A DNA stretch of 64,000 nucleotides from the NCBI GenBank assembly GCA_937868765.1, contig CALMNL010000004.1, positions 1,190,749-1,254,748 on the forward strand, written 5' to 3'. The first letter of the stretch is position 1. Each line of letters begins with the position of its first letter. Shown piece after piece: positions 1 through 64,000 of the stretch. Origin of the DNA: an uncultured Desulfatitalea sp. Its GTDB lineage: Bacteria > Desulfobacterota > Desulfobacteria > Desulfobacterales > Desulfosarcinaceae. A program made the position numbers and the translations under genes. Below the pieces are notes generated by a model that saw only the letters and a program-made list of their open reading frames with translations, had not been told where the DNA came from and did not search any database.

Positions 1-1
1 C

Positions 2-457
2 TTCGGCTCGTTGAACAATACGCGCCTCTCGGCCGCGGCCGGCGCCGTGGGCTGCGCCCAGGCCTGCCTGGACATCGCCACCAAGTACTGCAACGAGCGC
101 AAGCAGTTCGGCCAGCCCATCGGCAAGTTCCAGATGAACCAGGACCTCATCGCCCAGATGGTGTGCGACGTGGAAGCCGCCCGCCTGCTGGTTTACAAGG
201 CCTCGCTGCAGAAGGACGACGGCAACCTGGGCAACGGCATGGAGGTGGCCCAGGCCAAGTACTTCGCCGGCGAGACCGCCATGAAGTGCGCCAACTACGC
301 CCTGCGCATCATGGGCGCCTACGGCTACTCCACCGAGTACCCGGTGGCCCGCTACTACCGCGACATCCCCACCTACGTCATGGTGGAAGGCTCGGCCAAC
401 ATCTGCAAGACCATCATCGCCCAGGATCAGCTCGGCTACCGCAAGGCCAATCGGTAA
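2..457 (+). CDS. Acyl-CoA dehydrogenase, C-terminal part (5' truncated by window edge)
   Basis: This is the last ~151 residues of a flavin-dependent acyl-CoA dehydrogenase, open to the left edge of the window. It contains the C-terminal helical domain: the CNERKQFGQPIGKFQ segment that follows the FAD-binding region, a GAYGYSTEYPVARYYRD stretch, and VEGSANICK near the end, where short-chain enzymes carry the EGT/EGS motif with the catalytic glutamate. Such enzymes oxidise acyl-CoA to enoyl-CoA and pass electrons to ETF. The LNNTRLSAAAGAVG and YSTEYPVARYYRD pattern resembles the glutaryl-CoA/cyclic acyl-CoA dehydrogenases of anaerobic delta-proteobacteria. That substrate guess is inference, because most of the protein is missing. 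A hairpin terminator follows the stop codon directly. Confidence 0.85.
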   Translation, partial: FGSLNNTRLSAAAGAVGCAQACLDIATKYCNERKQFGQPIGKFQMNQDLIAQMVCDVEAARLLVYKASLQKDDGNLGNGMEVAQAKYFAGETAMKCANYALRIMGAYGYSTEYPVARYYRDIPTYVMVEGSANICKTIIAQDQLGYRKANR

Positions 458-461
458 GATT

Positions 462-503
462 CGAGTCCGGGCGTCAGGATCTCCGACGCCTGGACTCGGT
501 TTT
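462..503 (+). terminator. Rho-independent terminator after acyl-CoA dehydrogenase
   Basis: Positions 462-475 pair with 485-498 (CGAGTCC with GGACTCG, then GGCGTC with GACGCC, one G-U between them) around a 9-nt loop. A short run of four T follows. It sits 5 bp after the stop codon at 457 and separates that gene from the Sec gene at 521. Confidence 0.7.
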
Positions 504-520
504 AAGTGTAAGGGGCACGT

Positions 521-1138
521 ATGCCATCGGTTTTAGAAGTCTTCTCCGACTACATCTGACCCTGGTGCTACTTCGTTACCGGGCGTATCGAACGAGCACA
601 GCAGGAGTTGGATCTGACGGTTCGCTGGACGGCCTTTCCGCTGCACCCCGAAACACCGGACGGGGGGCGCAGCCTGGAAGAGCTCTTCGCCGGTCGCGGG
701 GTGGATATTCCCGCGGTCCTGGCCCGCCTGAAAAGCACGGCCGCCGATCTGGGGCTGCCCTTCACCGCGCGATCCATGACCTACAACAGCCGCCGGGCCC
801 AGGAGCTGGGCAAATGGGCCGAGGCCGAAGGCCGGGGCGAGCGCTTCCACCATCTGGTTTTCGAGGCCTACTTCGCCCACGGCCGCAACATCGCCCAGCT
901 GCAGGTGCTGGCCGAGCTGGTCGCGGCCGCGGGCCTGGACCCCGCGGCGGCCCAAAGGGTACTGGACGAGGGCCGCTACCAGGCCGCGGTGGACGCGGAT
1001 TGGCGCCGCAGCCGGGAATTGGGCATCACGGCCGTACCCACCTTTCAAATCCAGGGCCGCCGCCTGGTGGGCGCCCACCCGTACGAGGCCATCCGGGATC
1101 TGGCCCTGCTCGCCGGCGCCGCGGCCAAAAAATCCTGA
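521..1138 (+). CDS. DsbA/FrnE-family thiol oxidoreductase with in-frame UGA (selenocysteine) in the redox motif
   Basis: From ATG 521, preceded by AAGGGG, the frame reads to a stop at 1136-1138 except for one TGA at 557-559. Reading that codon as selenocysteine gives a 205-aa protein beginning MPSVLEVFSDYI-U13-PWC16. FrnE/DsbA-family proteins have F-S-D-x-x-C-P-W-C-Y at this point, so U replaces the first, nucleophilic Cys of the CPWC motif. Homology runs unbroken on both sides: TGRIERAQQ and LTVRWTAFPLHPE follow the TGA, and the cis-Pro segment GITAVPTFQIQGRR lies near residue 175. The length fits the family. The role would be thiol-disulfide exchange. There is no signal peptide, so a cytoplasmic site is expected, as for FrnE-type proteins. 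Starting at the internal TTG 608 would remove the active site and the first beta strand, so a truncated gene is less likely. A simple nonsense mutation cannot be excluded from sequence alone. Confidence 0.85.
557..599 (+). promoter_or_regulatory. UGA recoding site with candidate bacterial SECIS hairpin
   Basis: Downstream of the UGA at 557-559, GTGCU 565-569 pairs with AGCAC 595-599, and CGUU 574-577 pairs with AACG 591-594. CGG 580-582 can continue the stem with UCG 588-590, with A578 and C579 bulged. This leaves an apical loop G-C-G-U-A at 583-587. A G at the first loop position, about 23 nt after the UGA, matches what is known of bacterial SECIS elements bound by SelB. I folded it by eye; no energy was computed. 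Confidence 0.6.
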
Positions 1139-1188
1139 AGGCCGGCAACGCGTTCCGCCGTCTTAGGTGGCCTTTTTCCGCAACCCAA

Positions 1189-1204
1189 GGGTAGCGCGCT
1201 ACCC
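1189..1204. repeat. Perfect 16-bp palindrome in the 1139-1421 intergenic region
   Basis: GGGTAGCG is followed directly by its reverse complement CGCTACCC. With no loop it is a poor RNA hairpin, so it looks more like a dimeric protein-binding site than a terminator. It lies about 50 bp after the Sec oxidoreductase gene and 220 bp before the next start. Nothing else recognisable was seen in this gap. Confidence 0.35.
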
Positions 1205-1421
1205 AACCATTTACTTTCTTTCATACGCCGGGGGCCGGCAGGGACGGGTCGGCCGGTGGCCGGATCAAACCCTCCAAACGGGCAACCTATCTGAATCAAA
1301 TGAGAATCAGGGGTTGCTCGGGAGGAAGGCATATCTTTGCGCCCAGGATGGGCATGAAAAATGCTTCAAGTTTCGAGGCGTTTGCGAACCACACTTTTTG
1401 CGTCACAAGGAGGCTGTTCCC

Positions 1422-1973
1422 ATGCCCATGCCTTTAGGACATACCGCCATCGGTCTCGTCGCTTTCGAGACCGCCCGAACCCCCCAGCGCTCGGGTAACC
1501 GCCTGGCCCTGTGCGCCTATATCACTGTTTTGGCCAACCTGCCCGACCTGGACATCCTCTTCGGGCTGCTCGTCACCGGAAACGGTTCGGCCTTTCACCG
1601 CGGCCCGACCCACAGCCTGCTCTTCGCCCTGGGGGCCGGCTATCTGGCGTCCCGGCTCATGCGCCGGTGGCCCAACGGCCCCCAGCTGGGGTTCGCCACG
1701 AGCGCCCTGCTGATCTTCTCCCATGTGGCCGCCGACATGCTCCTGACCAGCTCGCCGGTCTCCCTTTTCTGGCCCCTGGAACTGAACTGGTCCATGGGGT
1801 ACAGCGATTGGGGCAACGTGATTCGCCTGGCTCTCTTCCAGAGTCTTCAGGATTTCGTGATCGCGTGCCTGGCCGGCATCTATCTCTTCATCGTACGAAA
1901 GGTACGCGGCACTACCGTGGTTCACGAAGCGCTCCTGGCACTGTTCGGTGACCGGGCCAAATCGGCCCGCTGA
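1422..1973 (+). CDS. Membrane-bound metal-dependent hydrolase-like protein (YdjM/DUF457 type)
   Basis: A 183-aa protein starting MPMPLGHTAIG, with a strong AAGGAGG site 8 bp before ATG 1422. The frame is open further upstream but has no other good start. The N-terminus has a conserved His (LGHTAIGL). ANLPDLDILFG near residue 40 and HRGPTHSLLF near residue 60 supply the Asp/His residues typical of the YdjM/DUF457 family. Several hydrophobic segments follow (LLFALGAGYL, FATSALLIFSHVAADML, FVIACLAGIYLFIV), so it is an inner-membrane protein. The family is annotated as metal-dependent hydrolase by motif and by relation to phospholipase C folds; its substrate is unknown. It stands alone, ending 8 bp before the convergent anti-sigma gene. 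Confidence 0.7.
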   Translation: MPMPLGHTAIGLVAFETARTPQRSGNRLALCAYITVLANLPDLDILFGLLVTGNGSAFHRGPTHSLLFALGAGYLASRLMRRWPNGPQLGFATSALLIFSHVAADMLLTSSPVSLFWPLELNWSMGYSDWGNVIRLALFQSLQDFVIACLAGIYLFIVRKVRGTTVVHEALLALFGDRAKSAR

Positions 1974-1980
1974 CGTTCCA

Positions 1981-2724
1981 TCAGGCATCGGCCCGCCGGG
2001 TGTGCCCTCCCAGCACCTTCTTGCCGGTGGGGCCGGTGCTGCCGCCCCGGGGCTCGATGGTAATGCCGAAGGCCTCGAATTCGGCCAGGGGACGTGCCGA
2101 ACGCACCTCCAACTGTGCCTCGCCCTGGGCGGAGACTGAAAAGAGGCCGCCACTGGTGCGCTGACCTTTCTGGATCAGCCAGAGCTGGTACTCCCGTTCC
2201 GGCGCCAAGGCCGGCAGCCCTTGGACCACCAGCATGCCCCAGCCGCCCTCCTTGAACATCAGCAGCGTGCCGCTGGCGCCGGGGGCCGCACCGGTGGGGT
2301 GCAGGTACACCAGGCTCACATTCTCCAAACCGGACCCGGAGCCGGAGGTGCGCACCTGGTGCCACATGTAGAAATTGGAAATCCCCAAAAATACGGCCAG
2401 GGCCAATCCGGCCATCATCCCGATGGGCGCCAGCCGGGGCCAGCCGACAAGCAGCCGTGAAAACCAGGCGAACGGCTGCCGCTCGCGGGGCGCCTCCGGT
2501 GCCATTATGCGCCGCAGGAGCCGCTGCTTCAATGCTGCGGGGGGCGCGATCTGCGGCGATCCCAGGCCCAGGCGGCCGACCACGGCGTCATACCCCTGCA
2601 CCTCGGATCGACAACGGTCGCAATGGGCGAGATGGGTCGCAATCCGCTGGCGCTCGTCTGCATCCAGGATGCCCAGCGCCAGGGAAGGCAAAAGGTCTGT
2701 GATGTGCTCGCAATCGCTGTTCAT
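1981..2724 (-). CDS. Anti-sigma factor, zinc-finger N-terminus and RskA-like C-terminal domain
   Basis: 247 aa from ATG at 2724. The N-terminus holds the zinc anti-sigma signature: a His near residue 6, then HLAHCDRC (H-x3-C-x2-C) near residue 30, which in this family grips the ECF sigma factor. One transmembrane helix (APIGMMAGLALAVFLGISNFYMW) follows at about 105-127. The rest is a periplasmic beta-rich RskA/anti-sigma-K domain with the WGMLVVQGLPALAPEREYQLWLI pattern. The gene lies 70 bp downstream of the sigma gene on the same strand. It should hold that sigma factor at the membrane until an envelope signal releases it; this is inferred from the family. Confidence 0.85.
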   Translation of the reverse strand: MNSDCEHITDLLPSLALGILDADERQRIATHLAHCDRCRSEVQGYDAVVGRLGLGSPQIAPPAALKQRLLRRIMAPEAPRERQPFAWFSRLLVGWPRLAPIGMMAGLALAVFLGISNFYMWHQVRTSGSGSGLENVSLVYLHPTGAAPGASGTLLMFKEGGWGMLVVQGLPALAPEREYQLWLIQKGQRTSGGLFSVSAQGEAQLEVRSARPLAEFEAFGITIEPRGGSTGPTGKKVLGGHTRRADA

Positions 2725-2794
2725 GGCTTTCCCAGGTGCCTGTTGTTTTCTTGTAATATACGCACGCCGCCGCCGTTTGGATCTCGGCCAATGG

Positions 2795-3352
2795 TCACGT
2801 TGCCCCCAGCGCGGCCTTGAGCTGCTGCATGGCCGCACGGATGCGCGTCTTGACCGTGCCCAGCGGCAGCGCCAAAGCCTCGGCGATCTGGCCGTGGGAA
2901 TAGCCCTGGAAGTAGGCCAGGCGCAACACCTGGCGCTGGGCTTCAGGCAACTCCCGCACGGCGCGGACCACCCTTCGGCGCTCGTCCCGATCGGCCACGT
3001 CCGTCTCCAGATCGCCGGGGGCCGGGAGCGGCGTCAGCGGGTCATCGGCCCATTGGGGCTGTTGCAGGTCCGGACGCACCTTCCCGCGCCGCAGACGGTC
3101 GATGGCCTTGTTGCGGGCAATGGCCAGCAGCCAGGTGCGCGGCGATGCGTGCCGGGCGTTGTACTCCGATGCATGCCGCCAGATCTGCACGAAGACATCC
3201 AGGGTGGCCTCTTCCGCAGTGGCCGGCTCGCCCAGCATATTTAAGGCCAGACCATAGACCGTGCTCTTGTGGCGCTCGTAGAACCGGTCGAAGGCACGTT
3301 CATCGCCTCGGGCGATTCGGTGCATCAGGGTGGCATCGTCGCTGGGGCTCAC
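2795..3352 (-). CDS. ECF RNA polymerase sigma factor (SigK-like group)
   Basis: A 185-aa extracytoplasmic-function sigma factor. I place the start at GTG 3352 because GGAAGG lies just upstream; the frame is open further but without homology. Region 2 runs from ERAFDRFYERHKSTVYGLA through EEATLDVFVQIWRHA, and EARNKAIDRLRRGKV-type residues follow. Region 4 ends with YSHGQIAEALALPLGTVKTRIRAAMQQL, the helix-turn-helix for the -35 element. The linked anti-sigma is RskA-like, which fits a SigK-type group. Pairing it with the divergent secreted protein at 3533 as a regulon member is an inference from arrangement. Confidence 0.88.
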   Translation of the reverse strand: MSPSDDATLMHRIARGDERAFDRFYERHKSTVYGLALNMLGEPATAEEATLDVFVQIWRHASEYNARHASPRTWLLAIARNKAIDRLRRGKVRPDLQQPQWADDPLTPLPAPGDLETDVADRDERRRVVRAVRELPEAQRQVLRLAYFQGYSHGQIAEALALPLGTVKTRIRAAMQQLKAALGAT

Positions 3353-3396
3353 GCGGTTTTCCTTCCGGGAATTTCCGATGGCAACAGTTTTGGGCA

Positions 3397-3424
3397 AACA
3401 TAATGGAGGCCGGGAGGGTGTCAA
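3397..3424 (-). promoter_or_regulatory. Candidate sigma-70 promoter for the ECF sigma operon
   Basis: On the minus strand, TTGACA (3419-3424) is followed after 16 bp by TATGTT (3397-3402). The predicted start near 3390 leaves a leader of about 38 nt before GTG 3352. The -35 is perfect and the -10 matches 4 of 6. I found no convincing ECF-type promoter for the divergent gene by eye. Confidence 0.5.
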
Positions 3425-3532
3425 GGCGAGAAACTTGGCACCGTGGGCAATCCAAAATCGGCCCGGGTGCGTATACATGTCCAAAACCGACAGCCTACAC
3501 GGCCCCACACGGGGCGTTGAAAGGAAACCACC

Positions 3533-3952
3533 ATGAAAAAATTATCCGTGCTACTGATGACGATCACCCTCGGCGCTTTGGTTGTCACCCTGGCGCTGGC
3601 CGACCACCACGCCGTAAAAATCGCCGCCAAGGAAGGCCTGGGCAACTATCTCACCGATGCCAAAGGCATGACCCTCTATTGGTTCGCCAAGGATGCCGCC
3701 GGCACCAGCAATTGCAACGACGGTTGCCTTGAAAAGTGGCCCCTTTACCACCGCGACAGCATTGCCCCGCCGGCTGGAGTGGCCGCCTCGGATTTCGGCA
3801 CCATCACCCGAGGGGACGGCCAAAAACAAACCACCTTCCGCGGCTGGCCGCTGTACTACTTCGTGATGGACAAAGCGGCCGGCGACACCAAGGGCCAGGG
3901 GGTGAAGGATGTGTGGTTCGTCATCGATCCGGCCCATTTCCCCGCCAAATAG
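3533..3952 (+). CDS. Secreted protein with two COG4315 lipoprotein-like repeats (PF03640)
   Basis: 139 aa with a typical signal peptide (MKKLSVLLMTITLGALVVTLALA). The mature part has two copies of the family repeat. The first reads NYLTDAKGMTLYWFAKDAAG, followed by CNDGC and KWP. The second is RGWPLYYFVMDKAAGDTKG, ending VWFVIDP. Known members are secreted or lipid-anchored and of unknown biochemical role; the paired Trp/Tyr-rich repeats are diagnostic. It is transcribed away from the ECF sigma/anti-sigma pair across a 180-bp gap. That arrangement is common for this family and suggests control by that sigma factor. A terminator follows at 4095. Confidence 0.8.
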   Translation: MKKLSVLLMTITLGALVVTLALADHHAVKIAAKEGLGNYLTDAKGMTLYWFAKDAAGTSNCNDGCLEKWPLYHRDSIAPPAGVAASDFGTITRGDGQKQTTFRGWPLYYFVMDKAAGDTKGQGVKDVWFVIDPAHFPAK

Positions 3953-4094
3953 ACCCGACCCGAGCCGGCGCCCGCCCGGCCCCACCCGGACGGGCACCGG
4001 CTCGGCCAAAAAGCATTTGATTTTATACCCCTGCCGTTTTACACATGCTCCTGCCGACGTTTTCAACCTTAACCCGGCGCAAACACTTTCCTGT

Positions 4095-4115
4095 AAGAGG
4101 GGCCGCCCCTTTTTT
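4095..4115 (+). terminator. Rho-independent terminator after the secreted repeat protein
   Basis: GGGG 4099-4102 pairs with CCCC 4106-4109 across a CCG loop. The flanking AAGA can extend the pairing into the six-T tract at 4110-4115. It ends the 3533 gene before the EttA start at 4154. Confidence 0.75.
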
Positions 4116-4153
4116 ATTTCTGCTTACCATCGATCCCCAGAAGGAGTCATCCC

Positions 4154-5833
<1,680 letters not shown>

Positions 5834-5882
5834 GGTCGGAAGCAGAAAAACCGGACACTGGAAAAGCAAAAGGGAAAGGGCA

Positions 5883-7382
5883 TTGCCGAGCAAAAACAGC
5901 CAAAACGACCTGGCGTTGATCATCCGGTCGCAAATCCCCCTCGTCGTCATCGAAAGTCACGAAGAACAAGAGGTGCTGGCCATCATCCGCCGGATTTCCA
6001 AGCGGACGCAACAACCGGCTTTCTCCTGGACCGTCACCGAAGGGCTGGTCCACCAGGACGGGCAGGGGTACATGCTCGAGGTGGCCGAGCCCAAACTCAC
6101 CGCTCCGGAAGAACTCTTGAAGAAGATCAAAGCCCAGCGTACGGCGGGCATATATGTCTTGATCGATTTTCATCCCTATCTCAAGGATGCCCCCCACGTG
6201 GTGCGTCTCATCAAGGAAATCGCCCTGGGGTATGACTACATCGGCCACACCCTGATCCTGCTCTCCCACCAGATCGAACTGCCCACGGAACTGCAACCGT
6301 TCAGCGCCACCTTCGCCATGCCCATACCACCCAAAAAGGAGATCGCGCAGATTGTCATAGAGGAGTGCCGCAAGTGGCAGAACGGCCCGGCGCATAAAGT
6401 CAAGATCAGCCGCAAGGCCCTCGACCGGCTGGTCAACAACCTGATGGGCTTGACCGCCTCGGACTGCAAGCGGCTGGCACGCAAGGCCATTTGCGACGAC
6501 GGGGCCATCTCGGAAGCGGACCTGCCTGCCGTCATGAAGGCCAAATACCAGCTCCTCAATATGGACGGACTGTTGAGTTTCGAGTACGACACCGCCCACT
6601 TTTCCGATGTGGGCGGCCTGTCCCATTTGAAGGCCTGGCTCGACACCCGCAAGGCCGCCTTCCAGCAGAGCCCGGAGCAGTGCCGCCTGGACCCGCCCAA
6701 GGGCATCATGCTGCTGGGGGTTCAGGGCGGCGGCAAGAGCCTGGCGGCCAAAGCCGTGGCGGGCGCCTGGGGGCTGCCGCTGCTGCGGCTGGATTTTGCC
6801 GTGCTGTACAACAAGTACTTCGGGGAAACCGAGCGGAATTTGAGAAAATCCCTGAAGATGGCCGAAGTGATGGCCCCCTGCGTCCTGTGGATCGATGAGA
6901 TCGAAAAAGGGATCGCGGCCGGCGATTACGACAGCGGCACCTCCAAACGGGTGCTGGGAACCTTCCTCACCTGGATGGCCGAACGCAAGGAGCAGGTGTT
7001 TATCGTGGCCACCGCCAACGACATCTCCAACCTGCCGCCGGAGCTGATCCGCAAGGGGCGCCTGGACGAGATCTTCTTCGTCGATCTTCCCGATGGGCCG
7101 ACCCGACAGGCGATCTTCGGAATTCATTTTTCGAAAAGGGAAATGGGCCCCCAGAACTTCGACTTGCCACACCTGGCCGCCGCAACCGAAGGTTTCACCG
7201 GCGCCGAAATCGAACAGGCGATCGTCTCCACCCTCTACCGGGTCAATGCCCAGGGAATGAAGATCACCACCGAACTCATCATCGAAGAGATCCGCAAAAC
7301 CAGTCCGCTCTCGGTCGTCATGGCCGAAAAACTCGCAGAACTGCGGGAGTGGGCGGCCGTCCGGTGCGTTCGCGCCAATTAG
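5883..7382 (+). CDS. AAA+ ATPase, Ycf46-like
   Basis: 499 aa starting at TTG 5883 after a GGGAAAGGG site, 49 bp downstream of ettA. The first ~235 residues are the domain found in Ycf46-type proteins (a RecA/AAA-like module with no intact P-loop: [21 protein letters not shown]). The second half is an active AAA+ module: Walker A GVQGGGKS near 279, Walker [11 protein letters not shown] near 338, sensor-1 ATAND near 378, and [13 protein letters not shown] with the arginine finger. The P-loop is atypical (GVQGGGKS rather than GPPGTGKT) but has the essential Lys and Ser. In cyanobacteria Ycf46 is linked to photosynthesis control; in Desulfobacterota the role is unknown, and I assign none. Confidence 0.8.
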
Positions 7383-7441
7383 CCCCCCAACAGCAGCATC
7401 CAAAACAGGCCACTATTGCCGTGTCCATCCGGCGGTGAATC

Positions 7442-9088
7442 CTACATCCGTTTCAACCGGCAGGCTTCGGCGAAATCTTCGGGGTGGTGGCCGTTGATCC
7501 AGCGCAACTGGGCCTCGCTGAAGGCACCCGGCGATTCTGGCAGGCGGGGTAGAAAAGAGTAGAGCAGGCGCTGATCCGAATCGTTGGTGTCGAAACGTTT
7601 GGAGCATTCGATCACGGTGATCATGGCCGCGCCCAGACCGGTGAGGACGTGCATGGCCTTGAGCAGGGCCTGGTCCAGGCTGGCCCGCACCTCACGATCG
7701 GCCTCCAGCACGTTGCCGACCGGCCCGCGGGTCATCAGCTGCAGCTCCCACTGGGAGGTCTGGGCCTTGGGTGCAAAGAGCACCACATGGGCGTCCTGGT
7801 GCACCACCAGGTCGGCGGGCCGGTCGGCGCGGCCGTCCATGCGCCGGTTGGCGGCGATGGCCGCCAGGTAGCAGTCGAAAAATGGGCGCCCGCTCTGGCG
7901 CCTGAAGGCCTGGATGAATTCCTGGATCTGGTCGCCGCAGGCATAGGAGGGCAGGCTGCCCCCGTCCGGGGCGGCCACCGCCGCCGGTATCAGGGCATAC
8001 TGCTGGTGGATCTGCTGGTGGCTGGCGTGCAGCCGATAGCCGTTGGGCGCATAGTCGAAGCCGTAGTTCCACCCCCACAGGGTGGCATTGAAAGGCAGGG
8101 GAGGGCCCGGCCCGCGGCGGGCCAGCACCCCGACGACCTGCCGCCGCAAGGCCTCCAGCTCGTCCGGGCCCAATTCCCGGCGCCGGGCCGCCACCGGCAA
8201 ATCGAGCATGCGCGCCGTGCGCTCGTAGGTACGCTGGTAGTAAAGGTGGCGCATGGCGCCCACATCTTCCGCCGTCAGGGCGCCGGCCGCATAGCGCACC
8301 GTGTCATGGGCCATGTTGGCGGCATAGTGGCCCCAGGGAATGTAGCTGTTGCGCCGCAGGTACTCGAAGACATGGCTGCCCGGCCGCCGGCACTCGCCCA
8401 CGATCTCGCTCTTCCCCTGCGCGCCGGGGCGCAGCACCATGACTTCCTTGAAAATATCGGGTAGATGGGGGTTGTTGGCCACGGCGTCGAAGAGCTGTTC
8501 GTCGTGGATCATGGCCCGCAGGAGGCCGGTGGGCTCGGCCCGGTAGATGAGACCCGAGGGCCTGCCGGTTTGCGCATCGGCCTGGAAATCGCAGCTGGCG
8601 TGGGCCAGGGCGATGAGGTCGTCGGCATCGGTGGAAGTGGCGGCCACGGCCAGCTGGAGCGGCCGGGGGAGATGGCGCAAAAACGCTTCCGGCGCGGCAT
8701 CTTTGGCATGGGTCTGCAGCGTACGGGTCAGGGAAACCGGCGGCCGGGCGGCAATGGCGATGCCGCCCGGGTCAGCGGCGGCGCGCTCGGCCCAGGCGCT
8801 GCCGATATAGGTCGTGCCGCGAAAGGGAAAGGCGTTGGGAATCTCGTAGATCCAGTCCGCGGAGGGCTCCGCCACATCGCCTTCCGGAAAGTTGGCCGTG
8901 TTGAGGCACGCCTCGCCGTCGGTGCTCAGGCCCAACGGCTGGAGATACTCCCGGGAGCGCAGATTGGTAACCGTATAACTCGGTTTGTGCACGCCAAAAA
9001 TAAAGCGCCCCTCGGGCGCCACGCAGGTGCGGAGTCGAGCGGAAGAAGAAGCGGTGTCGACCATCGTGATCCCGTGGGCATCATTCAC
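7442..9088 (-). CDS. Uncharacterised 548-aa protein at the end of a catabolic operon
   Basis: I do not recognise this protein with certainty. GTG 9088 overlaps the last 8 bases of the regulator gene upstream, so translation is probably coupled; an ATG at 9064 is an alternative. It is soluble, with no signal peptide or membrane segment. Mid-protein it has NATLWGWNYGFDYAPNGYRL followed by HASHQQIHQQYALIP (about residues 340-380), a His/Gln-rich motif that weakly recalls the H-x-H-x-Q active site of GalT/HIT-type nucleotidyltransferases. Late in the chain are ADLVVHQDAHVVLFAPKAQTSQWELQLM and TVIECSKRFD. If the resemblance is real it could be a nucleotidyl transferase or hydrolase. It is equally possible that the motif is a coincidence. 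Its place after acyl-CoA genes suggests a metabolic role. Confidence 0.5.
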   Translation of the reverse strand: MNDAHGITMVDTASSSARLRTCVAPEGRFIFGVHKPSYTVTNLRSREYLQPLGLSTDGEACLNTANFPEGDVAEPSADWIYEIPNAFPFRGTTYIGSAWAERAAADPGGIAIAARPPVSLTRTLQTHAKDAAPEAFLRHLPRPLQLAVAATSTDADDLIALAHASCDFQADAQTGRPSGLIYRAEPTGLLRAMIHDEQLFDAVANNPHLPDIFKEVMVLRPGAQGKSEIVGECRRPGSHVFEYLRRNSYIPWGHYAANMAHDTVRYAAGALTAEDVGAMRHLYYQRTYERTARMLDLPVAARRRELGPDELEALRRQVVGVLARRGPGPPLPFNATLWGWNYGFDYAPNGYRLHASHQQIHQQYALIPAAVAAPDGGSLPSYACGDQIQEFIQAFRRQSGRPFFDCYLAAIAANRRMDGRADRPADLVVHQDAHVVLFAPKAQTSQWELQLMTRGPVGNVLEADREVRASLDQALLKAMHVLTGLGAAMITVIECSKRFDTNDSDQRLLYSFLPRLPESPGAFSEAQLRWINGHHPEDFAEACRLKRM

Positions 9089-9716
9089 TATAAATCACCG
9101 CCAGAATCCGGGCCCGGTCCTGCTTGGCGGTGAGCAGGTGGGGCGTGGTGGAGAGATAGTAGGCGCTGTCGCCCGGCGTCAGTTCGAAGCGTTCGGCGCC
9201 GATGTCCAATACCACGGTGCCTTCCAGGACGTAAATGAACTCTTCGCCGGTGTGCACCGATCGCTCCTGCTCCGGCATCGCCTCCAACTGCACCACCAGG
9301 GCCTCCATGTGGCGGCCTTTGACATCCGGCGCCAGGCTCATGTAGGTGTAGGCCGCCTTGCGCCCCTGGCTGGTGGCGGAACGCTCGACCACCTTGCGTT
9401 CGTCCTTGCGGGTGATGGCCCACAGCCGCTGGCCTTCATCGGCGATGAGCCGCCGCAAGGCGCTGTCCAGAGCCTTGCTCAGCTTGATGATGGTTCCCAG
9501 TTGCGGGCTGAGGCGGTTGTCCTCGATGGCGCGCAGGGTGGCTTCGTCGAACCCGGTGAGCTGGGACAAGGCCGTGATGGAGAGTCCCTTTTCTTCCCGC
9601 ACCCGGCGGATGCGGTCGCCGATATGCTCGCGGCAAGCGTCGTCGCAGGCGGCGATATCACCGGTCAAATCTGCGAAGTAATCCACATTGATCGGCGGCT
9701 TCTCTGCTGATCCCAT
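9081..9716 (-). CDS. XRE-family transcriptional regulator with C-terminal cupin domain
   Basis: 211 aa from ATG 9716, preceded by AAGGAGAG. A helix-turn-helix lies at about 33-90 (IRRVREEKGLSITALSQLTG, then EATLRAIEDNRLSPQLGTI), and a cupin barrel at about 145-211 (HTGEEFIYVLEGTVVLDIG, then LTPGDSAYYLSTTPHLL). HTH-cupin proteins sense small carboxylic acids, amino acids or CoA-linked metabolites and often repress the operon they sit in. Here the gene is fourth in a five-gene operon of acyl-CoA enzymes, 75 bp after the lyase-like gene and coupled to the unknown gene at 7442. Autoregulation of this operon, or control of the divergent icmF, is a reasonable inference. Confidence 0.85.
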   Translation of the reverse strand: MGSAEKPPINVDYFADLTGDIAACDDACREHIGDRIRRVREEKGLSITALSQLTGFDEATLRAIEDNRLSPQLGTIIKLSKALDSALRRLIADEGQRLWAITRKDERKVVERSATSQGRKAAYTYMSLAPDVKGRHMEALVVQLEAMPEQERSVHTGEEFIYVLEGTVVLDIGAERFELTPGDSAYYLSTTPHLLTAKQDRARILAVIYSE

Positions 9717-9791
9717 GATATCTCTCCTTCTTGAATCGGCGCGGATGTGCTTTCGCAAATCCCGGCCGAGCTTATGCCGTCGAAAGCGATT

Positions 9792-10958
9792 TTAGGGCCG
9801 CAGGTGGGCCGGCAGCACCGCTTGCGGACCCCAGCCGGACGGCAGCTTCTGGCCCGCCGCTTCGTTGTTCTTGGCCTTGCGTTTGGCCAACCCCGGCCGG
9901 GCATATTCGCGGTGGCCTTCTTTGAGGGTTCGGCCGTTGATGATAGCCTCCGAGCGCAGGCGCTGGCCCACGGTCTTTTCCATCTGGCGTCCCAGCCACA
10001 GGATGCGGTCCACATCGTAGCCGTGACGGATGCCCATTTCGTCCACCTGTACCAGCAGATCTTCCAGGCACACCAGGCCCACGAAACGCGGATCGTCATA
10101 GTAGTAATCGCCGGTGCCCGGCACCGGACAGTCGTCGAGGAAATTGGCCGGCTGGCCGCCCAGGCCGCCGAGGGTGGCTTCGAAGTTGCGGATGCCGGCC
10201 TGCAGCGCCGCCAGCACCGAGGCCGAGGCCACGCGCTTGGTTTCGTGGAAGTGGGCGAGGTGCACGGCCGGATCGGGAATCTCGTCCATAATCATGGAAA
10301 AGTAACGGTAGACCTGGGCCGCCGAGGCGCTGCCGTCGTGGTCGGCATGCTCGATGTCGTCGGCGCCGATGGAAAGCCAGCGCTTGGTGAACTCCACGGC
10401 ATCCTCCAAACGCGTGGCGCCCCCAATGGGGCTGCCCCAGATGGTGCTCACCGTGCCGCACATCTTGATGCCCGCGTCCTTGCACTTGCGGATGGCGCGC
10501 TCGCACTCGGCCCAGTATTCGGGCAAGGTGCAGCCCGAATTGGCGAAGTGGTGCTCCTCTTCGGTGGAGACCATCATCAGCACGCGGTCCGGCCCGATGC
10601 CCTGCTCGCGCATGCGGATGGCGCGGTCCACGGCCGGTTCGCGGATGGTGATGGCGGTGAGCACGATCTGATCGTAGGGGATGCCCTTTTTGGCGCAACG
10701 CTGCTTGAAGCGGTCGCTGCGCAGGTGCCTGAACAGCTCCTCGGCGTCGCTGAACTGGGGCATGAGGAAGGGATTGCCCAGGTTGGTCACCTCGATGTTG
10801 CGGCAACCGGCGAAGATCAGCTCTTCCAGGTAGAAGATCTTGGCCCGGGTGGAGATGAATTTCTCCAGGTGTTGAAACCCATCGCGGATGGTGATGTCGC
10901 CGATAGTCACTTCCCGCGGCATGCGCGGGAATAACTTCCAATAATCGTATTCGGTCAT
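9792..10958 (-). CDS. HMG-CoA lyase-like DRE-TIM metallolyase lacking the catalytic Cys
   Basis: 388 aa from ATG 10958, with AAAGGATT upstream. The fold is that of HMG-CoA lyase/isopropylmalate synthase: TIRDGFQ at 24-29 corresponds to the R-D-G-x-Q metal/substrate motif, and HFHETK near 235 supplies the paired metal-binding His. The family's mobile loop GLGGCPYA reads GLGGQPANF here (near residue 266), so the Cys essential in known HMG-CoA lyases is a Gln. The C-terminal ~60 residues (GRTLKEGHREYARPGLAKRK and beyond) extend past the usual end. The gene follows a methylglutaconyl-CoA-hydratase-like gene, so HMG-CoA or a similar 3-hydroxy-acyl-CoA is the likely substrate family. The missing Cys argues for a different reaction. 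Confidence 0.8.
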   Translation of the reverse strand: MTEYDYWKLFPRMPREVTIGDITIRDGFQHLEKFISTRAKIFYLEELIFAGCRNIEVTNLGNPFLMPQFSDAEELFRHLRSDRFKQRCAKKGIPYDQIVLTAITIREPAVDRAIRMREQGIGPDRVLMMVSTEEEHHFANSGCTLPEYWAECERAIRKCKDAGIKMCGTVSTIWGSPIGGATRLEDAVEFTKRWLSIGADDIEHADHDGSASAAQVYRYFSMIMDEIPDPAVHLAHFHETKRVASASVLAALQAGIRNFEATLGGLGGQPANFLDDCPVPGTGDYYYDDPRFVGLVCLEDLLVQVDEMGIRHGYDVDRILWLGRQMEKTVGQRLRSEAIINGRTLKEGHREYARPGLAKRKAKNNEAAGQKLPSGWGPQAVLPAHLRP

Positions 10959-11014
10959 GTCGTAATCCTTTCTTAAACAGGCATCATCCATCACCTAAAA
11001 CTTAAAGCCGAAAA

Positions 11015-11794
11015 CTACTTTCCTTTGTACACCGGTTTTCTTTTCTCCCGAAACGCCGCCAGCCCCTCCAGCCGATCCTCGGTGGGAATGCAGAGCCAGT
11101 AGGCGTTGGACTCGATGGCCAGGCCGGTCGCCAGATCGGTCTCCAGGCCGCGGTTGATGGCGTACTTGGCCTGCTCCACGGCGATGGGGCCCGATTGGCA
11201 GATCTCGCCGGCCAGCCGCCGGGCGGCGGCCAGCAATTCCCCCGGCGGATGGACATAGTTGACCAGGCCGATGCGCAGGGCCTCCTGGGCCGTGATCCGG
11301 GCGCCGGTGAAAATCAGCTCCTTGGCGATCCCCTTGCCCACCAGGCGGGGCAGGCGCTGGGTGCCGCCGGCGCCGGGAATGATGGCCAGACGCGTTTCAG
11401 TCAACCCCATGGTGGCCGTGTCGGCAGCCAGGCGGATGTCGGCGGCCAGCGCCAGTTCGGTGCCGCCGCCCAGCGCCACCCCATTCACCGCGGCTATCAC
11501 CGGCCGGGGGAACTGCTCCACATCGTCCATCAGGCGCCGGATGTTGAAGATGAACTCCTTGACCTGCTCGGGGCTCATTCCGGCCCGTTCCTTGAGGTCG
11601 GCACCGGCGCTGAAAGCCTTGTCGCCCTTGCCGGTGACGATCACCACCCGCGCGTGCTTGTCGAACCGCAACTCGGCCAGGCGCTCGCCCAAGGCCCGCA
11701 CCATGGCCACGTTGAACGAATTCATGGCCTCGGGGCGGTTGAGGGTCAGGACGGCCACATGCTCCTCGATTTCCACCAATACCAATTCTTCCAT
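11015..11794 (-). CDS. Enoyl-CoA hydratase, methylglutaconyl-CoA hydratase (AUH)-like
   Basis: 259 aa from ATG 11794, a typical crotonase length. The oxyanion-hole segment AFSAGADLKERAGMS lies at 60-74. The two catalytic glutamates are E113 (GGGTELAL) and E133 (LTETRLAIIPGAGGTQRL). The ADLKERAGMS and MGLTETRLAIIPG...AKELIFTGARI patterns are much closer to AUH/LiuC enzymes than to general crotonases. Those enzymes hydrate 3-methylglutaconyl-CoA to HMG-CoA in leucine breakdown. The HMG-CoA-lyase-like gene follows by 56 bp and an acyl-CoA dehydrogenase precedes by 53 bp, which supports a branched-chain acyl-CoA route. No methylcrotonyl-CoA carboxylase is in the window. Confidence 0.85.
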   Translation of the reverse strand: MEELVLVEIEEHVAVLTLNRPEAMNSFNVAMVRALGERLAELRFDKHARVVIVTGKGDKAFSAGADLKERAGMSPEQVKEFIFNIRRLMDDVEQFPRPVIAAVNGVALGGGTELALAADIRLAADTATMGLTETRLAIIPGAGGTQRLPRLVGKGIAKELIFTGARITAQEALRIGLVNYVHPPGELLAAARRLAGEICQSGPIAVEQAKYAINRGLETDLATGLAIESNAYWLCIPTEDRLEGLAAFREKRKPVYKGK

Positions 11795-11847
11795 AAGCGT
11801 TCTTTCCTTCACCTGAAACCTGAAACTTGAAAGCTGAAACCCCTTGC

Positions 11848-13002
11848 CTAGCACCCGATATGCCGCGAAATGACGATGCGCTGCACTTCCGACGTGCCTT
11901 CGCCGATTTCCAGCAGCTTGTGGTCGCGGTAGAAGCGCTCCACGCCGTACTCTTTCATCAATCCGTAGCCGCCGTGGATCTGCACGGCATGGTCGGCCAC
12001 GCGGCCCATGAGTTCCGAGCAGTAGAGCTTGGCCATGGCCGCCTCCTTGGCGAAGGGCCGGTGGCGGTCGCGCAGCCAGCACGCCTTGTAGAGCAGATTG
12101 CGGGCGCACTCGATCTCGGTGGCGCTGTCGGCCAGCTTGAAGGCGATGGCCTGGAACTTGGAGATGGGCTGGCCGAACTGCACGCGGTCGCGGGCATAGC
12201 GCATGGCCGCCTCGTAGGCGCCCACCGCGCCGCCCAGCCCCATGGCCCCGATGGAGAGGCGGCCGCCGTCCAGGGTTTGCAGCATCTGGTGAAAGCCGTC
12301 GCCGGGGCGGCCCAGGATGTTCTTCTCGGGCACGCGTACGCCGTCGAAGAAGAGTTCGGCGGTGTTGGAGGCGCGCCACATCATCTTGCCCTTCATGGGC
12401 CGCGCCTGAAAACCGGGCATGCCTTTTTCCACCAGAAAACAGGTGTATTCGGGCTTGCCGCCCGCGCGGGTGCCGGTGATGGCCTGGACGGTCACGCCCA
12501 GGGTCAGGTCGCAGGCCGCGTTGGTGATGAAGATTTTGCTGCCGTTGAGGATCCAGTGGCCGCCCTCTTTGACGGCCGTGGTCTTGCTGCCGCCGGCATC
12601 GGAGCCGGCGCCCGGCTCGGTGAGGCCGAACCCCCACAAGGCCTCGCCCCGGCACAGGGGCGGCAGGAAGCGCCGCTTTTGCTCTTCGGTGCCGAAATAC
12701 CAGATGGGGCCGATGCCCAGGGAGTTGCCGGCCGCGATGGTGGCGGCCTGGGAGCCGTCCACCCGGGCGATCTCTTCCACGGCGATGATGTAGGCCAGAT
12801 AGTCCAGGCCCTGACCTTCATACGTATCGGCCACGAACATGCCGAACAGACCGATCTCGCCCATCTTGCGGGTCAGTTCCGGCGAGAAGGTCTCGCTTTC
12901 GTCCAGGTCGGCGGCCACCGGCGCAATCTCTTTTTCGGCAAAGGCGCGCACCTCCCTACGGATCATTTCCTGTTCCCGGGTCAAATCGAAATCCACCGCC
13001 AC
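11848..13002 (-). CDS. Acyl-CoA dehydrogenase
   Basis: 384 aa, full length for a homotetrameric short/branched-chain acyl-CoA dehydrogenase. It starts at ATG 13002 with AAGGAGGTGG upstream. Visible motifs are EPGAGSDAGG (FAD/substrate binding, about 130-140), DRVQFGQPISKFQAIAFKLAD (about 270-290) and the C-terminal EIGEGTSEVQR with the catalytic base at E368. It oxidises an acyl-CoA at C2-C3, reducing ETF. It is the first gene of the operon running to 7442, behind a candidate promoter at 13089-13118, and lies divergent to icmF. A branched short-chain substrate (isobutyryl-, isovaleryl- or 2-methylbutyryl-CoA) is inferred from the neighbours, not read from residues. Confidence 0.92.
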   Translation of the reverse strand: MAVDFDLTREQEMIRREVRAFAEKEIAPVAADLDESETFSPELTRKMGEIGLFGMFVADTYEGQGLDYLAYIIAVEEIARVDGSQAATIAAGNSLGIGPIWYFGTEEQKRRFLPPLCRGEALWGFGLTEPGAGSDAGGSKTTAVKEGGHWILNGSKIFITNAACDLTLGVTVQAITGTRAGGKPEYTCFLVEKGMPGFQARPMKGKMMWRASNTAELFFDGVRVPEKNILGRPGDGFHQMLQTLDGGRLSIGAMGLGGAVGAYEAAMRYARDRVQFGQPISKFQAIAFKLADSATEIECARNLLYKACWLRDRHRPFAKEAAMAKLYCSELMGRVADHAVQIHGGYGLMKEYGVERFYRDHKLLEIGEGTSEVQRIVISRHIGC

Positions 13003-13088
13003 CTCCTTGTGGGCTTTGGCCGGCGATCGGACGCCCTGCAGTGCGGATCGGCTCGGGCCCCGTCGCCGTCACGGGTCATTGCATAGGC

Positions 13089-13118
13089 ACTATCTCATCG
13101 CCTTCGAGAAAGTGTCAA
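13089..13118 (-). promoter_or_regulatory. Candidate sigma-70 promoter of the acyl-CoA operon
   Basis: On the minus strand, TTGACA (13113-13118) is followed after 18 bp by GATAGT (13089-13094). It lies about 85 bp before the acyl-CoA dehydrogenase start. The -35 is perfect; the -10 matches 4 of 6. Confidence 0.45.
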
Positions 13119-13183
13119 GAGCTGCGGATGTATCTTTCACCTGACGCCTGAGTCTCCGCTTAACAGTTGACGTCGGCGCCAAA

Positions 13184-13196
13184 AATCATAATGATT
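13184..13196. promoter_or_regulatory. 13-bp inverted repeat, possible operator in the divergent region
   Basis: AATCAT-A-ATGATT is a perfect inverted repeat with one central base. It lies between the acyl-CoA operon and icmF, just before the open frame that leads to icmF, and overlaps a CATAAT sequence downstream of a TTGACG. The binding protein is unknown; the XRE-cupin regulator of the adjacent operon is one candidate. Confidence 0.35.
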
Positions 13197-13281
13197 GAAA
13201 CGCGTGTCCTCTGTAACCGGGTACGGACCCAATGGCACCCGGCAGCGTCCCATCCCGAAGGCCCGATTCAAAGGAGGTCCC

Positions 13282-16200
13282 ATGTCGGTCGCCACCGAAC
13301 GCTACGTCCCCAGTCATCCCATCCGGGTCGTCACCGCCACCGCGCTCTTCGACGGCCACGATGCCGCCATCAACATATACCGCCGGCTGCTGCAGGACGC
13401 CGGCGTCGAGGTGATCCATTTAGGCCACAACCGTTCGGTACGCGATATCGTGGACGCCGCCGTGCAGGAAGACGTCCAGGGGGTGGCGGTCTCCTCCTAC
13501 CAGGGGGGCCACATGGAGTTCTTCAAATACCTGGTGGACCTGCTGCGCCAGTCGGGCGTACCCCATGTCCAGGTGTACGGCGGCGGCGGCGGCGTGATCG
13601 TGCCGGCCGAGGTGCAGGCCCTGGAAGCCTACGGGGTAACCAAGGTCTACACCCCCGAGGACGGCGCCCGGCTTGGGCTCGCGGGCATCGTCGATGATAT
13701 GGTGCGCCGGCTGGATTACCCCCGGGCCGGACGCGCCGAAATAGCCCTGGACAAACTTTCGCCGGACAATCCGCCCCTGGTGGCCAACCTGATCACCACC
13801 CTGGAGCAGAACGGTTCGGACGACCAGTGGGCCGACCTGCGCGCGGCCCTGGGCGCCAAGGCGGCCGGACGCACGGTGCCGGTGGTGGGCATCACCGGTA
13901 CGGGCGGTTCGGGCAAATCCTCGCTCACCGACGAGCTGATCCAGCGGTTGCTGCTGGACCAGGAACAGATCCACGTGGCCGTGCTCAGCGCCGATCCGTC
14001 GCGGCGCAAGAGCGGCGGCGCCCTGCTGGGCGACCGCATCCGTATGAATGCCATCGGCAACCGGCGCGTCTTCATGCGTTCGTTGGCCACCCGTCGGGCC
14101 TCCAGCGAAATCCCGGCCCGCCTGACCGATATCGTGCGCGTGCCCAAGGCCGCCGGTTACGACCTGATCATCGTGGAGACCGCCGGCATCGGCCAGGGGG
14201 ATGCCGGCATCATCGAGCATGTGGATCTTTCCATTTACGTGATGACCAGCGAGTTCGGCGCCGCCTCCCAGCTGGAAAAGATCGACATGCTGGACTTCGC
14301 CGATCTGGTGGTGGTCAACAAGTTCGAAAAACGCGGCGGCGAGGATGCCGTGCGCGATGTGCGCAAACAGGTGCAACGCAACCGCACCGCCTTCGATCGG
14401 CTGCCGGAAGAGATGCCGGTGTTCGGCACCATCGCCGCCAAGTTCAACGACGACGGCGTGACCGCGCTTTACCACGACCTGCTGGACACCATCGCGACCA
14501 AGACCGGCGTGCGCCTCGTTTCGGGGTTGCCCAAGCCGCCGGCACGGACCTCCAGTTCCCAGACCATCATCATTCCCCCGGAGCGCACCCGCTATCTGTC
14601 CGAGATCGCCGAAACCGTACGTGGCTACCATGCCCACACCGAACGCCAATCCGACGCCCTGCGCCGGGTGTGGCATCTGGAGCAGAGCGCCCGGGCGTTG
14701 GGCGCGGGCGCCCCCTCCGGCGGACGCGCGGCCCTGCTGGCCGAACTGAATCACGAAATCGAGAAATCGCGCGAAACGGTGGATCCGGCCTGCCAGCGTT
14801 TGGTGGGGCAGTGGGAGCAGCTCCGCCAGGCCTACACCCAGGACCAGCTGGTCTACACCGTGCGCGACGAAGAGATTCGAACGCCCCTGCACACCGAATC
14901 GCTCGCCGGCCAGAAGATCCCCAAGATCGCCCTGCCGGCCCTGGACGAGCCCGGGGCGCTGCTGCGCTGGCTGCGGCGCGAGCACCTGCCCGGCTACTTC
15001 CCTTACACGGCCGGCGTCTTTCCTCTCAAACGCACCGGTGAAGACCCCACGCGCATGTTCGCCGGCGAAGGCGACCCGGCACGCACCAACCGCCGTTTCA
15101 AAATGCTTTCGGCCGACAGCCCGGCCAAGCGGCTCTCCACCGCCTTCGACTCGGTGACCCTCTACGGCTTCGATCCGGACCGGCGGCCGGATATCTTCGG
15201 CAAGATCGGCAACGCCGGCGTGAGCATCTGCACCCTGGACGACGTGAAGACCCTGTACGACGGCTTCGACCTGTGCAGCCCCAACACCTCGGTCTCCATG
15301 ACCATCAACGGCCCGGCGCCCATCATGCTGGCCATGTTCCTCAATGCGGCCATCGACCAGCAGCTGGACCGCTTCCGGGCCGAACAGGGACGCGACCCGG
15401 ATCCCGGCGAAGCGGCGGCCCTGCGGGCCCAGACCCTCTCCACGGTACGCGGCACGGTGCAAGCCGACATCCTGAAAGAGGATCAGGGCCAGAACACCTG
15501 CATTTTCTCCATCGACTTCGCCCTCAAGATGATGGGCGACATCCAGGAGTATTTCGTCGAACACAGGGTGCGCAATTTCTACAGCGTGTCGATCTCCGGC
15601 TACCACATCGCCGAGGCCGGCGCCAACCCCATCTCCCAGCTGGCCTTCACCCTGGCCAACGGCTTCACCTACCTGGAGTACTACCTCTCCCGGGGCATGC
15701 CCATCGACAGCTTCGGTCCCAACCTGTCATTCTTCTTTTCCAACGGCATGGACCCGGAGTACACCGTCATCGGCCGCGTGGCGCGGCGCATCTGGGCCAT
15801 CGCCCTGCGCGGTCGCTACGGCGCCGGCGCGCGCTCCCAGATGCTCAAGTACCACATCCAGACCTCGGGACGCTCTCTGCACAGCCAGGACATCCAATTC
15901 AACGACATCCGCACCACCCTGCAGGCCCTGTGCGCCATCTACGACAACTGCCAGAGCCTGCACACCAACGCCTTCGACGAGGCCATCACCACCCCCACCG
16001 AGGAGTCGGTGCGCCGGGCCCTGGCCATCCAGCTGATCATCAACCGGGAGTGGGGCCTGGCCAAAAACGAGAACCCGCTGCAAGGCAGCTTCATCGTGGA
16101 CCAGCTCACCGACCTGGTGGAAGAGGCCGTGCTGGCCGAGTTCGACCGCATCAGCAGCCGCGGCGGGGTGCTGGGGGCCATGGAGACCGGCTACCAGCGC

Positions 16201-16560
16201 AGCCGCATCCAGGAGGAGTCCATCCACTACGAGACCCTCAAGCACACCGGCGAACTGCCCATCATCGGCGTCAATACGTTCCGCGACCCCAACGCCTCCC
16301 AGGAGCGCCTGGCCGACAATTTCAGCATCGAACTGGCCCGCTCGACCCCCCAGGAGAAGGAGTCCCAGCTCGCGCGCCTGGCCGCCTTCCACCAGCGCAA
16401 CGCCCGCGCCGCTCCCCAGGCCCTGCGGCGCCTGCAGCAGACCGCGCTTTCCGGCGGCAATATCTTCGAAACCCTGATGGAGACCGTACGGTCGTGCAGC
16501 CTGGGCCAGATCACCCAGGCCCTGTACGCCGTGGGCGGGCAATACCGGCGCAACATGTGA
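13282..16560 (+). CDS. icmF: Fused isobutyryl-CoA mutase IcmF (B12-dependent, with G-protein chaperone domain)
   Basis: 1092 aa from ATG 13282, preceded by AAAGGAGGT. Domains in order: cobalamin-binding domain about 12-140 with DGHDAAINIYRR near 24, the B12-coordinating DxH; MeaB-like GTPase with P-loop GTGGSGKSS near 206-214; linker; and a TIM-barrel mutase domain from about 560. This order is that of IcmF rather than methylmalonyl-CoA mutase. Two residues that separate the enzymes support it: F593 (RMFAGEG, where methylmalonyl-CoA mutases have RQYAG) and Q737 (QGQNTC, where they have the carboxylate-binding Arg). IcmF interconverts isobutyryl-CoA and n-butyryl-CoA by a radical mechanism with adenosylcobalamin; some members also act on isovaleryl/pivalyl-CoA. 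The gene is divergent from an acyl-CoA degradation operon, which fits entry of valine- or leucine-derived acyl-CoA into beta-oxidation. Confidence 0.93.
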   Translation: MSVATERYVPSHPIRVVTATALFDGHDAAINIYRRLLQDAGVEVIHLGHNRSVRDIVDAAVQEDVQGVAVSSYQGGHMEFFKYLVDLLRQSGVPHVQVYGGGGGVIVPAEVQALEAYGVTKVYTPEDGARLGLAGIVDDMVRRLDYPRAGRAEIALDKLSPDNPPLVANLITTLEQNGSDDQWADLRAALGAKAAGRTVPVVGITGTGGSGKSSLTDELIQRLLLDQEQIHVAVLSADPSRRKSGGALLGDRIRMNAIGNRRVFMRSLATRRASSEIPARLTDIVRVPKAAGYDLIIVETAGIGQGDAGIIEHVDLSIYVMTSEFGAASQLEKIDMLDFADLVVVNKFEKRGGEDAVRDVRKQVQRNRTAFDRLPEEMPVFGTIAAKFNDDGVTALYHDLLDTIATKTGVRLVSGLPKPPARTSSSQTIIIPPERTRYLSEIAETVRGYHAHTERQSDALRRVWHLEQSARALGAGAPSGGRAALLAELNHEIEKSRETVDPACQRLVGQWEQLRQAYTQDQLVYTVRDEEIRTPLHTESLAGQKIPKIALPALDEPGALLRWLRREHLPGYFPYTAGVFPLKRTGEDPTRMFAGEGDPARTNRRFKMLSADSPAKRLSTAFDSVTLYGFDPDRRPDIFGKIGNAGVSICTLDDVKTLYDGFDLCSPNTSVSMTINGPAPIMLAMFLNAAIDQQLDRFRAEQGRDPDPGEAAALRAQTLSTVRGTVQADILKEDQGQNTCIFSIDFALKMMGDIQEYFVEHRVRNFYSVSISGYHIAEAGANPISQLAFTLANGFTYLEYYLSRGMPIDSFGPNLSFFFSNGMDPEYTVIGRVARRIWAIALRGRYGAGARSQMLKYHIQTSGRSLHSQDIQFNDIRTTLQALCAIYDNCQSLHTNAFDEAITTPTEESVRRALAIQLIINREWGLAKNENPLQGSFIVDQLTDLVEEAVLAEFDRISSRGGVLGAMETGYQRSRIQEESIHYETLKHTGELPIIGVNTFRDPNASQERLADNFSIELARSTPQEKESQLARLAAFHQRNARAAPQALRRLQQTALSGGNIFETLMETVRSCSLGQITQALYAVGGQYRRNM

Positions 16561-16949
16561 CCGGCCTCCCAACGGCCTCATCTTACCTCTTGCAATCACC
16601 CCCAGGGGTTGATATGGGCAGAGCATGCTGGCGTAGAGGGTTGATCGGCTGTTCCTGGTTCTCCGCAGTTCCAGCATTTCCTCGCATCGCGGGTTGCCAG
16701 GCGGCACCGGCGGCTCTTGCCGACTATCCCCAGAAGGTTTGGCGTTCCATCGCTATGTAGTTGACAACATAGGTGTTGGGTACTCCTTTTTACAGGCGGT
16801 CTCGCCTGCCCCATGTCCATGGGTGGCAGGGAGACCCGGGCCGCGGGGTATGGCCCTGTAACCAAAGAACCTTTTGAGAACCGAGGGACTTAAAAGTGAC
16901 CGGCACAATTCTTGCTGTTTCTGTTGCCATGAAAGCTGAGAGGTGTTCG
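16561..16949 (+). other. 389-bp region without a convincing gene; structured RNA candidate at 16798-16836
   Basis: No ORF here shows homology or a good start. A strong hairpin is present: GGTCTC (16798-16803) pairs with GAGACC (16831-16836), CCTGCC (16805-16810) with GGCAGG (16825-16830), and CCATG (16811-16815) with CATGG (16818-16822). A bulged G sits on one side and GT on the other. No T-tract follows, so it is not a simple terminator for icmF. TTGACA is present at 16761-16766 without a good -10. It may be a leader element or small RNA for the gene at 16950. I could not match it to a known riboswitch. Confidence 0.4.
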
Positions 16950-17120
16950 ATGATGAATCAGGGCGCTATCGTTACTTACAGGGAATTCAGTCGCAAGGTG
17001 TCCGGCTACTGCGGTATCGTCGAAGGGATCGTGCAAGACAAGCCGAACCACGTTCTGGTCCGGTGGGTCGGCAATACTTCTCAAACTGAGGAATCGGTCG
17101 CCGATCTGGAAGAAGTATAA
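16950..17120 (+). CDS. Small hypothetical protein, beta-barrel (KOW/Tudor-like) appearance
   Basis: 56 aa starting MMNQGAIVTYREF, with GAGAGGTG 4 bp before tandem ATGs. I do not recognise a named family. The alternation of hydrophobic and polar residues (GAIVTYREFSRK, YCGIVEGIVQDKPN, HVLVRWVGN, ESVADLEEV) predicts a small five-stranded barrel like KOW, Tudor or DUF2945-type proteins, which often bind nucleic acid. It follows the structured region at 16798 and stands alone on the plus strand. The good ribosome site and protein-like composition support a real gene. Confidence 0.5.
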   Translation: MMNQGAIVTYREFSRKVSGYCGIVEGIVQDKPNHVLVRWVGNTSQTEESVADLEEV

Positions 17121-17346
17121 AGTCCTAAGCACGAAATGGCTTCATAGAACCGTTGTCAGCCAACACGGATCTGCCGACAGACGGAATTCAAACCCTGCCC
17201 GGACATCAACTCGGGCGTGGGGGGTCGCAGGAAGCAAACAAAAGCCGCAAACCGGGAGAAACCGGCTACGCTCGGAAGGCCGCCGGAACCGGAAAGCCAC
17301 CCGAGTCAGGGCACAAGCCGACACCCCATCGGTCATGAAAACAAAA
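17121..17346. other. Intergenic stretch between the small gene and the cytochrome terminator
   Basis: I see no supported gene on either strand. The sequence has many short complementary GC runs (for example GAAACCGGC/GCCGCCGGAACCGG around 17260-17300), but no motif I can tie to a known RNA family. Confidence 0.4.
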
Positions 17347-17375
17347 AGAGGGCCGGTTGCAACCGCAACCGGCCC
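17341..17375 (-). terminator. Rho-independent terminator of the cytochrome gene
   Basis: An 11-bp stem (17350-17360 with 17365-17375, GGGCCGGTTGC/GCAACCGGCCC) closes an AACC loop. Read on the minus strand it is followed by TCTTTTTGT. It lies 46 bp after the stop of the cytochrome gene. Confidence 0.85.
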
Positions 17376-17421
17376 TTCGCTATTTCGGCGCAGGCGCAAC
17401 GCCCCAGGCTCTCCGGCAAGG

Positions 17422-17877
17422 CTATTCCTTGGCCTTCTTGGGATGGCACTCCTCACATTTCTGGGGTGCGGCCTTGCCTTTATCCTTATTCTCTTTGTTG
17501 TACTTCTTGTGGCAGCCCAGGCAGTTCTCGTGCACGGCATTGGCATGATAGGCCCGCAGTTCCTTGTCGCTCAAGCCCTTGGCCTCCTTGCCTTTCAATT
17601 CTCCCGGCTTGTTGTGGCAATCGAAGCATTTCTTGACCGGGTCGCCCTCTTTCAGGTTGGTCAACGGCTGGCCTTTGTCGTCGTGGTGGCATTCGCCGCA
17701 GCTGATTTTGTAGTCCTCGGCATGTTTCTGGTGGGTAAAGACGGCAATCGACTTCTTGTGTTCATAGGGTGCCTGCATTTTGATCTCGGCCGGTACACCG
17801 GCCGCATAAGCCGCTGCCGCCAGCAGAAGCAGGGCCATCACCGGGACCGCCAGCGTCCATGCTCTTTTTTTCGTCAT
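17422..17877 (-). CDS. Periplasmic tetrahaem cytochrome c3-type protein
   Basis: 151 aa with a signal peptide ending around AYAAG (residue 26). Four CxxCH haem-binding motifs are visible: CGECH 60-64, CFDCH 84-88, CLGCH 119-123 and CEECH 141-145. Scattered His residues (FTHQKHAEDYKISC, HANAVHENC) can serve as distal ligands. Size, haem number and the FTHQKHA segment match class III cytochromes c (cytochrome c3) of sulfate-reducing bacteria, which shuttle electrons between periplasmic hydrogenases or formate dehydrogenases and membrane complexes. The gene lies 62 bp downstream of tatC on the same strand. The haem protein itself is exported by Sec, so the neighbourhood may reflect joint respiratory use. 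Confidence 0.9.
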   Translation of the reverse strand: MTKKRAWTLAVPVMALLLLAAAAYAAGVPAEIKMQAPYEHKKSIAVFTHQKHAEDYKISCGECHHDDKGQPLTNLKEGDPVKKCFDCHNKPGELKGKEAKGLSDKELRAYHANAVHENCLGCHKKYNKENKDKGKAAPQKCEECHPKKAKE

Positions 17878-17939
17878 TTTCCACCTCCTCTGTCAAGGGT
17901 TAATAAGGTCCGTCCGGGAGATGAGAAGGGTAACGGGTG

Positions 17940-18701
17940 TCAACGCGCTTGCTCCGCCTCCGCATCTGCCTCCTCTTCAAATCTTTTTCGGCCAAATATA
18001 CGCGCGCCCAGGATGCTGACCTCGTAGAGCAGCATCATGGGCAGGGCCATGAGAATCTGGGAAATAACATCGGGTGGCGTCAAAATCGCCGCTGCTATGA
18101 AAAAAATCAGGATCGCATAGCGTCTGAATTTTCTGAGCAAATCGGCGGAGACGAGGCCCAGCCGCGCCAAAAAGGTGATCACCATGGGCATTTCGAACAC
18201 CAGGCCGAAGGCCAGCAGCAGTTTGGAAGCGAAACTGAGATACTCGCGCATGGAGGGCATGGGCCGCACCGTTTCGCTGGCAAAGCCGACAAAAAACTTG
18301 AATCCGAAAGGAAAGACGATGAAATAGCCGAAGAGAATGCCGCCACCGAAAAATAGAACGGAAAGCAGCAGAATCGGCAGCGCCATGCGCTTTTCGCGAT
18401 CATAGAGGCCGGGGGCGACGAACATCCAGAACTGGTAGAGGATCACCGGCGAGGCCAGCATGATACCGGTGAAAAAGGCGGTCTTCAGAAAAGTGAAAAA
18501 GGCCTCGGGCAGATTGGTATAGATCAGGTGATCGCCATGGGGCATCACCCGCATCAGCGGTGCGGTGAGGATATCGAAGATCTGTTCCTTGAAGGCATAG
18601 GAGAGAAGAAAACCTGCAGCCACGGCAATGCTGGCCTTGATCAGCCGTGATCGCAACTCTTCCAGATGGGCGGTGAAAGGCTGTTTGTCCAGCTCGCTCA
18701 T
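17940..18701 (-). CDS. tatC: Sec-independent protein translocase TatC
   Basis: 253 aa, a normal TatC length. The N-terminal FTAHLEELRSRLI signature includes the conserved H-L-x-E-L-R that binds twin-arginine signals. Six hydrophobic helices follow, with the conserved PEAFFTFLK loop near 65-75 and YQFWMFVAPGLYDREKR near 90-105. The start codon overlaps the tatB/A stop by 4 bp (ATGA at 18698-18701), so translation is coupled. TatC with TatB forms the receptor that exports folded cofactor proteins such as molybdoenzymes and hydrogenases. The nearby Moco genes fit that use. Confidence 0.96.
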   Translation of the reverse strand: MSELDKQPFTAHLEELRSRLIKASIAVAAGFLLSYAFKEQIFDILTAPLMRVMPHGDHLIYTNLPEAFFTFLKTAFFTGIMLASPVILYQFWMFVAPGLYDREKRMALPILLLSVLFFGGGILFGYFIVFPFGFKFFVGFASETVRPMPSMREYLSFASKLLLAFGLVFEMPMVITFLARLGLVSADLLRKFRRYAILIFFIAAAILTPPDVISQILMALPMMLLYEVSILGARIFGRKRFEEEADAEAEQAR

Positions 18702-19102
18702 TGGGCCTTGTTCACCTTGGCGGCGTCGGCAGCTGCCATATCACTCTTGGGAAGTGCATCCGCGGCATCGGCCGCGGCGGCGGCTTCATCGGCAACCGCT
18801 TCCGGGTCCGCCGACGGTGGCGTTTGTCCGCTGACAGTGGAATCGGTGGTAACCGAAGAGGACCGGGTATCGTCGGCATCGAACGAGCGCCGCACCTCCT
18901 GGCCGGTCTCGCGCAAATTCTGGCGTACCTCATCCAGACCGGTTTCCTTTTCGATACTCTGCTTGAGGTCGTTGGTGGCCCGCTTGAACTCACCCATGGC
19001 CTTACCCAGCGACTTGGCCAATTCCGGAAGCTTCTTGGGGCCGATGACGATGAGCGCCACCGCGAGTATCACCAAGAGTTCCGGCATGCCGATGCCGAAC
19101 AT
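18698..19102 (-). CDS. tatB: Twin-arginine translocase subunit TatB (TatA/B family)
   Basis: 134 aa. One N-terminal membrane helix (ELLVILAVALIVIG), the PKKLPELAKSLGKAMGEFKR hinge and amphipathic helix, then an acidic, Ala-rich tail. The MFGIGMPELL start with Glu in the helix and the long tail favour TatB over TatA, but the two cannot be separated firmly by eye. It forms a two-gene operon with tatC through a 4-bp overlap. No separate TatA gene is in the window, so this protein may do both jobs, as in some minimal systems. Confidence 0.9.
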   Translation of the reverse strand: MFGIGMPELLVILAVALIVIGPKKLPELAKSLGKAMGEFKRATNDLKQSIEKETGLDEVRQNLRETGQEVRRSFDADDTRSSSVTTDSTVSGQTPPSADPEAVADEAAAAADAADALPKSDMAAADAAKVNKAQ

Positions 19103-19211
19103 AGGAGGCTCCTTTCGACAATTTGGCCCCTTGTATGGTTTTTGACCCCCATTGTCAATGGGGGCGCCATCCTGCCAAAATCCTTACTTATCCGAGTCCG
19201 GTGACCCTCGT

Positions 19212-20429
19212 TCAGGAAGCCGCTCGCGCCGGATCGAGCACCAGAAAGAAGAGGCGGCCCTCGTTTTTCATATGGCCGGCCGCCAACTCGGCCTCGGGGC
19301 CATGGCCCCAGAACAGATCGACGCGCCCGGCGCCGGTGATGGCGCTGCCGGTGTCCTGGGCCAGGACGAAGGTGTGGCGGGGTTCGAACTGCGCGATACG
19401 CCCGGCGCTGACCTTGGGGACCGGCACCGTGATGAAGGCCAGGGCCGCCGAGGGAAAGAGGGTGCGGTCCACGGCAATGGAGCGCAGCGGGGTGATCGGC
19501 ACCGCCAGGGCGCCGAGGGGGCCGCTGTCGGCCAGACGGAAAAAAATATAGCGCGGGTTGTAATTGAGGATCTGTGGCGCCTCCGCCGGATGCGCCCGCA
19601 GGTACTCCCGGATGGCCTGCATGGAGATCCGGTCCGCGGCGATCTTGCCCTGGTCGATAAGCAGGCGGCCGATGCTGCGGAATGGCTGTCCGTTGGAGCC
19701 GTCGAACTGGATCTGCAGCAGGCGGCCATCGGCCAGCGCCACTTTGCCCGAACCCTGGATCATGAGGTTGGACAGATCTACTTCGTCCCGCACCCAGGCC
19801 AGGGGCGGGGCGATGCGGTTGAAGTCGGACTGCCGGCGGATCTGCTCGCGCACCGGGTAGGGCGTCACGGTCCGGTTGGCGTAGCGGCCCACGATACGGC
19901 GGCCCTTCAAATCGTCGGCGAACAGGGAGAGGTCGATCTCCACCAGATCCGCGGGGCGGGAGTTGATGGCCACCGGGTATTTCTCAGATGGGCTCAGGCT
20001 GCCCAAAAGCAGGGGCTCGTAATAGCCGGTGAACAGCACCTTGCCCGTTTTCGCGTCTCCGGCCGCGGCGTAGACCCGATATTGCTCCCGGATGATGCGG
20101 TTGAGCTCGGCGGCCGGGGGCTTCTGGTCGGCCAGGCGTTCAAAGGCTTCCAGGGAACGGATCAGGTGGGCCACGGGGTAGCTGTCCGGCCCGAACAAAA
20201 CAGGGCGCTCGGCCGGCAGTTTGCGCAGATAGCGCAGGCTCATCTCCAGGGCCGGGACCAGCTGATCGTAGCGGCCGTCATCGCCGAACTCGGGATAATC
20301 GGACGGAGAGAGCCGTTGGAGGGCCGTCTCCAGGGTGACCGGCTTGGGGGGGCAGGCAGTAAGCAGCCATCCAGCGGCCAGCAGACCGCCCCATATCAGA
20401 AGCAGCCTTGTCTTGGATCTTGTCGCCAT
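19212..20429 (-). CDS. mltA: Membrane-bound lytic murein transglycosylase A (MltA)
   Basis: 405 aa from ATG 20429, chosen because GAAAGG lies about 12 nt upstream; an ATG at 20438 is also in frame. The N-terminus is a lipoprotein signal with lipobox LLTAC near residue 25. The MltA barrel follows (VLFTGYYEPLLLGS, then YPVAINSRPADLVEIDL), with conserved LMIQGSGKVALADGR and the 3D domain with catalytic Asp near the end (HTFVLAQDTGSAITGAGRVDLFWGHG). MltA cleaves peptidoglycan to 1,6-anhydromuropeptides at the outer membrane. It sits 16 bp after moaC in the same direction, which may be read-through rather than a functional link. Confidence 0.93.
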   Translation of the reverse strand: MATRSKTRLLLIWGGLLAAGWLLTACPPKPVTLETALQRLSPSDYPEFGDDGRYDQLVPALEMSLRYLRKLPAERPVLFGPDSYPVAHLIRSLEAFERLADQKPPAAELNRIIREQYRVYAAAGDAKTGKVLFTGYYEPLLLGSLSPSEKYPVAINSRPADLVEIDLSLFADDLKGRRIVGRYANRTVTPYPVREQIRRQSDFNRIAPPLAWVRDEVDLSNLMIQGSGKVALADGRLLQIQFDGSNGQPFRSIGRLLIDQGKIAADRISMQAIREYLRAHPAEAPQILNYNPRYIFFRLADSGPLGALAVPITPLRSIAVDRTLFPSAALAFITVPVPKVSAGRIAQFEPRHTFVLAQDTGSAITGAGRVDLFWGHGPEAELAAGHMKNEGRLFFLVLDPARAAS

Positions 20430-20445
20430 GGAACTCATTGACCTT

Positions 20446-20943
20446 TCATATTTCACTTTGCGTCTGCTTCTCCCTCTGCCATCGGCCGCTCTTGCCCCCG
20501 CTTTTTTCCAGCAGAAATATGTCGGTAATGCGCATGGCGCGGTCATAGGCCTTGCACATGTCGTAGACCGTCAGGGCCGCCACCGCGGCCGCGGTGAGCG
20601 CCTCCATCTCCACGCCGGTGCTGCCCACGCAACGGGCCAGGGCCTCGAGCCGGATGGCATGGGTGTCGGCCTGGGGGAAGAAATCCACCTGCACATGGGT
20701 CAGGTTCAACGGATGGCACATGGGGATCAGGCTCGACGTCTGTTTGGCCGCCATCACCCCGGCGATGCGCGCGGTCTCCAGCACGTTGCCCTTGGGTACG
20801 CTCCGATCGCAGATCATGGTGAACATCGCCGGGCTCATCACCACCTTGGCCTGGGCCCGGGCCGTCCGTTCGGTGGCCGGCTTGGCGCTCACATCCACCA
20901 TGCGCACCCGGCCTTTGTCGTCGATGTGGGTAAGGTCGGACAT
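20446..20943 (-). CDS. moaC: Cyclic pyranopterin monophosphate synthase MoaC
   Basis: 165 aa, normal for MoaC. Conserved segments are THIDDKGRVRMVDVSAKPATER at the N-terminus, KGNVLETARIAGVMAAKQTSSLIPMCHPL near 51-78 with the catalytic Lys and the MCHPL motif, and GVEMEALTAAAVAALTVYDMCKA near 110-132 with the DMCK catalytic residues. MoaC converts the 3',8-cyclo-GTP made by MoaA into cyclic pyranopterin monophosphate, the first molybdopterin intermediate. It is followed by mltA and preceded by moaE 11 bp away. Confidence 0.96.
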   Translation of the reverse strand: MSDLTHIDDKGRVRMVDVSAKPATERTARAQAKVVMSPAMFTMICDRSVPKGNVLETARIAGVMAAKQTSSLIPMCHPLNLTHVQVDFFPQADTHAIRLEALARCVGSTGVEMEALTAAAVAALTVYDMCKAYDRAMRITDIFLLEKSGGKSGRWQREKQTQSEI

Positions 20944-20954
20944 GGGTCCTCCGT

Positions 20955-21314
20955 TCAGGCGAAATACTGCGTCTTGTGCGTCACCTCGCTCTTGATGGCG
21001 TTGAGCGTGTCGCTCAGGGCGGCAATCACATTTTCCCGGATGTCGCCGGCCACCACCAGCAGCATCACATCGTCGCCCACCGCAAGGTCCCGGTCGGCGT
21101 TGATCTGCACCAGGATCTCCACGATCCCGGGCCGCTGTTTGTGCTCCGCCACCACCTGGTCCAGGCGGGCCCGATCCACGCTCACGCGCAATCCGCGCAC
21201 CGGCCGGCCGTCCCGGGCGGTGCCCCGCACCACCCCCTGATGGCAGAGCACCATCCCCACCCGGGCAAACTCCGGATGGCGCTTGACTTGATCCACAAGG
21301 GCATTGAGGTCCAT
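20955..21314 (-). CDS. moaE: Molybdopterin synthase catalytic subunit MoaE-like protein
   Basis: 119 aa, shorter than the ~150-aa E. coli MoaE. The core is recognisable: GMVLCHQGVVRGTARDGRPVRGL matches the family's 'G-A-x-x-x-F-x-G-x-V-R' N-terminal strand region, and GIVEILVQINADRDLAVGDDVMLLVVAGDIRENVIAALSDTLNAIK matches the h-R-x-G-x-l-x-v-G-e-x-s-v-x-v-a-v-x-s-x-H-R segment in shortened form. The lysine that MoaE uses for thiolation is not obvious here. It is a variant common in delta-proteobacterial Moco clusters and may work with a non-standard MoaD. Placement between moaC and a mobA-like gene supports the assignment. Confidence 0.7.
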   Translation of the reverse strand: MDLNALVDQVKRHPEFARVGMVLCHQGVVRGTARDGRPVRGLRVSVDRARLDQVVAEHKQRPGIVEILVQINADRDLAVGDDVMLLVVAGDIRENVIAALSDTLNAIKSEVTHKTQYFA

Positions 21315-21338
21315 CTTCCTACTCCTTGAACGTTGGCG

Positions 21339-21902
21339 TCATTGGGGGAAAAGCGGCAGCCACTGCGCATCAGCCCGGCGCACCTGCTCCTCGGGGATCA
21401 GGTGGCGATGGAGCTGTCGCAGGAACCCGCCCGCCTGCCGGCGGCCTTCGGCCAGCTGGCGGGCCAGCAGCTTCAAGCAGCGTTTGTGGTATAGGGCCGG
21501 CAAAGGCTGGGCACTGCCGGCAGCCTCCAGCAGCACCCCATCCCATCGGGGGGCCACCGCCTGGCGCAACAGATCCAGCACCGGCCCGGAGGGGATGGCC
21601 GGGCCGGCTGAAAGTACCAGGGCATGGTCGTGGCGCGCGGCGAACAATCCGGCGTGGATGGCGCTCAGCAGCCCGGCGGGCAGGAAGTGATCGCGCACGA
21701 TCAGGCCGTCCTGGTCCAGCAGGGCGGCCGGATCATCGGTCACCCACACGATATCGTCCACCAGAGGGGCGAGCGCCGTCCGGGCCGACGCCAAGCGGAT
21801 CGGATCGGGCCGGTCCGGGCCGGCGCCCGGTGCCGGGTCATCGGCCAAAGCCATCGACCGGCCATCGGCGATGATAATGCCGCTGAGGGGGAGTTGGGCC
21901 AT
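21339..21902 (-). CDS. Degenerate MobA-like nucleotidyltransferase in the Moco operon
   Basis: 187 aa, about MobA length. Alignment by eye follows MobA: DHFLPAGLLSAIHAGLFAA matches the xGPLAGi segment, and PALYHKRCLKLLARQLAEGRR matches the PxxALy...ll...L..G.r segment. The key residues are gone. The GTP-binding loop GGxSxRMGxDK reads IADGRSMALADDP, and the metal-binding CDxPxl strand reads LSAGPAIP. Working MobA attaches GMP to molybdopterin. This copy probably cannot, so it may be a structural partner of MoaE/MoaC, a decayed gene, or an enzyme with another substrate. The frame is intact, which argues against recent decay. Confidence 0.6.
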   Translation of the reverse strand: MAQLPLSGIIIADGRSMALADDPAPGAGPDRPDPIRLASARTALAPLVDDIVWVTDDPAALLDQDGLIVRDHFLPAGLLSAIHAGLFAARHDHALVLSAGPAIPSGPVLDLLRQAVAPRWDGVLLEAAGSAQPLPALYHKRCLKLLARQLAEGRRQAGGFLRQLHRHLIPEEQVRRADAQWLPLFPQ

Positions 21903-21947
21903 AGCCTCCGCACCATAGGAGATACGGCTCTCGAAATCAAGCGGGAC

Positions 21948-23684
21948 CTAATGCCGCCGATCGGCCGTCAGCACCGCCTTCTGGGCGATCTTGGCTTTCA
22001 GGCGCCGCTCCACGAAGACGGGTGCGCCGCTGAAGGGATCGAGGCCGGTATAGTACATGAGGGTCGCCCAGGTGGAGGGCGCCGGGGTGAAGATCTGCAC
22101 CTGCTCCGGGATCAAACGCAGTTTCTTTTCGGCATAGGCCCGCAGCGCCCGCATCTCTTCCAGGCCGCAGCCCGGATGGGCGGCCATGAAGTAGTAGGTC
22201 AAAAAGCGGCCGCGGGGCAGGCGGCGGTTGGTCTCCTGGAACAGCGCCAGGAAGGCTTCCAGCGCGGCCCGGCCCGGCTTGCCCATGAGCCGCAGCAGCG
22301 GATCGTGAATGTGCTCGGGAGCGATCTTGAGCTGGCCCGAGGTGTGGTGGCGCAGCAATTCCTCCAGATAGCGCCGGCCATTTCGCAGATCGCGGAGGAT
22401 TAGATCGTAGCGCAGCCCCGAGGCCACGAACACCTGGCGCACGCCGGGGACGGCCCGCAGGGCGCGCAGCATCTCGATCTGGGGGCCGTGATCCGCCCCC
22501 AGCCGCTTGCATGGACCGGGAAAGAGGCATCCCTTCTTGCTGCAGGCCGAACCCGGGCGGCGGCTGCACCCCATGGCGTACATGTTGGCCGTAGGGCCGC
22601 CCACATCGGCAATGATGCCCTTGAATCTCGGATGGCGGGCGATGACCCGGGCCTCGCGCAGAATGGAGGCCGGGCTGCGCGACACCACCTGCCGTCCCTG
22701 GTGCATCGTGATGGCGCAGAAGCGGCACTCGCCGAAGCAGCCGCGGTGGGTGGTGATGGCAAAGGCAATGGTCTCCATGGCCGCCACCGGCCCCTGGGCG
22801 CTGTAGTAGGGGTGAACCTCGCGGGCAAAGGGCAATTCGTAGACGGCGTCCAGCGCCGCCGGTTCGGGCGGTGGGGCCGGCGGATTGTGCACCAGGTAGC
22901 GGGTGTCCTGCTGCTGGACCAGGCGCCGGGCCGTGGCCGGGTCGGCGTTCTCGTAAAAAAGGGAAAACATGCGGGCGAAGGCGGCCTTGTCCCGGACCAC
23001 CTCGTCGTGGGCCGGCAGCCGCACGTCGGGGCCGGGAAAAGCTTCGGTGGGCGCGGGCATCTCCCGGCTGATGAAACACAGCCCGCGCAGGTCGCGCACA
23101 TCGTCACTGCGTTGCAGTCTTTCGGCCAGGGCCACCACACTCTGGTCGGCCATGCCGTAAAGGAGAAAATCGGCCTTGGCGTCGAAGAGCACCGAGCGAC
23201 GCACCGTGTCGGACCATGCATCGTAGTGGGAGATGCGCCGCAGGCTGGCCTCGATGCCCCCCAGCACAATGGGCCGGGTCTGCTTGAAATAACGGCGGAT
23301 CAGATGACTGTAGGCCAGCACGGCGCGGTCGGGGCGTCGGTCGTTGCGGCCGCCGGGGGTCATGTCGTCGCTGCGGCGCCGGCGCCCCGCGGCGGTATAG
23401 TTGGCGATCATGGAATCCACGCAGCCGCCGGTGACGCCCCAGAAGAGCAACGGTTCGCCCAGGCGGGCGATGTCGTTCTCCGATTGCAGATCGGGCTGGG
23501 CGATGATGCCCACCCGAAACCCCGCGTCGAGGAGCACGCGGCCGACCACCGCGACCCCGATGTGCGGCGCATCCAGGTAGACATCGCCGGTGACCAGCAC
23601 CACGTCCAGCCGGGACCAGCCCAGGTGCCGGCACTCTTCGGCCGTGGCGGGCAGGAAACGGGGCATGGCAGGGCGGGATGGCAT
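21948..23684 (-). CDS. YgiQ-family radical SAM protein
   Basis: 578 aa from the ATG at 23684 (AGGAG about 10 nt upstream; an ATG at 23666 is also possible). The N-terminal third is the B12-binding-like fold of this family (WSRLDVVLVTGDVYLDAPHIGVAVVGRVL). The radical SAM core has THRGCFGECRFCAITMHQG near 312-325, with the CxxxCxxC triad that binds the 4Fe-4S cluster. Family hallmarks GPTANMYAMGC and CLFPGPCKRL near 365-390 add further cysteines, and the C-terminal HPGCGLEEM lies near 500. YgiQ proteins occur in most anaerobes, but their reaction is unknown. It is the first gene of the minus-strand run into the Moco genes, with 45 bp to the mobA-like gene. Confidence 0.9.
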   Translation of the reverse strand: MPSRPAMPRFLPATAEECRHLGWSRLDVVLVTGDVYLDAPHIGVAVVGRVLLDAGFRVGIIAQPDLQSENDIARLGEPLLFWGVTGGCVDSMIANYTAAGRRRRSDDMTPGGRNDRRPDRAVLAYSHLIRRYFKQTRPIVLGGIEASLRRISHYDAWSDTVRRSVLFDAKADFLLYGMADQSVVALAERLQRSDDVRDLRGLCFISREMPAPTEAFPGPDVRLPAHDEVVRDKAAFARMFSLFYENADPATARRLVQQQDTRYLVHNPPAPPPEPAALDAVYELPFAREVHPYYSAQGPVAAMETIAFAITTHRGCFGECRFCAITMHQGRQVVSRSPASILREARVIARHPRFKGIIADVGGPTANMYAMGCSRRPGSACSKKGCLFPGPCKRLGADHGPQIEMLRALRAVPGVRQVFVASGLRYDLILRDLRNGRRYLEELLRHHTSGQLKIAPEHIHDPLLRLMGKPGRAALEAFLALFQETNRRLPRGRFLTYYFMAAHPGCGLEEMRALRAYAEKKLRLIPEQVQIFTPAPSTWATLMYYTGLDPFSGAPVFVERRLKAKIAQKAVLTADRRH

Positions 23685-23854
23685 TTGGGCGTATTCTCCT
23701 GAATCCGGCATCCTATGCCAACCCGGCCCCGGCGTCAAAGCATTCCCGGTGTCCGGGGGCCGGGGCCGCGCCGAAGTTGTTGCCAAAGGATCACGGCCTG
23801 TTATATGAGGTGGCAGCACATCCCTTCCCGCAACCTTAACCGAGGACGAGGCAG

Positions 23855-24424
23855 ATGGGCACAACCCGACACATTCTGGACGCCACCGGCATCGACCGTA
23901 TGCTCAAGCGCATGGCCTTCGAGATCCTGGAGAACCACAAGGACAACAATCTGGCCCTGATCGGCATCCACACCCGGGGCGTGTTCCTGGCCCGACGGCT
24001 GCAACACCACATGATGAACTTCGAGGGCACCGAAGTGCCGGTGGGCGAAATCGACATCACCCTTTACCGGGACGACTGGACCCAGATGAGCGCCCATCCG
24101 GTGGTCAAGAAGACGGTGATTCCCTTTTCGGTGGACGGCCGGCAGATCCTCCTGGTGGACGACGTGCTGTTCACCGGGCGCACCACGCGGGCGGCCCTGG
24201 ACGCCCTCATCGACTTCGGCCGGCCGGCGCGCATCGAACTGGCCGTGCTCATCGACCGCGGCCATCGCGAGCTGCCCATCCAGAGCAACTACACCGGCTA
24301 CGTCCTGAACACCCGCCGCAGCGAAATGGTCAATGTGCTGCTCGAGGAGTCGGACGGCCGGGATCAGGTCACCCTCACTGGAGCGTCGAGAGCAGAAGAT
24401 GGGACATCACGAACATCGGGCTAA
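23855..24424 (+). CDS. pyrR: Bifunctional PyrR: pyrimidine operon regulator / uracil phosphoribosyltransferase
   Basis: 189 aa; PyrR is usually about 180. The PRPP-binding loop ILLVDDVLFTGRTTR lies at 98-112 and the conserved ALIGIHTRGVFLARRL near 34-50. EIDITLYRDD near 65-74 is typical of PyrR. The C-terminus runs beyond the family norm with a Ser/Arg-rich tail overlapping moaB. PyrR binds pyr mRNA leaders in Gram-positives; in Gram-negatives mainly the UPRTase activity (uracil + PRPP to UMP) is established. No pyr genes lie near it, so a local regulatory role is not supported. Confidence 0.92.
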   Translation: MGTTRHILDATGIDRMLKRMAFEILENHKDNNLALIGIHTRGVFLARRLQHHMMNFEGTEVPVGEIDITLYRDDWTQMSAHPVVKKTVIPFSVDGRQILLVDDVLFTGRTTRAALDALIDFGRPARIELAVLIDRGHRELPIQSNYTGYVLNTRRSEMVNVLLEESDGRDQVTLTGASRAEDGTSRTSG

Positions 24425-24899
24425 GGGCCCGGAAAGCCTCACCGTGGGGGTGCTGAGCGTTTCCACCACCCGCTCGCTGGAACAGGATGAAAGCGGACAG
24501 TGGATCGCCAGGCGCGCTGCCCGGGAAGGACACCGGGTGGTGGCCCACGAAGTGGTGACCGACGCCGTGACGGCCATCCGTGCGGCCGTCACCCGGCTGC
24601 TGGACCACCCGGCCCCCCAGGCCCTGATTCTCACCGGCGGCACGGGCATCACGCCCCGGGACGTCACTTTCGAAGCGGTTCGGCCGCTTTTTGACAAGGA
24701 GCTGACCGCCTTCGGGCCGATCTTCGCCCAGCTGAGCTACGAGGAGATCGATTCGGCGGCCCTGCTTTCCAGGGCCACGGCCGGCGTCATCGGCGGCAGC
24801 CTGCTCTTTTGCCTGCCCGGCAGCCTCAAGGCGTGCCAGCTGGCCTGCAAGGCCCTGATCTTTCCGGAGCTGGGTCACATGTACGGCCACATTGCGTAA
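24399..24899 (+). CDS. moaB: Molybdenum cofactor biosynthesis protein MoaB
   Basis: 166 aa from ATG 24399, overlapping the pyrR end by 26 bp. The MoCF fold is clear: TVGVLSVSTTRSLEQDESG near 14-32, the molybdopterin-binding ALILTGGTGITPRDVTFEAV near 75-94, and the closing KACQLACKALIFPELGHMYGHI. MoaB/Mog proteins adenylate molybdopterin before Mo insertion, or in MoaB's case are otherwise tied to the pathway. It is on the opposite strand to, and a few kb from, the moaC-moaE genes. Confidence 0.9.
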   Translation: MGHHEHRAKGPESLTVGVLSVSTTRSLEQDESGQWIARRAAREGHRVVAHEVVTDAVTAIRAAVTRLLDHPAPQALILTGGTGITPRDVTFEAVRPLFDKELTAFGPIFAQLSYEEIDSAALLSRATAGVIGGSLLFCLPGSLKACQLACKALIFPELGHMYGHIA

Positions 24900-24910
24900 A
24901 AGGAAGACCG

Positions 24911-25690
24911 TCAACCTTTCAGGCGGGCCGTCAACCAACCCGGACGGTCGCTCAGGACGGCGTCCACCCCCAGCCGCAGGGCCTTGGACAAATGGCGCGG
25001 CCCGTTGCAGGTGTAAGTGCAGACCCGCAGGCCGCGTTCCCGGGCCCATGCGACCAGGGTCGGCGTCAAGGCCGCAATGCGGCCGTCCACGGCCCACAAC
25101 CCCTCGAGATCCGCCGACGGCCAGGAGATCACCTGCGCGGGATTGCCTTCGGGCAGGTTGAGCACATAGCGCCACTGGGGCGCGAGGCGCCGGGCCAGTT
25201 GCAGTACCTGGGGATCGAACGAGAGCACATGCATGTGATCGCGGGGCACATCGGCGGGCAACGCCGCCAGGCAGGCGACCACCGCGCGGGTCAGGCGCGC
25301 GCTGTGACCACTGCGCCGTTCGGCCGGCGAAGATTTGATCTCTATGAGCAGCCGGGTGCGCGACCCGAAGGCGGCCACGGTCTCTTCAAGGGTCAGCAGC
25401 CGCTCACCCTTGAAGTCGGGATGGAACCATCCGCCCCAATCCAGGGCCGCCAGTCGGTCCGCCGACATCTCCGCCACCCGCCGGCCGCCGCCGCCCACCC
25501 GCCGCAGGGTGGCGTCATGGTAGATCACGCAGCGGCCATCGGCACTCATCTGCACGTCCAGCTCGATGCCGTCGATGGGGTAGCGCAAGGCGCGCGCGAA
25601 ACCCGACCGCGTGTTTTCCGGGGCTTCATCCCGGGCGCCGCGATGGGCGATGCACCAGGGAACGGGGTCTTTGAAAAAATGGGGTTTCAT
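24911..25690 (-). CDS. Glycerophosphodiester phosphodiesterase
   Basis: 259 aa from ATG 25690. The GDPD TIM barrel starts with IAHRGARDEAPENT (catalytic His-Arg) near 14-27 and GIELDVQMSADGRCVIYHDATL near 40-61, containing the metal-binding E-x-D and the second catalytic His. IEIKSS near 118 adds the conserved Glu/Lys, and CTYTCNGPRHLSKALRLGVDAVLSDRPG closes the fold. It hydrolyses glycerophosphodiesters to glycerol-3-phosphate and an alcohol. With no signal peptide it acts in the cytoplasm. It converges on moaB with 11 bp between stops and no visible terminator. Confidence 0.93.
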   Translation of the reverse strand: MKPHFFKDPVPWCIAHRGARDEAPENTRSGFARALRYPIDGIELDVQMSADGRCVIYHDATLRRVGGGGRRVAEMSADRLAALDWGGWFHPDFKGERLLTLEETVAAFGSRTRLLIEIKSSPAERRSGHSARLTRAVVACLAALPADVPRDHMHVLSFDPQVLQLARRLAPQWRYVLNLPEGNPAQVISWPSADLEGLWAVDGRIAALTPTLVAWARERGLRVCTYTCNGPRHLSKALRLGVDAVLSDRPGWLTARLKG

Positions 25691-25855
25691 AGCCAACGCA
25701 ACGATGAAGATTTTGGATTATCATGATACAAGTTTGTTATTTAATACCAGCCTTGTTACATATTTGAATGCTGCGCGCCCACTGCCCGCAGCATTCACGC
25801 GCACCGAGATTACACCATAACCATTTACTTTTGCAAGCAATCGCTTTAAGAGAGA

Positions 25856-25871
25856 GGCGGTCGAAACCGCC
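25856..25871. repeat. Perfect 6-bp inverted repeat abutting the sigma-54 promoter
   Basis: GGCGGT-CGAA-ACCGCC ends one base before the -24 element. As DNA it could be an operator for a repressor; as RNA it lies upstream of the predicted start and would not be transcribed from that promoter. Confidence 0.5.
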
Positions 25872-25887
25872 TGGCACGCAATCTGCT
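25872..25887 (+). promoter_or_regulatory. Sigma-54 (-24/-12) promoter for the Gcw_chp-type protein
   Basis: TGGCACG-CAAT-CTGCT matches the consensus TGGCACG-N4-TTGCW at 11 of 12 defined positions, with exact spacing. It points to the gene at 26053, about 165 bp downstream. No other gene lies in that direction before it. Confidence 0.75.
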
Positions 25888-26052
25888 CTATTTACCTGGC
25901 AAAGATTGACACTGCCGTGGCGCGTCGGTCACCGCTGGAAAGGAGGTGAGCCCCAAGCTGTATCGCAACGCCGACCGCGTCGCCCATGGCAGACCGGCAA
26001 TCGACCCTTTAAGAAACAACTCAAATCCCCACAAGAGGAGAAACAGAATACC

Positions 26053-26802
26053 ATGAAACGCTTGATTCCCGTAATCGTACTGGCAATGGTTATGGCCAGC
26101 GGCTCGGCCTGGGCCGCCGATGCCACTGCGAATCTCGATCTCATGTCCGCCTATGTGTGGCGCGGCATCACCGTCAACGACAGCCCGGTGCTGCAACCGA
26201 GCATCGATGTCTCCAAGAACGGTTTCGGCCTCAATGTCTGGGCCAATTACGACCTGGATGAATATTACGACGACACCCCCGACGACAACGAGTTCTCCGA
26301 AGTCGATCTGACCCTCTATTACGGTTTCGACATCCAGAAGCTGGGGGTTACCGTCGGCGTGATCGAGTATCTCTTCCCCGCCGGCGCCGAAGGCACCCGC
26401 GAAGTGTATACGAGCCTCTCCTATCCCCTCATCGGCGGCTTGTCGGCGGGTTTCGATTTCTACTATGACTGGGACGAAGTGGATGGCTACTACACCGACC
26501 TGGGCCTGACCTATGGCATGGATCTGATAGACAAGCTGAACATGTCGGTGGGCGGCAAGATCGGCTATGCCAGCGAGAATTTTGCCGAATTCTACAGCGC
26601 TGGCACGGACAGCGGGCTCTACAACCTCGACCTTTCCCTGGCGCTGACCTATGCCGTGACCGATGCGCTGAGCATCGGCGGCAAGATCGTCTACACCGAC
26701 AGCCTGGATGACGATGTGCTGGCCGACGCCGACCCCGGCAACGGGATCTATGGCCAGGATGTGAACGTATACGGCGGCATCAGCGTTACCTACGCCTTCT
26801 AA
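26053..26802 (+). CDS. Outer-membrane beta-barrel protein, Gcw_chp/TIGR02001 type
   Basis: 249 aa from ATG 26053 with AAGAGGAG upstream. Signal peptide 1-22 (ends ASGSAWA). The mature protein starts with NLDLMSAYVWRGITVNDSPVLQPSIDV, the pattern of the Gcw_chp family (SxYVWRGxxxxxxxP). It then alternates amphipathic strands rich in Tyr and Gly and ends in Phe (SVTYAF), as outer-membrane barrels do. About 14 strands can be guessed. The family is of unknown function. Control by sigma-54 suggests that the protein is needed under a specific nutrient condition. A strong terminator follows. Confidence 0.75.
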   Translation: MKRLIPVIVLAMVMASGSAWAADATANLDLMSAYVWRGITVNDSPVLQPSIDVSKNGFGLNVWANYDLDEYYDDTPDDNEFSEVDLTLYYGFDIQKLGVTVGVIEYLFPAGAEGTREVYTSLSYPLIGGLSAGFDFYYDWDEVDGYYTDLGLTYGMDLIDKLNMSVGGKIGYASENFAEFYSAGTDSGLYNLDLSLALTYAVTDALSIGGKIVYTDSLDDDVLADADPGNGIYGQDVNVYGGISVTYAF

Positions 26803-26848
26803 GACAGGGGCCTGCCCCAGAGGCGTTTTCCTCCCTCCCCCCTCGATG

Positions 26849-26897
26849 CCGTGCGTTGCGCGCCCCGATGAACCGGGCGCCGGCGCACGGTTTTTTA
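26849..26897 (+). terminator. Rho-independent terminator after the Gcw_chp-type gene
   Basis: CCGTGCG (26849-26855) pairs with CGCACGG (26884-26890), with further inner pairing of GCGCCCCG-like and CGGGCGC runs. Six T follow (26891-26896). The tonB stop codon of the opposite strand lies inside the T-tract, so the element separates two convergent units. Confidence 0.8.
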
Positions 26898-27569
26898 TTG
26901 GAGCTGGAAGCGCACCGGCACCTGGACCCACATCTCCTGCGGCCGGCCCATGCGCCGGCCGGGCGAAAAGCGCCACTGGCGCACGCTCTTGAGGGCACTG
27001 CCGTCCAACAGGTCATACCCGCTGCTTTGCAGCACCCGCACCTGGGCCGGCTGGCCGGTGCGATCCACCAGCACTTCCAGCACGACGGTGCCCTCCATCC
27101 CCCGACGGCGGGCCGACGCCGGATAGACGGGCGGCGGGTTGAGATCGTACAGTGGCACCGAGGCCTGTACCTGGCCTGCCTCACCTTGGGGCTGGGGCGT
27201 CACCGGCAGCGAAGATGCCGCGTCCGCCGGCAGCGCGGACGGGTCTGTCGGGGTATCTCCGGCAGGCGGCCTTTCAGGCGCGATCCGGGCTGCCGGGGCA
27301 GGTGGGCGTTGACGCACGGGCCGGGCCGCGGCCACTTTGGGCGCCGGTTCGATTTTTCGAGGTTTTTGAACGACCTGGTTTTTAGGCTGAATCAGGCGGG
27401 GGGGGGCGGGCCGGGCCGCTTGGGGTGCCGGCGGCATCGCCGCCAAAGAGAGTTGGACGGTGCGGCTTTCCGCGACGCTGCACATCGGCCGGCCCCCTTG
27501 GGGAACGAAACTGAAGAGCAGCAGATGGGCGGCCAGGGCCCCCAGGACGGGTATGATCCAGCGTGTCAT
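26895..27569 (-). CDS. tonB: TonB energy-transducing protein
   Basis: 224 aa. One N-terminal helix (WIIPVLGALAAHLLLFSF) is followed by a Pro/Ala/Lys-rich periplasm-spanning region (about 45-135) and the C-terminal TonB domain (PPPVYPASARRRGMEGTVVLEVLVDRTGQPAQVRVLQSSGYDLLDGSALKSVRQWRFSP). It carries proton-motive energy from ExbBD to TonB-dependent receptors. Its start overlaps the exbD stop by 4 bp (27566-27569). It is last in the riboswitch-led transcript btuB-exbB-exbD-tonB, making it a dedicated TonB for cobalamin-type uptake. Confidence 0.92.
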   Translation of the reverse strand: MTRWIIPVLGALAAHLLLFSFVPQGGRPMCSVAESRTVQLSLAAMPPAPQAARPAPPRLIQPKNQVVQKPRKIEPAPKVAAARPVRQRPPAPAARIAPERPPAGDTPTDPSALPADAASSLPVTPQPQGEAGQVQASVPLYDLNPPPVYPASARRRGMEGTVVLEVLVDRTGQPAQVRVLQSSGYDLLDGSALKSVRQWRFSPGRRMGRPQEMWVQVPVRFQLQ

Positions 27570-27976
27570 GGCGCCTTCTCTCCCTCGGCCTGGAGGTTGA
27601 TGCGCGTGATACCGGCCAGGCGCACCTGGTCCAGCACCCGGAAGAGGGACTGGTAGGGCAGGTTCCGATCGGCAAAGAGCAGCACCCCGGCCTCCTTGTC
27701 CGTTTCCGAGCGCTGCCGCAGCAACGCGCCCAATTCGGCCAGGCGTACCGGCGCCTTGTCGACAAAAACGTCGCCGCCGGCCGTCACCGTGATGGACAAC
27801 AGGGTGTGCTTTTCAGTCTGAACACCGGCCGACGTGGGCAGGGCCACGGGCAGCCCCTTGTGCACGGCCATGGAGAGCATGGCATAGATGAAGACCACCA
27901 GCAGCAGGAATACCACATCGATCAACGGGATCATCTCGATGCGCGGCGGCTTCGCCACTGGACTGCGAATCTTCAT
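27566..27976 (-). CDS. exbD: Biopolymer transport protein ExbD
   Basis: 136 aa. The single membrane helix starts with PRIEMIPLIDVVFLLLVVFIYAM, containing the Asp (PLIDVVFLLL) that carries protons. A short periplasmic domain follows (LSITVTAGGDVFVDKAPVRLAEL). With ExbB it forms the proton-driven motor for TonB. The exbD and tonB frames overlap ATGA-style, and exbB ends 21 bp before exbD. Confidence 0.93.
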   Translation of the reverse strand: MKIRSPVAKPPRIEMIPLIDVVFLLLVVFIYAMLSMAVHKGLPVALPTSAGVQTEKHTLLSITVTAGGDVFVDKAPVRLAELGALLRQRSETDKEAGVLLFADRNLPYQSLFRVLDQVRLAGITRINLQAEGEKAP

Positions 27977-27997
27977 GAGCCGACTTCCCTCCTGCGC

Positions 27998-28627
27998 TTA
28001 TGGGCGCTGCTCTTCAACCTTGGTTTTATGCACCAGCTTCTCGTAAACGATCTCCAGGCTGGTGGCGTATTTTTCCATGTCCAGGGTGGCCAGGTGCACC
28101 TTGGCGTTGAAGTAGTTGTAGGGAAAGATCGTGAAGATGGCGATCGCCAGGCCGGCCGCCGTGGTGATCAGGGCCTCGGCCACGCCGGCGGTGACCGCCT
28201 CGGGGCGCTCGATGCCGCTGGCGCCCAGCATTTCAAAGGAGGTGATGATGCCGGTGACCGTGCCGAAGATCCCGAAGAGGGGCGCCACGGTGATCATGGT
28301 GTCCAGCACGGTCATGAAGCGCCGCATGCGCTGCACCTCGTCGGCCGCGGCGGCCTCCATGGCCTTGAGCATGGAGAACTCCCGGTGCAGAATGCCGCTC
28401 ACCAGGATGCGCACCACGAAATCCCGGCACCCCTTGGTCTTCTGGCGCACCGCCTCCCAGTCGCCCCGGCGGCACAGCTCCAGCACCTCGTCCACCAACG
28501 GCCGGTTGCGTTCGAACCCGATCCGGACCCAGAAGATGGCGCGCTCAATCACCACCGTCAACACGATGAACGAACAGGCCAGCAAGGGGTACATCACCGG
28601 CCCGCCGCTGCGGAAGAATTGCATCAT
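27998..28627 (-). CDS. exbB: MotA/TolQ/ExbB proton channel family protein ExbB
   Basis: 209 aa. An N-terminal helix (PVMYPLLACSFIVLTVVIERAIFW) is followed by a cytoplasmic loop and the two channel helices (TVLDTMITVAPLFGIFGTVTGIITSF and AGVAEALITTAAGLAIAIFTIFPYNYF) with the conserved Thr/Gly residues. This topology and the LLGLLGTVxGmi-like signature identify ExbB/TolQ. Genomic pairing with exbD and tonB and the upstream cobalamin receptor favour ExbB. The gap to btuB is 16 bp, so they are probably cotranscribed. Confidence 0.93.
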   Translation of the reverse strand: MMQFFRSGGPVMYPLLACSFIVLTVVIERAIFWVRIGFERNRPLVDEVLELCRRGDWEAVRQKTKGCRDFVVRILVSGILHREFSMLKAMEAAAADEVQRMRRFMTVLDTMITVAPLFGIFGTVTGIITSFEMLGASGIERPEAVTAGVAEALITTAAGLAIAIFTIFPYNYFNAKVHLATLDMEKYATSLEIVYEKLVHKTKVEEQRP

Positions 28628-28643
28628 GGCCGTGCCGCTCCGT

Positions 28644-30641
28644 TTACTTGCCGCCGAAGCGGGCGCTCACCCCGGCCAGCAGGTTGAATTCGGGGGAGGG
28701 GTAGTAGCCCGGTTCGCCGGCGTAGTTCAACCCGCCGTAGGAAGCATAGCTCGTGTCGAAAACATTGTTCAGGTTGGCGAAGATGGTCAGCCAGCGCCAG
28801 TCGTATTTGATCTTGGCGTTGACCAGGGTGTAGTCCTCCTGCTTGTCGGCGACGTTGTTGAAATCACTGACCAGGTAACGCGTGCCGGTGTAGATGGCTT
28901 CACACCCCAGGAACAACCCCATGTCGAAAGCATAGCCCAAATGGGCCGTGGCCTTGTTCGCGGGCACGTCGGGAATGGTACTGCCGTCGAATTGACCGTC
29001 TTCGATCCTGGCCCTGGTGTGAGTGTAGCCCGCGCCGGCCGACCAGCCGTTATGCAGGTAATTCAAGTTGATCTCCACCCCCTGCCGCAACGTATCGCCG
29101 TCCAGGTTCTCGTTGGTGAAGGCGACCGGGTTGTAGAATATCTCGTCTTCGGTCTGGATGCGGAACATGTTGAAGGCGAAGGTCAAGCCCTCGACGATGT
29201 CGAACTGGGTGCCCGCCTCCAGGTCATGGGAGGATTGCGGCCTCAAATCCGTGTTCGGGTGGTTGGTGAAAAAGTCGAACATCTCGTCGAACAGCGGGTA
29301 GCGGAAGCTCTTGCCGTAGTTCAGATACACCTTGGCGCGGCCGATGGCGTAATTGATGCCCCCGGTGGCGGCCTCCTCGTCCAGGCGGGGCTTTTCCGGC
29401 GTGTCGAAATCGAACCAGGCCCGCTCGTGGCGGTAGCCGCCCGAAAGGGTCAGATGGCGGCTCACCCCCAGATCGTCATGGACATAATAGCCCAAATTCT
29501 TCTTCTCGAAGCTGAACCCCCCCACCGTCAGGTCGCCGAAGAACATGGAGGTGTTGGTAATGTCCTCTTCCGTCCGGCCGAAATCCGCGCCGAAGATGAT
29601 GCGGTTGGAGACTTCGCCGAAACGCTCCTGGAAGGTCAGGCGGGGCGAGGCGGAAAGTGTTTCGATGCCAGTACTGCCGGTGAACCAGCCCTCGCTGAAG
29701 GACGCATATTGATCGACATCCCGGTTGCGATATCCCAGATCGAGCCGGAAGGCGTCGTCGGTCAGGAAGAAGAGCTCGAGGCCGGCCTTGCCGTAGAAAT
29801 CTTCGGTGTCCGCATAATCGTCGGGATGGAAGGTGTCGGTGCGGTCGGCGCCGGCCGCGAAGTCGCTTTCCAGGATCGCCCCGGGCAGGCGGGTGTCGTC
29901 CTGGTGGTACCCGCCGCTGAAGTTGAGGCTGAGCCGGTCGCTGGGATCGAGCTTGACCGTGCCGCCGGCATTCTTGGCCCGGGTCGCGCTGTTGTCCCGA
30001 TAGCCGTCGGAATCCAGGTAGTCGGCCGTGAAGTCGAAGGAGGCCATTCCCGCGCTGCCCTCCACCCCGGCCGAGCCGCTGTAGGTATCATAGCTGCCGT
30101 AGGCGCCGGTCAGGCGGCCCTCCAGCCCACGGCCCTCCTTGGTGATGATGTTGATTACGCCGCCGGTGGCATTGTCGCCGTACATCACGGCGCCCCGGGT
30201 GCCGGGCAGTACCTCGATGCGCTCGATGCGGTCCAGGGGGATCAGGGTCCAGTCGACGCCGCTCAGGTCGGCCTGGTTGATGCGCCGGCCGTCCACCATC
30301 ATCAGTAGATTGGCCGGCGCGCTTTCGCCGAAACCCCTCAGGTCCACCGTGTAGCTGCGCTGGTTGCCGGCGATATCGCTTACGTGCAGGCCGGCCTCGG
30401 CCATCAGCTCGGCCACGTTCTTGGCATTGGAACGCTGGATCGCCCGGGCATCGATCACCGTTACATTCGCCGGCACCTGGGTCACATCCTCCTTTTCGCG
30501 GCTGGCGGTCACCACCACTTCGCCCATCACGGGCGCCGCATCGGCCCCCACTGCCTTCTCTTCAGCCATCACCGGCGCGGCCCACATACAGGCCAGCACC
30601 ATCACCCCCACGACAACAACGTCCACGCCCATCCGATGCAT
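28644..30641 (-). CDS. btuB: TonB-dependent outer-membrane receptor, BtuB-type (cobalamin)
   Basis: 665 aa from ATG 30641 with GGAGGAG upstream. Signal peptide to about residue 26; the TonB box is near GEVVVTASR (40-48). The plug domain has VTQVPANVTVIDARAIQRSNAKNVAELM and NLLMMVDGRRINQADLSGVDWTLIPLDRIERIEVLPGTRGAVMYGDNATGGVINIITKEG. A 22-strand barrel follows, ending LLAGVSARFGGK. Family membership is certain. The substrate assignment rests on the cobalamin riboswitch directly upstream and the btuFCD genes beyond it. The gene heads the btuB-exbB-exbD-tonB transcript. Confidence 0.92.
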   Translation of the reverse strand: MHRMGVDVVVVGVMVLACMWAAPVMAEEKAVGADAAPVMGEVVVTASREKEDVTQVPANVTVIDARAIQRSNAKNVAELMAEAGLHVSDIAGNQRSYTVDLRGFGESAPANLLMMVDGRRINQADLSGVDWTLIPLDRIERIEVLPGTRGAVMYGDNATGGVINIITKEGRGLEGRLTGAYGSYDTYSGSAGVEGSAGMASFDFTADYLDSDGYRDNSATRAKNAGGTVKLDPSDRLSLNFSGGYHQDDTRLPGAILESDFAAGADRTDTFHPDDYADTEDFYGKAGLELFFLTDDAFRLDLGYRNRDVDQYASFSEGWFTGSTGIETLSASPRLTFQERFGEVSNRIIFGADFGRTEEDITNTSMFFGDLTVGGFSFEKKNLGYYVHDDLGVSRHLTLSGGYRHERAWFDFDTPEKPRLDEEAATGGINYAIGRAKVYLNYGKSFRYPLFDEMFDFFTNHPNTDLRPQSSHDLEAGTQFDIVEGLTFAFNMFRIQTEDEIFYNPVAFTNENLDGDTLRQGVEINLNYLHNGWSAGAGYTHTRARIEDGQFDGSTIPDVPANKATAHLGYAFDMGLFLGCEAIYTGTRYLVSDFNNVADKQEDYTLVNAKIKYDWRWLTIFANLNNVFDTSYASYGGLNYAGEPGYYPSPEFNLLAGVSARFGGK

Positions 30642-30703
30642 CTTTGCTCCTCCATATCGGATCCATTACGGGGGACGACCCGCGCCGTCCGCCGGGTCCG
30701 GTC

Positions 30704-30742
30704 AAAAAAAATCCCGGACCGATGAGTGTCTCGATCCGGGAT
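30704..30742 (-). terminator. Intrinsic terminator in the btuB leader (expression platform of the riboswitch)
   Basis: On the minus strand ATCCCGGA pairs with TCCGGGAT (30735-30742 with 30711-30718), and 7-8 U follow (30704-30711). It lies between the B12 aptamer and the btuB start. Cobalamin binding most likely promotes this terminator, switching off the transcript by premature termination. Confidence 0.8.
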
Positions 30743-30827
30743 GTCCCTTTTTATCCGCTCGATCTTTTTTGCCGACTTGGAACGTACAATGTGTGTCCAC
30801 GCCATTGCACACGGCTTGCGTTGTTCC

Positions 30828-30997
30828 GGCAGGTCTTCTGACTTCCCCGCCCCATGCGCGGCCTTCCCGTCCGAAACGGACAGTGGCGCACTGGGCGCAT
30901 GAGGTTCCCGGCACACGATCGGCCGGGCGGGGTCACAGCGGCGGGCCCGTCCCCGAATTTCACGGGGTTCCCTTTTCAGCTTCCGGCGAAGCACCTG
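30828..30997 (-). ncRNA. Cobalamin riboswitch aptamer upstream of btuB
   Basis: On the minus strand the conserved elements appear in order: the AGGTGC-type P1 side, GAAAAGGGAACCC, GACGGGCCCGCCGCTGTGACC, the B12 box GCCACTG (plus 30881-30887), CGGGAAGG, and GAAGACCTGCC closing P1. This set is diagnostic for the AdoCbl-type aptamer. With the downstream terminator it forms a transcriptional off-switch for btuB-exbBD-tonB. Confidence 0.95.
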
Positions 30998-31040
30998 AAC
31001 AAATATATGCCCTGGCCCTAACCCATTTGCAGCGGCCGTG

Positions 31041-31847
31041 TCAAGACGATCTTGGGGTCAGGTAACGACCCGGCACCAGGTGCACTCGGGGATAGTCGCC
31101 AAGGGGGCTCTGGTCCACCAGCAAAGTACAGCCGTAGACCTTTTCCAGCAGGTTGAAATCGAGCACGGTCTGCGGCGGGCCCAGGCCGGCCATACGGCCC
31201 TGGTCCAGCAGCAGAATCTGGTCGGCGTACATGGCCGCCAGGTTCAGGTCGTGGGAGACCATCACGATGGTGATGCCCTGGTCGTGCTTGAGCCGCTCCA
31301 TCAAATCCATGACCGCCGCCTGGTGGGCCAGGTCCAGGGCGGCCGTGGGTTCGTCCAGCAGCAGGATCCGGGGTTGCTGGCAGATGGCCCGGGCGATGAG
31401 GACCCGCTGCTGTTCGCCGCCGCTGAGCTGATCGAGCCGTCGCCGGGACAGATGCTCGACATCGGCCAGGCGCATGGCCTCCCGGGCCAGGTCCAGGTCC
31501 GCGGCGCTTTCCAGGCCCAGCAGCCCCAGGTGGGGTGCCCGGCCCATGAGCACCACCTGTTGGACGGTGAAAGCGAAGGTCGGCGGCACGGTCTGGGGCA
31601 CGTAGGCCATGGCGCGGGCCAGTTGGCGGACCGAATAGGCGGCGATGGGACGGCCGAGCACCGTGAGGCCGCCCGCCTGGGGCCGCAGCAGACCCACCAT
31701 CAGCTTGAGCAAGGTGGTCTTGCCCGAGCCGTTGGGGCCGATGATGGTGAAAAAGCTGCCCGACGGCACGGCGAAGCCCAGCGCCGTCAGCACCGTGCGG
31801 CCGTCGAAGGCATGGGCCAGCTTGTCTACCGATAGGGCATCCGTCAT
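31041..31847 (-). CDS. btuD: Cobalamin/iron-siderophore ABC transporter ATP-binding protein (BtuD)
   Basis: 268 aa. Walker A IIGPNGSGKTTLLK near 34-47, Q-loop YVPQT near 84, signature QLSGGEQQRVLIARAI near 140, and Walker B ILLLDEPTAALDLAH near 160. The C-terminus carries the BtuD/FecE-type extension (TVLDFNLLEKVYGCTLLV). FecCD-BtuCD transporters import B12 or Fe-siderophores and cannot be told apart by this subunit. The linked B12 riboswitch favours cobalamin. The gene sits 15 bp after btuC; the next gene on this strand is behind its own riboswitch. Confidence 0.9.
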   Translation of the reverse strand: MTDALSVDKLAHAFDGRTVLTALGFAVPSGSFFTIIGPNGSGKTTLLKLMVGLLRPQAGGLTVLGRPIAAYSVRQLARAMAYVPQTVPPTFAFTVQQVVLMGRAPHLGLLGLESAADLDLAREAMRLADVEHLSRRRLDQLSGGEQQRVLIARAICQQPRILLLDEPTAALDLAHQAAVMDLMERLKHDQGITIVMVSHDLNLAAMYADQILLLDQGRMAGLGPPQTVLDFNLLEKVYGCTLLVDQSPLGDYPRVHLVPGRYLTPRSS

Positions 31848-31862
31848 GCCTGGGCCTCTCTC

Positions 31863-32867
31863 TTAATTCTCCTTGCGCAGCAGGTAGACGAACAACGGCG
31901 CACCCACCAGGGCCGAAATCACCCCCACGGGCATTTCGCCCTGGCTGGGCAGCGTTCGGGCCAGCACATCGCACACCACCATGAAGGCCGCGCCGCCCAG
32001 GATGCAGGCCGGCGCCAGCACCCGGTGATCGGGCCCCAGGGCCAGGCGCAGCATGTGGGGCATCACCAGGCCAACGAAACCTACGAGGCCGCAGTAACTC
32101 ACCGTGGCGCTGACCATCAGGGAGGTGACCACCAGCAACAGGGCGGTCGTACGCTGGACCTGGACCCCCATGGCGTGGGCCATGTCGCTGCCCAGGGCCA
32201 TGAGGTTCAGGGTGTGGGAGCGAAAGAAGATGAGGGCGAAGCAGGGCAGCACCGTGGCGGCCAGGGCGGCCACTTTGTCGCCGGTGGCGGCGGCCAGGTC
32301 GCCCATGAGCCAGAAGATGATGTTGTGCAGACGGCTGTCCTGGGCCATGGAGACCAGAAACATGATCACCGCCGCGCAAAAGGCGTTGACCATGACCCCT
32401 GAAAGCAGCAGGGTGTTCGATCGGGAAAACGATCGACCGGCGGCCATCAGAAAGAGCACCCCCAGGGTGGCCAGGCTGCCGATGAAGGCGGTGAACCACA
32501 CGCCGGGAAAGCGCGCCAGACCCAGCAGGATGCCGATGATGGCGCCGATGGCCGAACCGCCCGACACGCCCAGGATGTACGGCTCGGCCAGGGGATTGCG
32601 CAGCAGGGCCTGGAACACCATGCCGCCCAGGCTCAGGGTGGCGCCCAGCAGCGCGGCCAGCAGCACCCGGGGCAGACGCAGGCGCCAGACGATGTCGTGC
32701 AGCAGCCGGAAATCTTCACCGCCCTTGAGGCTGCGCAGCACGTCCAGGGCCCCGGCGCCCGTGGAGCCGGCCGCCAGGCCCAGGTACACGGCGGCCAGCA
32801 AGGCCAGCAAGAGCAGCAGCGACACCACCAGCAGGCGGCGGGCCAGGTGGGTGGATTCGGCACTCAT
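31863..32867 (-). CDS. btuC: Cobalamin ABC transporter permease (BtuC)
   Basis: 334 aa, a typical FecCD/BtuC permease with about 10 helices. Start ATG 32867 overlaps the btuF stop (ATGA). Family motifs: LRLPRVLLAALLGATLSLGGMVFQALLRNPLAEPYILGVSGGSAIGAI near 58-105, and the L-loop region SYCGLVGFVGLVMPHMLRLALGPDHR near 265-290. BtuC dimers form the transmembrane channel for B12. Ordering with btuF and btuD as one operon is clear from the 4-bp overlap and the 15-bp gap. Confidence 0.92.
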   Translation of the reverse strand: MSAESTHLARRLLVVSLLLLLALLAAVYLGLAAGSTGAGALDVLRSLKGGEDFRLLHDIVWRLRLPRVLLAALLGATLSLGGMVFQALLRNPLAEPYILGVSGGSAIGAIIGILLGLARFPGVWFTAFIGSLATLGVLFLMAAGRSFSRSNTLLLSGVMVNAFCAAVIMFLVSMAQDSRLHNIIFWLMGDLAAATGDKVAALAATVLPCFALIFFRSHTLNLMALGSDMAHAMGVQVQRTTALLLVVTSLMVSATVSYCGLVGFVGLVMPHMLRLALGPDHRVLAPACILGGAAFMVVCDVLARTLPSQGEMPVGVISALVGAPLFVYLLRKEN

Positions 32868-33781
32868 GGCCGCTCCTTGAACAGGTCGGGGTGCAGATAG
32901 GCGGCCAGGGCCTCCAGGGCCTCCACCAGCCGGGGGGAGGGACGTTCGAAGAGGTCGTGGGGCGCAATGAAGACCGCCTGGTGCTTGACAGCCGGAATGG
33001 CCGGCCACTGCATCCATTCGGCCTTGACCTGTTCGAATTGGGCGGTCCGCTCCATGGCCGAGATCACGATGACGTCGGGGGCCAGGGCGATCACCTGCTC
33101 CCGGGAAAAGCGCGGGTAGGGGCTGGGCCCGGCCGCGACATTGGTGCCCCCGGCCAACTCGATGAGGGTATGAATGAAGGTGTGGCTGCCCACCGAGACG
33201 ATGGGGGACACGCCGATTTGAAAGAAGAGGCTGGGGCGGCGGGAGCTTTGGGCCACCCGTGCCGTCACCTTCTCGATACGGGCGCGCATGTCGTCGACCA
33301 CCGCCCGGGCCCGGGGCGCGGCCCCCAGCAGCCCGCCCAGGGCCAGGACGCTCTGCATCACCGTCTCCAGATCCAGGGGATTGACGGCATAGACGGGTAT
33401 CCCGAGGGCCTGGAGCTGCTCCACGGCGGCGATGGGGTTGCCGTCTTTAACGGCGATGCACAGGTCGGGCCGCAGGGCGACGATGCGCTCCACGTCCAGT
33501 TGAATGTAAGAGCCCACCCGGGGCAGTTGTTGGGCGGCCGGCGGATAGTTGCTGTAACGGGTGACCCCCGCCAGGCGCCCCTCCTGGCCCAGCGCGTAGA
33601 CGATCTCGGTGACCGAAGGGGCCAGGGCCACCACCCGCCGGGGGTCGGCGGGCACCTGTACCGTGCGCCCGGTGGGATCGACCATGGTCCGGGTCGGCGC
33701 CGCGAGGGCCGTGGCCACGCACACCCAGCCGAGCAGCGCCCAGGCCGGCAGGCCGGTTATGAGCCAGGCGGTCCGCTTCAT
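32864..33781 (-). CDS. btuF: Periplasmic cobalamin-binding protein (BtuF-like)
   Basis: 305 aa from ATG 33781, overlapping the yceH-like gene's stop (ATGA). Signal peptide about 1-28 (ends CVATALAAP). Two lobes of a class III substrate-binding protein follow: RTVQVPADPRRVVALAPSVTEIVYALGQEGRLAGVTRYSNYPP, then PDLCIAVKDGN and the long backbone helix. The LAPSVTEIVYALG and YSNYPP segments match BtuF-type binders, which carry B12 to BtuCD. Order on the transcript is yceH-btuF-btuC-btuD. Confidence 0.9.
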   Translation of the reverse strand: MKRTAWLITGLPAWALLGWVCVATALAAPTRTMVDPTGRTVQVPADPRRVVALAPSVTEIVYALGQEGRLAGVTRYSNYPPAAQQLPRVGSYIQLDVERIVALRPDLCIAVKDGNPIAAVEQLQALGIPVYAVNPLDLETVMQSVLALGGLLGAAPRARAVVDDMRARIEKVTARVAQSSRRPSLFFQIGVSPIVSVGSHTFIHTLIELAGGTNVAAGPSPYPRFSREQVIALAPDVIVISAMERTAQFEQVKAEWMQWPAIPAVKHQAVFIAPHDLFERPSPRLVEALEALAAYLHPDLFKERP

Positions 33782-34416
33782 GCGAATTGCTTCTTGAAGC
33801 TTTCCAGCGTATCGCGCAATTGTTGAACCTCGTCGCGCAGGGCCTGCACCTCGACTTCCAGCGCCGCCATGCGTTCGGCGCCCTCCGGGGCCGATGCGAC
33901 GGCCGGCGCTTTGGTTTCCGGCGCCGCCGGCGGCGCGCCGGTGAGCAGTTGGGCGTAGCGCGACTCCTTGTGGCCGGCCAGGCGTGCCAGGCGCTGGGCC
34001 AGATGCCAGGACTCCAGATTGGCCAGCGTCTCGAGCACCGCTTCCATGCTCTCGAAGGGGGCCAGGCGCGTGGCCCGGTTGCGCAACTCGCCGGGGGTCT
34101 GGGGCCCGCGCAGGAGCAGTTCGCACAGGACTGCCGCCTCCCGGGGCACCAGGGTGCGGGTGGTGGTGAACAGCTCCTCGTATTTGGGCACCCGGCCCAC
34201 CATGCTTTTATTCACCAGCTTCTTGGCGATCAGGCTGTCGCCCGCGGCCGCCACGGCGGCTTCGTCCCAGGCCACCACGGGATCGCGGTTGCTTTTCTGG
34301 TTACAGGCGTTGGTCAGGGCATTCAGGGAAAGGGGGTAGTATTCGGGGGTGGCCAGCCGCTTTTCCATCAGGCAGCCCAGCACCCGGGCCTCCCGCTCAT
34401 CGATCACGATCTCCAT
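33778..34416 (-). CDS. YceH (DUF480) family protein
   Basis: 212 aa. The N-terminal half is the DUF480 winged-helix pair: VLGCLMEKRLATPEYYPLSLNALTNACNQKSNRDPV near 12-46 and EAAVLCELLLRGPQTPGELRNRATRLAPFES near 92-122. The C-terminal part has a Pro/Ala spacer and a coiled coil (MAALEVEVQALRDEVQQLRDTLESFKKQF). Winged helices suggest nucleic-acid binding, but no function is established. It is coupled to btuF by a 4-bp overlap and follows the secreted protein gene by 10 bp. Confidence 0.88.
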   Translation of the reverse strand: MEIVIDEREARVLGCLMEKRLATPEYYPLSLNALTNACNQKSNRDPVVAWDEAAVAAAGDSLIAKKLVNKSMVGRVPKYEELFTTTRTLVPREAAVLCELLLRGPQTPGELRNRATRLAPFESMEAVLETLANLESWHLAQRLARLAGHKESRYAQLLTGAPPAAPETKAPAVASAPEGAERMAALEVEVQALRDEVQQLRDTLESFKKQFA

Positions 34417-34426
34417 GGCATCTCCT

Positions 34427-35056
34427 TCAGCGCGCCAGCAGCAGACTGGAACCCGAGCTCAGCTTGCCCTGCACATAGATGGTCTGTTCGATGCTCAGCC
34501 GGTTGCCGTCCACCTGCAGGCTGAAGAAATACTCCCGCCGGGACGAGCCGGTAGCGCCGCTGGCCGCCACCCGGCGGTAAACACAGGAGAAGCCGCTCTC
34601 GCTGACGCTCTGGATTTCCACGTCGCCGGCACCGGTATCATGGTCGACACGCAGCCGGCGATTATTGAGAAACAGGTGTAGATCCCTGTCGGCCCGGGTC
34701 CGGTCGGCCGCGTTGAAGAGTTCGCCATCCAGCACCAGGTTGCCATAATAGTCGACCTCCACCTTGGCCGCGGCGGTGAGCTGTTCGACGATACGGTCGG
34801 CAGGATCCGACGCGCTGCGGCAGAAAAAGGTGTCGGCGCGCCCCTGCCAGTCGCCGGCCAGGGATTTGAACAGCCGCACCAGGCCCTCGTGTTCGGCCGG
34901 CGTTAAATCCCGGGAATTGACGGCGGCGTATGGGTCCTTGCCGGCCTTGAGGGAAGGGGACGGACTCAGGCACTCCTGGGCCGGGGCCGGCGTGGCCGCC
35001 GTCACCCACACCAGACATAGAATCCACGGAATGAGCCGTTCGAAAAAACCTTTCAT
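34427..35056 (-). CDS. Secreted protein of unknown function, first gene of the btu operon
   Basis: 209 aa from ATG 35056, preceded by AGGGGG. Signal peptide about 1-27 (ends ATPAPAQ), followed by Cys-containing QECLSPSPSLKAGKDPYAAVNSRDLTPAEHEGLVRLFKSLAGDWQGRADTFFCRSASDP. The rest is beta-rich (KVEVDYYGNLVLDGELFNAA, RREYFFSLQVDGNRLSIEQTIYV). I do not recognise the family; the shape suggests a small periplasmic beta-sandwich or lipocalin-like fold. Cotranscription with yceH and btuFCD is likely (10-bp gap), so a role with B12 uptake is possible but unproven. An inverted repeat and candidate promoter lie upstream. Confidence 0.55.
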   Translation of the reverse strand: MKGFFERLIPWILCLVWVTAATPAPAQECLSPSPSLKAGKDPYAAVNSRDLTPAEHEGLVRLFKSLAGDWQGRADTFFCRSASDPADRIVEQLTAAAKVEVDYYGNLVLDGELFNAADRTRADRDLHLFLNNRRLRVDHDTGAGDVEIQSVSESGFSCVYRRVAASGATGSSRREYFFSLQVDGNRLSIEQTIYVQGKLSSGSSLLLAR

Positions 35057-35089
35057 CGCGATACCCCCTGTGAAGATGGGCCGGATCGG

Positions 35090-35113
35090 AAGTGGCGCCG
35101 GCCGACGCCACTT
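35090..35113. promoter_or_regulatory. 8-bp inverted repeat overlapping the candidate promoter of the secreted-protein/btuFCD operon
   Basis: AAGTGGCG (35090-35097) is repeated inverted as CGCCACTT (35106-35113) with an 8-bp spacer that itself contains CGGCCG. It covers the bases just after the -10 element on the minus strand. It could be an operator or form a leader hairpin. Confidence 0.4.
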
Positions 35114-35142
35114 TATAGCCGACCCCCAGGCAACCTTGTCAA
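35112..35142 (-). promoter_or_regulatory. Candidate sigma-70 promoter for the 35056-31041 operon
   Basis: On the minus strand TTGACA (35137-35142) precedes TATAAA (35112-35117) by 19 bp. Both boxes are near-perfect, but the spacing is two bases long. Confidence 0.4.
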
Positions 35143-35294
35143 CAGGTTCCGCGCACCGTTTTCCCACCTTTTGATATAGCATGACGGAATAGCTCAACTT
35201 TCATCTTGTCCGAGCGACCTTCGGTCTCCCTCCCTTGCCCCGCCTGTCCGGACGCGGTATAGCGCACAGATGAATTTGTCTCAAAGGAGAGGCC

Positions 35295-35951
35295 ATGACC
35301 ATTTCCGCGGTAATCTTCGACCTGGACGGCACCCTGCTCGACACCCTGGAAGATCTGGGGGGAGCCGTCAACCGGGTGCTGGCCGGACAGGGTTTTCCCA
35401 CCCACCCCCTCGCGGCCTTTCGCTGGTTCGTGGGCGACGGCTCCCGCATGCTGATGACCCGGGCCCTGCCGGCCGATCAGCGCTCGCCCCGGCTGATCGA
35501 GCGCTGCCTTGCAACCCTGCTGACCGACTACAACCAGAACTGGCACCAAAAGACGAGGCCCTATGACGGCATCGAGGCGCTGCTGGCGGCCTTGACGGCC
35601 CGGAGGATCGAAATGGCGGTGGTCACCAACAAGCCCCACCAATTTACCGGACAGATGGTGACCCACTATTTCCCCGGAGTTCCTTTTCGGGCCGTGCTGG
35701 GCCAGCAGGAAGCCATTGCCAAGAAGCCCGATCCGGTACAGGCCTTGGCCGCGGCCCGAACCATGGGCGCGGCGCCCGAAGCGTGTCTCTTTCTGGGCGA
35801 CAGCGGCGTGGACATGGAGACGGCCCGGCGCGCCGGCATGGCGGGCGTGGGCGCGGCCTGGGGCTTCCGGACCGTCGAGGAACTGCGCGGGGCCGGGGCG
35901 CGGTACATCATTGATCGCCCTCTGGAATTGCTGGCCCTGCTGGCGGCGTGA
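35295..35951 (+). CDS. gph: Phosphoglycolate phosphatase / HAD hydrolase (Gph-like)
   Basis: 218 aa. HAD motif I FDLDGTLLDT starts at D9, motif II is VVTNK near 108, and the motif III/IV region is KKPDPVQALAA...CLFLGDSGVDMETARRAGM near 140-175. The cap between motifs I and II is the alpha-helical C1 type, with the PYDGIEALLAAL boundary seen in Gph. Gph hydrolyses 2-phosphoglycolate, but HAD specificity cannot be fixed by eye. AAAGGAGAGG precedes ATG 35295. The gene is divergent from the btu operon. Confidence 0.85.
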   Translation: MTISAVIFDLDGTLLDTLEDLGGAVNRVLAGQGFPTHPLAAFRWFVGDGSRMLMTRALPADQRSPRLIERCLATLLTDYNQNWHQKTRPYDGIEALLAALTARRIEMAVVTNKPHQFTGQMVTHYFPGVPFRAVLGQQEAIAKKPDPVQALAAARTMGAAPEACLFLGDSGVDMETARRAGMAGVGAAWGFRTVEELRGAGARYIIDRPLELLALLAA

Positions 35952-36017
35952 ACCGGCCGGCGCTGACAGCCGCGCCCCCAGGTCCTATAGTACCTTCAAA
36001 AAACGAAGGAGGCACCC

Positions 36018-36482
36018 ATGGGAGAAATCATCCATCGATCGGAAATCGTCATCACCCGGGAAAAAGGCCCGACCCGCAAAGCGCTCATCAAGGGCTTCGC
36101 CGAGCCGGTCTATTACGGCGTCCACGGCGGCATCAAGGGATTCTACAAGGTCGAGCCCGACAAGGAGCACGCGGCCACCCTGGACCACCTGGTGGGCGCC
36201 GTGGGCGGCTGAATGATGGGCACCTTCGCCACTGTGCTGGCGAAAAGCAAAATCCCCACGCCGCAAGAGCGCTACCGCGCCGATGTGGCCGGCGACATCG
36301 AAAATGTCAATGGCGTGCTCAAGATCACCCGCATCCAGGTGCGGTATACCCTGAAACTCAAGCCGGAGCAGCGCCCGGCGGCCGAAGCGGCCTTCGCCGT
36401 CTATCTGCCCCATTGCCCGGCCGCCCAGAGCGTGACGGGGGCCATTGAGCTGGCGCATCATCTGGAGATGCAGGATCTATAA
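36018..36482 (+). CDS. OsmC-like protein with in-frame UGA (selenocysteine) at the peroxidatic Cys position
   Basis: Two adjacent open frames (36018-36212 and 36213-36482) join in the same frame across one TGA at 36210-36212. Reading it as Sec gives a 154-aa protein of OsmC length. The Sec lies at residue 65 in LDHLVGAVGG-U-MMGTFATVL, exactly where OsmC/Ohr proteins carry their first catalytic Cys (LLAALGSC...T). The second conserved Cys is C133 in LPHCPAAQS. Downstream GDIENVNGVLKITRIQVRYTLKL fits OsmC strands. OsmC proteins reduce organic hydroperoxides with paired thiols. A Sec-containing version should be a better peroxidase. GAAGGAGG lies just upstream of ATG 36018. A plain nonsense mutation or two separate genes would not preserve homology on both sides. 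Confidence 0.85.
36210..36244 (+). promoter_or_regulatory. UGA recoding site with candidate bacterial SECIS hairpin
   Basis: After the UGA at 36210-36212, UUCGCCA (36225-36231) pairs perfectly with UGGCGAA (36238-36244), leaving a loop C-U-G-U-G-C at 36232-36237. The loop begins about 20 nt after the UGA, within the range for bacterial SECIS. The loop G is third, or second if C36232 pairs with G36236, so the fit to the G-in-first-two rule depends on the fold. Confidence 0.6.
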
Positions 36483-36531
36483 AAAAATGGTTTCGGAGCC
36501 GTCCATCGAAGGGCGGGCTCCGAAACCATTT
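36481..36531 (-). terminator. Rho-independent terminator of the CBS/small-protein operon
   Basis: A 16-bp perfect stem (36485-36500 with 36516-36531) encloses a 15-nt loop. On the minus strand it is followed by a seven-T tract running into the end of the OsmC gene. It may also stop plus-strand transcription, though without a T-tract there. Confidence 0.8.
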
Positions 36532-36535
36532 CGAC

Positions 36536-36685
36536 CTAATTCATGCCCATATCCATTTCCAGCTTGCGGATCTGGGCCTCCAACTCCTTTTTTTCGGTCT
36601 GGCTGAGGGAGGGGTCCGTCAGGCGGCGGCGCAGGCCGATCAGCACCATCTCCTGGCGGTAGTCGTTGCATGTGTAGGCTTTCAT
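36536..36685 (-). CDS. Small conserved-looking protein of 49 aa, coiled-coil tail
   Basis: The frame runs from ATG 36685 to a stop at 36536-36538 and encodes MKAYTCNDYRQEM...LRRRLTDPSLSQTEKKELEAQ...LEMDMGMN. The first half has a Cys and Tyr-rich start; the second is a charged heptad-like helix. It is too short for most gene-callers. It follows the CBS gene by 28 bp on the same strand and ends 5 bp before the terminator, so it is inside a transcribed operon. The ribosome site (GAAAG) is weak. I do not know its function. Confidence 0.55.
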   Translation of the reverse strand: MKAYTCNDYRQEMVLIGLRRRLTDPSLSQTEKKELEAQIRKLEMDMGMN

Positions 36686-36713
36686 CTTTCGATCTTCGTC
36701 CCGTCGTTATCCG

Positions 36714-37178
36714 TCAGTGCCCTTTGGGCGCATAGAGCAGCGTCTTGAGTACGTCCTTTTTGCCGATGACCCCCACCAGTCGTCCCTCGGCGACCACCGG
36801 CAGGGTGTGAAAATGGTTGTCCACCATCAGGCCGGCGATGGTCTCCAGTTCGGTGTCCGGTTTGATGGTCACCGGATTGGGGGTCATGGCCTCGGCCACC
36901 GTCAGGGCCGCAATCTTGCGGACCTGCTTCTCCATCTGCTTGGAAGAGGTGAAGGTAATGTAGCTGTCCAGCAGGGTGAAAATGGTGGGCATGGGCAGCC
37001 GCTTCTGCTGCACCACCAGGTCGCTCTGGCACAGGATGCCAAGGAGGCCGCCCTTGCCATCCACCACCGGCGCCCCGTTGATCCCGTTGTCCAGCAGCAC
37101 CTTGGCCGCCTGAACGATATCGGTCTCGGGGCTCAGGGTGATCACTTCGGTGGTCATGATATCTTTGGCCGTCGTCAT
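36714..37178 (-). CDS. CBS-domain protein
   Basis: 154 aa from ATG 37178 with GGGAGG upstream. Two CBS motifs: MTTAKDIMTTEVITLSPETDIVQAAKVLLDNGINGAPVVDGKGGLLGILCQSDLV (about 1-56) and VAEAMTPNPVTIKPDTELETIAGLMVDNHFHTLPVVAEGRLVGVIGKKDVLKTL (about 93-147). Such paired domains bind adenosine nucleotides and sense energy charge, usually acting on another protein. Here the domain stands alone, with the 49-aa gene as operon partner. Its target is unknown. Confidence 0.93.
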   Translation of the reverse strand: MTTAKDIMTTEVITLSPETDIVQAAKVLLDNGINGAPVVDGKGGLLGILCQSDLVVQQKRLPMPTIFTLLDSYITFTSSKQMEKQVRKIAALTVAEAMTPNPVTIKPDTELETIAGLMVDNHFHTLPVVAEGRLVGVIGKKDVLKTLLYAPKGH

Positions 37179-37343
37179 GGCATGCCTCCCGCGGTTCAAG
37201 TTAAGGATCGGGCCATCTATACCAAAACCCGGCGCGATACACAATTCGTCCCGCCGAGGCTCAGCAATTCTCACAGAAACGCATCGGTTCGCAGCCCATG
37301 ACCCGAAGGCAGCATGATGATTCATCGAAAATTGCCGGGCGAG

Positions 37344-39653
37344 CTATCTTTCCACCGCATCGGCCAGGATATGCTTCAGGGCCAGTCCGATATCCTTTAG
37401 CATGTAAGGCTTTTTGATGTAGGCCCCCACGCCGGCGCGCAACGCTTCCTTGACCCTTTCGGTCTCGGCGAAGCCGCTGGCGATCATGGCCTTGATGGCG
37501 GGTTTGATGCGGGTGATGTGGCGGTAGGTGTCCAGGCCGTCCATGCCCGGGTCCATGATCATGTCCAGAACCACGGCCGCCACCTCGCCATCGGGCTGCT
37601 GCTGGAGGTAGGCCAGGGCCTCTTCCCCCGAGGCGGCCGTGACCGACCGATATCCTAGACGATCCAGAATATCGGCCGCAATCTCGCGCTGTTCGGCCAC
37701 ATCATCCACCACCAGAATCACCTGGCCGTTGCCCAGGAAGGCCTCGGTCGCCGGGACCTCCTCCTTGGCCTGGGGCGCCTGGCGCGTGACCGGAAAGTAG
37801 AGCTCGGCCGTGGTGCCCTGATCCTTTTTGCTGTGAACGATGATGGCCCCATGGTGATCCTGGACCGTGCCCCACACCACGGCCATGCCCAGGCCGGTGC
37901 CGCTGCGGCCCATCACCTTGCGGGTGAAGAACGGCTCGAAGATGCGCTTGAGGTCCTCCTCGGTGATGCCTGTGCCGCTGTCGGCAACCTTCATCTGCAC
38001 GTACTCGCCGGCCGGCATGTGCGCCAGGGCGTCGGCAGGCCGTTCCAGATAGCAGTTGGCGGTGCTGATGATGATGGTGCCGCCCTCGGGCTCGGCTTCG
38101 GCGGCGTTGAGCACCAGGTTCATCAGCGCCTTTTTCAAATGGATGGGCGAACCTTGGATATGCAACAGGTCGGGGGCCAGGCTCAGCCGGATCTCCACGC
38201 CAGGGTGCCGCTTTAGCATTTCGGCCTTTTCGGGGGAATCCAGATACTCCTCGATCACCTCGTTGAGGCAGACCACCTCCATGTTCTGGACGCCGCGGCG
38301 GGCCAGCGTCAGCAGATCCTGGACGATCTCGGAAGCCTTCTGGCCTGTGGCCCGGATGGTCTCCAGAGGCTTGCGCATCGGACTCTCTTCGTCCATATCC
38401 AGCAGCAGCAGATCGGGGTAGCTGACCAGCCCGGACAGCACGTTGTTCAAATCATGGGCCACGCCGCTGGCCACCAGGCCGATGGCCTCCATTTTCTTGG
38501 ACTGGGCCAATTTGGCTTCCAGCTCTTCTTTTTCGCGCTGGGCCCGCACCCGATCGGAGATGTCGCGGGTCACGCCGAAAATGCCGATGGGCTTGCCCTC
38601 CTCGCTCACGCGGAACGAGGCCCGGATTTCGGCGGGAATGGTGTGGCCGTCCTTGTGCAGCAAGGTCACTTCCTGGGTGATGGACTGATTGTAACTGCCG
38701 CTGATTTCAGCCTCCGTCAACCGCTGGTTGTAAAGGTCCAGGATTTTCTCCAGCGACTCGGGGGTCATGGTGCCGGCCAGGCCCAAGGTCTTTTGTTCTT
38801 CGTCCGACCATCCCAAGAGTCTCTTGAACACCGGACTGATGTAGGTCACATTCAGATCCATATCCAGCGACCAGAGCACGTCGGACATGTTCTCGGCCAG
38901 CAGGCGGTATTTCTCTTCGCTCTCCTTGAGGGATCGCGCGGTCTGTTTGCGCACGATGATCTCGTGGCGCAGCGCCTCCTGGGCCAGGTGGGCCTTGGCC
39001 AGGGTGATCTGCAGACCGCGGGTGAACTGGGCAATGGAGAAAGCGATCAAGGCGTTGAGAAAAATGAAGTTGACGCCGGAAAGGATGGCGCGATGGATGG
39101 TGGGGAAAAAGGGTTGATCCGCGGCCACCCATCCCTGGTGGGTCATCCAGCCGAGCAGCCCCAGGGTGAGGGTGTTGAGCAAAATGGCCCAGACCGCGGC
39201 TTTGATGTCCAGCAGGATCCCGGCGATCACGGCAAAGGCGAAGAGCCAGCTGGGGCCGCCGCTGAGCAGCCCCAGGGTTATGATCAGCCATATGCCCAGG
39301 GCGTACATGGTGGCCAGTATCAGGAAGGAACGCAGGAAATAGCTGGAAGAGCGCAACAGCATCACCGCGCCGATGCTCAGGTAGATCAGGGCATCGAAGA
39401 GCGCCAGCTGCCAGTACCCGCTTTTCACCAGAAAGAAGGCCGAAATCAGCAGCACCAGCAATCCCATGATCAGGCCGGTCACCACGATGACCTGCAACAC
39501 CCGCTCGCGCCAGTAGGAGATCTCTTCTTCCCGGAAGGGGCCGGGGATGGCCAGATTGCCATGGATGTTCTCCAGCCACCCGAAGAACCTGTTGATGCTT
39601 TTGTCCAGATATGCTTTCATGCGCAACATCTTCTCGTAAAAGGGCGTCCACAT
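37344..39653 (-). CDS. Hybrid sensor histidine kinase: membrane domain, PAS, kinase, receiver
   Basis: 769 aa. About six membrane helices lie at 55-225 (RVLQVIVVTGLIMGLLVLLISAFFLV, then IWLIITLGLLSGGPSWLFAFAVIAGILL and others), followed by a coiled coil. PAS domain about 255-375 (EKYRLLAENMSDVLWSLDMDLNVTYISPVFKRLLGW). HisKA with ASGVAHDLNNVLSG, His near 398; HATPase about 500-610 with GTGLGMAVVWGTV. C-terminal receiver about 640-765 with LVVDDVAEQ and phospho-Asp in VVLDMIMDPGMDG. The HDLNN box belongs to kinases of the NtrB-like group. The signal is unknown. ATG 39653 has no clear ribosome site; ATG 39629 or 39620 may be the real start. Confidence 0.88.
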   Translation of the reverse strand: MWTPFYEKMLRMKAYLDKSINRFFGWLENIHGNLAIPGPFREEEISYWRERVLQVIVVTGLIMGLLVLLISAFFLVKSGYWQLALFDALIYLSIGAVMLLRSSSYFLRSFLILATMYALGIWLIITLGLLSGGPSWLFAFAVIAGILLDIKAAVWAILLNTLTLGLLGWMTHQGWVAADQPFFPTIHRAILSGVNFIFLNALIAFSIAQFTRGLQITLAKAHLAQEALRHEIIVRKQTARSLKESEEKYRLLAENMSDVLWSLDMDLNVTYISPVFKRLLGWSDEEQKTLGLAGTMTPESLEKILDLYNQRLTEAEISGSYNQSITQEVTLLHKDGHTIPAEIRASFRVSEEGKPIGIFGVTRDISDRVRAQREKEELEAKLAQSKKMEAIGLVASGVAHDLNNVLSGLVSYPDLLLLDMDEESPMRKPLETIRATGQKASEIVQDLLTLARRGVQNMEVVCLNEVIEEYLDSPEKAEMLKRHPGVEIRLSLAPDLLHIQGSPIHLKKALMNLVLNAAEAEPEGGTIIISTANCYLERPADALAHMPAGEYVQMKVADSGTGITEEDLKRIFEPFFTRKVMGRSGTGLGMAVVWGTVQDHHGAIIVHSKKDQGTTAELYFPVTRQAPQAKEEVPATEAFLGNGQVILVVDDVAEQREIAADILDRLGYRSVTAASGEEALAYLQQQPDGEVAAVVLDMIMDPGMDGLDTYRHITRIKPAIKAMIASGFAETERVKEALRAGVGAYIKKPYMLKDIGLALKHILADAVER

Positions 39654-39790
39654 TCTGTTTGGCCTGGACCGCGCACCCGACCTCCCCGCCTGTAAGTGAT
39701 AGAATGCGGCCCAGTGCCAAAAAATGCAATAGGTTATATTGATGCTGATCCAAAAACTTCCTTCGGGAAGCGTTTCAAAGGGGGAACTCG

Positions 39791-40492
39791 ATGGCGCCGG
39801 AGACTCTTTTTCTCACCGCCGACCAAGCCCTGGAGGCCGTTTGCATCGACTTCCGGGGTTATCGCCCCCAGCCCATGGTCTTCAGCGAAATCCTGCGGGA
39901 ACTGGCGGACGACCCTGCGGCCTGCCGCCGGGAGCCGGGCCGGGAGGGGCTGTGGATCGCCGAAAACCGCCCTGGTCCCATGCGCTGGCTGGAGGGCGAG
40001 GCGCTGGTGGAACACATGTGTCAAACCTTGTGCCGCGCCAGACCCGCGCCGGAGCAGCTGGCGGCCATCTGCCGGCGGGTATTCCAGATCCCCTGCCGCC
40101 CCGGACACCATCCGGAAACCGGCCGTCCGGGAATCCGACTCCAGACCGACATGCAGGGCTTCGTCTGCCGGCAATGCGGCCGCTGCTGCCGCACGCTGGC
40201 CTACCGCGACAGCCTCACGGCCGCGGATGTAGCCCGGTTTAAGGCCGCAGGCCGCGAAGATCTCCTGGCCTGGGTGGGCGTCGCGCGGACCACCGACGGT
40301 CGCGAGCGATACCGCATCTGGATGAAGCCCGGCACCAACCGCTTTGCAACGGCCTGTCCTTTTCTCAAGCGCGGCAGCGCCAACCACCGCTGGGTGTGCG
40401 CCATCCACGAGGTCAAACCGAACTTCTGCCGCAACTATCCGCTGAGCCGCAAGCACGCATCCATGACCGGCTGTCCGGGGTTCGGGGCGTGA
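39791..40492 (+). CDS. YkgJ-type cysteine-cluster (zinc/iron-chelating) protein
   Basis: 233 aa. The PF03692-type cluster is in GFVCRQCGRCCRTLAYRDSLTAADVARFKA near 122-150 (CxxCxxCC), completed by CPFLKRGSANHRWVCAIHEVKPNFCRNYP near 190-222. Such proteins bind a metal or Fe-S cluster and are of unknown activity. The N-terminal ~115 residues are extra to the family core (FSEILRELADDPAACRREPG, MRWLEGEALVEHM). It is divergent from the hybrid kinase and stands alone. Confidence 0.82.
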   Translation: MAPETLFLTADQALEAVCIDFRGYRPQPMVFSEILRELADDPAACRREPGREGLWIAENRPGPMRWLEGEALVEHMCQTLCRARPAPEQLAAICRRVFQIPCRPGHHPETGRPGIRLQTDMQGFVCRQCGRCCRTLAYRDSLTAADVARFKAAGREDLLAWVGVARTTDGRERYRIWMKPGTNRFATACPFLKRGSANHRWVCAIHEVKPNFCRNYPLSRKHASMTGCPGFGA

Positions 40493-40650
40493 GCGTCTCC
40501 CTGGGGGAGTCCCATCCTTGTGCATCGGCGAACCCCACGCCGGTTGAGAATGTTGGCGAGTTACATGTTTACTCATGGCCGAGTATATATTAGAAGCAGT
40601 TCGCTGATCGACAGGCCCTGGTTCACCCCTAAAACACATGAAGGCTCGAA

Positions 40651-43161
40651 ATGAAATTGCACTTCACGGCTTCAGACCGTCGCCGGCCCCCCATGGCAGA
40701 CCGCCAGTCGCCGGTGACGTCGGCGGCCTTACGAGCTATCGCCTGCATTCTGTTGTTGGCCGCCCCGGGGGTGTTTGCCGATGCCCCTGCCAAAACCATT
40801 GAAGTGGGATGCAACAACGATTTTGCGCCTTACGAATTCGCCGACAGCAGCGGTCAACCCGACGGGTACACGGTGGAGCTGATGCGGGCCGTGGCGCGCG
40901 AGGCGGGCCTGGAAGTGCACTTCGTGGCCGGCCCCTGGGATCAGATGCGCCGAGCCCTGGAAGAACACACTCTCGACGCCTTGAGCGGCGTGCTCTATTC
41001 CCGGAAACGGGACCATCTCTTTGACTTCTCGGTTCCCCACGATGTGGTCAACTATACCGTTTTTGTGCGCGACGACGCCCCTTACCATTCCGTGATGGAC
41101 CTCAAAGACAAACAGGTGATCGTGGTTAGGGGCGTCTATGCCCATGACTGGCTGCAGGCCAACCCGTTTACATCCAAGATCATGGCGGTTGATTCTCCCG
41201 AAGCGGCCTTGCGGAGCCTGAGTGCGGGACAGCACGATGCGGCCGTGTTGCCGCGTCTGCACGGCCTGGAGCTGATGCGCCGGCTCAAATTGGAAAACCT
41301 GAAGACCATCGGACCGCCCGTGCTGACCCAGAAGCTGTGTTTTGCCGTGGCCGCGGGCAATGCCGATCTGCTGGCCAGGCTGAACGAAGGGCTCTCCCTG
41401 GTTCAAAAAAACGGTACCTATGATCGGATCTATTTGAAGTGGTTCTCCCTTTTCGAGCAAAAGCGGCGATACTGGCGCTACGCGGCGGCGGCCGCGGTTC
41501 TGCTGCTGACGCTGACATCGCTGATCATGGCCTGGAACCTTTCCCTGAAGAAAAGCGTGACGCGCAAGACCAGGATGATCGAGCAACGAGAGGCGTTGCT
41601 CAACCAGATCGTCCAGGGATTGCCCATGCCGACCTTCGTGGTGAACCGCCACAGCGTCCTTACCCACTGGAACCACGCCTGCGAAAAGCTGACCGGTGTC
41701 CAGGCGGCCCAGGTCATCGGCACCACGCAGCACTGGTCGGCTTTCTATCACCATGGTCGGCCGCCGCTGAGCCAGCAGCTCCTGGAAACAGCCGAGGGAA
41801 ACAGCCCCGGCTGCGCGGAATCGCACCGCCTGGCCGGGGCCTGCGAAGCGGAATACCTCTTTCAGCAGCCCGGTGCCGAGGAGCGCTGGCTATACGGCAC
41901 CGCCGGCTTGCTGCGCCACACGGACGGTGAGGTGATCGGGGCCATCGAGTCGTGGCAGGACCTGACCGAGTACAAACGCATGGAGGCCCAGATGCTCCAC
42001 TCCCAGAAGATGGAAGCCATTGGCACCCTGGCCGGCGGCATCGCCCATGATTTCAGCAATATGCTGACAGCGATCATGGCCCATGCGGAAATGGCCCGGC
42101 GCCATGCCAAATCACATCCCCAGGCGGGCGAAGCGCTCAAGAGCGTGCTGGACGTCTGCGATCATGCCAAAAATCTGATCCGCCGCATCCTGACATTCAG
42201 CCGCCAGACCGAAGTGGCGGTTCAGCCCAGGCGCATCGATCAGTTGGTCAGCGAGGGACTCGATCTGATTCGCGCCACGCTGCCCTCTTCCATCCAGATC
42301 ATCCGCGAGTTGCAAAGCGAAGCCATGGTGTCCGTGGATGCCACCCAGATCCACCAAGTGTTGATGAATCTGTGCGCCAATGCGGCGCATGCCATGGGCG
42401 GCCGCAGGGGCACCCTCACCGTGCGGCTGGCCCTGGTCGATCCCCGGGTCGAGCCACTTCCCGAAGATGTGCACCCCGACCGCGGGCCGTTCGTAAAACT
42501 TTCGGTGAGCGACACCGGCCACGGCATCCCCGAAGAGATCCAGTTCCGCATTTTCGACCCATTTTTCAGCACCAAGAAGCCGGGGGAGGGCACCGGCATG
42601 GGCCTTTCGGTGTCCCATGGCATCGTCAAGCGCTTTGGCGGGACCATCACCCTGGAAAGTTGCGCAGGGCAGGGGGCCACCTTCAATGTCTACCTGCCGG
42701 TGATCCAGAGTCCAGCGGAGCTGGCCGCCTTCAGCACCAGCCACATGCCTAGTGGCGAGGAGCGTCTGCTCGTGGTTAACCCGTCGGCCAGCGCGCTGGG
42801 GGACCTTGTTCCCAAACTGGAAAAGTTGGGATATCGCCTGCAGGTGTTTTCGAGTGGAGAGGAGGCCACGGTGGCGCTGCGATCCGCCCCCCAGGGGTTC
42901 GACCTGCTGCTGGCGGCCAGAGTTCTTTCGGGAGCAGGACTGGAGGCATTCCTCGGAAGCGTCAAGCGGATCCGACCGAACCTGCCCATTATGCTCGCGG
43001 TGGGTTACGGCGTCGAACCGGAGCCGGGCCTGGCCGAACGGCTGGGCGTCCAAGCGGTGATCAAGGAACCGATCATCCTGCGTGAGCTGGCCGAACGCCT
43101 GCGCGAGCTCCTGGACGGTCAAATTAACGCCACCTGTAAAAAATCGGGATCGCCACCATGA
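40651..43161 (+). CDS. Sensor histidine kinase with periplasmic amino-acid-binding-type domain and degenerate receiver
   Basis: 836 aa. Signal/anchor near 28-45; an SBP_bac_3-like domain at about 50-270 (KTIEVGCNNDFAPYEFADSSGQPDGYTVELMRAV) as in amino-acid transport binders; membrane helix at about 277-298; PAS about 310-440; HisKA with GGIAHDFSNMLTAI, His near 465; HATPase about 570-690. The last ~125 residues look like a receiver without its working parts. The acidic pocket reads VVNPSA instead of VDD, and the phospho-Asp strand reads LLAARVLSG. The kinase therefore probably cannot phosphorylate its own tail, so a separate response regulator is needed. The stop overlaps the rlmI start by 4 bp. 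Confidence 0.87.
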   Translation: MKLHFTASDRRRPPMADRQSPVTSAALRAIACILLLAAPGVFADAPAKTIEVGCNNDFAPYEFADSSGQPDGYTVELMRAVAREAGLEVHFVAGPWDQMRRALEEHTLDALSGVLYSRKRDHLFDFSVPHDVVNYTVFVRDDAPYHSVMDLKDKQVIVVRGVYAHDWLQANPFTSKIMAVDSPEAALRSLSAGQHDAAVLPRLHGLELMRRLKLENLKTIGPPVLTQKLCFAVAAGNADLLARLNEGLSLVQKNGTYDRIYLKWFSLFEQKRRYWRYAAAAAVLLLTLTSLIMAWNLSLKKSVTRKTRMIEQREALLNQIVQGLPMPTFVVNRHSVLTHWNHACEKLTGVQAAQVIGTTQHWSAFYHHGRPPLSQQLLETAEGNSPGCAESHRLAGACEAEYLFQQPGAEERWLYGTAGLLRHTDGEVIGAIESWQDLTEYKRMEAQMLHSQKMEAIGTLAGGIAHDFSNMLTAIMAHAEMARRHAKSHPQAGEALKSVLDVCDHAKNLIRRILTFSRQTEVAVQPRRIDQLVSEGLDLIRATLPSSIQIIRELQSEAMVSVDATQIHQVLMNLCANAAHAMGGRRGTLTVRLALVDPRVEPLPEDVHPDRGPFVKLSVSDTGHGIPEEIQFRIFDPFFSTKKPGEGTGMGLSVSHGIVKRFGGTITLESCAGQGATFNVYLPVIQSPAELAAFSTSHMPSGEERLLVVNPSASALGDLVPKLEKLGYRLQVFSSGEEATVALRSAPQGFDLLLAARVLSGAGLEAFLGSVKRIRPNLPIMLAVGYGVEPEPGLAERLGVQAVIKEPIILRELAERLRELLDGQINATCKKSGSPP

Positions 43162-44351
43162 ACACACCTCCCACCGTCGCCGTCACCCCCAAAGCCGAAA
43201 AATCTCTTTCGCGCCGCCACCCGTGGATTTTTTCGGGCGCCCTGCGTCAGGCGCCGACTGTGCCGGAGGGCGCCACGGTGGCGGTGCGCGCCCCAGATGG
43301 CCGCTTCCTGGCCTGGGGCGCCTATTCCCCGCATTCCCAGATCCGTATCCGGGTCTGGTCCTTCGAGGAGAAGGAAGCCATCGATGCGGCCTTCTTCCGG
43401 CGGCGCCTGTCCGAAGCGCTGGCGGCCCGTGGGAAGATGCCTCTGCTCTCGCCCTGCACGGCCTTGCGCCTGGTCCATGCCGAGTCCGACGGGCTGCCGG
43501 GTCTGATCGTGGACCGCTACGGCGATTTCCTGGTGTGCCAGTTTCTTTCGGCCGGCAGCGAGCGCTGGAAGGAGACCATCGTGGCGGAGTTGGGCCGAAT
43601 CCATCCCTGCCAGGGCATATATGAGCGCTCGGACGCCGATGTGCGCGCCAAGGAAGGTTTGCCCGCAACCCGGGGGGTGCTGTGGGGTGCCGCGCCGCCC
43701 GATCTGCTGGCGATTCAAGCCGGCGAACTGTCGTTGTGGGTGGATCTGGCCCGGGGACACAAGACCGGGCTATACCTGGACCAGCGCGAGAACCAGACCC
43801 GGGTGTCGCCGTTCAGCCCCGACGCCGAAGTCCTCAACTGCTTCTGCTACACCGGCGGCTTCGGCCTGTGGGCCTTAAGGGCCGGCGCCCGCAAGGTGAC
43901 CCAGGTGGATGCCTCGGCCGAGGTGCTCGCCCTGGCCCGCCGCAACGCCCAGCTCAATGGCCTGGAAGAAAACCGCCTGGAACATGTGGCCGCCAATGTC
44001 TTCGAACTGCTGCGCACCTATCGCGACAGCCGGCGCCAATTCGACCTCATCGTGCTCGATCCGCCCAAGTTCGTGGCCTCGGCCGGCCAGATGGACAAAG
44101 GCTGCCGGGGCTACAAGGATATCAACCTGCTGGCCTTCAAACTGCTGCGGCCAGGCGGCGTGCTGCTGACCTTCTCCTGTTCGGGGCTGATGGCGCCGCC
44201 CCTTTTCCAGAAAATCGTAGCCGACGCCGCCGCCGATGCCGGACGCACGGTCCGGGCGATCGGCCACCTGCACCAGGCGGCCGACCATCCCGTCTCCCTG
44301 AACTTTCCAGAAGCCCACTACCTAAAGGGATTGATTTGCCTTGCGGCGTGA
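43158..44351 (+). CDS. rlmI: 23S rRNA (cytosine) methyltransferase RlmI-type
   Basis: 397 aa, the family's usual size. A PUA-like N-terminus (AEKSLSRRHPWIFSGALRQAP...GRFLAWGAYSPHSQIRIRVWS) is followed by the RlmI EEHGD-like linker and a Rossmann methyltransferase with VLNCFCYTGGFGLWALRAGA near 228-247 and the DPPKF catalytic motif (LDPPKFVAS) near 302. RlmI makes m5C1962 in E. coli 23S rRNA. It is coupled to the kinase gene by ATGA at 43158-43161, which is more likely genomic economy than shared function. Confidence 0.9.
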   Translation: MNTPPTVAVTPKAEKSLSRRHPWIFSGALRQAPTVPEGATVAVRAPDGRFLAWGAYSPHSQIRIRVWSFEEKEAIDAAFFRRRLSEALAARGKMPLLSPCTALRLVHAESDGLPGLIVDRYGDFLVCQFLSAGSERWKETIVAELGRIHPCQGIYERSDADVRAKEGLPATRGVLWGAAPPDLLAIQAGELSLWVDLARGHKTGLYLDQRENQTRVSPFSPDAEVLNCFCYTGGFGLWALRAGARKVTQVDASAEVLALARRNAQLNGLEENRLEHVAANVFELLRTYRDSRRQFDLIVLDPPKFVASAGQMDKGCRGYKDINLLAFKLLRPGGVLLTFSCSGLMAPPLFQKIVADAAADAGRTVRAIGHLHQAADHPVSLNFPEAHYLKGLICLAA

Positions 44352-44374
44352 TGCCGCTGCAGGCCCCGGCCGGT

Positions 44375-44403
44375 TTGATTTACGGAACAAAGTCTTGTAT
44401 AAG
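44375..44403 (+). promoter_or_regulatory. Candidate sigma-70 promoter for the gene at 44498
   Basis: TTGATT (44375-44380) and TATAAG (44398-44403) are 17 bp apart. The start near 44410 gives a leader of about 88 nt. Both boxes are close to consensus. Confidence 0.55.
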
Positions 44404-44497
44404 ACGAGGCTATGCGATCGACCCGAAGCCGTTTACGGTTCCCAGCGCGGTGAGGTCCGCCGGCTTCCTAAACTGACCCTATCGGGATGCGTCCTCC

Positions 44498-44899
44498 ATG
44501 AGCACAAATACCAACGACAAATTGGCCGAGCTCTTCACTCCTGAAAAACTCCGGGATCTCTTCCCGGCCGATCGCGCCGACCGTTTCTTCGACGCCCTGC
44601 TGGGCGACCCGGCGGAGGGAGCTTATGATATCCGTCTGGCTTACAACGGTCTAAAGGATGGAAAGCTGCTCTTTGCCCTGGAGCTGCACCAGCGGCCAGG
44701 CAAGTGCCTGGCCTGCAACCTGACCTACGGCCTGCCGACGGTTTTCTCCCGTCACCCGGTGATCGACATCCAGGGCGTCGTCGATGGCATCGCCAAACTG
44801 CTCGACGGCCGGGCCCGATGCACGGGCTGGAAACTCGGCGCCACCATTGAAAAGAGCCGCCAGCTGCATGGGGTGCCGCTGCTCATCGATCTGGCCTGA
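44498..44899 (+). CDS. Hypothetical protein, 133 aa
   Basis: I do not recognise the family. It starts MSTNTNDKLAELFTPEKLRDLFPADRADRFFDALLGDPAEGAYDIRLAYNG, with no strong ribosome site. The core is beta-rich: LLFALELHQRPGKCLACNLTYGLPTVFSRHPVIDIQGVVDGIAKLLDG, with a CxxC pair near 69-72, then WKLGATIEKSRQLHGVPLLIDLA. It has no signal peptide. The CLACNLTYGLP and SRQLHGVPLLIDL stretches look conserved and resemble small delta-proteobacterial proteins of unknown role. It ends at 44899, directly abutting the convergent stop of the next gene, which leaves no room for a terminator. Confidence 0.6.
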   Translation: MSTNTNDKLAELFTPEKLRDLFPADRADRFFDALLGDPAEGAYDIRLAYNGLKDGKLLFALELHQRPGKCLACNLTYGLPTVFSRHPVIDIQGVVDGIAKLLDGRARCTGWKLGATIEKSRQLHGVPLLIDLA

Positions 44900-45520
44900 T
44901 CACTCCTCTTCAAATACGATATCGACCTTCGTGAAGGCATCGGGCTCGAAGCTTTCGATGTTTTCGCTCTTTTCGATGAAGGCGCTCATGTGCTTGAAGG
45001 CGCTCTCGTATATGGACATGGCGGCGTTGAGGCGGTCGGTGATCAGCTCCTCTTCGCCCAACTCCGCATAGGCGTCGGCCAGCAGCTTGCGGCCCGCCTC
45101 CAGATGTTTCTGGATACGGCCGAAGAGCGCCTTGCGTTTGGCATGGCGCCGGCGCTGTTCGGCAATCATGGGCAGCAGACGCTGGACCGATATTTCGATG
45201 AGGGCATCCCGGGGCGTGTTATAGCTGCGGGCGACCTCTTCCAGGCTCACCAGGGCGCCGCGGCTGATCACAAATGTTTTCTGGATGCGGTTGACCCCGT
45301 CCAGCCGGGCATTGCGGACTTTGCTGGCAATGGCGCTCAGGGTCTGGGTGTCGCTGAAGAGGTGGTCAAAAAGCGACTTCTGCTTGATGCCCAGCTGCGC
45401 CGCCACGATACCGATGGCCTCGATGCACATGTCGGTGAGCTTGAAGGTGGCCCGCACCGACTGGCGTCCGCGCAAATCCGCGAAGGTGGTTTGCGATTGA
45501 AGTTTGTCATCCTCAGCCAT
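44900..45520 (-). CDS. Probable DNA-binding protein with two ribbon-helix-helix-like segments
   Basis: 206 aa from ATG 45520 with GGAGGTG upstream. I see two repeats of a beta-strand followed by two helices. One is RATFKLTDMCIEAIGIVAAQLGIKQKSLFDHLF (about 25-57); the other is KTFVISRGALVSLEEVARSYNTPRDALIEISVQRLLPMI (about 78-116). That pattern is typical of CopG/MetJ-type RHH domains. A long charged helical tail follows (ITDRLNAAMSIYESAFKHMSAFIEKSENIESFEPDAF). If so, the tandem pair would form the DNA-binding unit in one chain. The target is unknown. A 17-bp-spaced promoter lies upstream. Confidence 0.6.
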   Translation of the reverse strand: MAEDDKLQSQTTFADLRGRQSVRATFKLTDMCIEAIGIVAAQLGIKQKSLFDHLFSDTQTLSAIASKVRNARLDGVNRIQKTFVISRGALVSLEEVARSYNTPRDALIEISVQRLLPMIAEQRRRHAKRKALFGRIQKHLEAGRKLLADAYAELGEEELITDRLNAAMSIYESAFKHMSAFIEKSENIESFEPDAFTKVDIVFEEE

Positions 45521-45556
45521 GAGCACCTCCATTGCCCCATCCCTTAAGACATTACA

Positions 45557-45585
45557 AATATAGACACAGATGATTAGTAATGCAA
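45557..45585 (-). promoter_or_regulatory. Candidate promoter of the RHH-like gene
   Basis: On the minus strand TTGCAT (45580-45585) and TATATT (45557-45562) are 17 bp apart, about 37 bp before ATG 45520, within an AT-rich block. The -10 is good and the -35 weak. Confidence 0.45.
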
Positions 45586-45600
45586 TGTATTTGATGACCA

Positions 45601-45637
45601 AAGAAAAAGCGCCGCTGGTCATGACCAGAGGCGCTTG
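45601..45637 (-). terminator. Rho-independent terminator of trxB
   Basis: AAGCGCC (45608-45614) and CTGGTCA (45616-45622) pair with TGACCAG (45623-45629) and GGCGCTT (45631-45637). Read on the minus strand, TTTTTCTTT follows. It lies 40 bp after the trxB stop. Confidence 0.8.
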
Positions 45638-45676
45638 TCGCTGTCCTTGGAGGGGCGGAGGGGTGCGGTCAAACCT

Positions 45677-46648
45677 TTAAGCCGGTGTGGGCAGCTCGCA
45701 ACTGTCGGCCGCCGCGGCCTTGCGGCCTTCGACGTAATGGGCCGCCGACAGGGCGGCCATGCAGCCGTCGGCGGCGGCCAGCACGATCTGGCGGGCATAC
45801 CGTTCCCTGAGGTCGCCGATGGCGTAGATGCCTGGAATGGCCGTGGCGCATTGGTCGTCGGTGAGCACGAAGCCGTCGGCGTTGCGTCGGATGCCGGCCG
45901 GCACCAGCTGGTTGTTGGGGTCGAACCCGATGAAGACAAAGACGCCGTCGATGGGCATTTCACGTTCCTGGCCGTTGCGCGTATCGCGTAGCCGCACGCC
46001 GCCCACGCCGCCGTTGGCTTCGTTGATTTCGGTGATCACCGTATTCCAGAGCACCTCCATCTTGCATTCGGCTTCCACGCGCTGTTGCAGGATTCGGCTG
46101 GCGCGCAGTGCATCCCGGCGGTGCACCAGGTAGACCTTTTCCGCCAGCTTGGCCAGGTAGAGCCCCTCTTCACAGGCGCTGTCGCCGCCACCCACCACGA
46201 TCACCTGCTTGCCCCGGAAGAAAAAGCCGTCGCACACCGCGCAGTAAGAGACCCCTTTACCGTAGAGCGTCTCTTCGCCGGGCACCTTGAGCTTGCGCGG
46301 TGAACCGCCGGTGGCCAGGATGACGGCATGGGCGGCGAGGGTCCGGCCATCGGCCAGGCGCACCGTGTGGTGGGTCAGCCCGGGAAGGATTTCGGCCACC
46401 TCTTCGTTGATCTGTTCCAGGCCGTAGGCGCGGGCATGTTCGGCGAATCGCATGGAGAGTTCGGCACCGCTGACATGGGTGAAGCCCGGATAGTTCTCCA
46501 CGCTGTCGGAGAGATTGATCTGGCCGCCGGGCACCGCCTTTTCGATCAGCACGGTTTTCAGGGCGGCGCGCATGGCATAGACCGCGGCCGAGAGACCGCC
46601 GGGGCCGCCACCTACGATCACCAGGTCATAGATATCGCCTGTGGCCAT
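45677..46648 (-). CDS. trxB: Thioredoxin-disulfide reductase TrxB
   Basis: 323 aa from ATG 46648 with AAAGGAC upstream. FAD-binding GGGPGG near 12-18, redox-active CAVC at 136-139 (SYCAVCDGFFFRGK), NADPH-binding GGGDSACEEGLYLA near 156, and the C-terminal GIYAIGDLRERYARQIVLAAADG. TrxB reduces thioredoxin with NADPH and feeds ribonucleotide reductase, peroxidases and DsbA-like reductants. It is preceded by the S1 protein gene with an 11-bp gap and ends in a terminator. Confidence 0.97.
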   Translation of the reverse strand: MATGDIYDLVIVGGGPGGLSAAVYAMRAALKTVLIEKAVPGGQINLSDSVENYPGFTHVSGAELSMRFAEHARAYGLEQINEEVAEILPGLTHHTVRLADGRTLAAHAVILATGGSPRKLKVPGEETLYGKGVSYCAVCDGFFFRGKQVIVVGGGDSACEEGLYLAKLAEKVYLVHRRDALRASRILQQRVEAECKMEVLWNTVITEINEANGGVGGVRLRDTRNGQEREMPIDGVFVFIGFDPNNQLVPAGIRRNADGFVLTDDQCATAIPGIYAIGDLRERYARQIVLAAADGCMAALSAAHYVEGRKAAAADSCELPTPA

Positions 46649-46659
46649 GGGCAGGTCCT

Positions 46660-48132
46660 TTACTTCTTCTCGTCCTTTTGCAGGGCGCGGGCCAGTTTTT
46701 CGCCCAGAGCCCCCAACGATCCGCTCGGCGCGGGGGTCTCCTTCTGGAACTGGCGCCATTCATCCTCGTCGCCGGCATCCCGGGGCTTGAGGGAGATCTT
46801 GCGCTCGGCCGGGTTGAGACTTTCGATGGTCACGGCGATGGGGTCACCGGATTTGAGCTTGTCGATCTGGGCGGCGCTGGGGGAGCGGCTGATGGCCGAC
46901 TTGGGCAGCAGGCCCACGATGCCGGGCGCCAGGCGCACGAAGACCCCGAATTTCTCCTGCTTTTCCACGGTGCCGTCCACGGGCTGGCCCTTGGTGAACT
47001 TCTGAAGGATGTCGGACCAGGGATCGCCTTCGGCATCGCGCAGGCTCAGGCCGATGCGCCGCTTGGCCATGTCGATCTCCTTGACCACCACGGTCACCGC
47101 CTGTCCGGGCTGGACCACGTCCTGGGCCTTGTGCACCCGCTGGGTGTAGCTCATCTCGCTGACGTGCACCAGGCCTTCCACGCCGGGAAACACTTCCACG
47201 AACGCACCGAAATCGGTGCAGCGGGTCACCTTGCCGGAAACCCTGGCCCCGGGCTTGATCGCTTCGGGCAGGCGATCCCAGGGGTCGCCTTCCACCTGTT
47301 TGGCCGACAGGGCGATCTTCTGGCCCTTCTTGCCCGCCTCGATGCGCAGCACCTTGACCCGGATGGTCTGGCCGGGCTGCACCGCATCCTCGGGTTTTTC
47401 CAGGCGCGACCAGCTCAACTCGGAGATGTGCACCATGCCCTCCAGACCCGGGATAAGCTCCACGAAGGCGCCGTAGGGCATCAGGCGGGTGATGCGGCCT
47501 TCGAACACCTGGTCCTTGTTCAGATCCTGCAGGAAGGCGTCGCGGGCCTTTTTCTGTTCGGCCTCCAGGATGTCGCGGCGGGAGAGCACGATGTTGCGGC
47601 CATTTTCGGTCAGCTTCTTGATGAGGAACTGGAAGGTCTGACCCACATAATTCTCGGGTGTGTTGACATATTGGGTGTCGATCTGGCTGATGGGGCAGAA
47701 GGCACGGCGCTTGAGCACCTCCACCTGGAAACCGCCCTTGATCACCTGCTGGACGCGCCCCTCCACAGGAATGCCGCCCGAGAATGCGTCTTTGAGCATT
47801 TCCAGGCCGCCCACGCCGGCAATGGCTTTGGACAGGCGCACTTCGCTCTCATCCATGGCCACCACGTACAGATCCAGCTCATCGCCCACCACATAAGGCA
47901 GCTGTCCGTTTTCATCCCTGAGCTCCGCGATGTCCACGATACCGTCGTTCTTCGTGCCGGTATCCACGAATACGGAACTGTCGCTGATGGAGATAATCCG
48001 GGCATGAAGCTTGTCGCCGATACGAAGATCTTCCTTCATGCCGGCGCTATAGGCTTCGAACATTTCTGCGAAACTCTCTTCGGACGGTTTGTCCGACTCG
48101 GGTGGATCGTTGATGGTTGAATCGTCGGCCAT
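46660..48132 (-). CDS. Multi-domain S1 RNA-binding protein (RpsA-like)
   Basis: 490 aa. Five S1 (OB-fold) repeats can be recognised, at about 38-105 (ARIISISDSSVFVDTGTKNDGIVDI), 122-190, 208-280 (EGRITRLMPYGAFVELIPGLEGMVHISEL), 295-365 (GKVTRCTDFGAFVEVFPGVEGLVHVSEM) and 382-450 (GTVEKQEKFGVFVRLAPGIVGLLPKS). The N-terminal acidic tail (DDSTINDPPESDKPSEES) and the count of five repeats differ from the six of E. coli S1. It probably binds mRNA or 30S subunits. An auxiliary ribosomal S1 rather than the canonical one is possible. The 11-bp gap to trxB suggests one operon. Confidence 0.9.
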   Translation of the reverse strand: MADDSTINDPPESDKPSEESFAEMFEAYSAGMKEDLRIGDKLHARIISISDSSVFVDTGTKNDGIVDIAELRDENGQLPYVVGDELDLYVVAMDESEVRLSKAIAGVGGLEMLKDAFSGGIPVEGRVQQVIKGGFQVEVLKRRAFCPISQIDTQYVNTPENYVGQTFQFLIKKLTENGRNIVLSRRDILEAEQKKARDAFLQDLNKDQVFEGRITRLMPYGAFVELIPGLEGMVHISELSWSRLEKPEDAVQPGQTIRVKVLRIEAGKKGQKIALSAKQVEGDPWDRLPEAIKPGARVSGKVTRCTDFGAFVEVFPGVEGLVHVSEMSYTQRVHKAQDVVQPGQAVTVVVKEIDMAKRRIGLSLRDAEGDPWSDILQKFTKGQPVDGTVEKQEKFGVFVRLAPGIVGLLPKSAISRSPSAAQIDKLKSGDPIAVTIESLNPAERKISLKPRDAGDEDEWRQFQKETPAPSGSLGALGEKLARALQKDEKK

Positions 48133-48345
48133 GCGGCACCTCTAATGATATATGGTAATTTGGACACCCAAATGGAAACGCAGCCATATTCACCAAAAAT
48201 CGCGGCGATTTGCAAGAGAGAAAGCGGTTTTCAGCCGATTCCGGTACAGCAGACACCTCCCTTGCGCGCCGGGGGAACGTTCCTATCTTTGGGCTTGTCG
48301 TGCAGGCCTTGTGCCTGCCAAACTCACATGGAGATGGAAGAAAAA

Positions 48346-49269
48346 ATGGGAAATCAGCTTCGTACCGCGTTTTTGCTGGCCGTCATGACGATCCTGATCA
48401 TGCTCATCGGTCAGATGTTCGGCGGCCGCCAGGGCATGGTCATCGCCTTGATTTTCGCCGCCGGCATGAACTTCTTCAGCTACTGGTTCTCGGACAAGAT
48501 CGTCCTGCGCATGTACCGCGCCCAGGAGGTGTCGGCCCAGCAGGCGCCCGACCTTTACGCCATGGTGAACACCCTGGCGCACAATGCCGGCCTGCCCATG
48601 CCGCGGGTGTACATTATCCCCCAGGACACGCCCAACGCCTTCGCCACCGGACGCAACCCCGAACATGCCGTGGTGGCGGTGACTCAGGGACTGCTCAAGC
48701 TCATGGGCCGCGACGAAATCATGGGTGTACTGGCGCATGAGATGGCCCACGTCAAGAATCGCGATATCCTCATCGGCTCCATCGCCGCCACCATGGCCGG
48801 CGCCATCATGATGCTGGCCAGCATGGCCCGCTGGTCGGCCATTTTCGGCGGGTACCGCAGTGACGAGGAGGGCGGCTCCAGCGGCCTGGGGCTGATTCTC
48901 ATGTCCATCCTGGCGCCGTTTGCCGCCATGCTCGTCCAGATGGCCATCTCGCGCTCCCGGGAATACCAGGCCGACGCCACCGGCGCCCGTTTCGCCGGCA
49001 AGGCCGAAGGATTGGCCTCGGCCCTGGAGAAGCTGGGGGCTTACAACCGACGCTTGCCCATGCAGAGCAATCCGAGCACGGCCCACATGTTCATCGTGAA
49101 CCCGCTTTCGGGCCGCAGCCTGCTGAGCCTCTTTTCCACCCACCCGCCCGTCGAGGAACGGGTGGCCCGTCTGCGCGGCATACGGCCGCAAACCGCCACC
49201 GGCGGTCCGGCCGGGGAACGCCCCAGCGCCATGGATCGGGGCCGATCCATGTGGGATCAACTGAAATAG
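48346..49269 (+). CDS. htpX: Zinc metalloprotease HtpX
   Basis: 307 aa from ATG 48346, with GGAAG about 6 nt before it; ATGs at 48328 and 48334 are also in frame. Two N-terminal helices (TAFLLAVMTILIMLIGQMFGG, VIALIFAAGMNFFSYWF), the zinc motif VLAHEMAHVKNRD (HExxH) near residue 131, then two more helices (IAATMAGAIMMLASMARW, GLGLILMSILAPFAAMLVQM) and the third ligand region SREYQADATGARF. HtpX degrades misfolded inner-membrane proteins. It stands alone with a terminator after it. Confidence 0.95.
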   Translation: MGNQLRTAFLLAVMTILIMLIGQMFGGRQGMVIALIFAAGMNFFSYWFSDKIVLRMYRAQEVSAQQAPDLYAMVNTLAHNAGLPMPRVYIIPQDTPNAFATGRNPEHAVVAVTQGLLKLMGRDEIMGVLAHEMAHVKNRDILIGSIAATMAGAIMMLASMARWSAIFGGYRSDEEGGSSGLGLILMSILAPFAAMLVQMAISRSREYQADATGARFAGKAEGLASALEKLGAYNRRLPMQSNPSTAHMFIVNPLSGRSLLSLFSTHPPVEERVARLRGIRPQTATGGPAGERPSAMDRGRSMWDQLK

Positions 49270-49315
49270 CCGTCCGGGCGGGTCCGAAATCCGCCCGATA
49301 ATGGGCCCAAACGCG

Positions 49316-49341
49316 AAAACCCGGTCCCCGGACCGGGTTTT
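49316..49341. terminator. Bidirectional terminator between htpX and the small membrane gene
   Basis: AAAACCCGGTCC pairs with GGACCGGGTTTT (49316-49327 with 49330-49341) around a minimal loop. The A and T flanks serve both strands: htpX ends 46 bp to the left, and the minus-strand gene ends 24 bp to the right. Confidence 0.75.
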
Positions 49342-49364
49342 GCTTGGATGTATTCTTCGTTGTA

Positions 49365-49565
49365 TCAAGATCTTATGGAACATTCCGGGCTACGGGAGGC
49401 AAAAAGGAACGCCAAAGCGGCGAAGAAAACCGGGATCGACAGAAAGATGCCCAGCACCGGCAGCACGGTCAGTCCGATGACGACCAGGCCCATGCCCATG
49501 GTCATCAGGGCCACGGCCACCCCGATGTTGGCGGGACGCTCGACAAGGCAATCGATGGATTTCAT
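49365..49565 (-). CDS. Small membrane protein, 66 aa
   Basis: From ATG 49565, which overlaps the previous gene's stop (ATGA) and has GGAGG 7 nt upstream. The chain is MKSIDCLVERPANIGVAVALMTMG...: a short cytoplasmic head with one Cys, then two hydrophobic helices (about 14-37 and 40-58) and a tail FASRSPECSIRS. I know no family. Translational coupling and a strong ribosome site make it real. With its partner at 49562-49765 it forms a two-gene unit divergent from the GTPases. Confidence 0.7.
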   Translation of the reverse strand: MKSIDCLVERPANIGVAVALMTMGMGLVVIGLTVLPVLGIFLSIPVFFAALAFLFASRSPECSIRS

Positions 49566-49765
49566 AGGGTAACCTCCTTTGAGGAGTGCTTCTCGGGTGA
49601 TTTCGGTACGGGAGATTCCCGCGACGCGGCAGTACACAGCGCGCATCGCTCCTGGCTGCACTGCTGACAGGCGAAGCAATCCGGGCAACGGTGTTTGCGG
49701 CCTCCAAACGGGGCCTCGGGTCGGTAGACCCTGCCCGCCAACCCTGGGATTCTCTGCCACGCCAT
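49562..49765 (-). CDS. Small Cys-rich protein, 67 aa (probable metal or Fe-S binding)
   Basis: From ATG 49765 with AAGGAGG 7 nt upstream. After a basic start (RGRVYRPEAPFGGRKHR-like) there are six Cys at 27, 30, 33, 36, 41 and 44, spaced CX2CX2CX2CX4CX2C, then a Ser/Lys/Glu tail. That density suggests a zinc ribbon or an iron-sulfur cluster. I do not recognise the family. It sits in the same frame as a much longer antisense open frame that runs back over the GTPase gene; only these 67 codons have a start, ribosome site and coding character. Confidence 0.7.
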   Translation of the reverse strand: MAWQRIPGLAGRVYRPEAPFGGRKHRCPDCFACQQCSQERCALCTAASRESPVPKSPEKHSSKEVTL

Positions 49766-49882
49766 ACGCGGTTCCTCCTTCGATACGTCGACCTTTTCAT
49801 CCAAGGCTAGTGTAAGAATAGGTTTTGTCAACCGGTGGTTTGGGATTATAGTGGCCCCACCCGTAAAAAGAAGGAATGTCTG

Positions 49883-51724
49883 ATGAGTCCCGAAGCGACA
49901 AGGATTCAGGTCTTGCGTGAATTGCGCGCGGATCTGCCCGAACTGCTGGCGACGCTGGCGGTGGGCCCGACCCCTGCGCTGGAAAGTTGGACCCACGCCC
50001 TGGATGTAAAGCTGCTGCCCAAGCTGGCCCCGGACTTTCCGTTGGTGGTGGCCATCTGCGGAGGCGGCTCGGCGGGCAAATCCACCCTGTTCAACACCCT
50101 CATCGGCCGGACCCTGTCGCCCACCGGCGGCCGGGCCGGACTCAACCGAAGGGTGCTGGCCGGCCTGCCCGAGCCCCAGGCGCGCCACACGGCCCTTCTC
50201 GATTCCCTGGCGCATATCTTCGGCGCCCCGCTGCAGCCCTTGACCGAGAGCGTCCAACTCACCACCCCCGGAGATCCCCTGTACTGCACCTTCGGCAGCG
50301 GGCCATCCCGGGTGGTCCTGCTGGATACCCCCGACATCGATACCGGCGCCCGGGGCGACTACGCCAACCGCGAACTGGCGCGTCAAAGCCTGGAAGGCGC
50401 CGACGCCTTCATCTACATCTTCACCAACGCCACCTACAACAACCGGGACAACACCGACTTCATCGCGCACCTGCTCACCAGCGTGGGCACCCGGCCGTGC
50501 TGCCTGGTTTACCGGGTGTATCCCAGCTTTACCGAGGCCGAAGTGCGCGAACATGCCCTCACCGTGGCCGCCAACCTTTACGGAGCGGGTTACAAGGAGC
50601 ACGTGCTGGGCTTGTTCCGGGCCGACGACGACAACCGGGTGGCCGCGGGTCAGGCGCCCATGACCATGCGTCCCATCGGCGCCGGCCCCGACCTGCCCAC
50701 ATTGCTGGCCGACCTGGATCCTCTGCCCATGCGCCGCCGGCTGATGGCTTCCATGCTCCAGGATGCCGCCCGGCAGGCCGCCGCGCTGCACCTCCTGGCC
50801 CGCCAGGCGCGGGAAGGCCTGGCGGGTTATACCACGGCCCTGGAAGTGGCCCAACGGGCCAGCGTACAGCGGGCCCTGCGACGCTTTCCCACGGACCGGG
50901 TGCTGCGCCGTTTTGCAGAAATCTGGCTGGCCGGCGATCCGCCGCATATCAAGGTGATGCGCCATACCGGCCGGGTGGTGGAGTGGCCACTGAAGATCGT
51001 GCTCTCGGCCGCGCGGCGGTTGCGATCTGCATCGGAACCCCCTTCGGCCCAGGGCCAGGCGGATGATCCGGCCGGCCCCATGGCCATGGACCTGCTGGAC
51101 GCGGCCACCTCCCTTTACCAGCAGACGGTGGATGCTCAGATCCAGGGGCCCGACGGTTTGCAGCCGGCCCCTCCCGCGGTGCACGCAGCTCAGAAAGCGG
51201 CGCGTCAGAAGGACTGGCGCGCCACCCTGACCCACATCCAGGAGCAAAAGAGTCTGCTCCTGAGCTGGTCCGAGCAGCTGGAAAGCGATCTGGCCGCCCT
51301 GGCCGACACCCTGCGCCGGCGCATGGGGGTCCTGGACCAGTTGCGCCAGACCTTCGCGGCCCTGCTCAACGTGATTCCGGCCACGGCGGCCATCACCTAC
51401 ATCCTGCATACCGGCGACCCGGTCGGCGCCGCGGGCATCAAGGTCAAACTCACCGGCCTGCTGGGGCTGCACGACCTTTACGCCCTCATCGCCATCCCGG
51501 CCACGGCCGGCATGAAAAAGGCCGATCAACGGCAGCTGGCGCAGATGCTGGCCCCGGTGGCGCAGACCTGGCTGGCCCACAAGCTCACCGCAGTACAGAT
51601 GCTCTTCGAAGAGCAGATCACGGGCGGCGTATTGACCCGGGCCCATCAGGCCGTTGATCAGGCCGACACCCTGCTGGCCCGGGTGGAAACCCACCTGTCG
51701 GGCCTCAAGGAGATCTTGCCATGA
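49883..51724 (+). CDS. Dynamin-like GTPase, first of a tandem pair
   Basis: 613 aa from ATG 49883 with GAAGGAA upstream. G1 (P-loop) GGGSAGKST at 60-68 and G3 LLDTPDID near 147-154 are clear. The expected G4 NKxD is absent: the strand reads CCLVYRVYPSF near 208. A hydrophobic stretch (ALLNVIPATAAITYIL, about 490-508) and LLGLHDLYALIAIPATAGM (about 526-544) may form a membrane paddle. Long helices suit a dynamin stalk. Bacterial dynamin-like proteins often occur as adjacent unequal pairs that work as hetero-oligomers on membranes. Its stop overlaps the next start (ATGA at 51721), so 1:1 production is likely. The substrate membrane is unknown. Confidence 0.8.
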   Translation: MSPEATRIQVLRELRADLPELLATLAVGPTPALESWTHALDVKLLPKLAPDFPLVVAICGGGSAGKSTLFNTLIGRTLSPTGGRAGLNRRVLAGLPEPQARHTALLDSLAHIFGAPLQPLTESVQLTTPGDPLYCTFGSGPSRVVLLDTPDIDTGARGDYANRELARQSLEGADAFIYIFTNATYNNRDNTDFIAHLLTSVGTRPCCLVYRVYPSFTEAEVREHALTVAANLYGAGYKEHVLGLFRADDDNRVAAGQAPMTMRPIGAGPDLPTLLADLDPLPMRRRLMASMLQDAARQAAALHLLARQAREGLAGYTTALEVAQRASVQRALRRFPTDRVLRRFAEIWLAGDPPHIKVMRHTGRVVEWPLKIVLSAARRLRSASEPPSAQGQADDPAGPMAMDLLDAATSLYQQTVDAQIQGPDGLQPAPPAVHAAQKAARQKDWRATLTHIQEQKSLLLSWSEQLESDLAALADTLRRRMGVLDQLRQTFAALLNVIPATAAITYILHTGDPVGAAGIKVKLTGLLGLHDLYALIAIPATAGMKKADQRQLAQMLAPVAQTWLAHKLTAVQMLFEEQITGGVLTRAHQAVDQADTLLARVETHLSGLKEILP

Positions 51725-53487
51725 TGGATCGCGAACTGGCGTTGCTGGCGGCCGTCGGCCAGCTGGAAACCCACATCCAGGCCGTCGCCCGGCTGGGTGA
51801 ACAGCTGACGAGGGTGCCCCTGTGGCAGCCGGCCGGCCCCCTGGCCAAGCAGGCTGCCGAGGCCCGGCACATGATCGAATCGTTGCGAACACGCATGGAC
51901 CGGCGCCTGGTGGTGACCCTGGTGGGTCCCTGCGGGGCCGGCAAATCGACCCTGCTCAATGCGCTGGCCGGCGTGGACGATCTTTCGCCGGCCGGCCACA
52001 CCCGGCCCACCACCCGCGGCCTGGTGCTGTTCTCCAACGACGCCGAGGCCGCGACCCAGCTACTGGGGCCGGATGCGCCGCAGGCAACGATGCGGGCCAG
52101 CCAGGCGGCCGACCTGCTGCGCCACATGATCCTGGTGGACACCCCCGACACCGACAGCACCGCCGGTGACCAGCACCGGCCGCTGATCCTCAAGGCCGTG
52201 GAACAATCGGACATCCTGTTGTGCGTCTTCGACGCCCAGAACCCCAAGCGCCGCGATCATGCCGACTTCATGGCCCCCCTGGTGCAGCGCTTCCACGGGG
52301 CCTCGCTGGTGGCGGTGCTCAACCAGGTGGACCGCCTGGGGGAAAAGGAGCTTACCGACGAGATCGTCCCCGATTTTCAGGCCTATCTAAACCAGGCCTG
52401 GGACACCCCGCCCCAGCGCCTGCTGTTGACCTCGGCCCGGCGCCACCTGCAGCGTCCCCGATGGGAGCCCCAGGCCGGCCCGCGCCACGACCTGGATCAG
52501 TACGAAGAGCTGCGCCGCCTGCTCTTCGACACCTTCAGCCGGCCCGGCTTCGGACCGGACCGGCGGCTGGCCAATGCCCGGCGCATCGGCGACTTCCTGG
52601 CCGAACAGGTCCGCCAGGCCGCCGCCCATGACCGGCCGGTATTGAGCCAGGCCCTGCAGCAATGGCAAAATGGCGAACAAGAAGCCCTGGAACATGCCAT
52701 GCAAGCCTTGCGCGCCGACGACCAGCGCATGGTGGTGGGGGTCCACGCGCGTCTCTACCAGATGCTGGCCCAGCGCTGGACCGGCCCCATCGGCTGGATG
52801 GTGGCCATCTGGTCGCGCCTGATCCTCTTCGGCACCGGCCTGGCGGCCCTGGTGCGCTGGGGCAACCCCTTGAGTCAGATCTGGGGCCTGGTCTCGGCCT
52901 GGCGACGGCACAAGGAGATCGGCGCGGCCCTGGAGGCCCTGGGCGACCAGAACCGCGCCGACAAAGCCCTGCAGAACTACCAGCAGGCCTGGCTGACCCG
53001 CTGGCCCGACATCGCCGAACGCCTGGTGGCAGGCCGCTTCGACCCCCAGGTGCGCCGCCCGGCGTCCGACGAAAGCCCGGTCGTCACCGGTGCGCTGCGA
53101 AACCTGTGGGCCCAGACCCTGGAGAGCGAAATCGAAGGCCGCGCCAGGACCCTGAGCGGCACTTTTCTACAACTGCTCTTCAACCTGCCCACGGTAGTGC
53201 TTCTGGTCTACGTGGGCTGGCTCACGGCCGTCAATTTCCTGAAACAGGCCTACCTGAGCGGCGACTTCTTCCTCCACGCCCTGCTCACCATCGCCATTGC
53301 GCTGCTGCTCAGCTTCTTCGCCCTGCAACTCCTGGTGCGCATCGTCCTGCGCGGCAACCGCATCCAGGCCCAGGCCCTTCAGAAAGTACAGGCCGCCATG
53401 GGCGACGCGCCCCGCATGGCCGGCTGCGGCATTTACGAACAGGTGATCCAAGTCCTATCGCTGGATACCAAGAAGGAAGAACCATAG
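51721..53487 (+). CDS. Dynamin-like GTPase, second of a tandem pair, with C-terminal membrane helices
   Basis: 588 aa. P-loop GPCGAGKST at 69-77, G3 VDTPDTD near 139-145, G4 LNQVD near 200-204 (NQVD rather than NKxD). Hydrophobic helices occur at about 357-378 (GWMVAIWSRLILFGTGLAALV) and as a closing pair at about 485-507 (LPTVVLLVYVGWLTAVNF) and 518-545 (LLTIAIALLLSFFALQLLVRIV), so this partner is anchored in the inner membrane. Together with the upstream gene it would form a two-component membrane-remodelling machine. The two proteins are related but clearly different, so this is not a recent duplication. Confidence 0.8.
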   Translation: MMDRELALLAAVGQLETHIQAVARLGEQLTRVPLWQPAGPLAKQAAEARHMIESLRTRMDRRLVVTLVGPCGAGKSTLLNALAGVDDLSPAGHTRPTTRGLVLFSNDAEAATQLLGPDAPQATMRASQAADLLRHMILVDTPDTDSTAGDQHRPLILKAVEQSDILLCVFDAQNPKRRDHADFMAPLVQRFHGASLVAVLNQVDRLGEKELTDEIVPDFQAYLNQAWDTPPQRLLLTSARRHLQRPRWEPQAGPRHDLDQYEELRRLLFDTFSRPGFGPDRRLANARRIGDFLAEQVRQAAAHDRPVLSQALQQWQNGEQEALEHAMQALRADDQRMVVGVHARLYQMLAQRWTGPIGWMVAIWSRLILFGTGLAALVRWGNPLSQIWGLVSAWRRHKEIGAALEALGDQNRADKALQNYQQAWLTRWPDIAERLVAGRFDPQVRRPASDESPVVTGALRNLWAQTLESEIEGRARTLSGTFLQLLFNLPTVVLLVYVGWLTAVNFLKQAYLSGDFFLHALLTIAIALLLSFFALQLLVRIVLRGNRIQAQALQKVQAAMGDAPRMAGCGIYEQVIQVLSLDTKKEEP

Positions 53488-53568
53488 AAGTACTTCGGCG
53501 CTTAACACGAAGGCTGGCTGGCCCGACAGCCCGTTGGCGTCATGCCGGAAGGCGAAGCATAGGAATGG

Positions 53569-53964
53569 CTAAACAATCTTATCCTTCTTCCGATACACCA
53601 TCCCCTGAAACGTCGCGATCAACTGCTCCTGTTCATTGGTGATGCGGATGGTGTAGGAGGCGAGTTTGGCATTGCGCGAAACCTCGGAGGCTTCGGCGAA
53701 CAACCGGCCGCTGCTGGTGGCCTTGAGAAACGAGATGCTGGCGTTGACGGCCACCGCCACCGTGCCGTGGGAGTTGGACGCCACCGCGAACACCAGGTCG
53801 GCCAGGGAAAAGATGGCCGCGCCGTGCACGATGCCCACGGCATTGAGATGATAGGGCTTGATGTCCAGGGCCGCCCGGGCATATCCTTCTGAAACCGCGA
53901 GCAGCTCGATACCCACATGCTCGGCGAATTTGTCCCTGGTAAAAAATTTTTTGATCGGTTCCAT
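53569..53964 (-). CDS. PaaI-family hotdog thioesterase
   Basis: 131 aa from ATG 53964 with GGGAGAG upstream. Hotdog fold: DKFAEHVGIELLAVSEGYARAALDIKPYHLNAVGIVHGAAIFSLADLVFAVASNSHG, with the LNAVGIVHGAAIFSLAD active-site helix near 40-58 that holds the catalytic Asp, and ASISFLKATSSGRLFAEASEV. PaaI-type enzymes hydrolyse acyl-CoA thioesters, often phenylacetyl-CoA or short-chain products. It may relieve CoA trapping in this acyl-CoA-rich organism. It stands alone. Confidence 0.88.
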   Translation of the reverse strand: MEPIKKFFTRDKFAEHVGIELLAVSEGYARAALDIKPYHLNAVGIVHGAAIFSLADLVFAVASNSHGTVAVAVNASISFLKATSSGRLFAEASEVSRNAKLASYTIRITNEQEQLIATFQGMVYRKKDKIV

Positions 53965-54144
53965 ACCGGCTCTCCCTCGCGCAATTTTCCTTGCATTATC
54001 CGAAGGCTGCTTCATATCCTAACGCGAACCGCGAGGCAAGATTGAAAAACTGCGTGCCCAGCCGCCGCATTGACAACCACGATTCGGTGACCAGAGTTGT
54101 CTTCAACTTTCGAGGATGGCGCTAACGCTTTTTGGAGGTGGAAT

Positions 54145-54279
54145 ATGGAATTTCCAATAGATGTCCCCAAGGTGAGAGAAAACGAACCGCAGGAAAGACA
54201 ATTCGACGTGCGTGACCTGAACTTTGATTGCGATGCCCAGGAGCCGCACTTCCTGTGTTCTCTGCGAATCGCCGAATAA
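54145..54279 (+). CDS. Small hypothetical protein, 44 aa
   Basis: A short frame from ATG 54145, 4 bp after a GGAGGTG site. It encodes MEFPIDVPKVRENEPQERQF, continuing through DVRDLNFDCDAQEP with two Cys near the end. It is followed by a long terminator, so this is a defined mini-transcript. It is acidic, without membrane segments or known motifs. A function cannot be proposed. Confidence 0.55.
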   Translation: MEFPIDVPKVRENEPQERQFDVRDLNFDCDAQEPHFLCSLRIAE

Positions 54280-54296
54280 ATAGAAGATAAGTACAA

Positions 54297-54343
54297 AAAG
54301 CAAAAGGGGCGTTCCTGCCGAACAGGAACGCCCCTTTTGCTTT
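54297..54343. terminator. Long bidirectional terminator
   Basis: An approximately 21-bp stem (54297-54317 with 54323-54343, including GGGGCGTTCCTG/CAGGAACGCCCC) has AAAG/CTTT flanks and T-rich tails on both strands. It ends the small plus-strand gene and the minus-strand nitronate monooxygenase-like gene. Confidence 0.88.
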
Positions 54344-54373
54344 AACTTTTCTATTCTCAGCGCTTATTCAATC

Positions 54374-55486
54374 TTACAGGTAGCGTTTGGGAAAGCCGCC
54401 GATGATCTCCCGGGCTTCGGCCACGATGCGGTCCACCAGCTGCTTGACCGGCGGCATGTCGTCGATGCGCTGGGCGCACTCGCCGCCGGCATAGAGCGCC
54501 TTGCTCTCGTCGCCCGCGAAGGTGGCGTCGATGCCTTCCCGTTCGTAGTCCATCAACTCCAGGGCCCCTTTGCTCATGCCGTCGTCGGGCGTTCCCAGGA
54601 AGACGCCCGGCGCTTTTTGCAGCGTGTTCTGCTGATGCTGGAGGCTGGCGGGCGTCTTGATCCAGCGGGCCGGCCCTACGAAGCCGCGGGCCACCAGGGT
54701 GCCACGGTCGCCGGCCTTGACGATGCCCTGCTTCCACAGTTCGGCGAAGTCGCTCTCCTTGGTGGCCAGGAAGCGGGTGCCCATCTGGATGCCGGCCGCG
54801 CCCAGGGCCAGGGCGGCCACCAGGGTCTTGCCGTCACAGAAGCCGCCGGCGCCCACCACGGGGACGCCATGGGGGGCCATGGCTTCGACCACCGCAGGCA
54901 GCAGGATCATGCTGTGCACCGGTTCCCAGGAGGTGTGGAAGCCGCCCTCGTGCCCCGAAGCCACGATCAGGTCCACGCCCGCCTTGCGGCAGCGCTCGGC
55001 GCCCTTGACCGACGGCACCACGTGCAGCCACTTGAAGCCGGCGCCCTTGATCTTGTCACCCCAGCCCATGGGGTCGCCGGCGGAGGTGAAAATCACCTTG
55101 AACCGGTCGTGCATCTCGGGGTTCTCTTTGCGCATCTTGATGGCCGTGTTGATAATCATCTCGGCAACCGGCTTGAGCTCGGCCGACACCATGACGTTGA
55201 CGCCGAAGATGCCGCCGCTGGCCTTGGTGGCCTCGAAGGTCTGCTGATAAATTTTCTGGAAGATCACCTCCGGCTCATCGTCGGGCGAGGCGCCACCGGT
55301 CTCGGCAAAATGCTTATAGATCAGCGGCTGATTCTTCTTGGTGGTGATGCCGCTGGTGGAAAGCAGCCCGAGCACCCCCGCATTGGCCGTGGCGATGCAC
55401 AGTTTGTTGTTGCTGAACGGCCCCATGCCGGCCTGGATGATGGGATATTTGATCCCTAACATTTTGCAAAGCGCGGTATTCAGCAT
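54374..55486 (-). CDS. Nitronate monooxygenase / 2-nitropropane dioxygenase family enzyme
   Basis: 370 aa, with a class I TIM-barrel flavoprotein fold. Visible: IKYPIIQAGMGPFSNNKL near 11-28, the FMN phosphate loop GVPVVGAGGFCDGKTLVAALALGAAGIQMGTRFLATKES near 200-240, and IVASGHEGGFH near 174-184 with the catalytic-type His. The family oxidises alkyl nitronates (toxic propionate 3-nitronate) but includes enoyl-ACP-reductase-like members (FabK). FMN oxidation here would be unusual for an anaerobe, so a FabK-like reductase role cannot be ruled out. Confidence 0.8.
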   Translation of the reverse strand: MLNTALCKMLGIKYPIIQAGMGPFSNNKLCIATANAGVLGLLSTSGITTKKNQPLIYKHFAETGGASPDDEPEVIFQKIYQQTFEATKASGGIFGVNVMVSAELKPVAEMIINTAIKMRKENPEMHDRFKVIFTSAGDPMGWGDKIKGAGFKWLHVVPSVKGAERCRKAGVDLIVASGHEGGFHTSWEPVHSMILLPAVVEAMAPHGVPVVGAGGFCDGKTLVAALALGAAGIQMGTRFLATKESDFAELWKQGIVKAGDRGTLVARGFVGPARWIKTPASLQHQQNTLQKAPGVFLGTPDDGMSKGALELMDYEREGIDATFAGDESKALYAGGECAQRIDDMPPVKQLVDRIVAEAREIIGGFPKRYL

Positions 55487-55623
55487 AAGTCTTCCTTTCT
55501 TTCACGAAATTAAAAACTGAGCGCTTGCTCGGAATAGAGCGGAATTTAGGCCATTGGGGGCGGGGGTGTCAACCTTCTTTTGCGATGGCACACACTGTTC
55601 GTCAATATCGTATTGTCAAAAGA

Positions 55624-56046
55624 TCACGCCGGACCGGTGCCCGGAGGGGGGTCGGTCTGTTTCTTGACGTAGCCCATGGCCAGCATCTTCTGTTCCAGGG
55701 CGTCCCGCTGCACCGGCTTGACGATGAACCCATCGCAACCTTTGTGAAAGGCTTTGACCAGGTTTTCCTTGGTCCCGGAAGCGGTAATGATCAGCTTTTT
55801 GGCGGGCGCCGCACGGTGTTTGATTTCCAGCTGATTGATCTCATCCAGCAGATCGTTGCCGTCGGCATGCCCCAGGTGAAGGTCGATGGTGATCAGCTCG
55901 AAGGGCCGGCCGCTTTCGATGGCCTTGGCGCATATCTGCAGGGCCTGCTGGCTGTTGGTGCACAGGGTGCACTCCCCGAAGGCGCCCAGCAGCACTTTCA
56001 TCTTGGTCAATGCGGCCATTTCATCATCCACGATCAGAATTTTCAC
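55624..56046 (-). CDS. Single-domain response regulator (CheY-like)
   Basis: 140 aa from GTG 56046 with GGAGGT upstream. The acidic pocket is KILIVDDEM at the start, phospho-Asp in ELITIDLHLGHADGNDLL near 55, Thr/Lys residues in KKLIITASG (about 85) and GFIVKPVQRDALEQ (about 108). There is no output domain. It directly follows the hybrid kinase (52-bp gap), which already has its own receiver and HPt, so this is probably a further phosphate sink or output shuttle for that kinase. Confidence 0.9.
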   Translation of the reverse strand: MKILIVDDEMAALTKMKVLLGAFGECTLCTNSQQALQICAKAIESGRPFELITIDLHLGHADGNDLLDEINQLEIKHRAAPAKKLIITASGTKENLVKAFHKGCDGFIVKPVQRDALEQKMLAMGYVKKQTDPPPGTGPA

Positions 56047-56098
56047 ATATACCTCCCCGGCCCCGCTTCCCAGCGGGGGCCTGCATCGATGCCCGGTG

Positions 56099-58336
56099 TC
56101 ACCGGGTAAATGGCAGCGTACCCACGAACTGCCTGAAGGTTTCATACGCGGCCGAGAGTCGTTCCACGGTCTCGGCCACCTCTGCGGGCACGGCCTGTTT
56201 GCATTGTTCTTCGAGCTCCGCGGCCACGGCCGAGAGCGGTTTGGCTTCCACCGTGGCCGCGCCGCCCTTGATGGCATGGGAGCGTCGTTTGATTTGCTCG
56301 TAATTCCCCTGACCCAAAGCGCCGCGAATCTCATCGAGATAGGCCGGCAGGCTCTGCATCAACTGCTCGACCACCTCCTGCACGATCTCCGGTTCGCCGA
56401 ATTCGTAAAGTGCCGCCTCCCAGTCCAGCGGAGGCACATCCACGGTTAATCGCGGACTTTCCACAACGGGGGCAGCGGGATGGACCACACCGACCTCCCG
56501 GCCGATGCGCTTTTCTCTGGCGCGTCGCAGCCACAAGGTCACCGCCTCCAGCAGGGGCTGGCGCCGGATGGGCTTGGTCAGCACCGCATCCATGCCGGCG
56601 GCCTGGCATTCCGAAAGCGTCTGGGAATCTGTGTTGGCCGTCAAGGCCACCACGGGAGGACACTCGTCCGGCCCCAAGGCTTGCTTGATGCGGCGTGCGG
56701 CTTCCAGGCCATCCATCTCGGGCATCTGGACATCCATGACGATCAGATCGAAACGTCGGGCCTGACAGGCGGATACCGCCTCCCGGCCGTTGCCCACCAG
56801 GGTCACGTCGTGGCCCAGGGCTTCCAAATGCTGGCGGATCACCATCTGATTCACCGGGGTGTCCTCGGCCACCAGAACCGCACCTGGCGCGTCGGCCTGT
56901 TCGGCGGTATTGGGCTTGAGGCCTTCTCCATCCAGGGCCTGCGCAGGCAGGCAGGCCTGGTTCAATTCCAAATCGATGATGAATGCGAAGGTGGTGCCCT
57001 GCCCGGGCTGGCTATCCACCGTCAGCCGACCGCCCATCAACTCCACCAGTTGAAATGCGATGGCCGTTCCCAGGCCCGTGCCGCCGTAACGTCGCGTGGT
57101 GCTTTGATCGGCCTGGGTGAAACGTGTGAAGATGGCGGCCTGCCGCTCTTTGGGAATACCGATGCCGGTGTCGATGACCGCGAAACAGAGGCGCTGCCGC
57201 TGCTCCATCGCGGTCGCGGTGATCCGCGCCACCGATACGGTTACGGATCCCTCGCGGGTAAACTTGATGCCGTTGTTGATCAGGTTGACCAGCACCTGAC
57301 GCAGCCGCAGCGGGTCGCCGATCACCTTGGGATCAGGACCGCCCGCCGTCTGGATCTCCAGGCGGATGTCCTTGGCCTCGGCCTGAACCCTCAAGCCGCC
57401 CACCACGGATTCGATCAATTCGAGCAGATCGAACGGCACCTTTTCCAACTCGATTTTTCGGGCCTCGATCTTGGAATAGTCCAGCACGTTGTTGATCAGA
57501 TGCAGCAGATGTTCCGCCTCGTCGAGGGAGATGCGCGCCAGTTCCCGGCAGCGTGCCATGGAGTCCGACCTTAGGACCAGCTCGGTACAACCGATGATCC
57601 CGTTCAGGGGGGTCCGGATTTCATGGCTCATGTTGGCCAGAAACTGCCCCTTGGCCTGATTGGCGGCCTCGGCCTCCTGGGCCAGCCGCTCCTGGCGGAT
57701 CATGGCCTCGCGCAGGCGCTGCTCGGACTGGTTGAGCTTCTCGGTGCGCTGGGCCACCTTCTCTTCCAGAAGGGTGTTCTGGCTCCGCATCATTAGAAAC
57801 AAATCGTGGCTCTGCATCACGTTGGCCAGGTTGAAGAGCGTGACGGAGAGCAGGCTCAGGGAGGTGTCGGGCACCTGTTCGCCCGCATCGGCCATCCAGC
57901 CGATGAACATGCCTTGCACGCTGGCGCTGTTGGCAATCACGTGCAGCAGGAAATGGTGCCGGTGGTCCTGGGAAGTGATGAACAGACCGCGCCGCTCGCG
58001 GATGGCCCAGGCGAAATAGCCCTCATCGATCATGAACTCCACCTGGGCCTGGACTTCGGGGCACAGGTCCCAGGGGCGGCAGAAGACCGGATTGAATTCG
58101 GCGGAGGCGTCGTCCACCAGATAGATCGAGCAGCCCCGCATGGGAATGATCTTGAGGACCCTCTCGGTGGCCTCCCCCAGCAAGCGCTCCCGGCCGCCGG
58201 GGTCATTGACGTCGAAGCTGAAATCGGCCAGGGAGAGCACCCTTTCCAGGGCATTCTGGATAAACCGGCGGTTCTCCTCCAGATAATCGATGCGCGCCTG
58301 GAGGTCGGCCACGCTCTTATCGACATCAGAAAGCAT
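56099..58336 (-). CDS. GAF-type hybrid sensor histidine kinase with receiver and HPt
   Basis: 745 aa, cytoplasmic (no signal peptide or membrane helix). GAF-like sensor about 40-195, coiled coil about 195-230, His[14 protein letters not shown] with His near 235, HATPase about 340-455 with [21 protein letters not shown] (unusual TGLGTAI for TGLGLAI). Receiver about 485-605 ([29 protein letters not shown]). HPt about 640-745 with phospho-His in [16 protein letters not shown]. This is the full four-step phosphorelay set in one chain. It lies 4 bp after the HDOD gene, so the two are cotranscribed. The stimulus is unknown. Confidence 0.9.
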
Positions 58337-58340
58337 ATCC

Positions 58341-59564
58341 TTATCCCTTGCGCAAAAGGTCGCCGAAAGTTTCGATCTGATGCTCGGCCTGCTTGATCAG
58401 CGAGCGCAGGGCGCTGCTCGGCAGATTCAGCCGTTCCCAGGCCTTGCTGTCGAAGCCGGGAACGACCTGCTCGCCGCTGGTGCCCACGCCCATGCCGTGC
58501 ACGATCATGTCGGCCATCTGGATGACCGCGGCCGTTTCCGGTGAAGGTGAGGCCGACGGCTGATGGTGATAGAATACGTTGTTTTCCAGGGCATAAGGCA
58601 GTTTCCATTTGTTGAGCAGCTTCTTGCCCAGCAGGGCGTGGGTGCAGCCGAGCAGGGCCTGCTCCGACTTGAGCAGCGAACGTTCCTCACGAGCCGCATC
58701 GACCACGGTCTGCTGGAAGATTTCGGGGAAATATTTGCACAACACCAGCCGCCCGATGTCGTGGAGCATGCCCGAGACGAAAAGCTGCTCGCTGTGGGCG
58801 ATGTTGCCATGGGCAGCCAGGATCCGCGCCACCACGCCGCACGCCAGGTTGTGCTCCAGAAACGAAGCCACATCCAGGATCTCTTTGGGAATACCGCGGA
58901 AGGTCTCCATGATGGTGATGCCCAGGGCCAGGTTGGAGACTTCCTTGGAGCCGATGAGGGTCACGGCCCGGGAGATGCTGTCGATCTTGGACCTGAAGCC
59001 GTAAAAAGCCGAATTGACGATACGCAAAAGGGTGGCCGCCAGACTGGGGCTCTTGTTGACCACCTGGCCGATGGCGCCGGCCGATGACATGGGGTCGGCG
59101 ATGATTTCATTGAGTTCGAAAACCAGCGAGGGCACCTCGGGCAGCTTGACATCGATGCGCTCGATCTTGGCCGCCACCTCCGTGGCACGCGCCGGCTGCC
59201 GGTCCGGCGGGGGCAACGGCGGGGCCGCCACCGGTGCCGGCCGGAAATGGTTCAGCCGGTACTGGATCGAGAGCCGCACCACCTCCTTGGCCGCCGGATG
59301 CTGGATATCCACTGTGCCGAAGGCTTTTTTGATCTGGGCGCTGACCACCGCCATCTGTTCGGGATCGGCGCTGGGCAGCGCCTCCTCGACGACCGCTTCG
59401 GCGCCTTCGACGTCCACTTCGAAGACGCCCCACATTTTCAGCACCCGGATCTGCTTTTCGCCGATGCTTTGCCCTTTGGACAACAGCAAACGCGCCTTGC
59501 CGTCCAGGACATCCTCTGCGAGCACCGCACCTTCCGTCAACTTTTCAACCTTGACCAGCGCCAT
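58341..59564 (-). CDS. HDOD-domain signalling protein
   Basis: 407 aa from ATG 59564. An N-terminal segment of about 145 residues ([47 protein letters not shown]) is followed by a Pro-rich linker and the HDOD module (about 160-360) with [50 protein letters not shown] and [20 protein letters not shown]. The metal-binding HD pair of HD-GYP is reduced, as is normal in HDOD proteins, which are non-catalytic signal adaptors. It heads the HDOD-hybrid kinase-receiver operon and probably feeds or receives signals from the kinase. Confidence 0.87.
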
Positions 59565-59801
59565 GAACCTGTTCCATTCCCCGGGGCCCTCTGGCGAACG
59601 CCTCTCTGCAAGCGGCAAGGCGCAGTGGGCCGCCTCTATTTTCCTCATGTCATGTCTCTGGTTCATCGGCTGCCAGGGCCGGATTCTTTAGGCCTCGACA
59701 AAAACCGCCGTTTCCGCCACGCGATGAATTGTGCTTGCCGTGACCGTCCCAACCTGCATTATAATGACCACAAGGACGATTGCTTAAAGGAGCCCCGTCT
59801 C

Positions 59802-61835
59802 ATGGCCCACCCCCTCTATCCCAACCTGCTCTCGCCGCTGAACCTGGGATTCACCACACTGCCCAACCGCGTGGTGATGGGAGCCATGCACCTGGGTTGG
59901 GAGACGCAGCCCGGCGGTCATGAGCGCCTGGCGGCATTTTATGCCGAACGGGCCAGGGGCGGGGTGGGACTGATCGTCACCGGCGGCATCGCTCCCAACG
60001 CCGAAGGGTGCCTCGCCGAACCGGGCAGCCAGCTGGCCACCGCCGCCGAAATCCGCAACCACAGTGCGGTGGTGCGGGCGGTTCACGCCGAAGGGGCCAA
60101 AATCTGCATGCAGATCCTGCACGCCGGCCGCTATGCGCGCCACCGTCGGGCCGTGGCCCCCTCGGCCCTGCAGGCGCCCATCAACATTTCTAAACCCGCG
60201 GCACTCACTGCCGAGCAGATCGAACGCCAGATTTTCGATTTCGTGCGCTGCGCCCGCGTGGCCCGTCAGGCGGGCTACGACGGCGTGGAAATCATGGGCT
60301 CGGAAGGGTACCTGATCAATCAGTTCCTCGCGCCGCGCACCAACCAACGCACCGACGCGTGGGGCGGCGGATTCGAGCAGCGCGCCCGTTTCGCCCTGGC
60401 CCTCGTCGAGCGCATCCGGGCCGCCGCCGGCCCCGACTTCATCATCATCTTCAGGCTCAGCATGCTCGATCTGGTGGATCAGGGCAGCACCTGGGAAGAG
60501 ATCGCCCTGCTGGCCCGGTGGCTGGAACAGGCCGGGGTCACCCTGATCAACACCGGCATCGGCTGGCACGAAGCGCGGGTGCCCACCATCGCCGCCTGCG
60601 TGCCGCGAGCCGCCTTTGCCTGGGTGACGGCGCGGCTCAAGGGTACCGTCTCGGTGCCGCTGGTGGCCAGCAACCGCATCAACATGCCCGAGGTGGCCGA
60701 AGCGGTGCTCGCCGAAGGCCAGGCCGATCTTGTCTCCCTGGCCCGGCCGCTGTTGGCCGACCCCGATTTCATCGCCAAGGCCGCCACCGGCCGGACCCAT
60801 CTGATCAACACCTGCGTCGCCTGCAACCAGGCCTGCCTGGATCACATCTTCGGCGGACGAACCGCCTCCTGCCTGGTCAACCCCCGGGCCGGGCATGAAA
60901 CCGAGTATCCCCTGACACTGGCCCCCCGGCCCCGGCGTTTGGCCGTGGTGGGTGCCGGACCGGCCGGCCTGGCCTTCGCCGTGACCGCCGCCCGTCGCGG
61001 CCACACGGTGACCCTCTACGAGCAGGCCGACCAGATCGGCGGCCAGCTCAACATGGCCGTGCGTATTCCGGGCAAGGAGGAGTTCGCCGAAACCCTGCGT
61101 TACTTCCGCCACCAGCTCGATCTGCTCGGCGTCACGGTGCATCTGAAAATGCCGGCCACTGCGGCCCTGCTGGAAAAAGGCCCCTTCGACGAGATCGTCA
61201 TCGCCACCGGCGTGAACCCGCGCCATCTGGAAATAGCCGGGGCCGACCACCCCTGCGTGCTCACCTATGCGGATCTGCTGGTGCGTCAGCAGCCGGTGGG
61301 CCCCCGGGTGGCCATCATCGGCGCCGGCGGCATCGGCGTGGACGTGGCCCTGTTTCTCACCGAACCGCCCCCCACCGGCGAACCGAACCGCGAGCGCTTC
61401 CTCAAGCGCTGGGCCATCGACATCAGCGGCACCCGGCCGGGGGGCCTCAAGGCCGAGCCGCCACGCCAGCCCAGGCCCATGCGCCGGGTTTATCTGCTCC
61501 AGCGCAAACCGGGCAAAATAGGCGCAAGCCTGGGACAGACCACCGGCTGGATCGCCCGCCAGGAACTGCATCACCGCCAGGTCATCCAATTCAACAAAGT
61601 GACCTACGAGGCCATCGACGATCAGGGACTGCACATCCGCCGCCGGGGCGAAAGGGTCTGCCTGGAGGTGGACCATGTGATCGTCTGCGCCGGCCAGGAG
61701 CCTTGCCGCAACCTGGCCCGGGAGCTGGAAGCCCGGGGCCTTGCCGTGCGCCTCATCGGCGGTGCCGACCAGGTCGCCGAGTTGGACGCCAAGCGGGCCG
61801 TGGCCCAGGGGTTCGTACTGGCCATGGAAATGTGA
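59802..61835 (+). CDS. 2,4-dienoyl-CoA reductase / NADH:flavin oxidoreductase (FadH-like)
   Basis: 677 aa; E. coli FadH is 672. Start ATG 59802 with AAAGGAG upstream. The N-terminal OYE-like FMN barrel has LSPLNLGFTTLPNRVVMGAMHLG near 9-31 and GSEGYLINQFLAPRTNQRTDAWGG near 168-191. A 4Fe-4S site CVACNQACLDHIFGGRTASCLVNP lies near 340-365. The C-terminal FAD/NAD domain starts with RRLAVVGAGPAGLAFAV near 380-396. FadH removes double bonds at C4 of unsaturated fatty acids; in anaerobes, relatives act on other enoyl-CoA, bile acids or cyclic dienes. The substrate is inferred from family only. Confidence 0.85.
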   Translation: MAHPLYPNLLSPLNLGFTTLPNRVVMGAMHLGWETQPGGHERLAAFYAERARGGVGLIVTGGIAPNAEGCLAEPGSQLATAAEIRNHSAVVRAVHAEGAKICMQILHAGRYARHRRAVAPSALQAPINISKPAALTAEQIERQIFDFVRCARVARQAGYDGVEIMGSEGYLINQFLAPRTNQRTDAWGGGFEQRARFALALVERIRAAAGPDFIIIFRLSMLDLVDQGSTWEEIALLARWLEQAGVTLINTGIGWHEARVPTIAACVPRAAFAWVTARLKGTVSVPLVASNRINMPEVAEAVLAEGQADLVSLARPLLADPDFIAKAATGRTHLINTCVACNQACLDHIFGGRTASCLVNPRAGHETEYPLTLAPRPRRLAVVGAGPAGLAFAVTAARRGHTVTLYEQADQIGGQLNMAVRIPGKEEFAETLRYFRHQLDLLGVTVHLKMPATAALLEKGPFDEIVIATGVNPRHLEIAGADHPCVLTYADLLVRQQPVGPRVAIIGAGGIGVDVALFLTEPPPTGEPNRERFLKRWAIDISGTRPGGLKAEPPRQPRPMRRVYLLQRKPGKIGASLGQTTGWIARQELHHRQVIQFNKVTYEAIDDQGLHIRRRGERVCLEVDHVIVCAGQEPCRNLARELEARGLAVRLIGGADQVAELDAKRAVAQGFVLAMEM

Positions 61836-61901
61836 ACAAAGCGCCCGTGACGGTCCCTAGAAAGGTTTTTTGCCGGCCAAGGATCTCCCCCACCTCCACC
61901 C

Positions 61902-61917
61902 TGGCACGTATCTTGTT
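61902..61917 (+). promoter_or_regulatory. Sigma-54 promoter of the sensor kinase/response regulator operon
   Basis: TGGCACG-TATC-TTGTT matches TGGCACG-N4-TTGCW at 11 of 12 positions with exact spacing. The predicted start near 61929 leaves a leader of about 130 nt before ATG 62060. Confidence 0.7.
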
Positions 61918-62059
61918 TGATTAGAGCCCGAAAGGGGTTTAAATGCAGCGCCGGCCTTTAAAAGGCCGCCGGGTGTTACTATATTACCCACTGCTGAACA
62001 GAAGGTTGTGCAGATATTACACAGGCGCTGGGGCCGGATTCAAAACCTCGCAGGATAAA

Positions 62060-63847
62060 ATGATGCCGAAGAAAAATACAGGGTACCGGTTTGAGCACAT
62101 TCTGGGAAGCTCCCACTGGATCCTGGTGGGTTCGGTGGTGATCCTGCTGGTCACGGTGCTGGTGCTGGCCATCCAGAGCTATAACCGGGAGGAGCATTTC
62201 ATCTCTCAGGTGCTGATCGAAAAAGGGTCCGCCCTGATCAAGACCGTGGAAGCCGGGGCGCGCACGGGAATGATGCGCATGAGCTGGGGCAACGACCACA
62301 TCCAGGCCCTGATCGAAGAGAGCGCCCAGGTGCCCGAAGTGCTCTACATCACCATGATCGATAGCCAGGGCCGCATCGTGGCGGCCAGCGATCCGGCACG
62401 GGTGGGCACCACCGTCGACCGGGGCCCCTGGCCGAAAGCAGATGATCCGCCGGCCAGGGTCCGCTGGCAAATGGTGACCAGCGCGGATGGCCGCCGCGCC
62501 TTCGAGGTGTACAAGCGTTTCGTTCCCATTTCACCCCGCCGGGGCATGGATCAAGGCATGGGCCCGGGCATGCACCGGCGCATGATGATGCCCGATGATG
62601 AGGGCCAGGCCCCCCCTTTCAGGCCCGATCCGGCATTAGACCGCGTGATCGTAGTGGGCCTGGACCCCTCCACCTACGAAGCCGCCAGGCGGGCCGATGT
62701 GCGCAATACCGTGATCATTTCGGGGGTCCTGGTGTTACTGGGGCTGGCCGGCTTCGTCTCCATGTACTGGATGCAGAGCTACCGCGCGGCCCGCAGGCGG
62801 CTGCAGGATACCAGCGCAATGGCCGACGAGGTGATGACCAGCATGCCGGTGGGATTGATCGCCACGGACAGCCAGGGTCGCATCGCGGTATATAACGGGG
62901 CGGCCGAACGGGTCACCGGTCTGGACCTGTCCGACAAAGTCGGCCGGATGCCGGAGGAGGTGCTGCCCGCCGACGTCTCCGGACTGATGGCCGGCCTGGG
63001 GCCCGGTCAGGCGGTGGTCGAGCGGGAGATGACCTGTGAATTCATCACAGGCCGCTCGGCGCCGGTGAGTGTCAGCGCCTCGAACATCGTCAATGAAGAG
63101 GGGCGTTTCGTCGGTCGCGTCCTGATCCTGCGGGACCTGTCGGAGGTGCGCCGGCTGCAGGCCGCCATGCGCCGGCAGGAGAAGCTGGCGGCCATCGGCG
63201 GCCTGGCCGCGGGCATGGCCCATGAAATCCGCAATCCCTTGAGCTCCATCAAGGGCATGGCCACCTTTTTCAAGGACGGTTCCGAGGAGGGCAGCGCGGC
63301 CCGCGAGGCCGCCGAGGTGATGATCCAGGAGGTGGAGCGCCTGAACCGCGTCATCACCGAACTGCTGGACTTCGTACGGCCCAGCGATGTGCGCCTGAAG
63401 CGCGGCGACGTGGATGCCTTGCTGGCGCACTCCCTGCGCCTGATCCAGCCGGAGGCCGCCGGCCAGGGCATCGTCCTCCAGCGCCATGCCTCGCCGCAAC
63501 CGCTGACGGCGCCGCTGGACACGGACCGCCTGAACCAGGCGCTGTTGAACCTCTATCTGAATGCATTGCAGGCCATGACCCCCGGCGGCCGGCTGACGGT
63601 CACCAGCGGCCCGGCCGGTGACGGCAGGGCGGCCATCACCATCGAGGACACCGGTTGCGGCATCCCCTCCGAAAATCTGGGCAAGATCTTCGATCCCTAT
63701 TTTACCACCAAGGCCAACGGCACCGGCCTGGGGCTGGCCATCGCCCGCAAGATCATCGAGGCCCACAACGGGGAGTTGACGCTGAGCAGCGCACCGGGGC
63801 AGGGCACCCGGATCACCCTCCTGCTCCCCCTGGAAAATGAGGATTAG
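62060..63847 (+). CDS. Membrane-bound sensor histidine kinase, ZraS/HydH type
   Basis: 595 aa from ATG 62060, with a CAGGATAAA site. Membrane helix about 19-40 (HWILVGSVVILLVTVLVLAI), periplasmic sensor about 41-213, second helix about 214-236 (NTVIISGVLVLLGLAGFVSMYW), PAS about 255-370, HisKA GMAHEIRNPLSSIKG with His near 387, HATPase with GTGLGLAIARKII. The sensor contains a Met/His-rich segment (MDQGMGPGMHRRMMMPDDEG, about 162-181), which suggests metal sensing as in ZraS. The C-terminal kinase type (HEIRNPLSSIKG) pairs with NtrC-family regulators, and the next gene begins such a regulator. Confidence 0.87.
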   Translation: MMPKKNTGYRFEHILGSSHWILVGSVVILLVTVLVLAIQSYNREEHFISQVLIEKGSALIKTVEAGARTGMMRMSWGNDHIQALIEESAQVPEVLYITMIDSQGRIVAASDPARVGTTVDRGPWPKADDPPARVRWQMVTSADGRRAFEVYKRFVPISPRRGMDQGMGPGMHRRMMMPDDEGQAPPFRPDPALDRVIVVGLDPSTYEAARRADVRNTVIISGVLVLLGLAGFVSMYWMQSYRAARRRLQDTSAMADEVMTSMPVGLIATDSQGRIAVYNGAAERVTGLDLSDKVGRMPEEVLPADVSGLMAGLGPGQAVVEREMTCEFITGRSAPVSVSASNIVNEEGRFVGRVLILRDLSEVRRLQAAMRRQEKLAAIGGLAAGMAHEIRNPLSSIKGMATFFKDGSEEGSAAREAAEVMIQEVERLNRVITELLDFVRPSDVRLKRGDVDALLAHSLRLIQPEAAGQGIVLQRHASPQPLTAPLDTDRLNQALLNLYLNALQAMTPGGRLTVTSGPAGDGRAAITIEDTGCGIPSENLGKIFDPYFTTKANGTGLGLAIARKIIEAHNGELTLSSAPGQGTRITLLLPLENED

Positions 63848-63853
63848 GGTATC

Positions 63854-64000
63854 ATGGCTGAACGAAACCGCTTTCAAATCCTGGTGGTGGATGACGACGC
63901 CAACCACCTCAAGACGCTCAAAACCATCATCGCCAGCTGGGGGTATGCGGTGTCGCTGGCCGAGGACGGGGCCCAGGCCGTGGCCCGGGTGGGCGAAGGG
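63854..64000 (+). CDS. Response regulator, NtrC-family by context (3' end beyond window)
   Basis: Only the first 49 residues are present: MAERNRFQILVVDDDANHLKTLK, continuing into TIIASWGYAVSLAEDGAQAVARVGEG. This is the start of a receiver with acidic pocket VVDDD. The kinase partner and the sigma-54 promoter upstream make an NtrC/ZraR-type sigma-54 activator likely, but the AAA+ and DNA-binding domains are outside the window. The start lies 6 bp after the kinase stop. Confidence 0.8.
   Translation, partial: MAERNRFQILVVDDDANHLKTLKTIIASWGYAVSLAEDGAQAVARVGEG

Follow-up and report, generated by a model that had tools for sequence, protein, structure and literature searches.

The closest described systems are DsbA-like selenoproteins with a UXXC motif. 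As far as the available parts of the sources go, nine such sequences, assigned to COG2761, were described in 2005 from the Sargasso Sea (PMC1088965), and a deltaproteobacterial DsbA-like UXXC selenoprotein followed in 2006 (PMC1794560), with reports from Desulfovibrio desulfuricans and Anaeromyxobacter dehalogenans. In the parts available of two later reviews, the DsbA-like UxxC protein is listed under pfam01323 in 2022 (PMC9312934) and as DsbA-like 'form 1' (PF01323, UxxC) in 2026 (PMC13188914). A related protein with cysteine is FrnE (DR_0659) of Deinococcus radiodurans (PDB 5cnw/5cp1), a proposed cytoplasmic disulfide reductase. According to the part of the source available, FrnE proteins are predicted cytoplasmic thiol oxidoreductases with a CP(W/F)C motif in Deinococcus, and FrnE of D. 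radiodurans carries a C-terminal CxxxxC motif, which some FrnE proteins lack (PMC8945050). Literature on FrnE and selenocysteine, judged from its listing, contained no apparent bacterial FrnE selenoprotein; literature joining selenoprotein, FrnE and DsbA consisted, in the entries available, of an animal selenoprotein database only, and none was found that joins DsbA, selenocysteine and Desulfobacteraceae. COG2761 is a family that we take to be FrnE.

The gene considered here is located at one end of the window, a stretch of 64,000 nucleotides from an uncultured Desulfatitalea sp., and the copy of the gene in the assembled genome (C4:1191269-1191883) contains one internal TGA. It belongs to the DsbA-like UxxC kind known since 2005 and is itself an added member. 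The likeness to the Sargasso Sea proteins comprises the PF01323 domain, the UxxC motif and an in-frame UGA with a bacterial SECIS element directly 3' of it; the 2005 sequences were compared by their description in the available part of the source, which does not imply membership in the exact UPWCY clade discussed below. The coordinates are given in Table 1.

Table 1. Features of the FrnE/DsbA-like gene, almost certainly encoding a selenoprotein, with their positions in the window
Feature	Position	Strand	Basis and remarks
Probable ribosome binding site AGGGG, 5 nt 5' of ATG 521	511..515	+	Read from the sequence
FrnE/DsbA-like selenoprotein gene	521..1138	+	Translation; 205 aa plus stop TGA 1136-1138
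UGA codon, predicted Sec13, residue 1 of the UPWC motif	557..559	+	TGA in 129/129 position-checked top loci; Cys in FrnE
Bacterial SECIS hairpin, loop C580-G-G-G-C584, 20 nt from UGA	561..605	+	Fold
TGC, Cys16, sole true cysteine, expected resolving partner of Sec13	566..568	+	Sequence, list of cysteines
Conserved SECIS core stem	573-575/589-591 and 577-579/585-587	+	Comparative
Pro173 (GITAVP), expected cis-proline opposite the thioredoxin-fold active site	1037..1039	+	Aligned with FrnE GITGVP

Translation of the frame from ATG 521 revealed the single internal TGA (557-559) claimed in the earlier note, besides the terminal TGA, and an N-terminal reading of MPSVLEVFSDYI-TGA-PWCYFVTG. The note's further claim that naive annotation would start at TTG 608 and yield 176 residues without the active site was borne out exactly, mechanical calling having returned the frame TTG 608..1138 (176 aa). 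Thus, a gene caller that takes TGA as a stop trims the gene to 176 aa and removes its active site, and the genes of the relatives would be trimmed likewise under the same logic. The read-through protein matches the PF01323 DSBA domain over residues 5-193 (E 3.2e-36) and the structures of D. radiodurans FrnE, its best relative with a solved structure, over residues 5-186 (E 1.8e-20), which substantiates both the FrnE/DsbA-like identity and the homology on either side of the TGA that had been claimed; no NCBIfam model scored above its cut-off. The first Cys of the FrnE CPWC motif aligns opposite the TGA, and the combination of a PF01323 domain with a UxxC motif is that of DsbA-like selenoprotein form 1.

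The mechanical call of 608..1138 would fit a reading of the TGA as a true stop, either in a pseudogene or with a restart at TTG 608 that leaves a 176-aa protein without active site. Against this reading stand the homology on both sides, the conservation of the codons before and after the TGA, and the distribution of the TGA itself. A scan of contigs for relatives retrieved 203 loci encoding one, and the equivalent codon was TGA in 80/80 loci when the best 80 of these 203 were taken. One of the six search patterns demanded Cys at the site and none demanded TGA, so that the scan was without bias towards TGA. With loci from a genome search added, TGA occupied the site in all 129 position-checked loci (L018-L146; 103 distinct proteins), these being the highest-scoring matches, with the copy of the window included. 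Twenty further regions, hand-chosen so as to cover remoter matches or ones lacking a stop, contained TGA at the site in ten cases and TGC or TGT in the other ten. Hence, Cys homologues align across the TGA, namely FrnE and half of the hand-chosen regions, and the window gene has an in-frame UGA where these homologues have Cys. Among 60 genomes, the own genome included, 32 contained a match; by hand count, these represented 28 TGA forms, two stop-free forms (G026 and the distant G055) and two weak partial matches.

The same distribution bears on a sequencing or assembly error with TGC or TGT as the true codon. FrnE has Cys at this position and a one-base change would suffice, but the same TGA is present in assemblies filed under many different organism names, among which Desulfosarcina widdelii PP31 (L037), whose record is titled a complete genome. 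The TGA is thus not private to the window, and its recurrence across the loci makes an error very unlikely, with a probability close to nil.

A second line of evidence concerns the RNA downstream of the TGA. Bacterial SECIS elements are described, in the part of the source available, by a loop of 3-9 nt with a G in loop positions 1-2, an upper stem of 4-16 bp, a spacing of 16-37 nt from the UGA and an MFE of at most -7.5 (PMC13188914). The window hairpin agrees with these rules, with a CGGGC loop of 5 nt that has G second, a spacing of 20 and an energy of -17.6 kcal/mol. The earlier note had postulated a SECIS hairpin after the TGA; its position was right, and folding recovered it at 561-605, whereas the energy by itself is modestly unusual (z -2.33; 4/200 shuffles as good; 4.3% of 5000 synonymous recodings folding as well) and hence weak evidence. 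An outer stem pairing 561-569 with 595-599 and 602-605 is without conservation in the relatives and was not counted. A scan of the window with Rfam at gathering scores returned a cobalamin riboswitch only, and loose thresholds on positions 500-1140 gave matches at chance level only, below gathering scores.

The support for the hairpin comes from synonymous-site constraint and covariation in the relatives. The comparative set comprised 109 segments, i.e. 113 unique Sec-form segments of 105 nt minus four non-UPWCY ones, and six of the 109 stem from the hand-chosen regions. The 6-bp core and the loop G were kept in 101/109 unique segments versus 0.9 expected under synonymous recoding, a count that overstates the evidence, as the segments share kinship and supplied the core stem itself. 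When the 3' side was slid by 1, 2 or 3 bases, the six pairs held in 0/109 segments at each shift, and RNAalifold on the 109 segments returned the 6-bp core only. Codon choice after the UGA was strongly skewed compared with pooled codon usage at Phe+15 (TTC 99% versus 44%), Gly+24 (GGG 90% versus 26%), Arg+27 (CGT 95% versus 10%) and Ile+30 (ATT 86% versus 25%), amounting to 1.11 to 2.86 bits, whereas the skew of the codons measured outside +15 to +35 was at most 0.49 bits, with Pro+3 on top. Two of the six stem-region codons, Thr+21 (0.47 bits) and Glu+33 (0.39 bits), did not exceed Pro+3. In addition, both sides of three core pairs change with pairing kept, namely 18-32 (A-U in 89, G-C in nine and U-A in six of 109), 20-30 (U-A in 89 and C-G in 17 of 109) and 21-29 (A-U in 103 and G-C in three of 109), these changes being counted among related sequences and not as independent events. 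One direct double change concerns pair 18-32, which is G-C in the window versus A-U in the near relatives L019 and L020. Judged from these alignments, the hairpin is constrained at the RNA level and conserved far beyond chance. A pseudogene would not maintain an RNA stem through compensatory change, which, together with the recurrence of the TGA in the position-checked loci, leaves the true-stop reading with a very low probability.

The hand-chosen regions point in the same direction. All six core pairs were present in nine of the ten TGA regions (L170 having five of six) and in none of the ten Cys regions, which retained one to five pairs; the near Cys form L151 has a CAAAC loop. A G in loop positions 1-2 was also found in seven of the ten Cys regions and is therefore not special to Sec forms. 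The lowest-energy fold was another structure in five of the ten hand-chosen TGA regions (L152, L166, L167, L168 and L170), and of the 85 unique segments that 97 loci, with one strand read, supplied to an automated bSECIS-style rule, 61 passed. The UPWCY alignment shows the SECIS core directly, with a loop that is as a rule CGG or CGU, 20 nt past the UGA, and with compensatory changes in the stem.

Thirdly, the genome that contains the window (5.36 Mb, rated 100% complete) encodes the machinery for Sec incorporation. Matches above cut-off were obtained for selA (614.5 bits), selB (360.6 bits), selD (386.1 bits) and a tRNA-Sec with anticodon TCA (72.4 bits), so that SelA, SelB, SelD and tRNA-Sec are all encoded; among 14 control genomes, tRNA-Sec scored above cut-off in five, selB in two, selA in one and selD in two. 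The selD gene itself contains one in-frame TGA, in the context KGAG-U-ASKLAPGDL, of which the GAG-U-ASKL stretch is presumably the SelD active site. Hence, the production of SelD probably requires that UGA be decoded as Sec in this genome. Across the relatives, selA was present in 28/28 genomes with the TGA form and in 57/60 overall (own genome included). Likewise, among the matches listed with at least 90 bits, a hand count in which the position of the TGA was checked for part of the rows gave selA in 62/63 TGA-form genomes versus 11/14 stop-free ones. Since selA occurs nearly everywhere (57/60, and 355/395 genomes), its co-occurrence with the TGA form is weak evidence. One of the 14 stop-free genomes, G195, has a separate N-terminal piece with a TGA and may represent a broken TGA form. 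The Cys-form genome G026, in which selA was not found, was considered as a natural experiment and dropped: it has a full selB, a tRNA-Sec over the cut-off and a TGA-containing OsmC gene, and as the assembly is rated 86% complete, the absence of selA probably reflects an assembly gap.

The machinery also bears on a read-through of the UGA without Sec, for instance through near-cognate suppression by tRNA-Trp or tRNA-Cys. What could speak for it is genome G254 (rated 100% complete, 240 contigs), which has a position-checked TGA form (L152, G254:C37) with the six core pairs and a CGGGC loop, and in which selA was not found and neither selB (best 189.7 versus 242.25 bits) nor tRNA-Sec (best 45.8 versus 47 bits) exceeded the cut-off. 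The simplest reading of this case is a putative stray contig, binning error or assembly gap in an assembly of 240 contigs, and with all Sec genes in the own genome and a hairpin under selection, read-through without Sec is barely credible.

Taken together, window positions 521-1138 almost certainly represent a genuine selenoprotein gene. Because of the frame, the homology, the conservation of the TGA, the machinery genes and the RNA-level constraint, Sec insertion at UGA 557 is very likely. Translation would begin at ATG 521 and reach UGA 557, at which SelB-GTP with Sec-tRNA-Sec would bind the hairpin just downstream, probably contacting the loop G's 581-583, and Sec would be inserted to give Sec13-Pro-Trp-Cys16.

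A tree built from 123 proteins, of which 113 have Sec and 10 have Cys, placed the Cys rows L151, L153 and L154 among the Sec rows of the UPWCY clade. This suggests Sec-to-Cys changes, in a part of the tree with some open forks, long Cys branches and bootstrap values that are not settled, and the clade thus offers candidate changes of this type for study. A further reading is that the UPWCY clade represents a Desulfobacterota enzyme with Sec as a rule, catalysing a redox step that is specific to these anaerobes, which we consider rather unlikely; the example of cytoplasmic reduction of persulfides, polysulfides or selenenylsulfides as this step is a doubtful one too. If Sec were the rule, the Cys forms nested in the clade would be later reversions. 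A second FrnE-like subfamily of this fold (L162-L165) likewise has TGA at the corresponding codon and the six core stem pairs complete, but has UPFC or UPYC instead of UPWC and is 30-37% identical to the window protein.

The 205-aa product of the FrnE-type DsbA fold is probably cytoplasmic, as no leader was seen by eye. It is most likely a thiol-disulfide oxidoreductase. It shares with D. radiodurans FrnE the DsbA fold and the position of the CPWC motif, and differs in having Sec instead of Cys there and in the absence of the C-terminal CxxxxC, Sec13 and Cys16 being its only Sec or Cys residues (the listed position 206 is the real stop). The GITAVP site would provide Pro173 in the cis-proline role that we assume for it. 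The protein perhaps works as a reductase, in which the selenolate of Sec13 would attack the substrate disulfide and Cys16 would resolve the mixed selenenylsulfide. By analogy with FrnE, it may be expected to exchange disulfides or selenenylsulfides with a partner in the cytoplasm. The gene is flanked upstream by an acyl-CoA dehydrogenase gene, cut by the window edge with the last 148 aa present, and downstream by a gene for a YdjM-like membrane protein. Each of these occurred near the gene in only 2/80 relative loci (flanks of at most 2 kb), indicating no conserved partner and hence no functional clue, and a PADLOC scan gave no match.

Elsewhere in the window, an OsmC-like gene (PF02566, E 9.9e-10; 36018-36482, + strand) contains a TGA (36210-36212) at AVGG-U-MMGTF and is likely a second selenoprotein gene. 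Described OsmC-like selenoproteins have a UXXT motif, according to the part of the source available (PMC1088965); the window protein does not show this motif. One internal TGA was found in 18/18 matching genomes (of 60, own genome included), at the same codon in 15/15 fetched loci (own included). Bases 17 and 32 after the TGA were, by eye, C-G in ten and G-C in five of these loci, perhaps through a single event; the energy of the OsmC-like hairpin by itself is ordinary (z -0.50). On contig C6 of G054, a FrnE-like TGA gene (13268-13840, + strand) and an OsmC-like TGA gene (14368-14826, - strand) lie approximately 530 bases apart on opposite strands, versus approximately 35 kb apart in the window. 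A codon-usage scan of the window for further in-frame TGAs retrieved 36210 only and missed 557, and is hence insensitive.

Two other features of the window concern cobalamin. The riboswitch (30811-31013, - strand; 100 bits) is located upstream of a gene for a TonB-dependent receptor (28644-30641, - strand), which is an ordinary arrangement. Furthermore, one frame of 1121 aa (13195-16560, + strand) combines B12-binding, MeaB-like GTPase and methylmalonyl-CoA mutase domains, and resembles the fused mutase IcmF.
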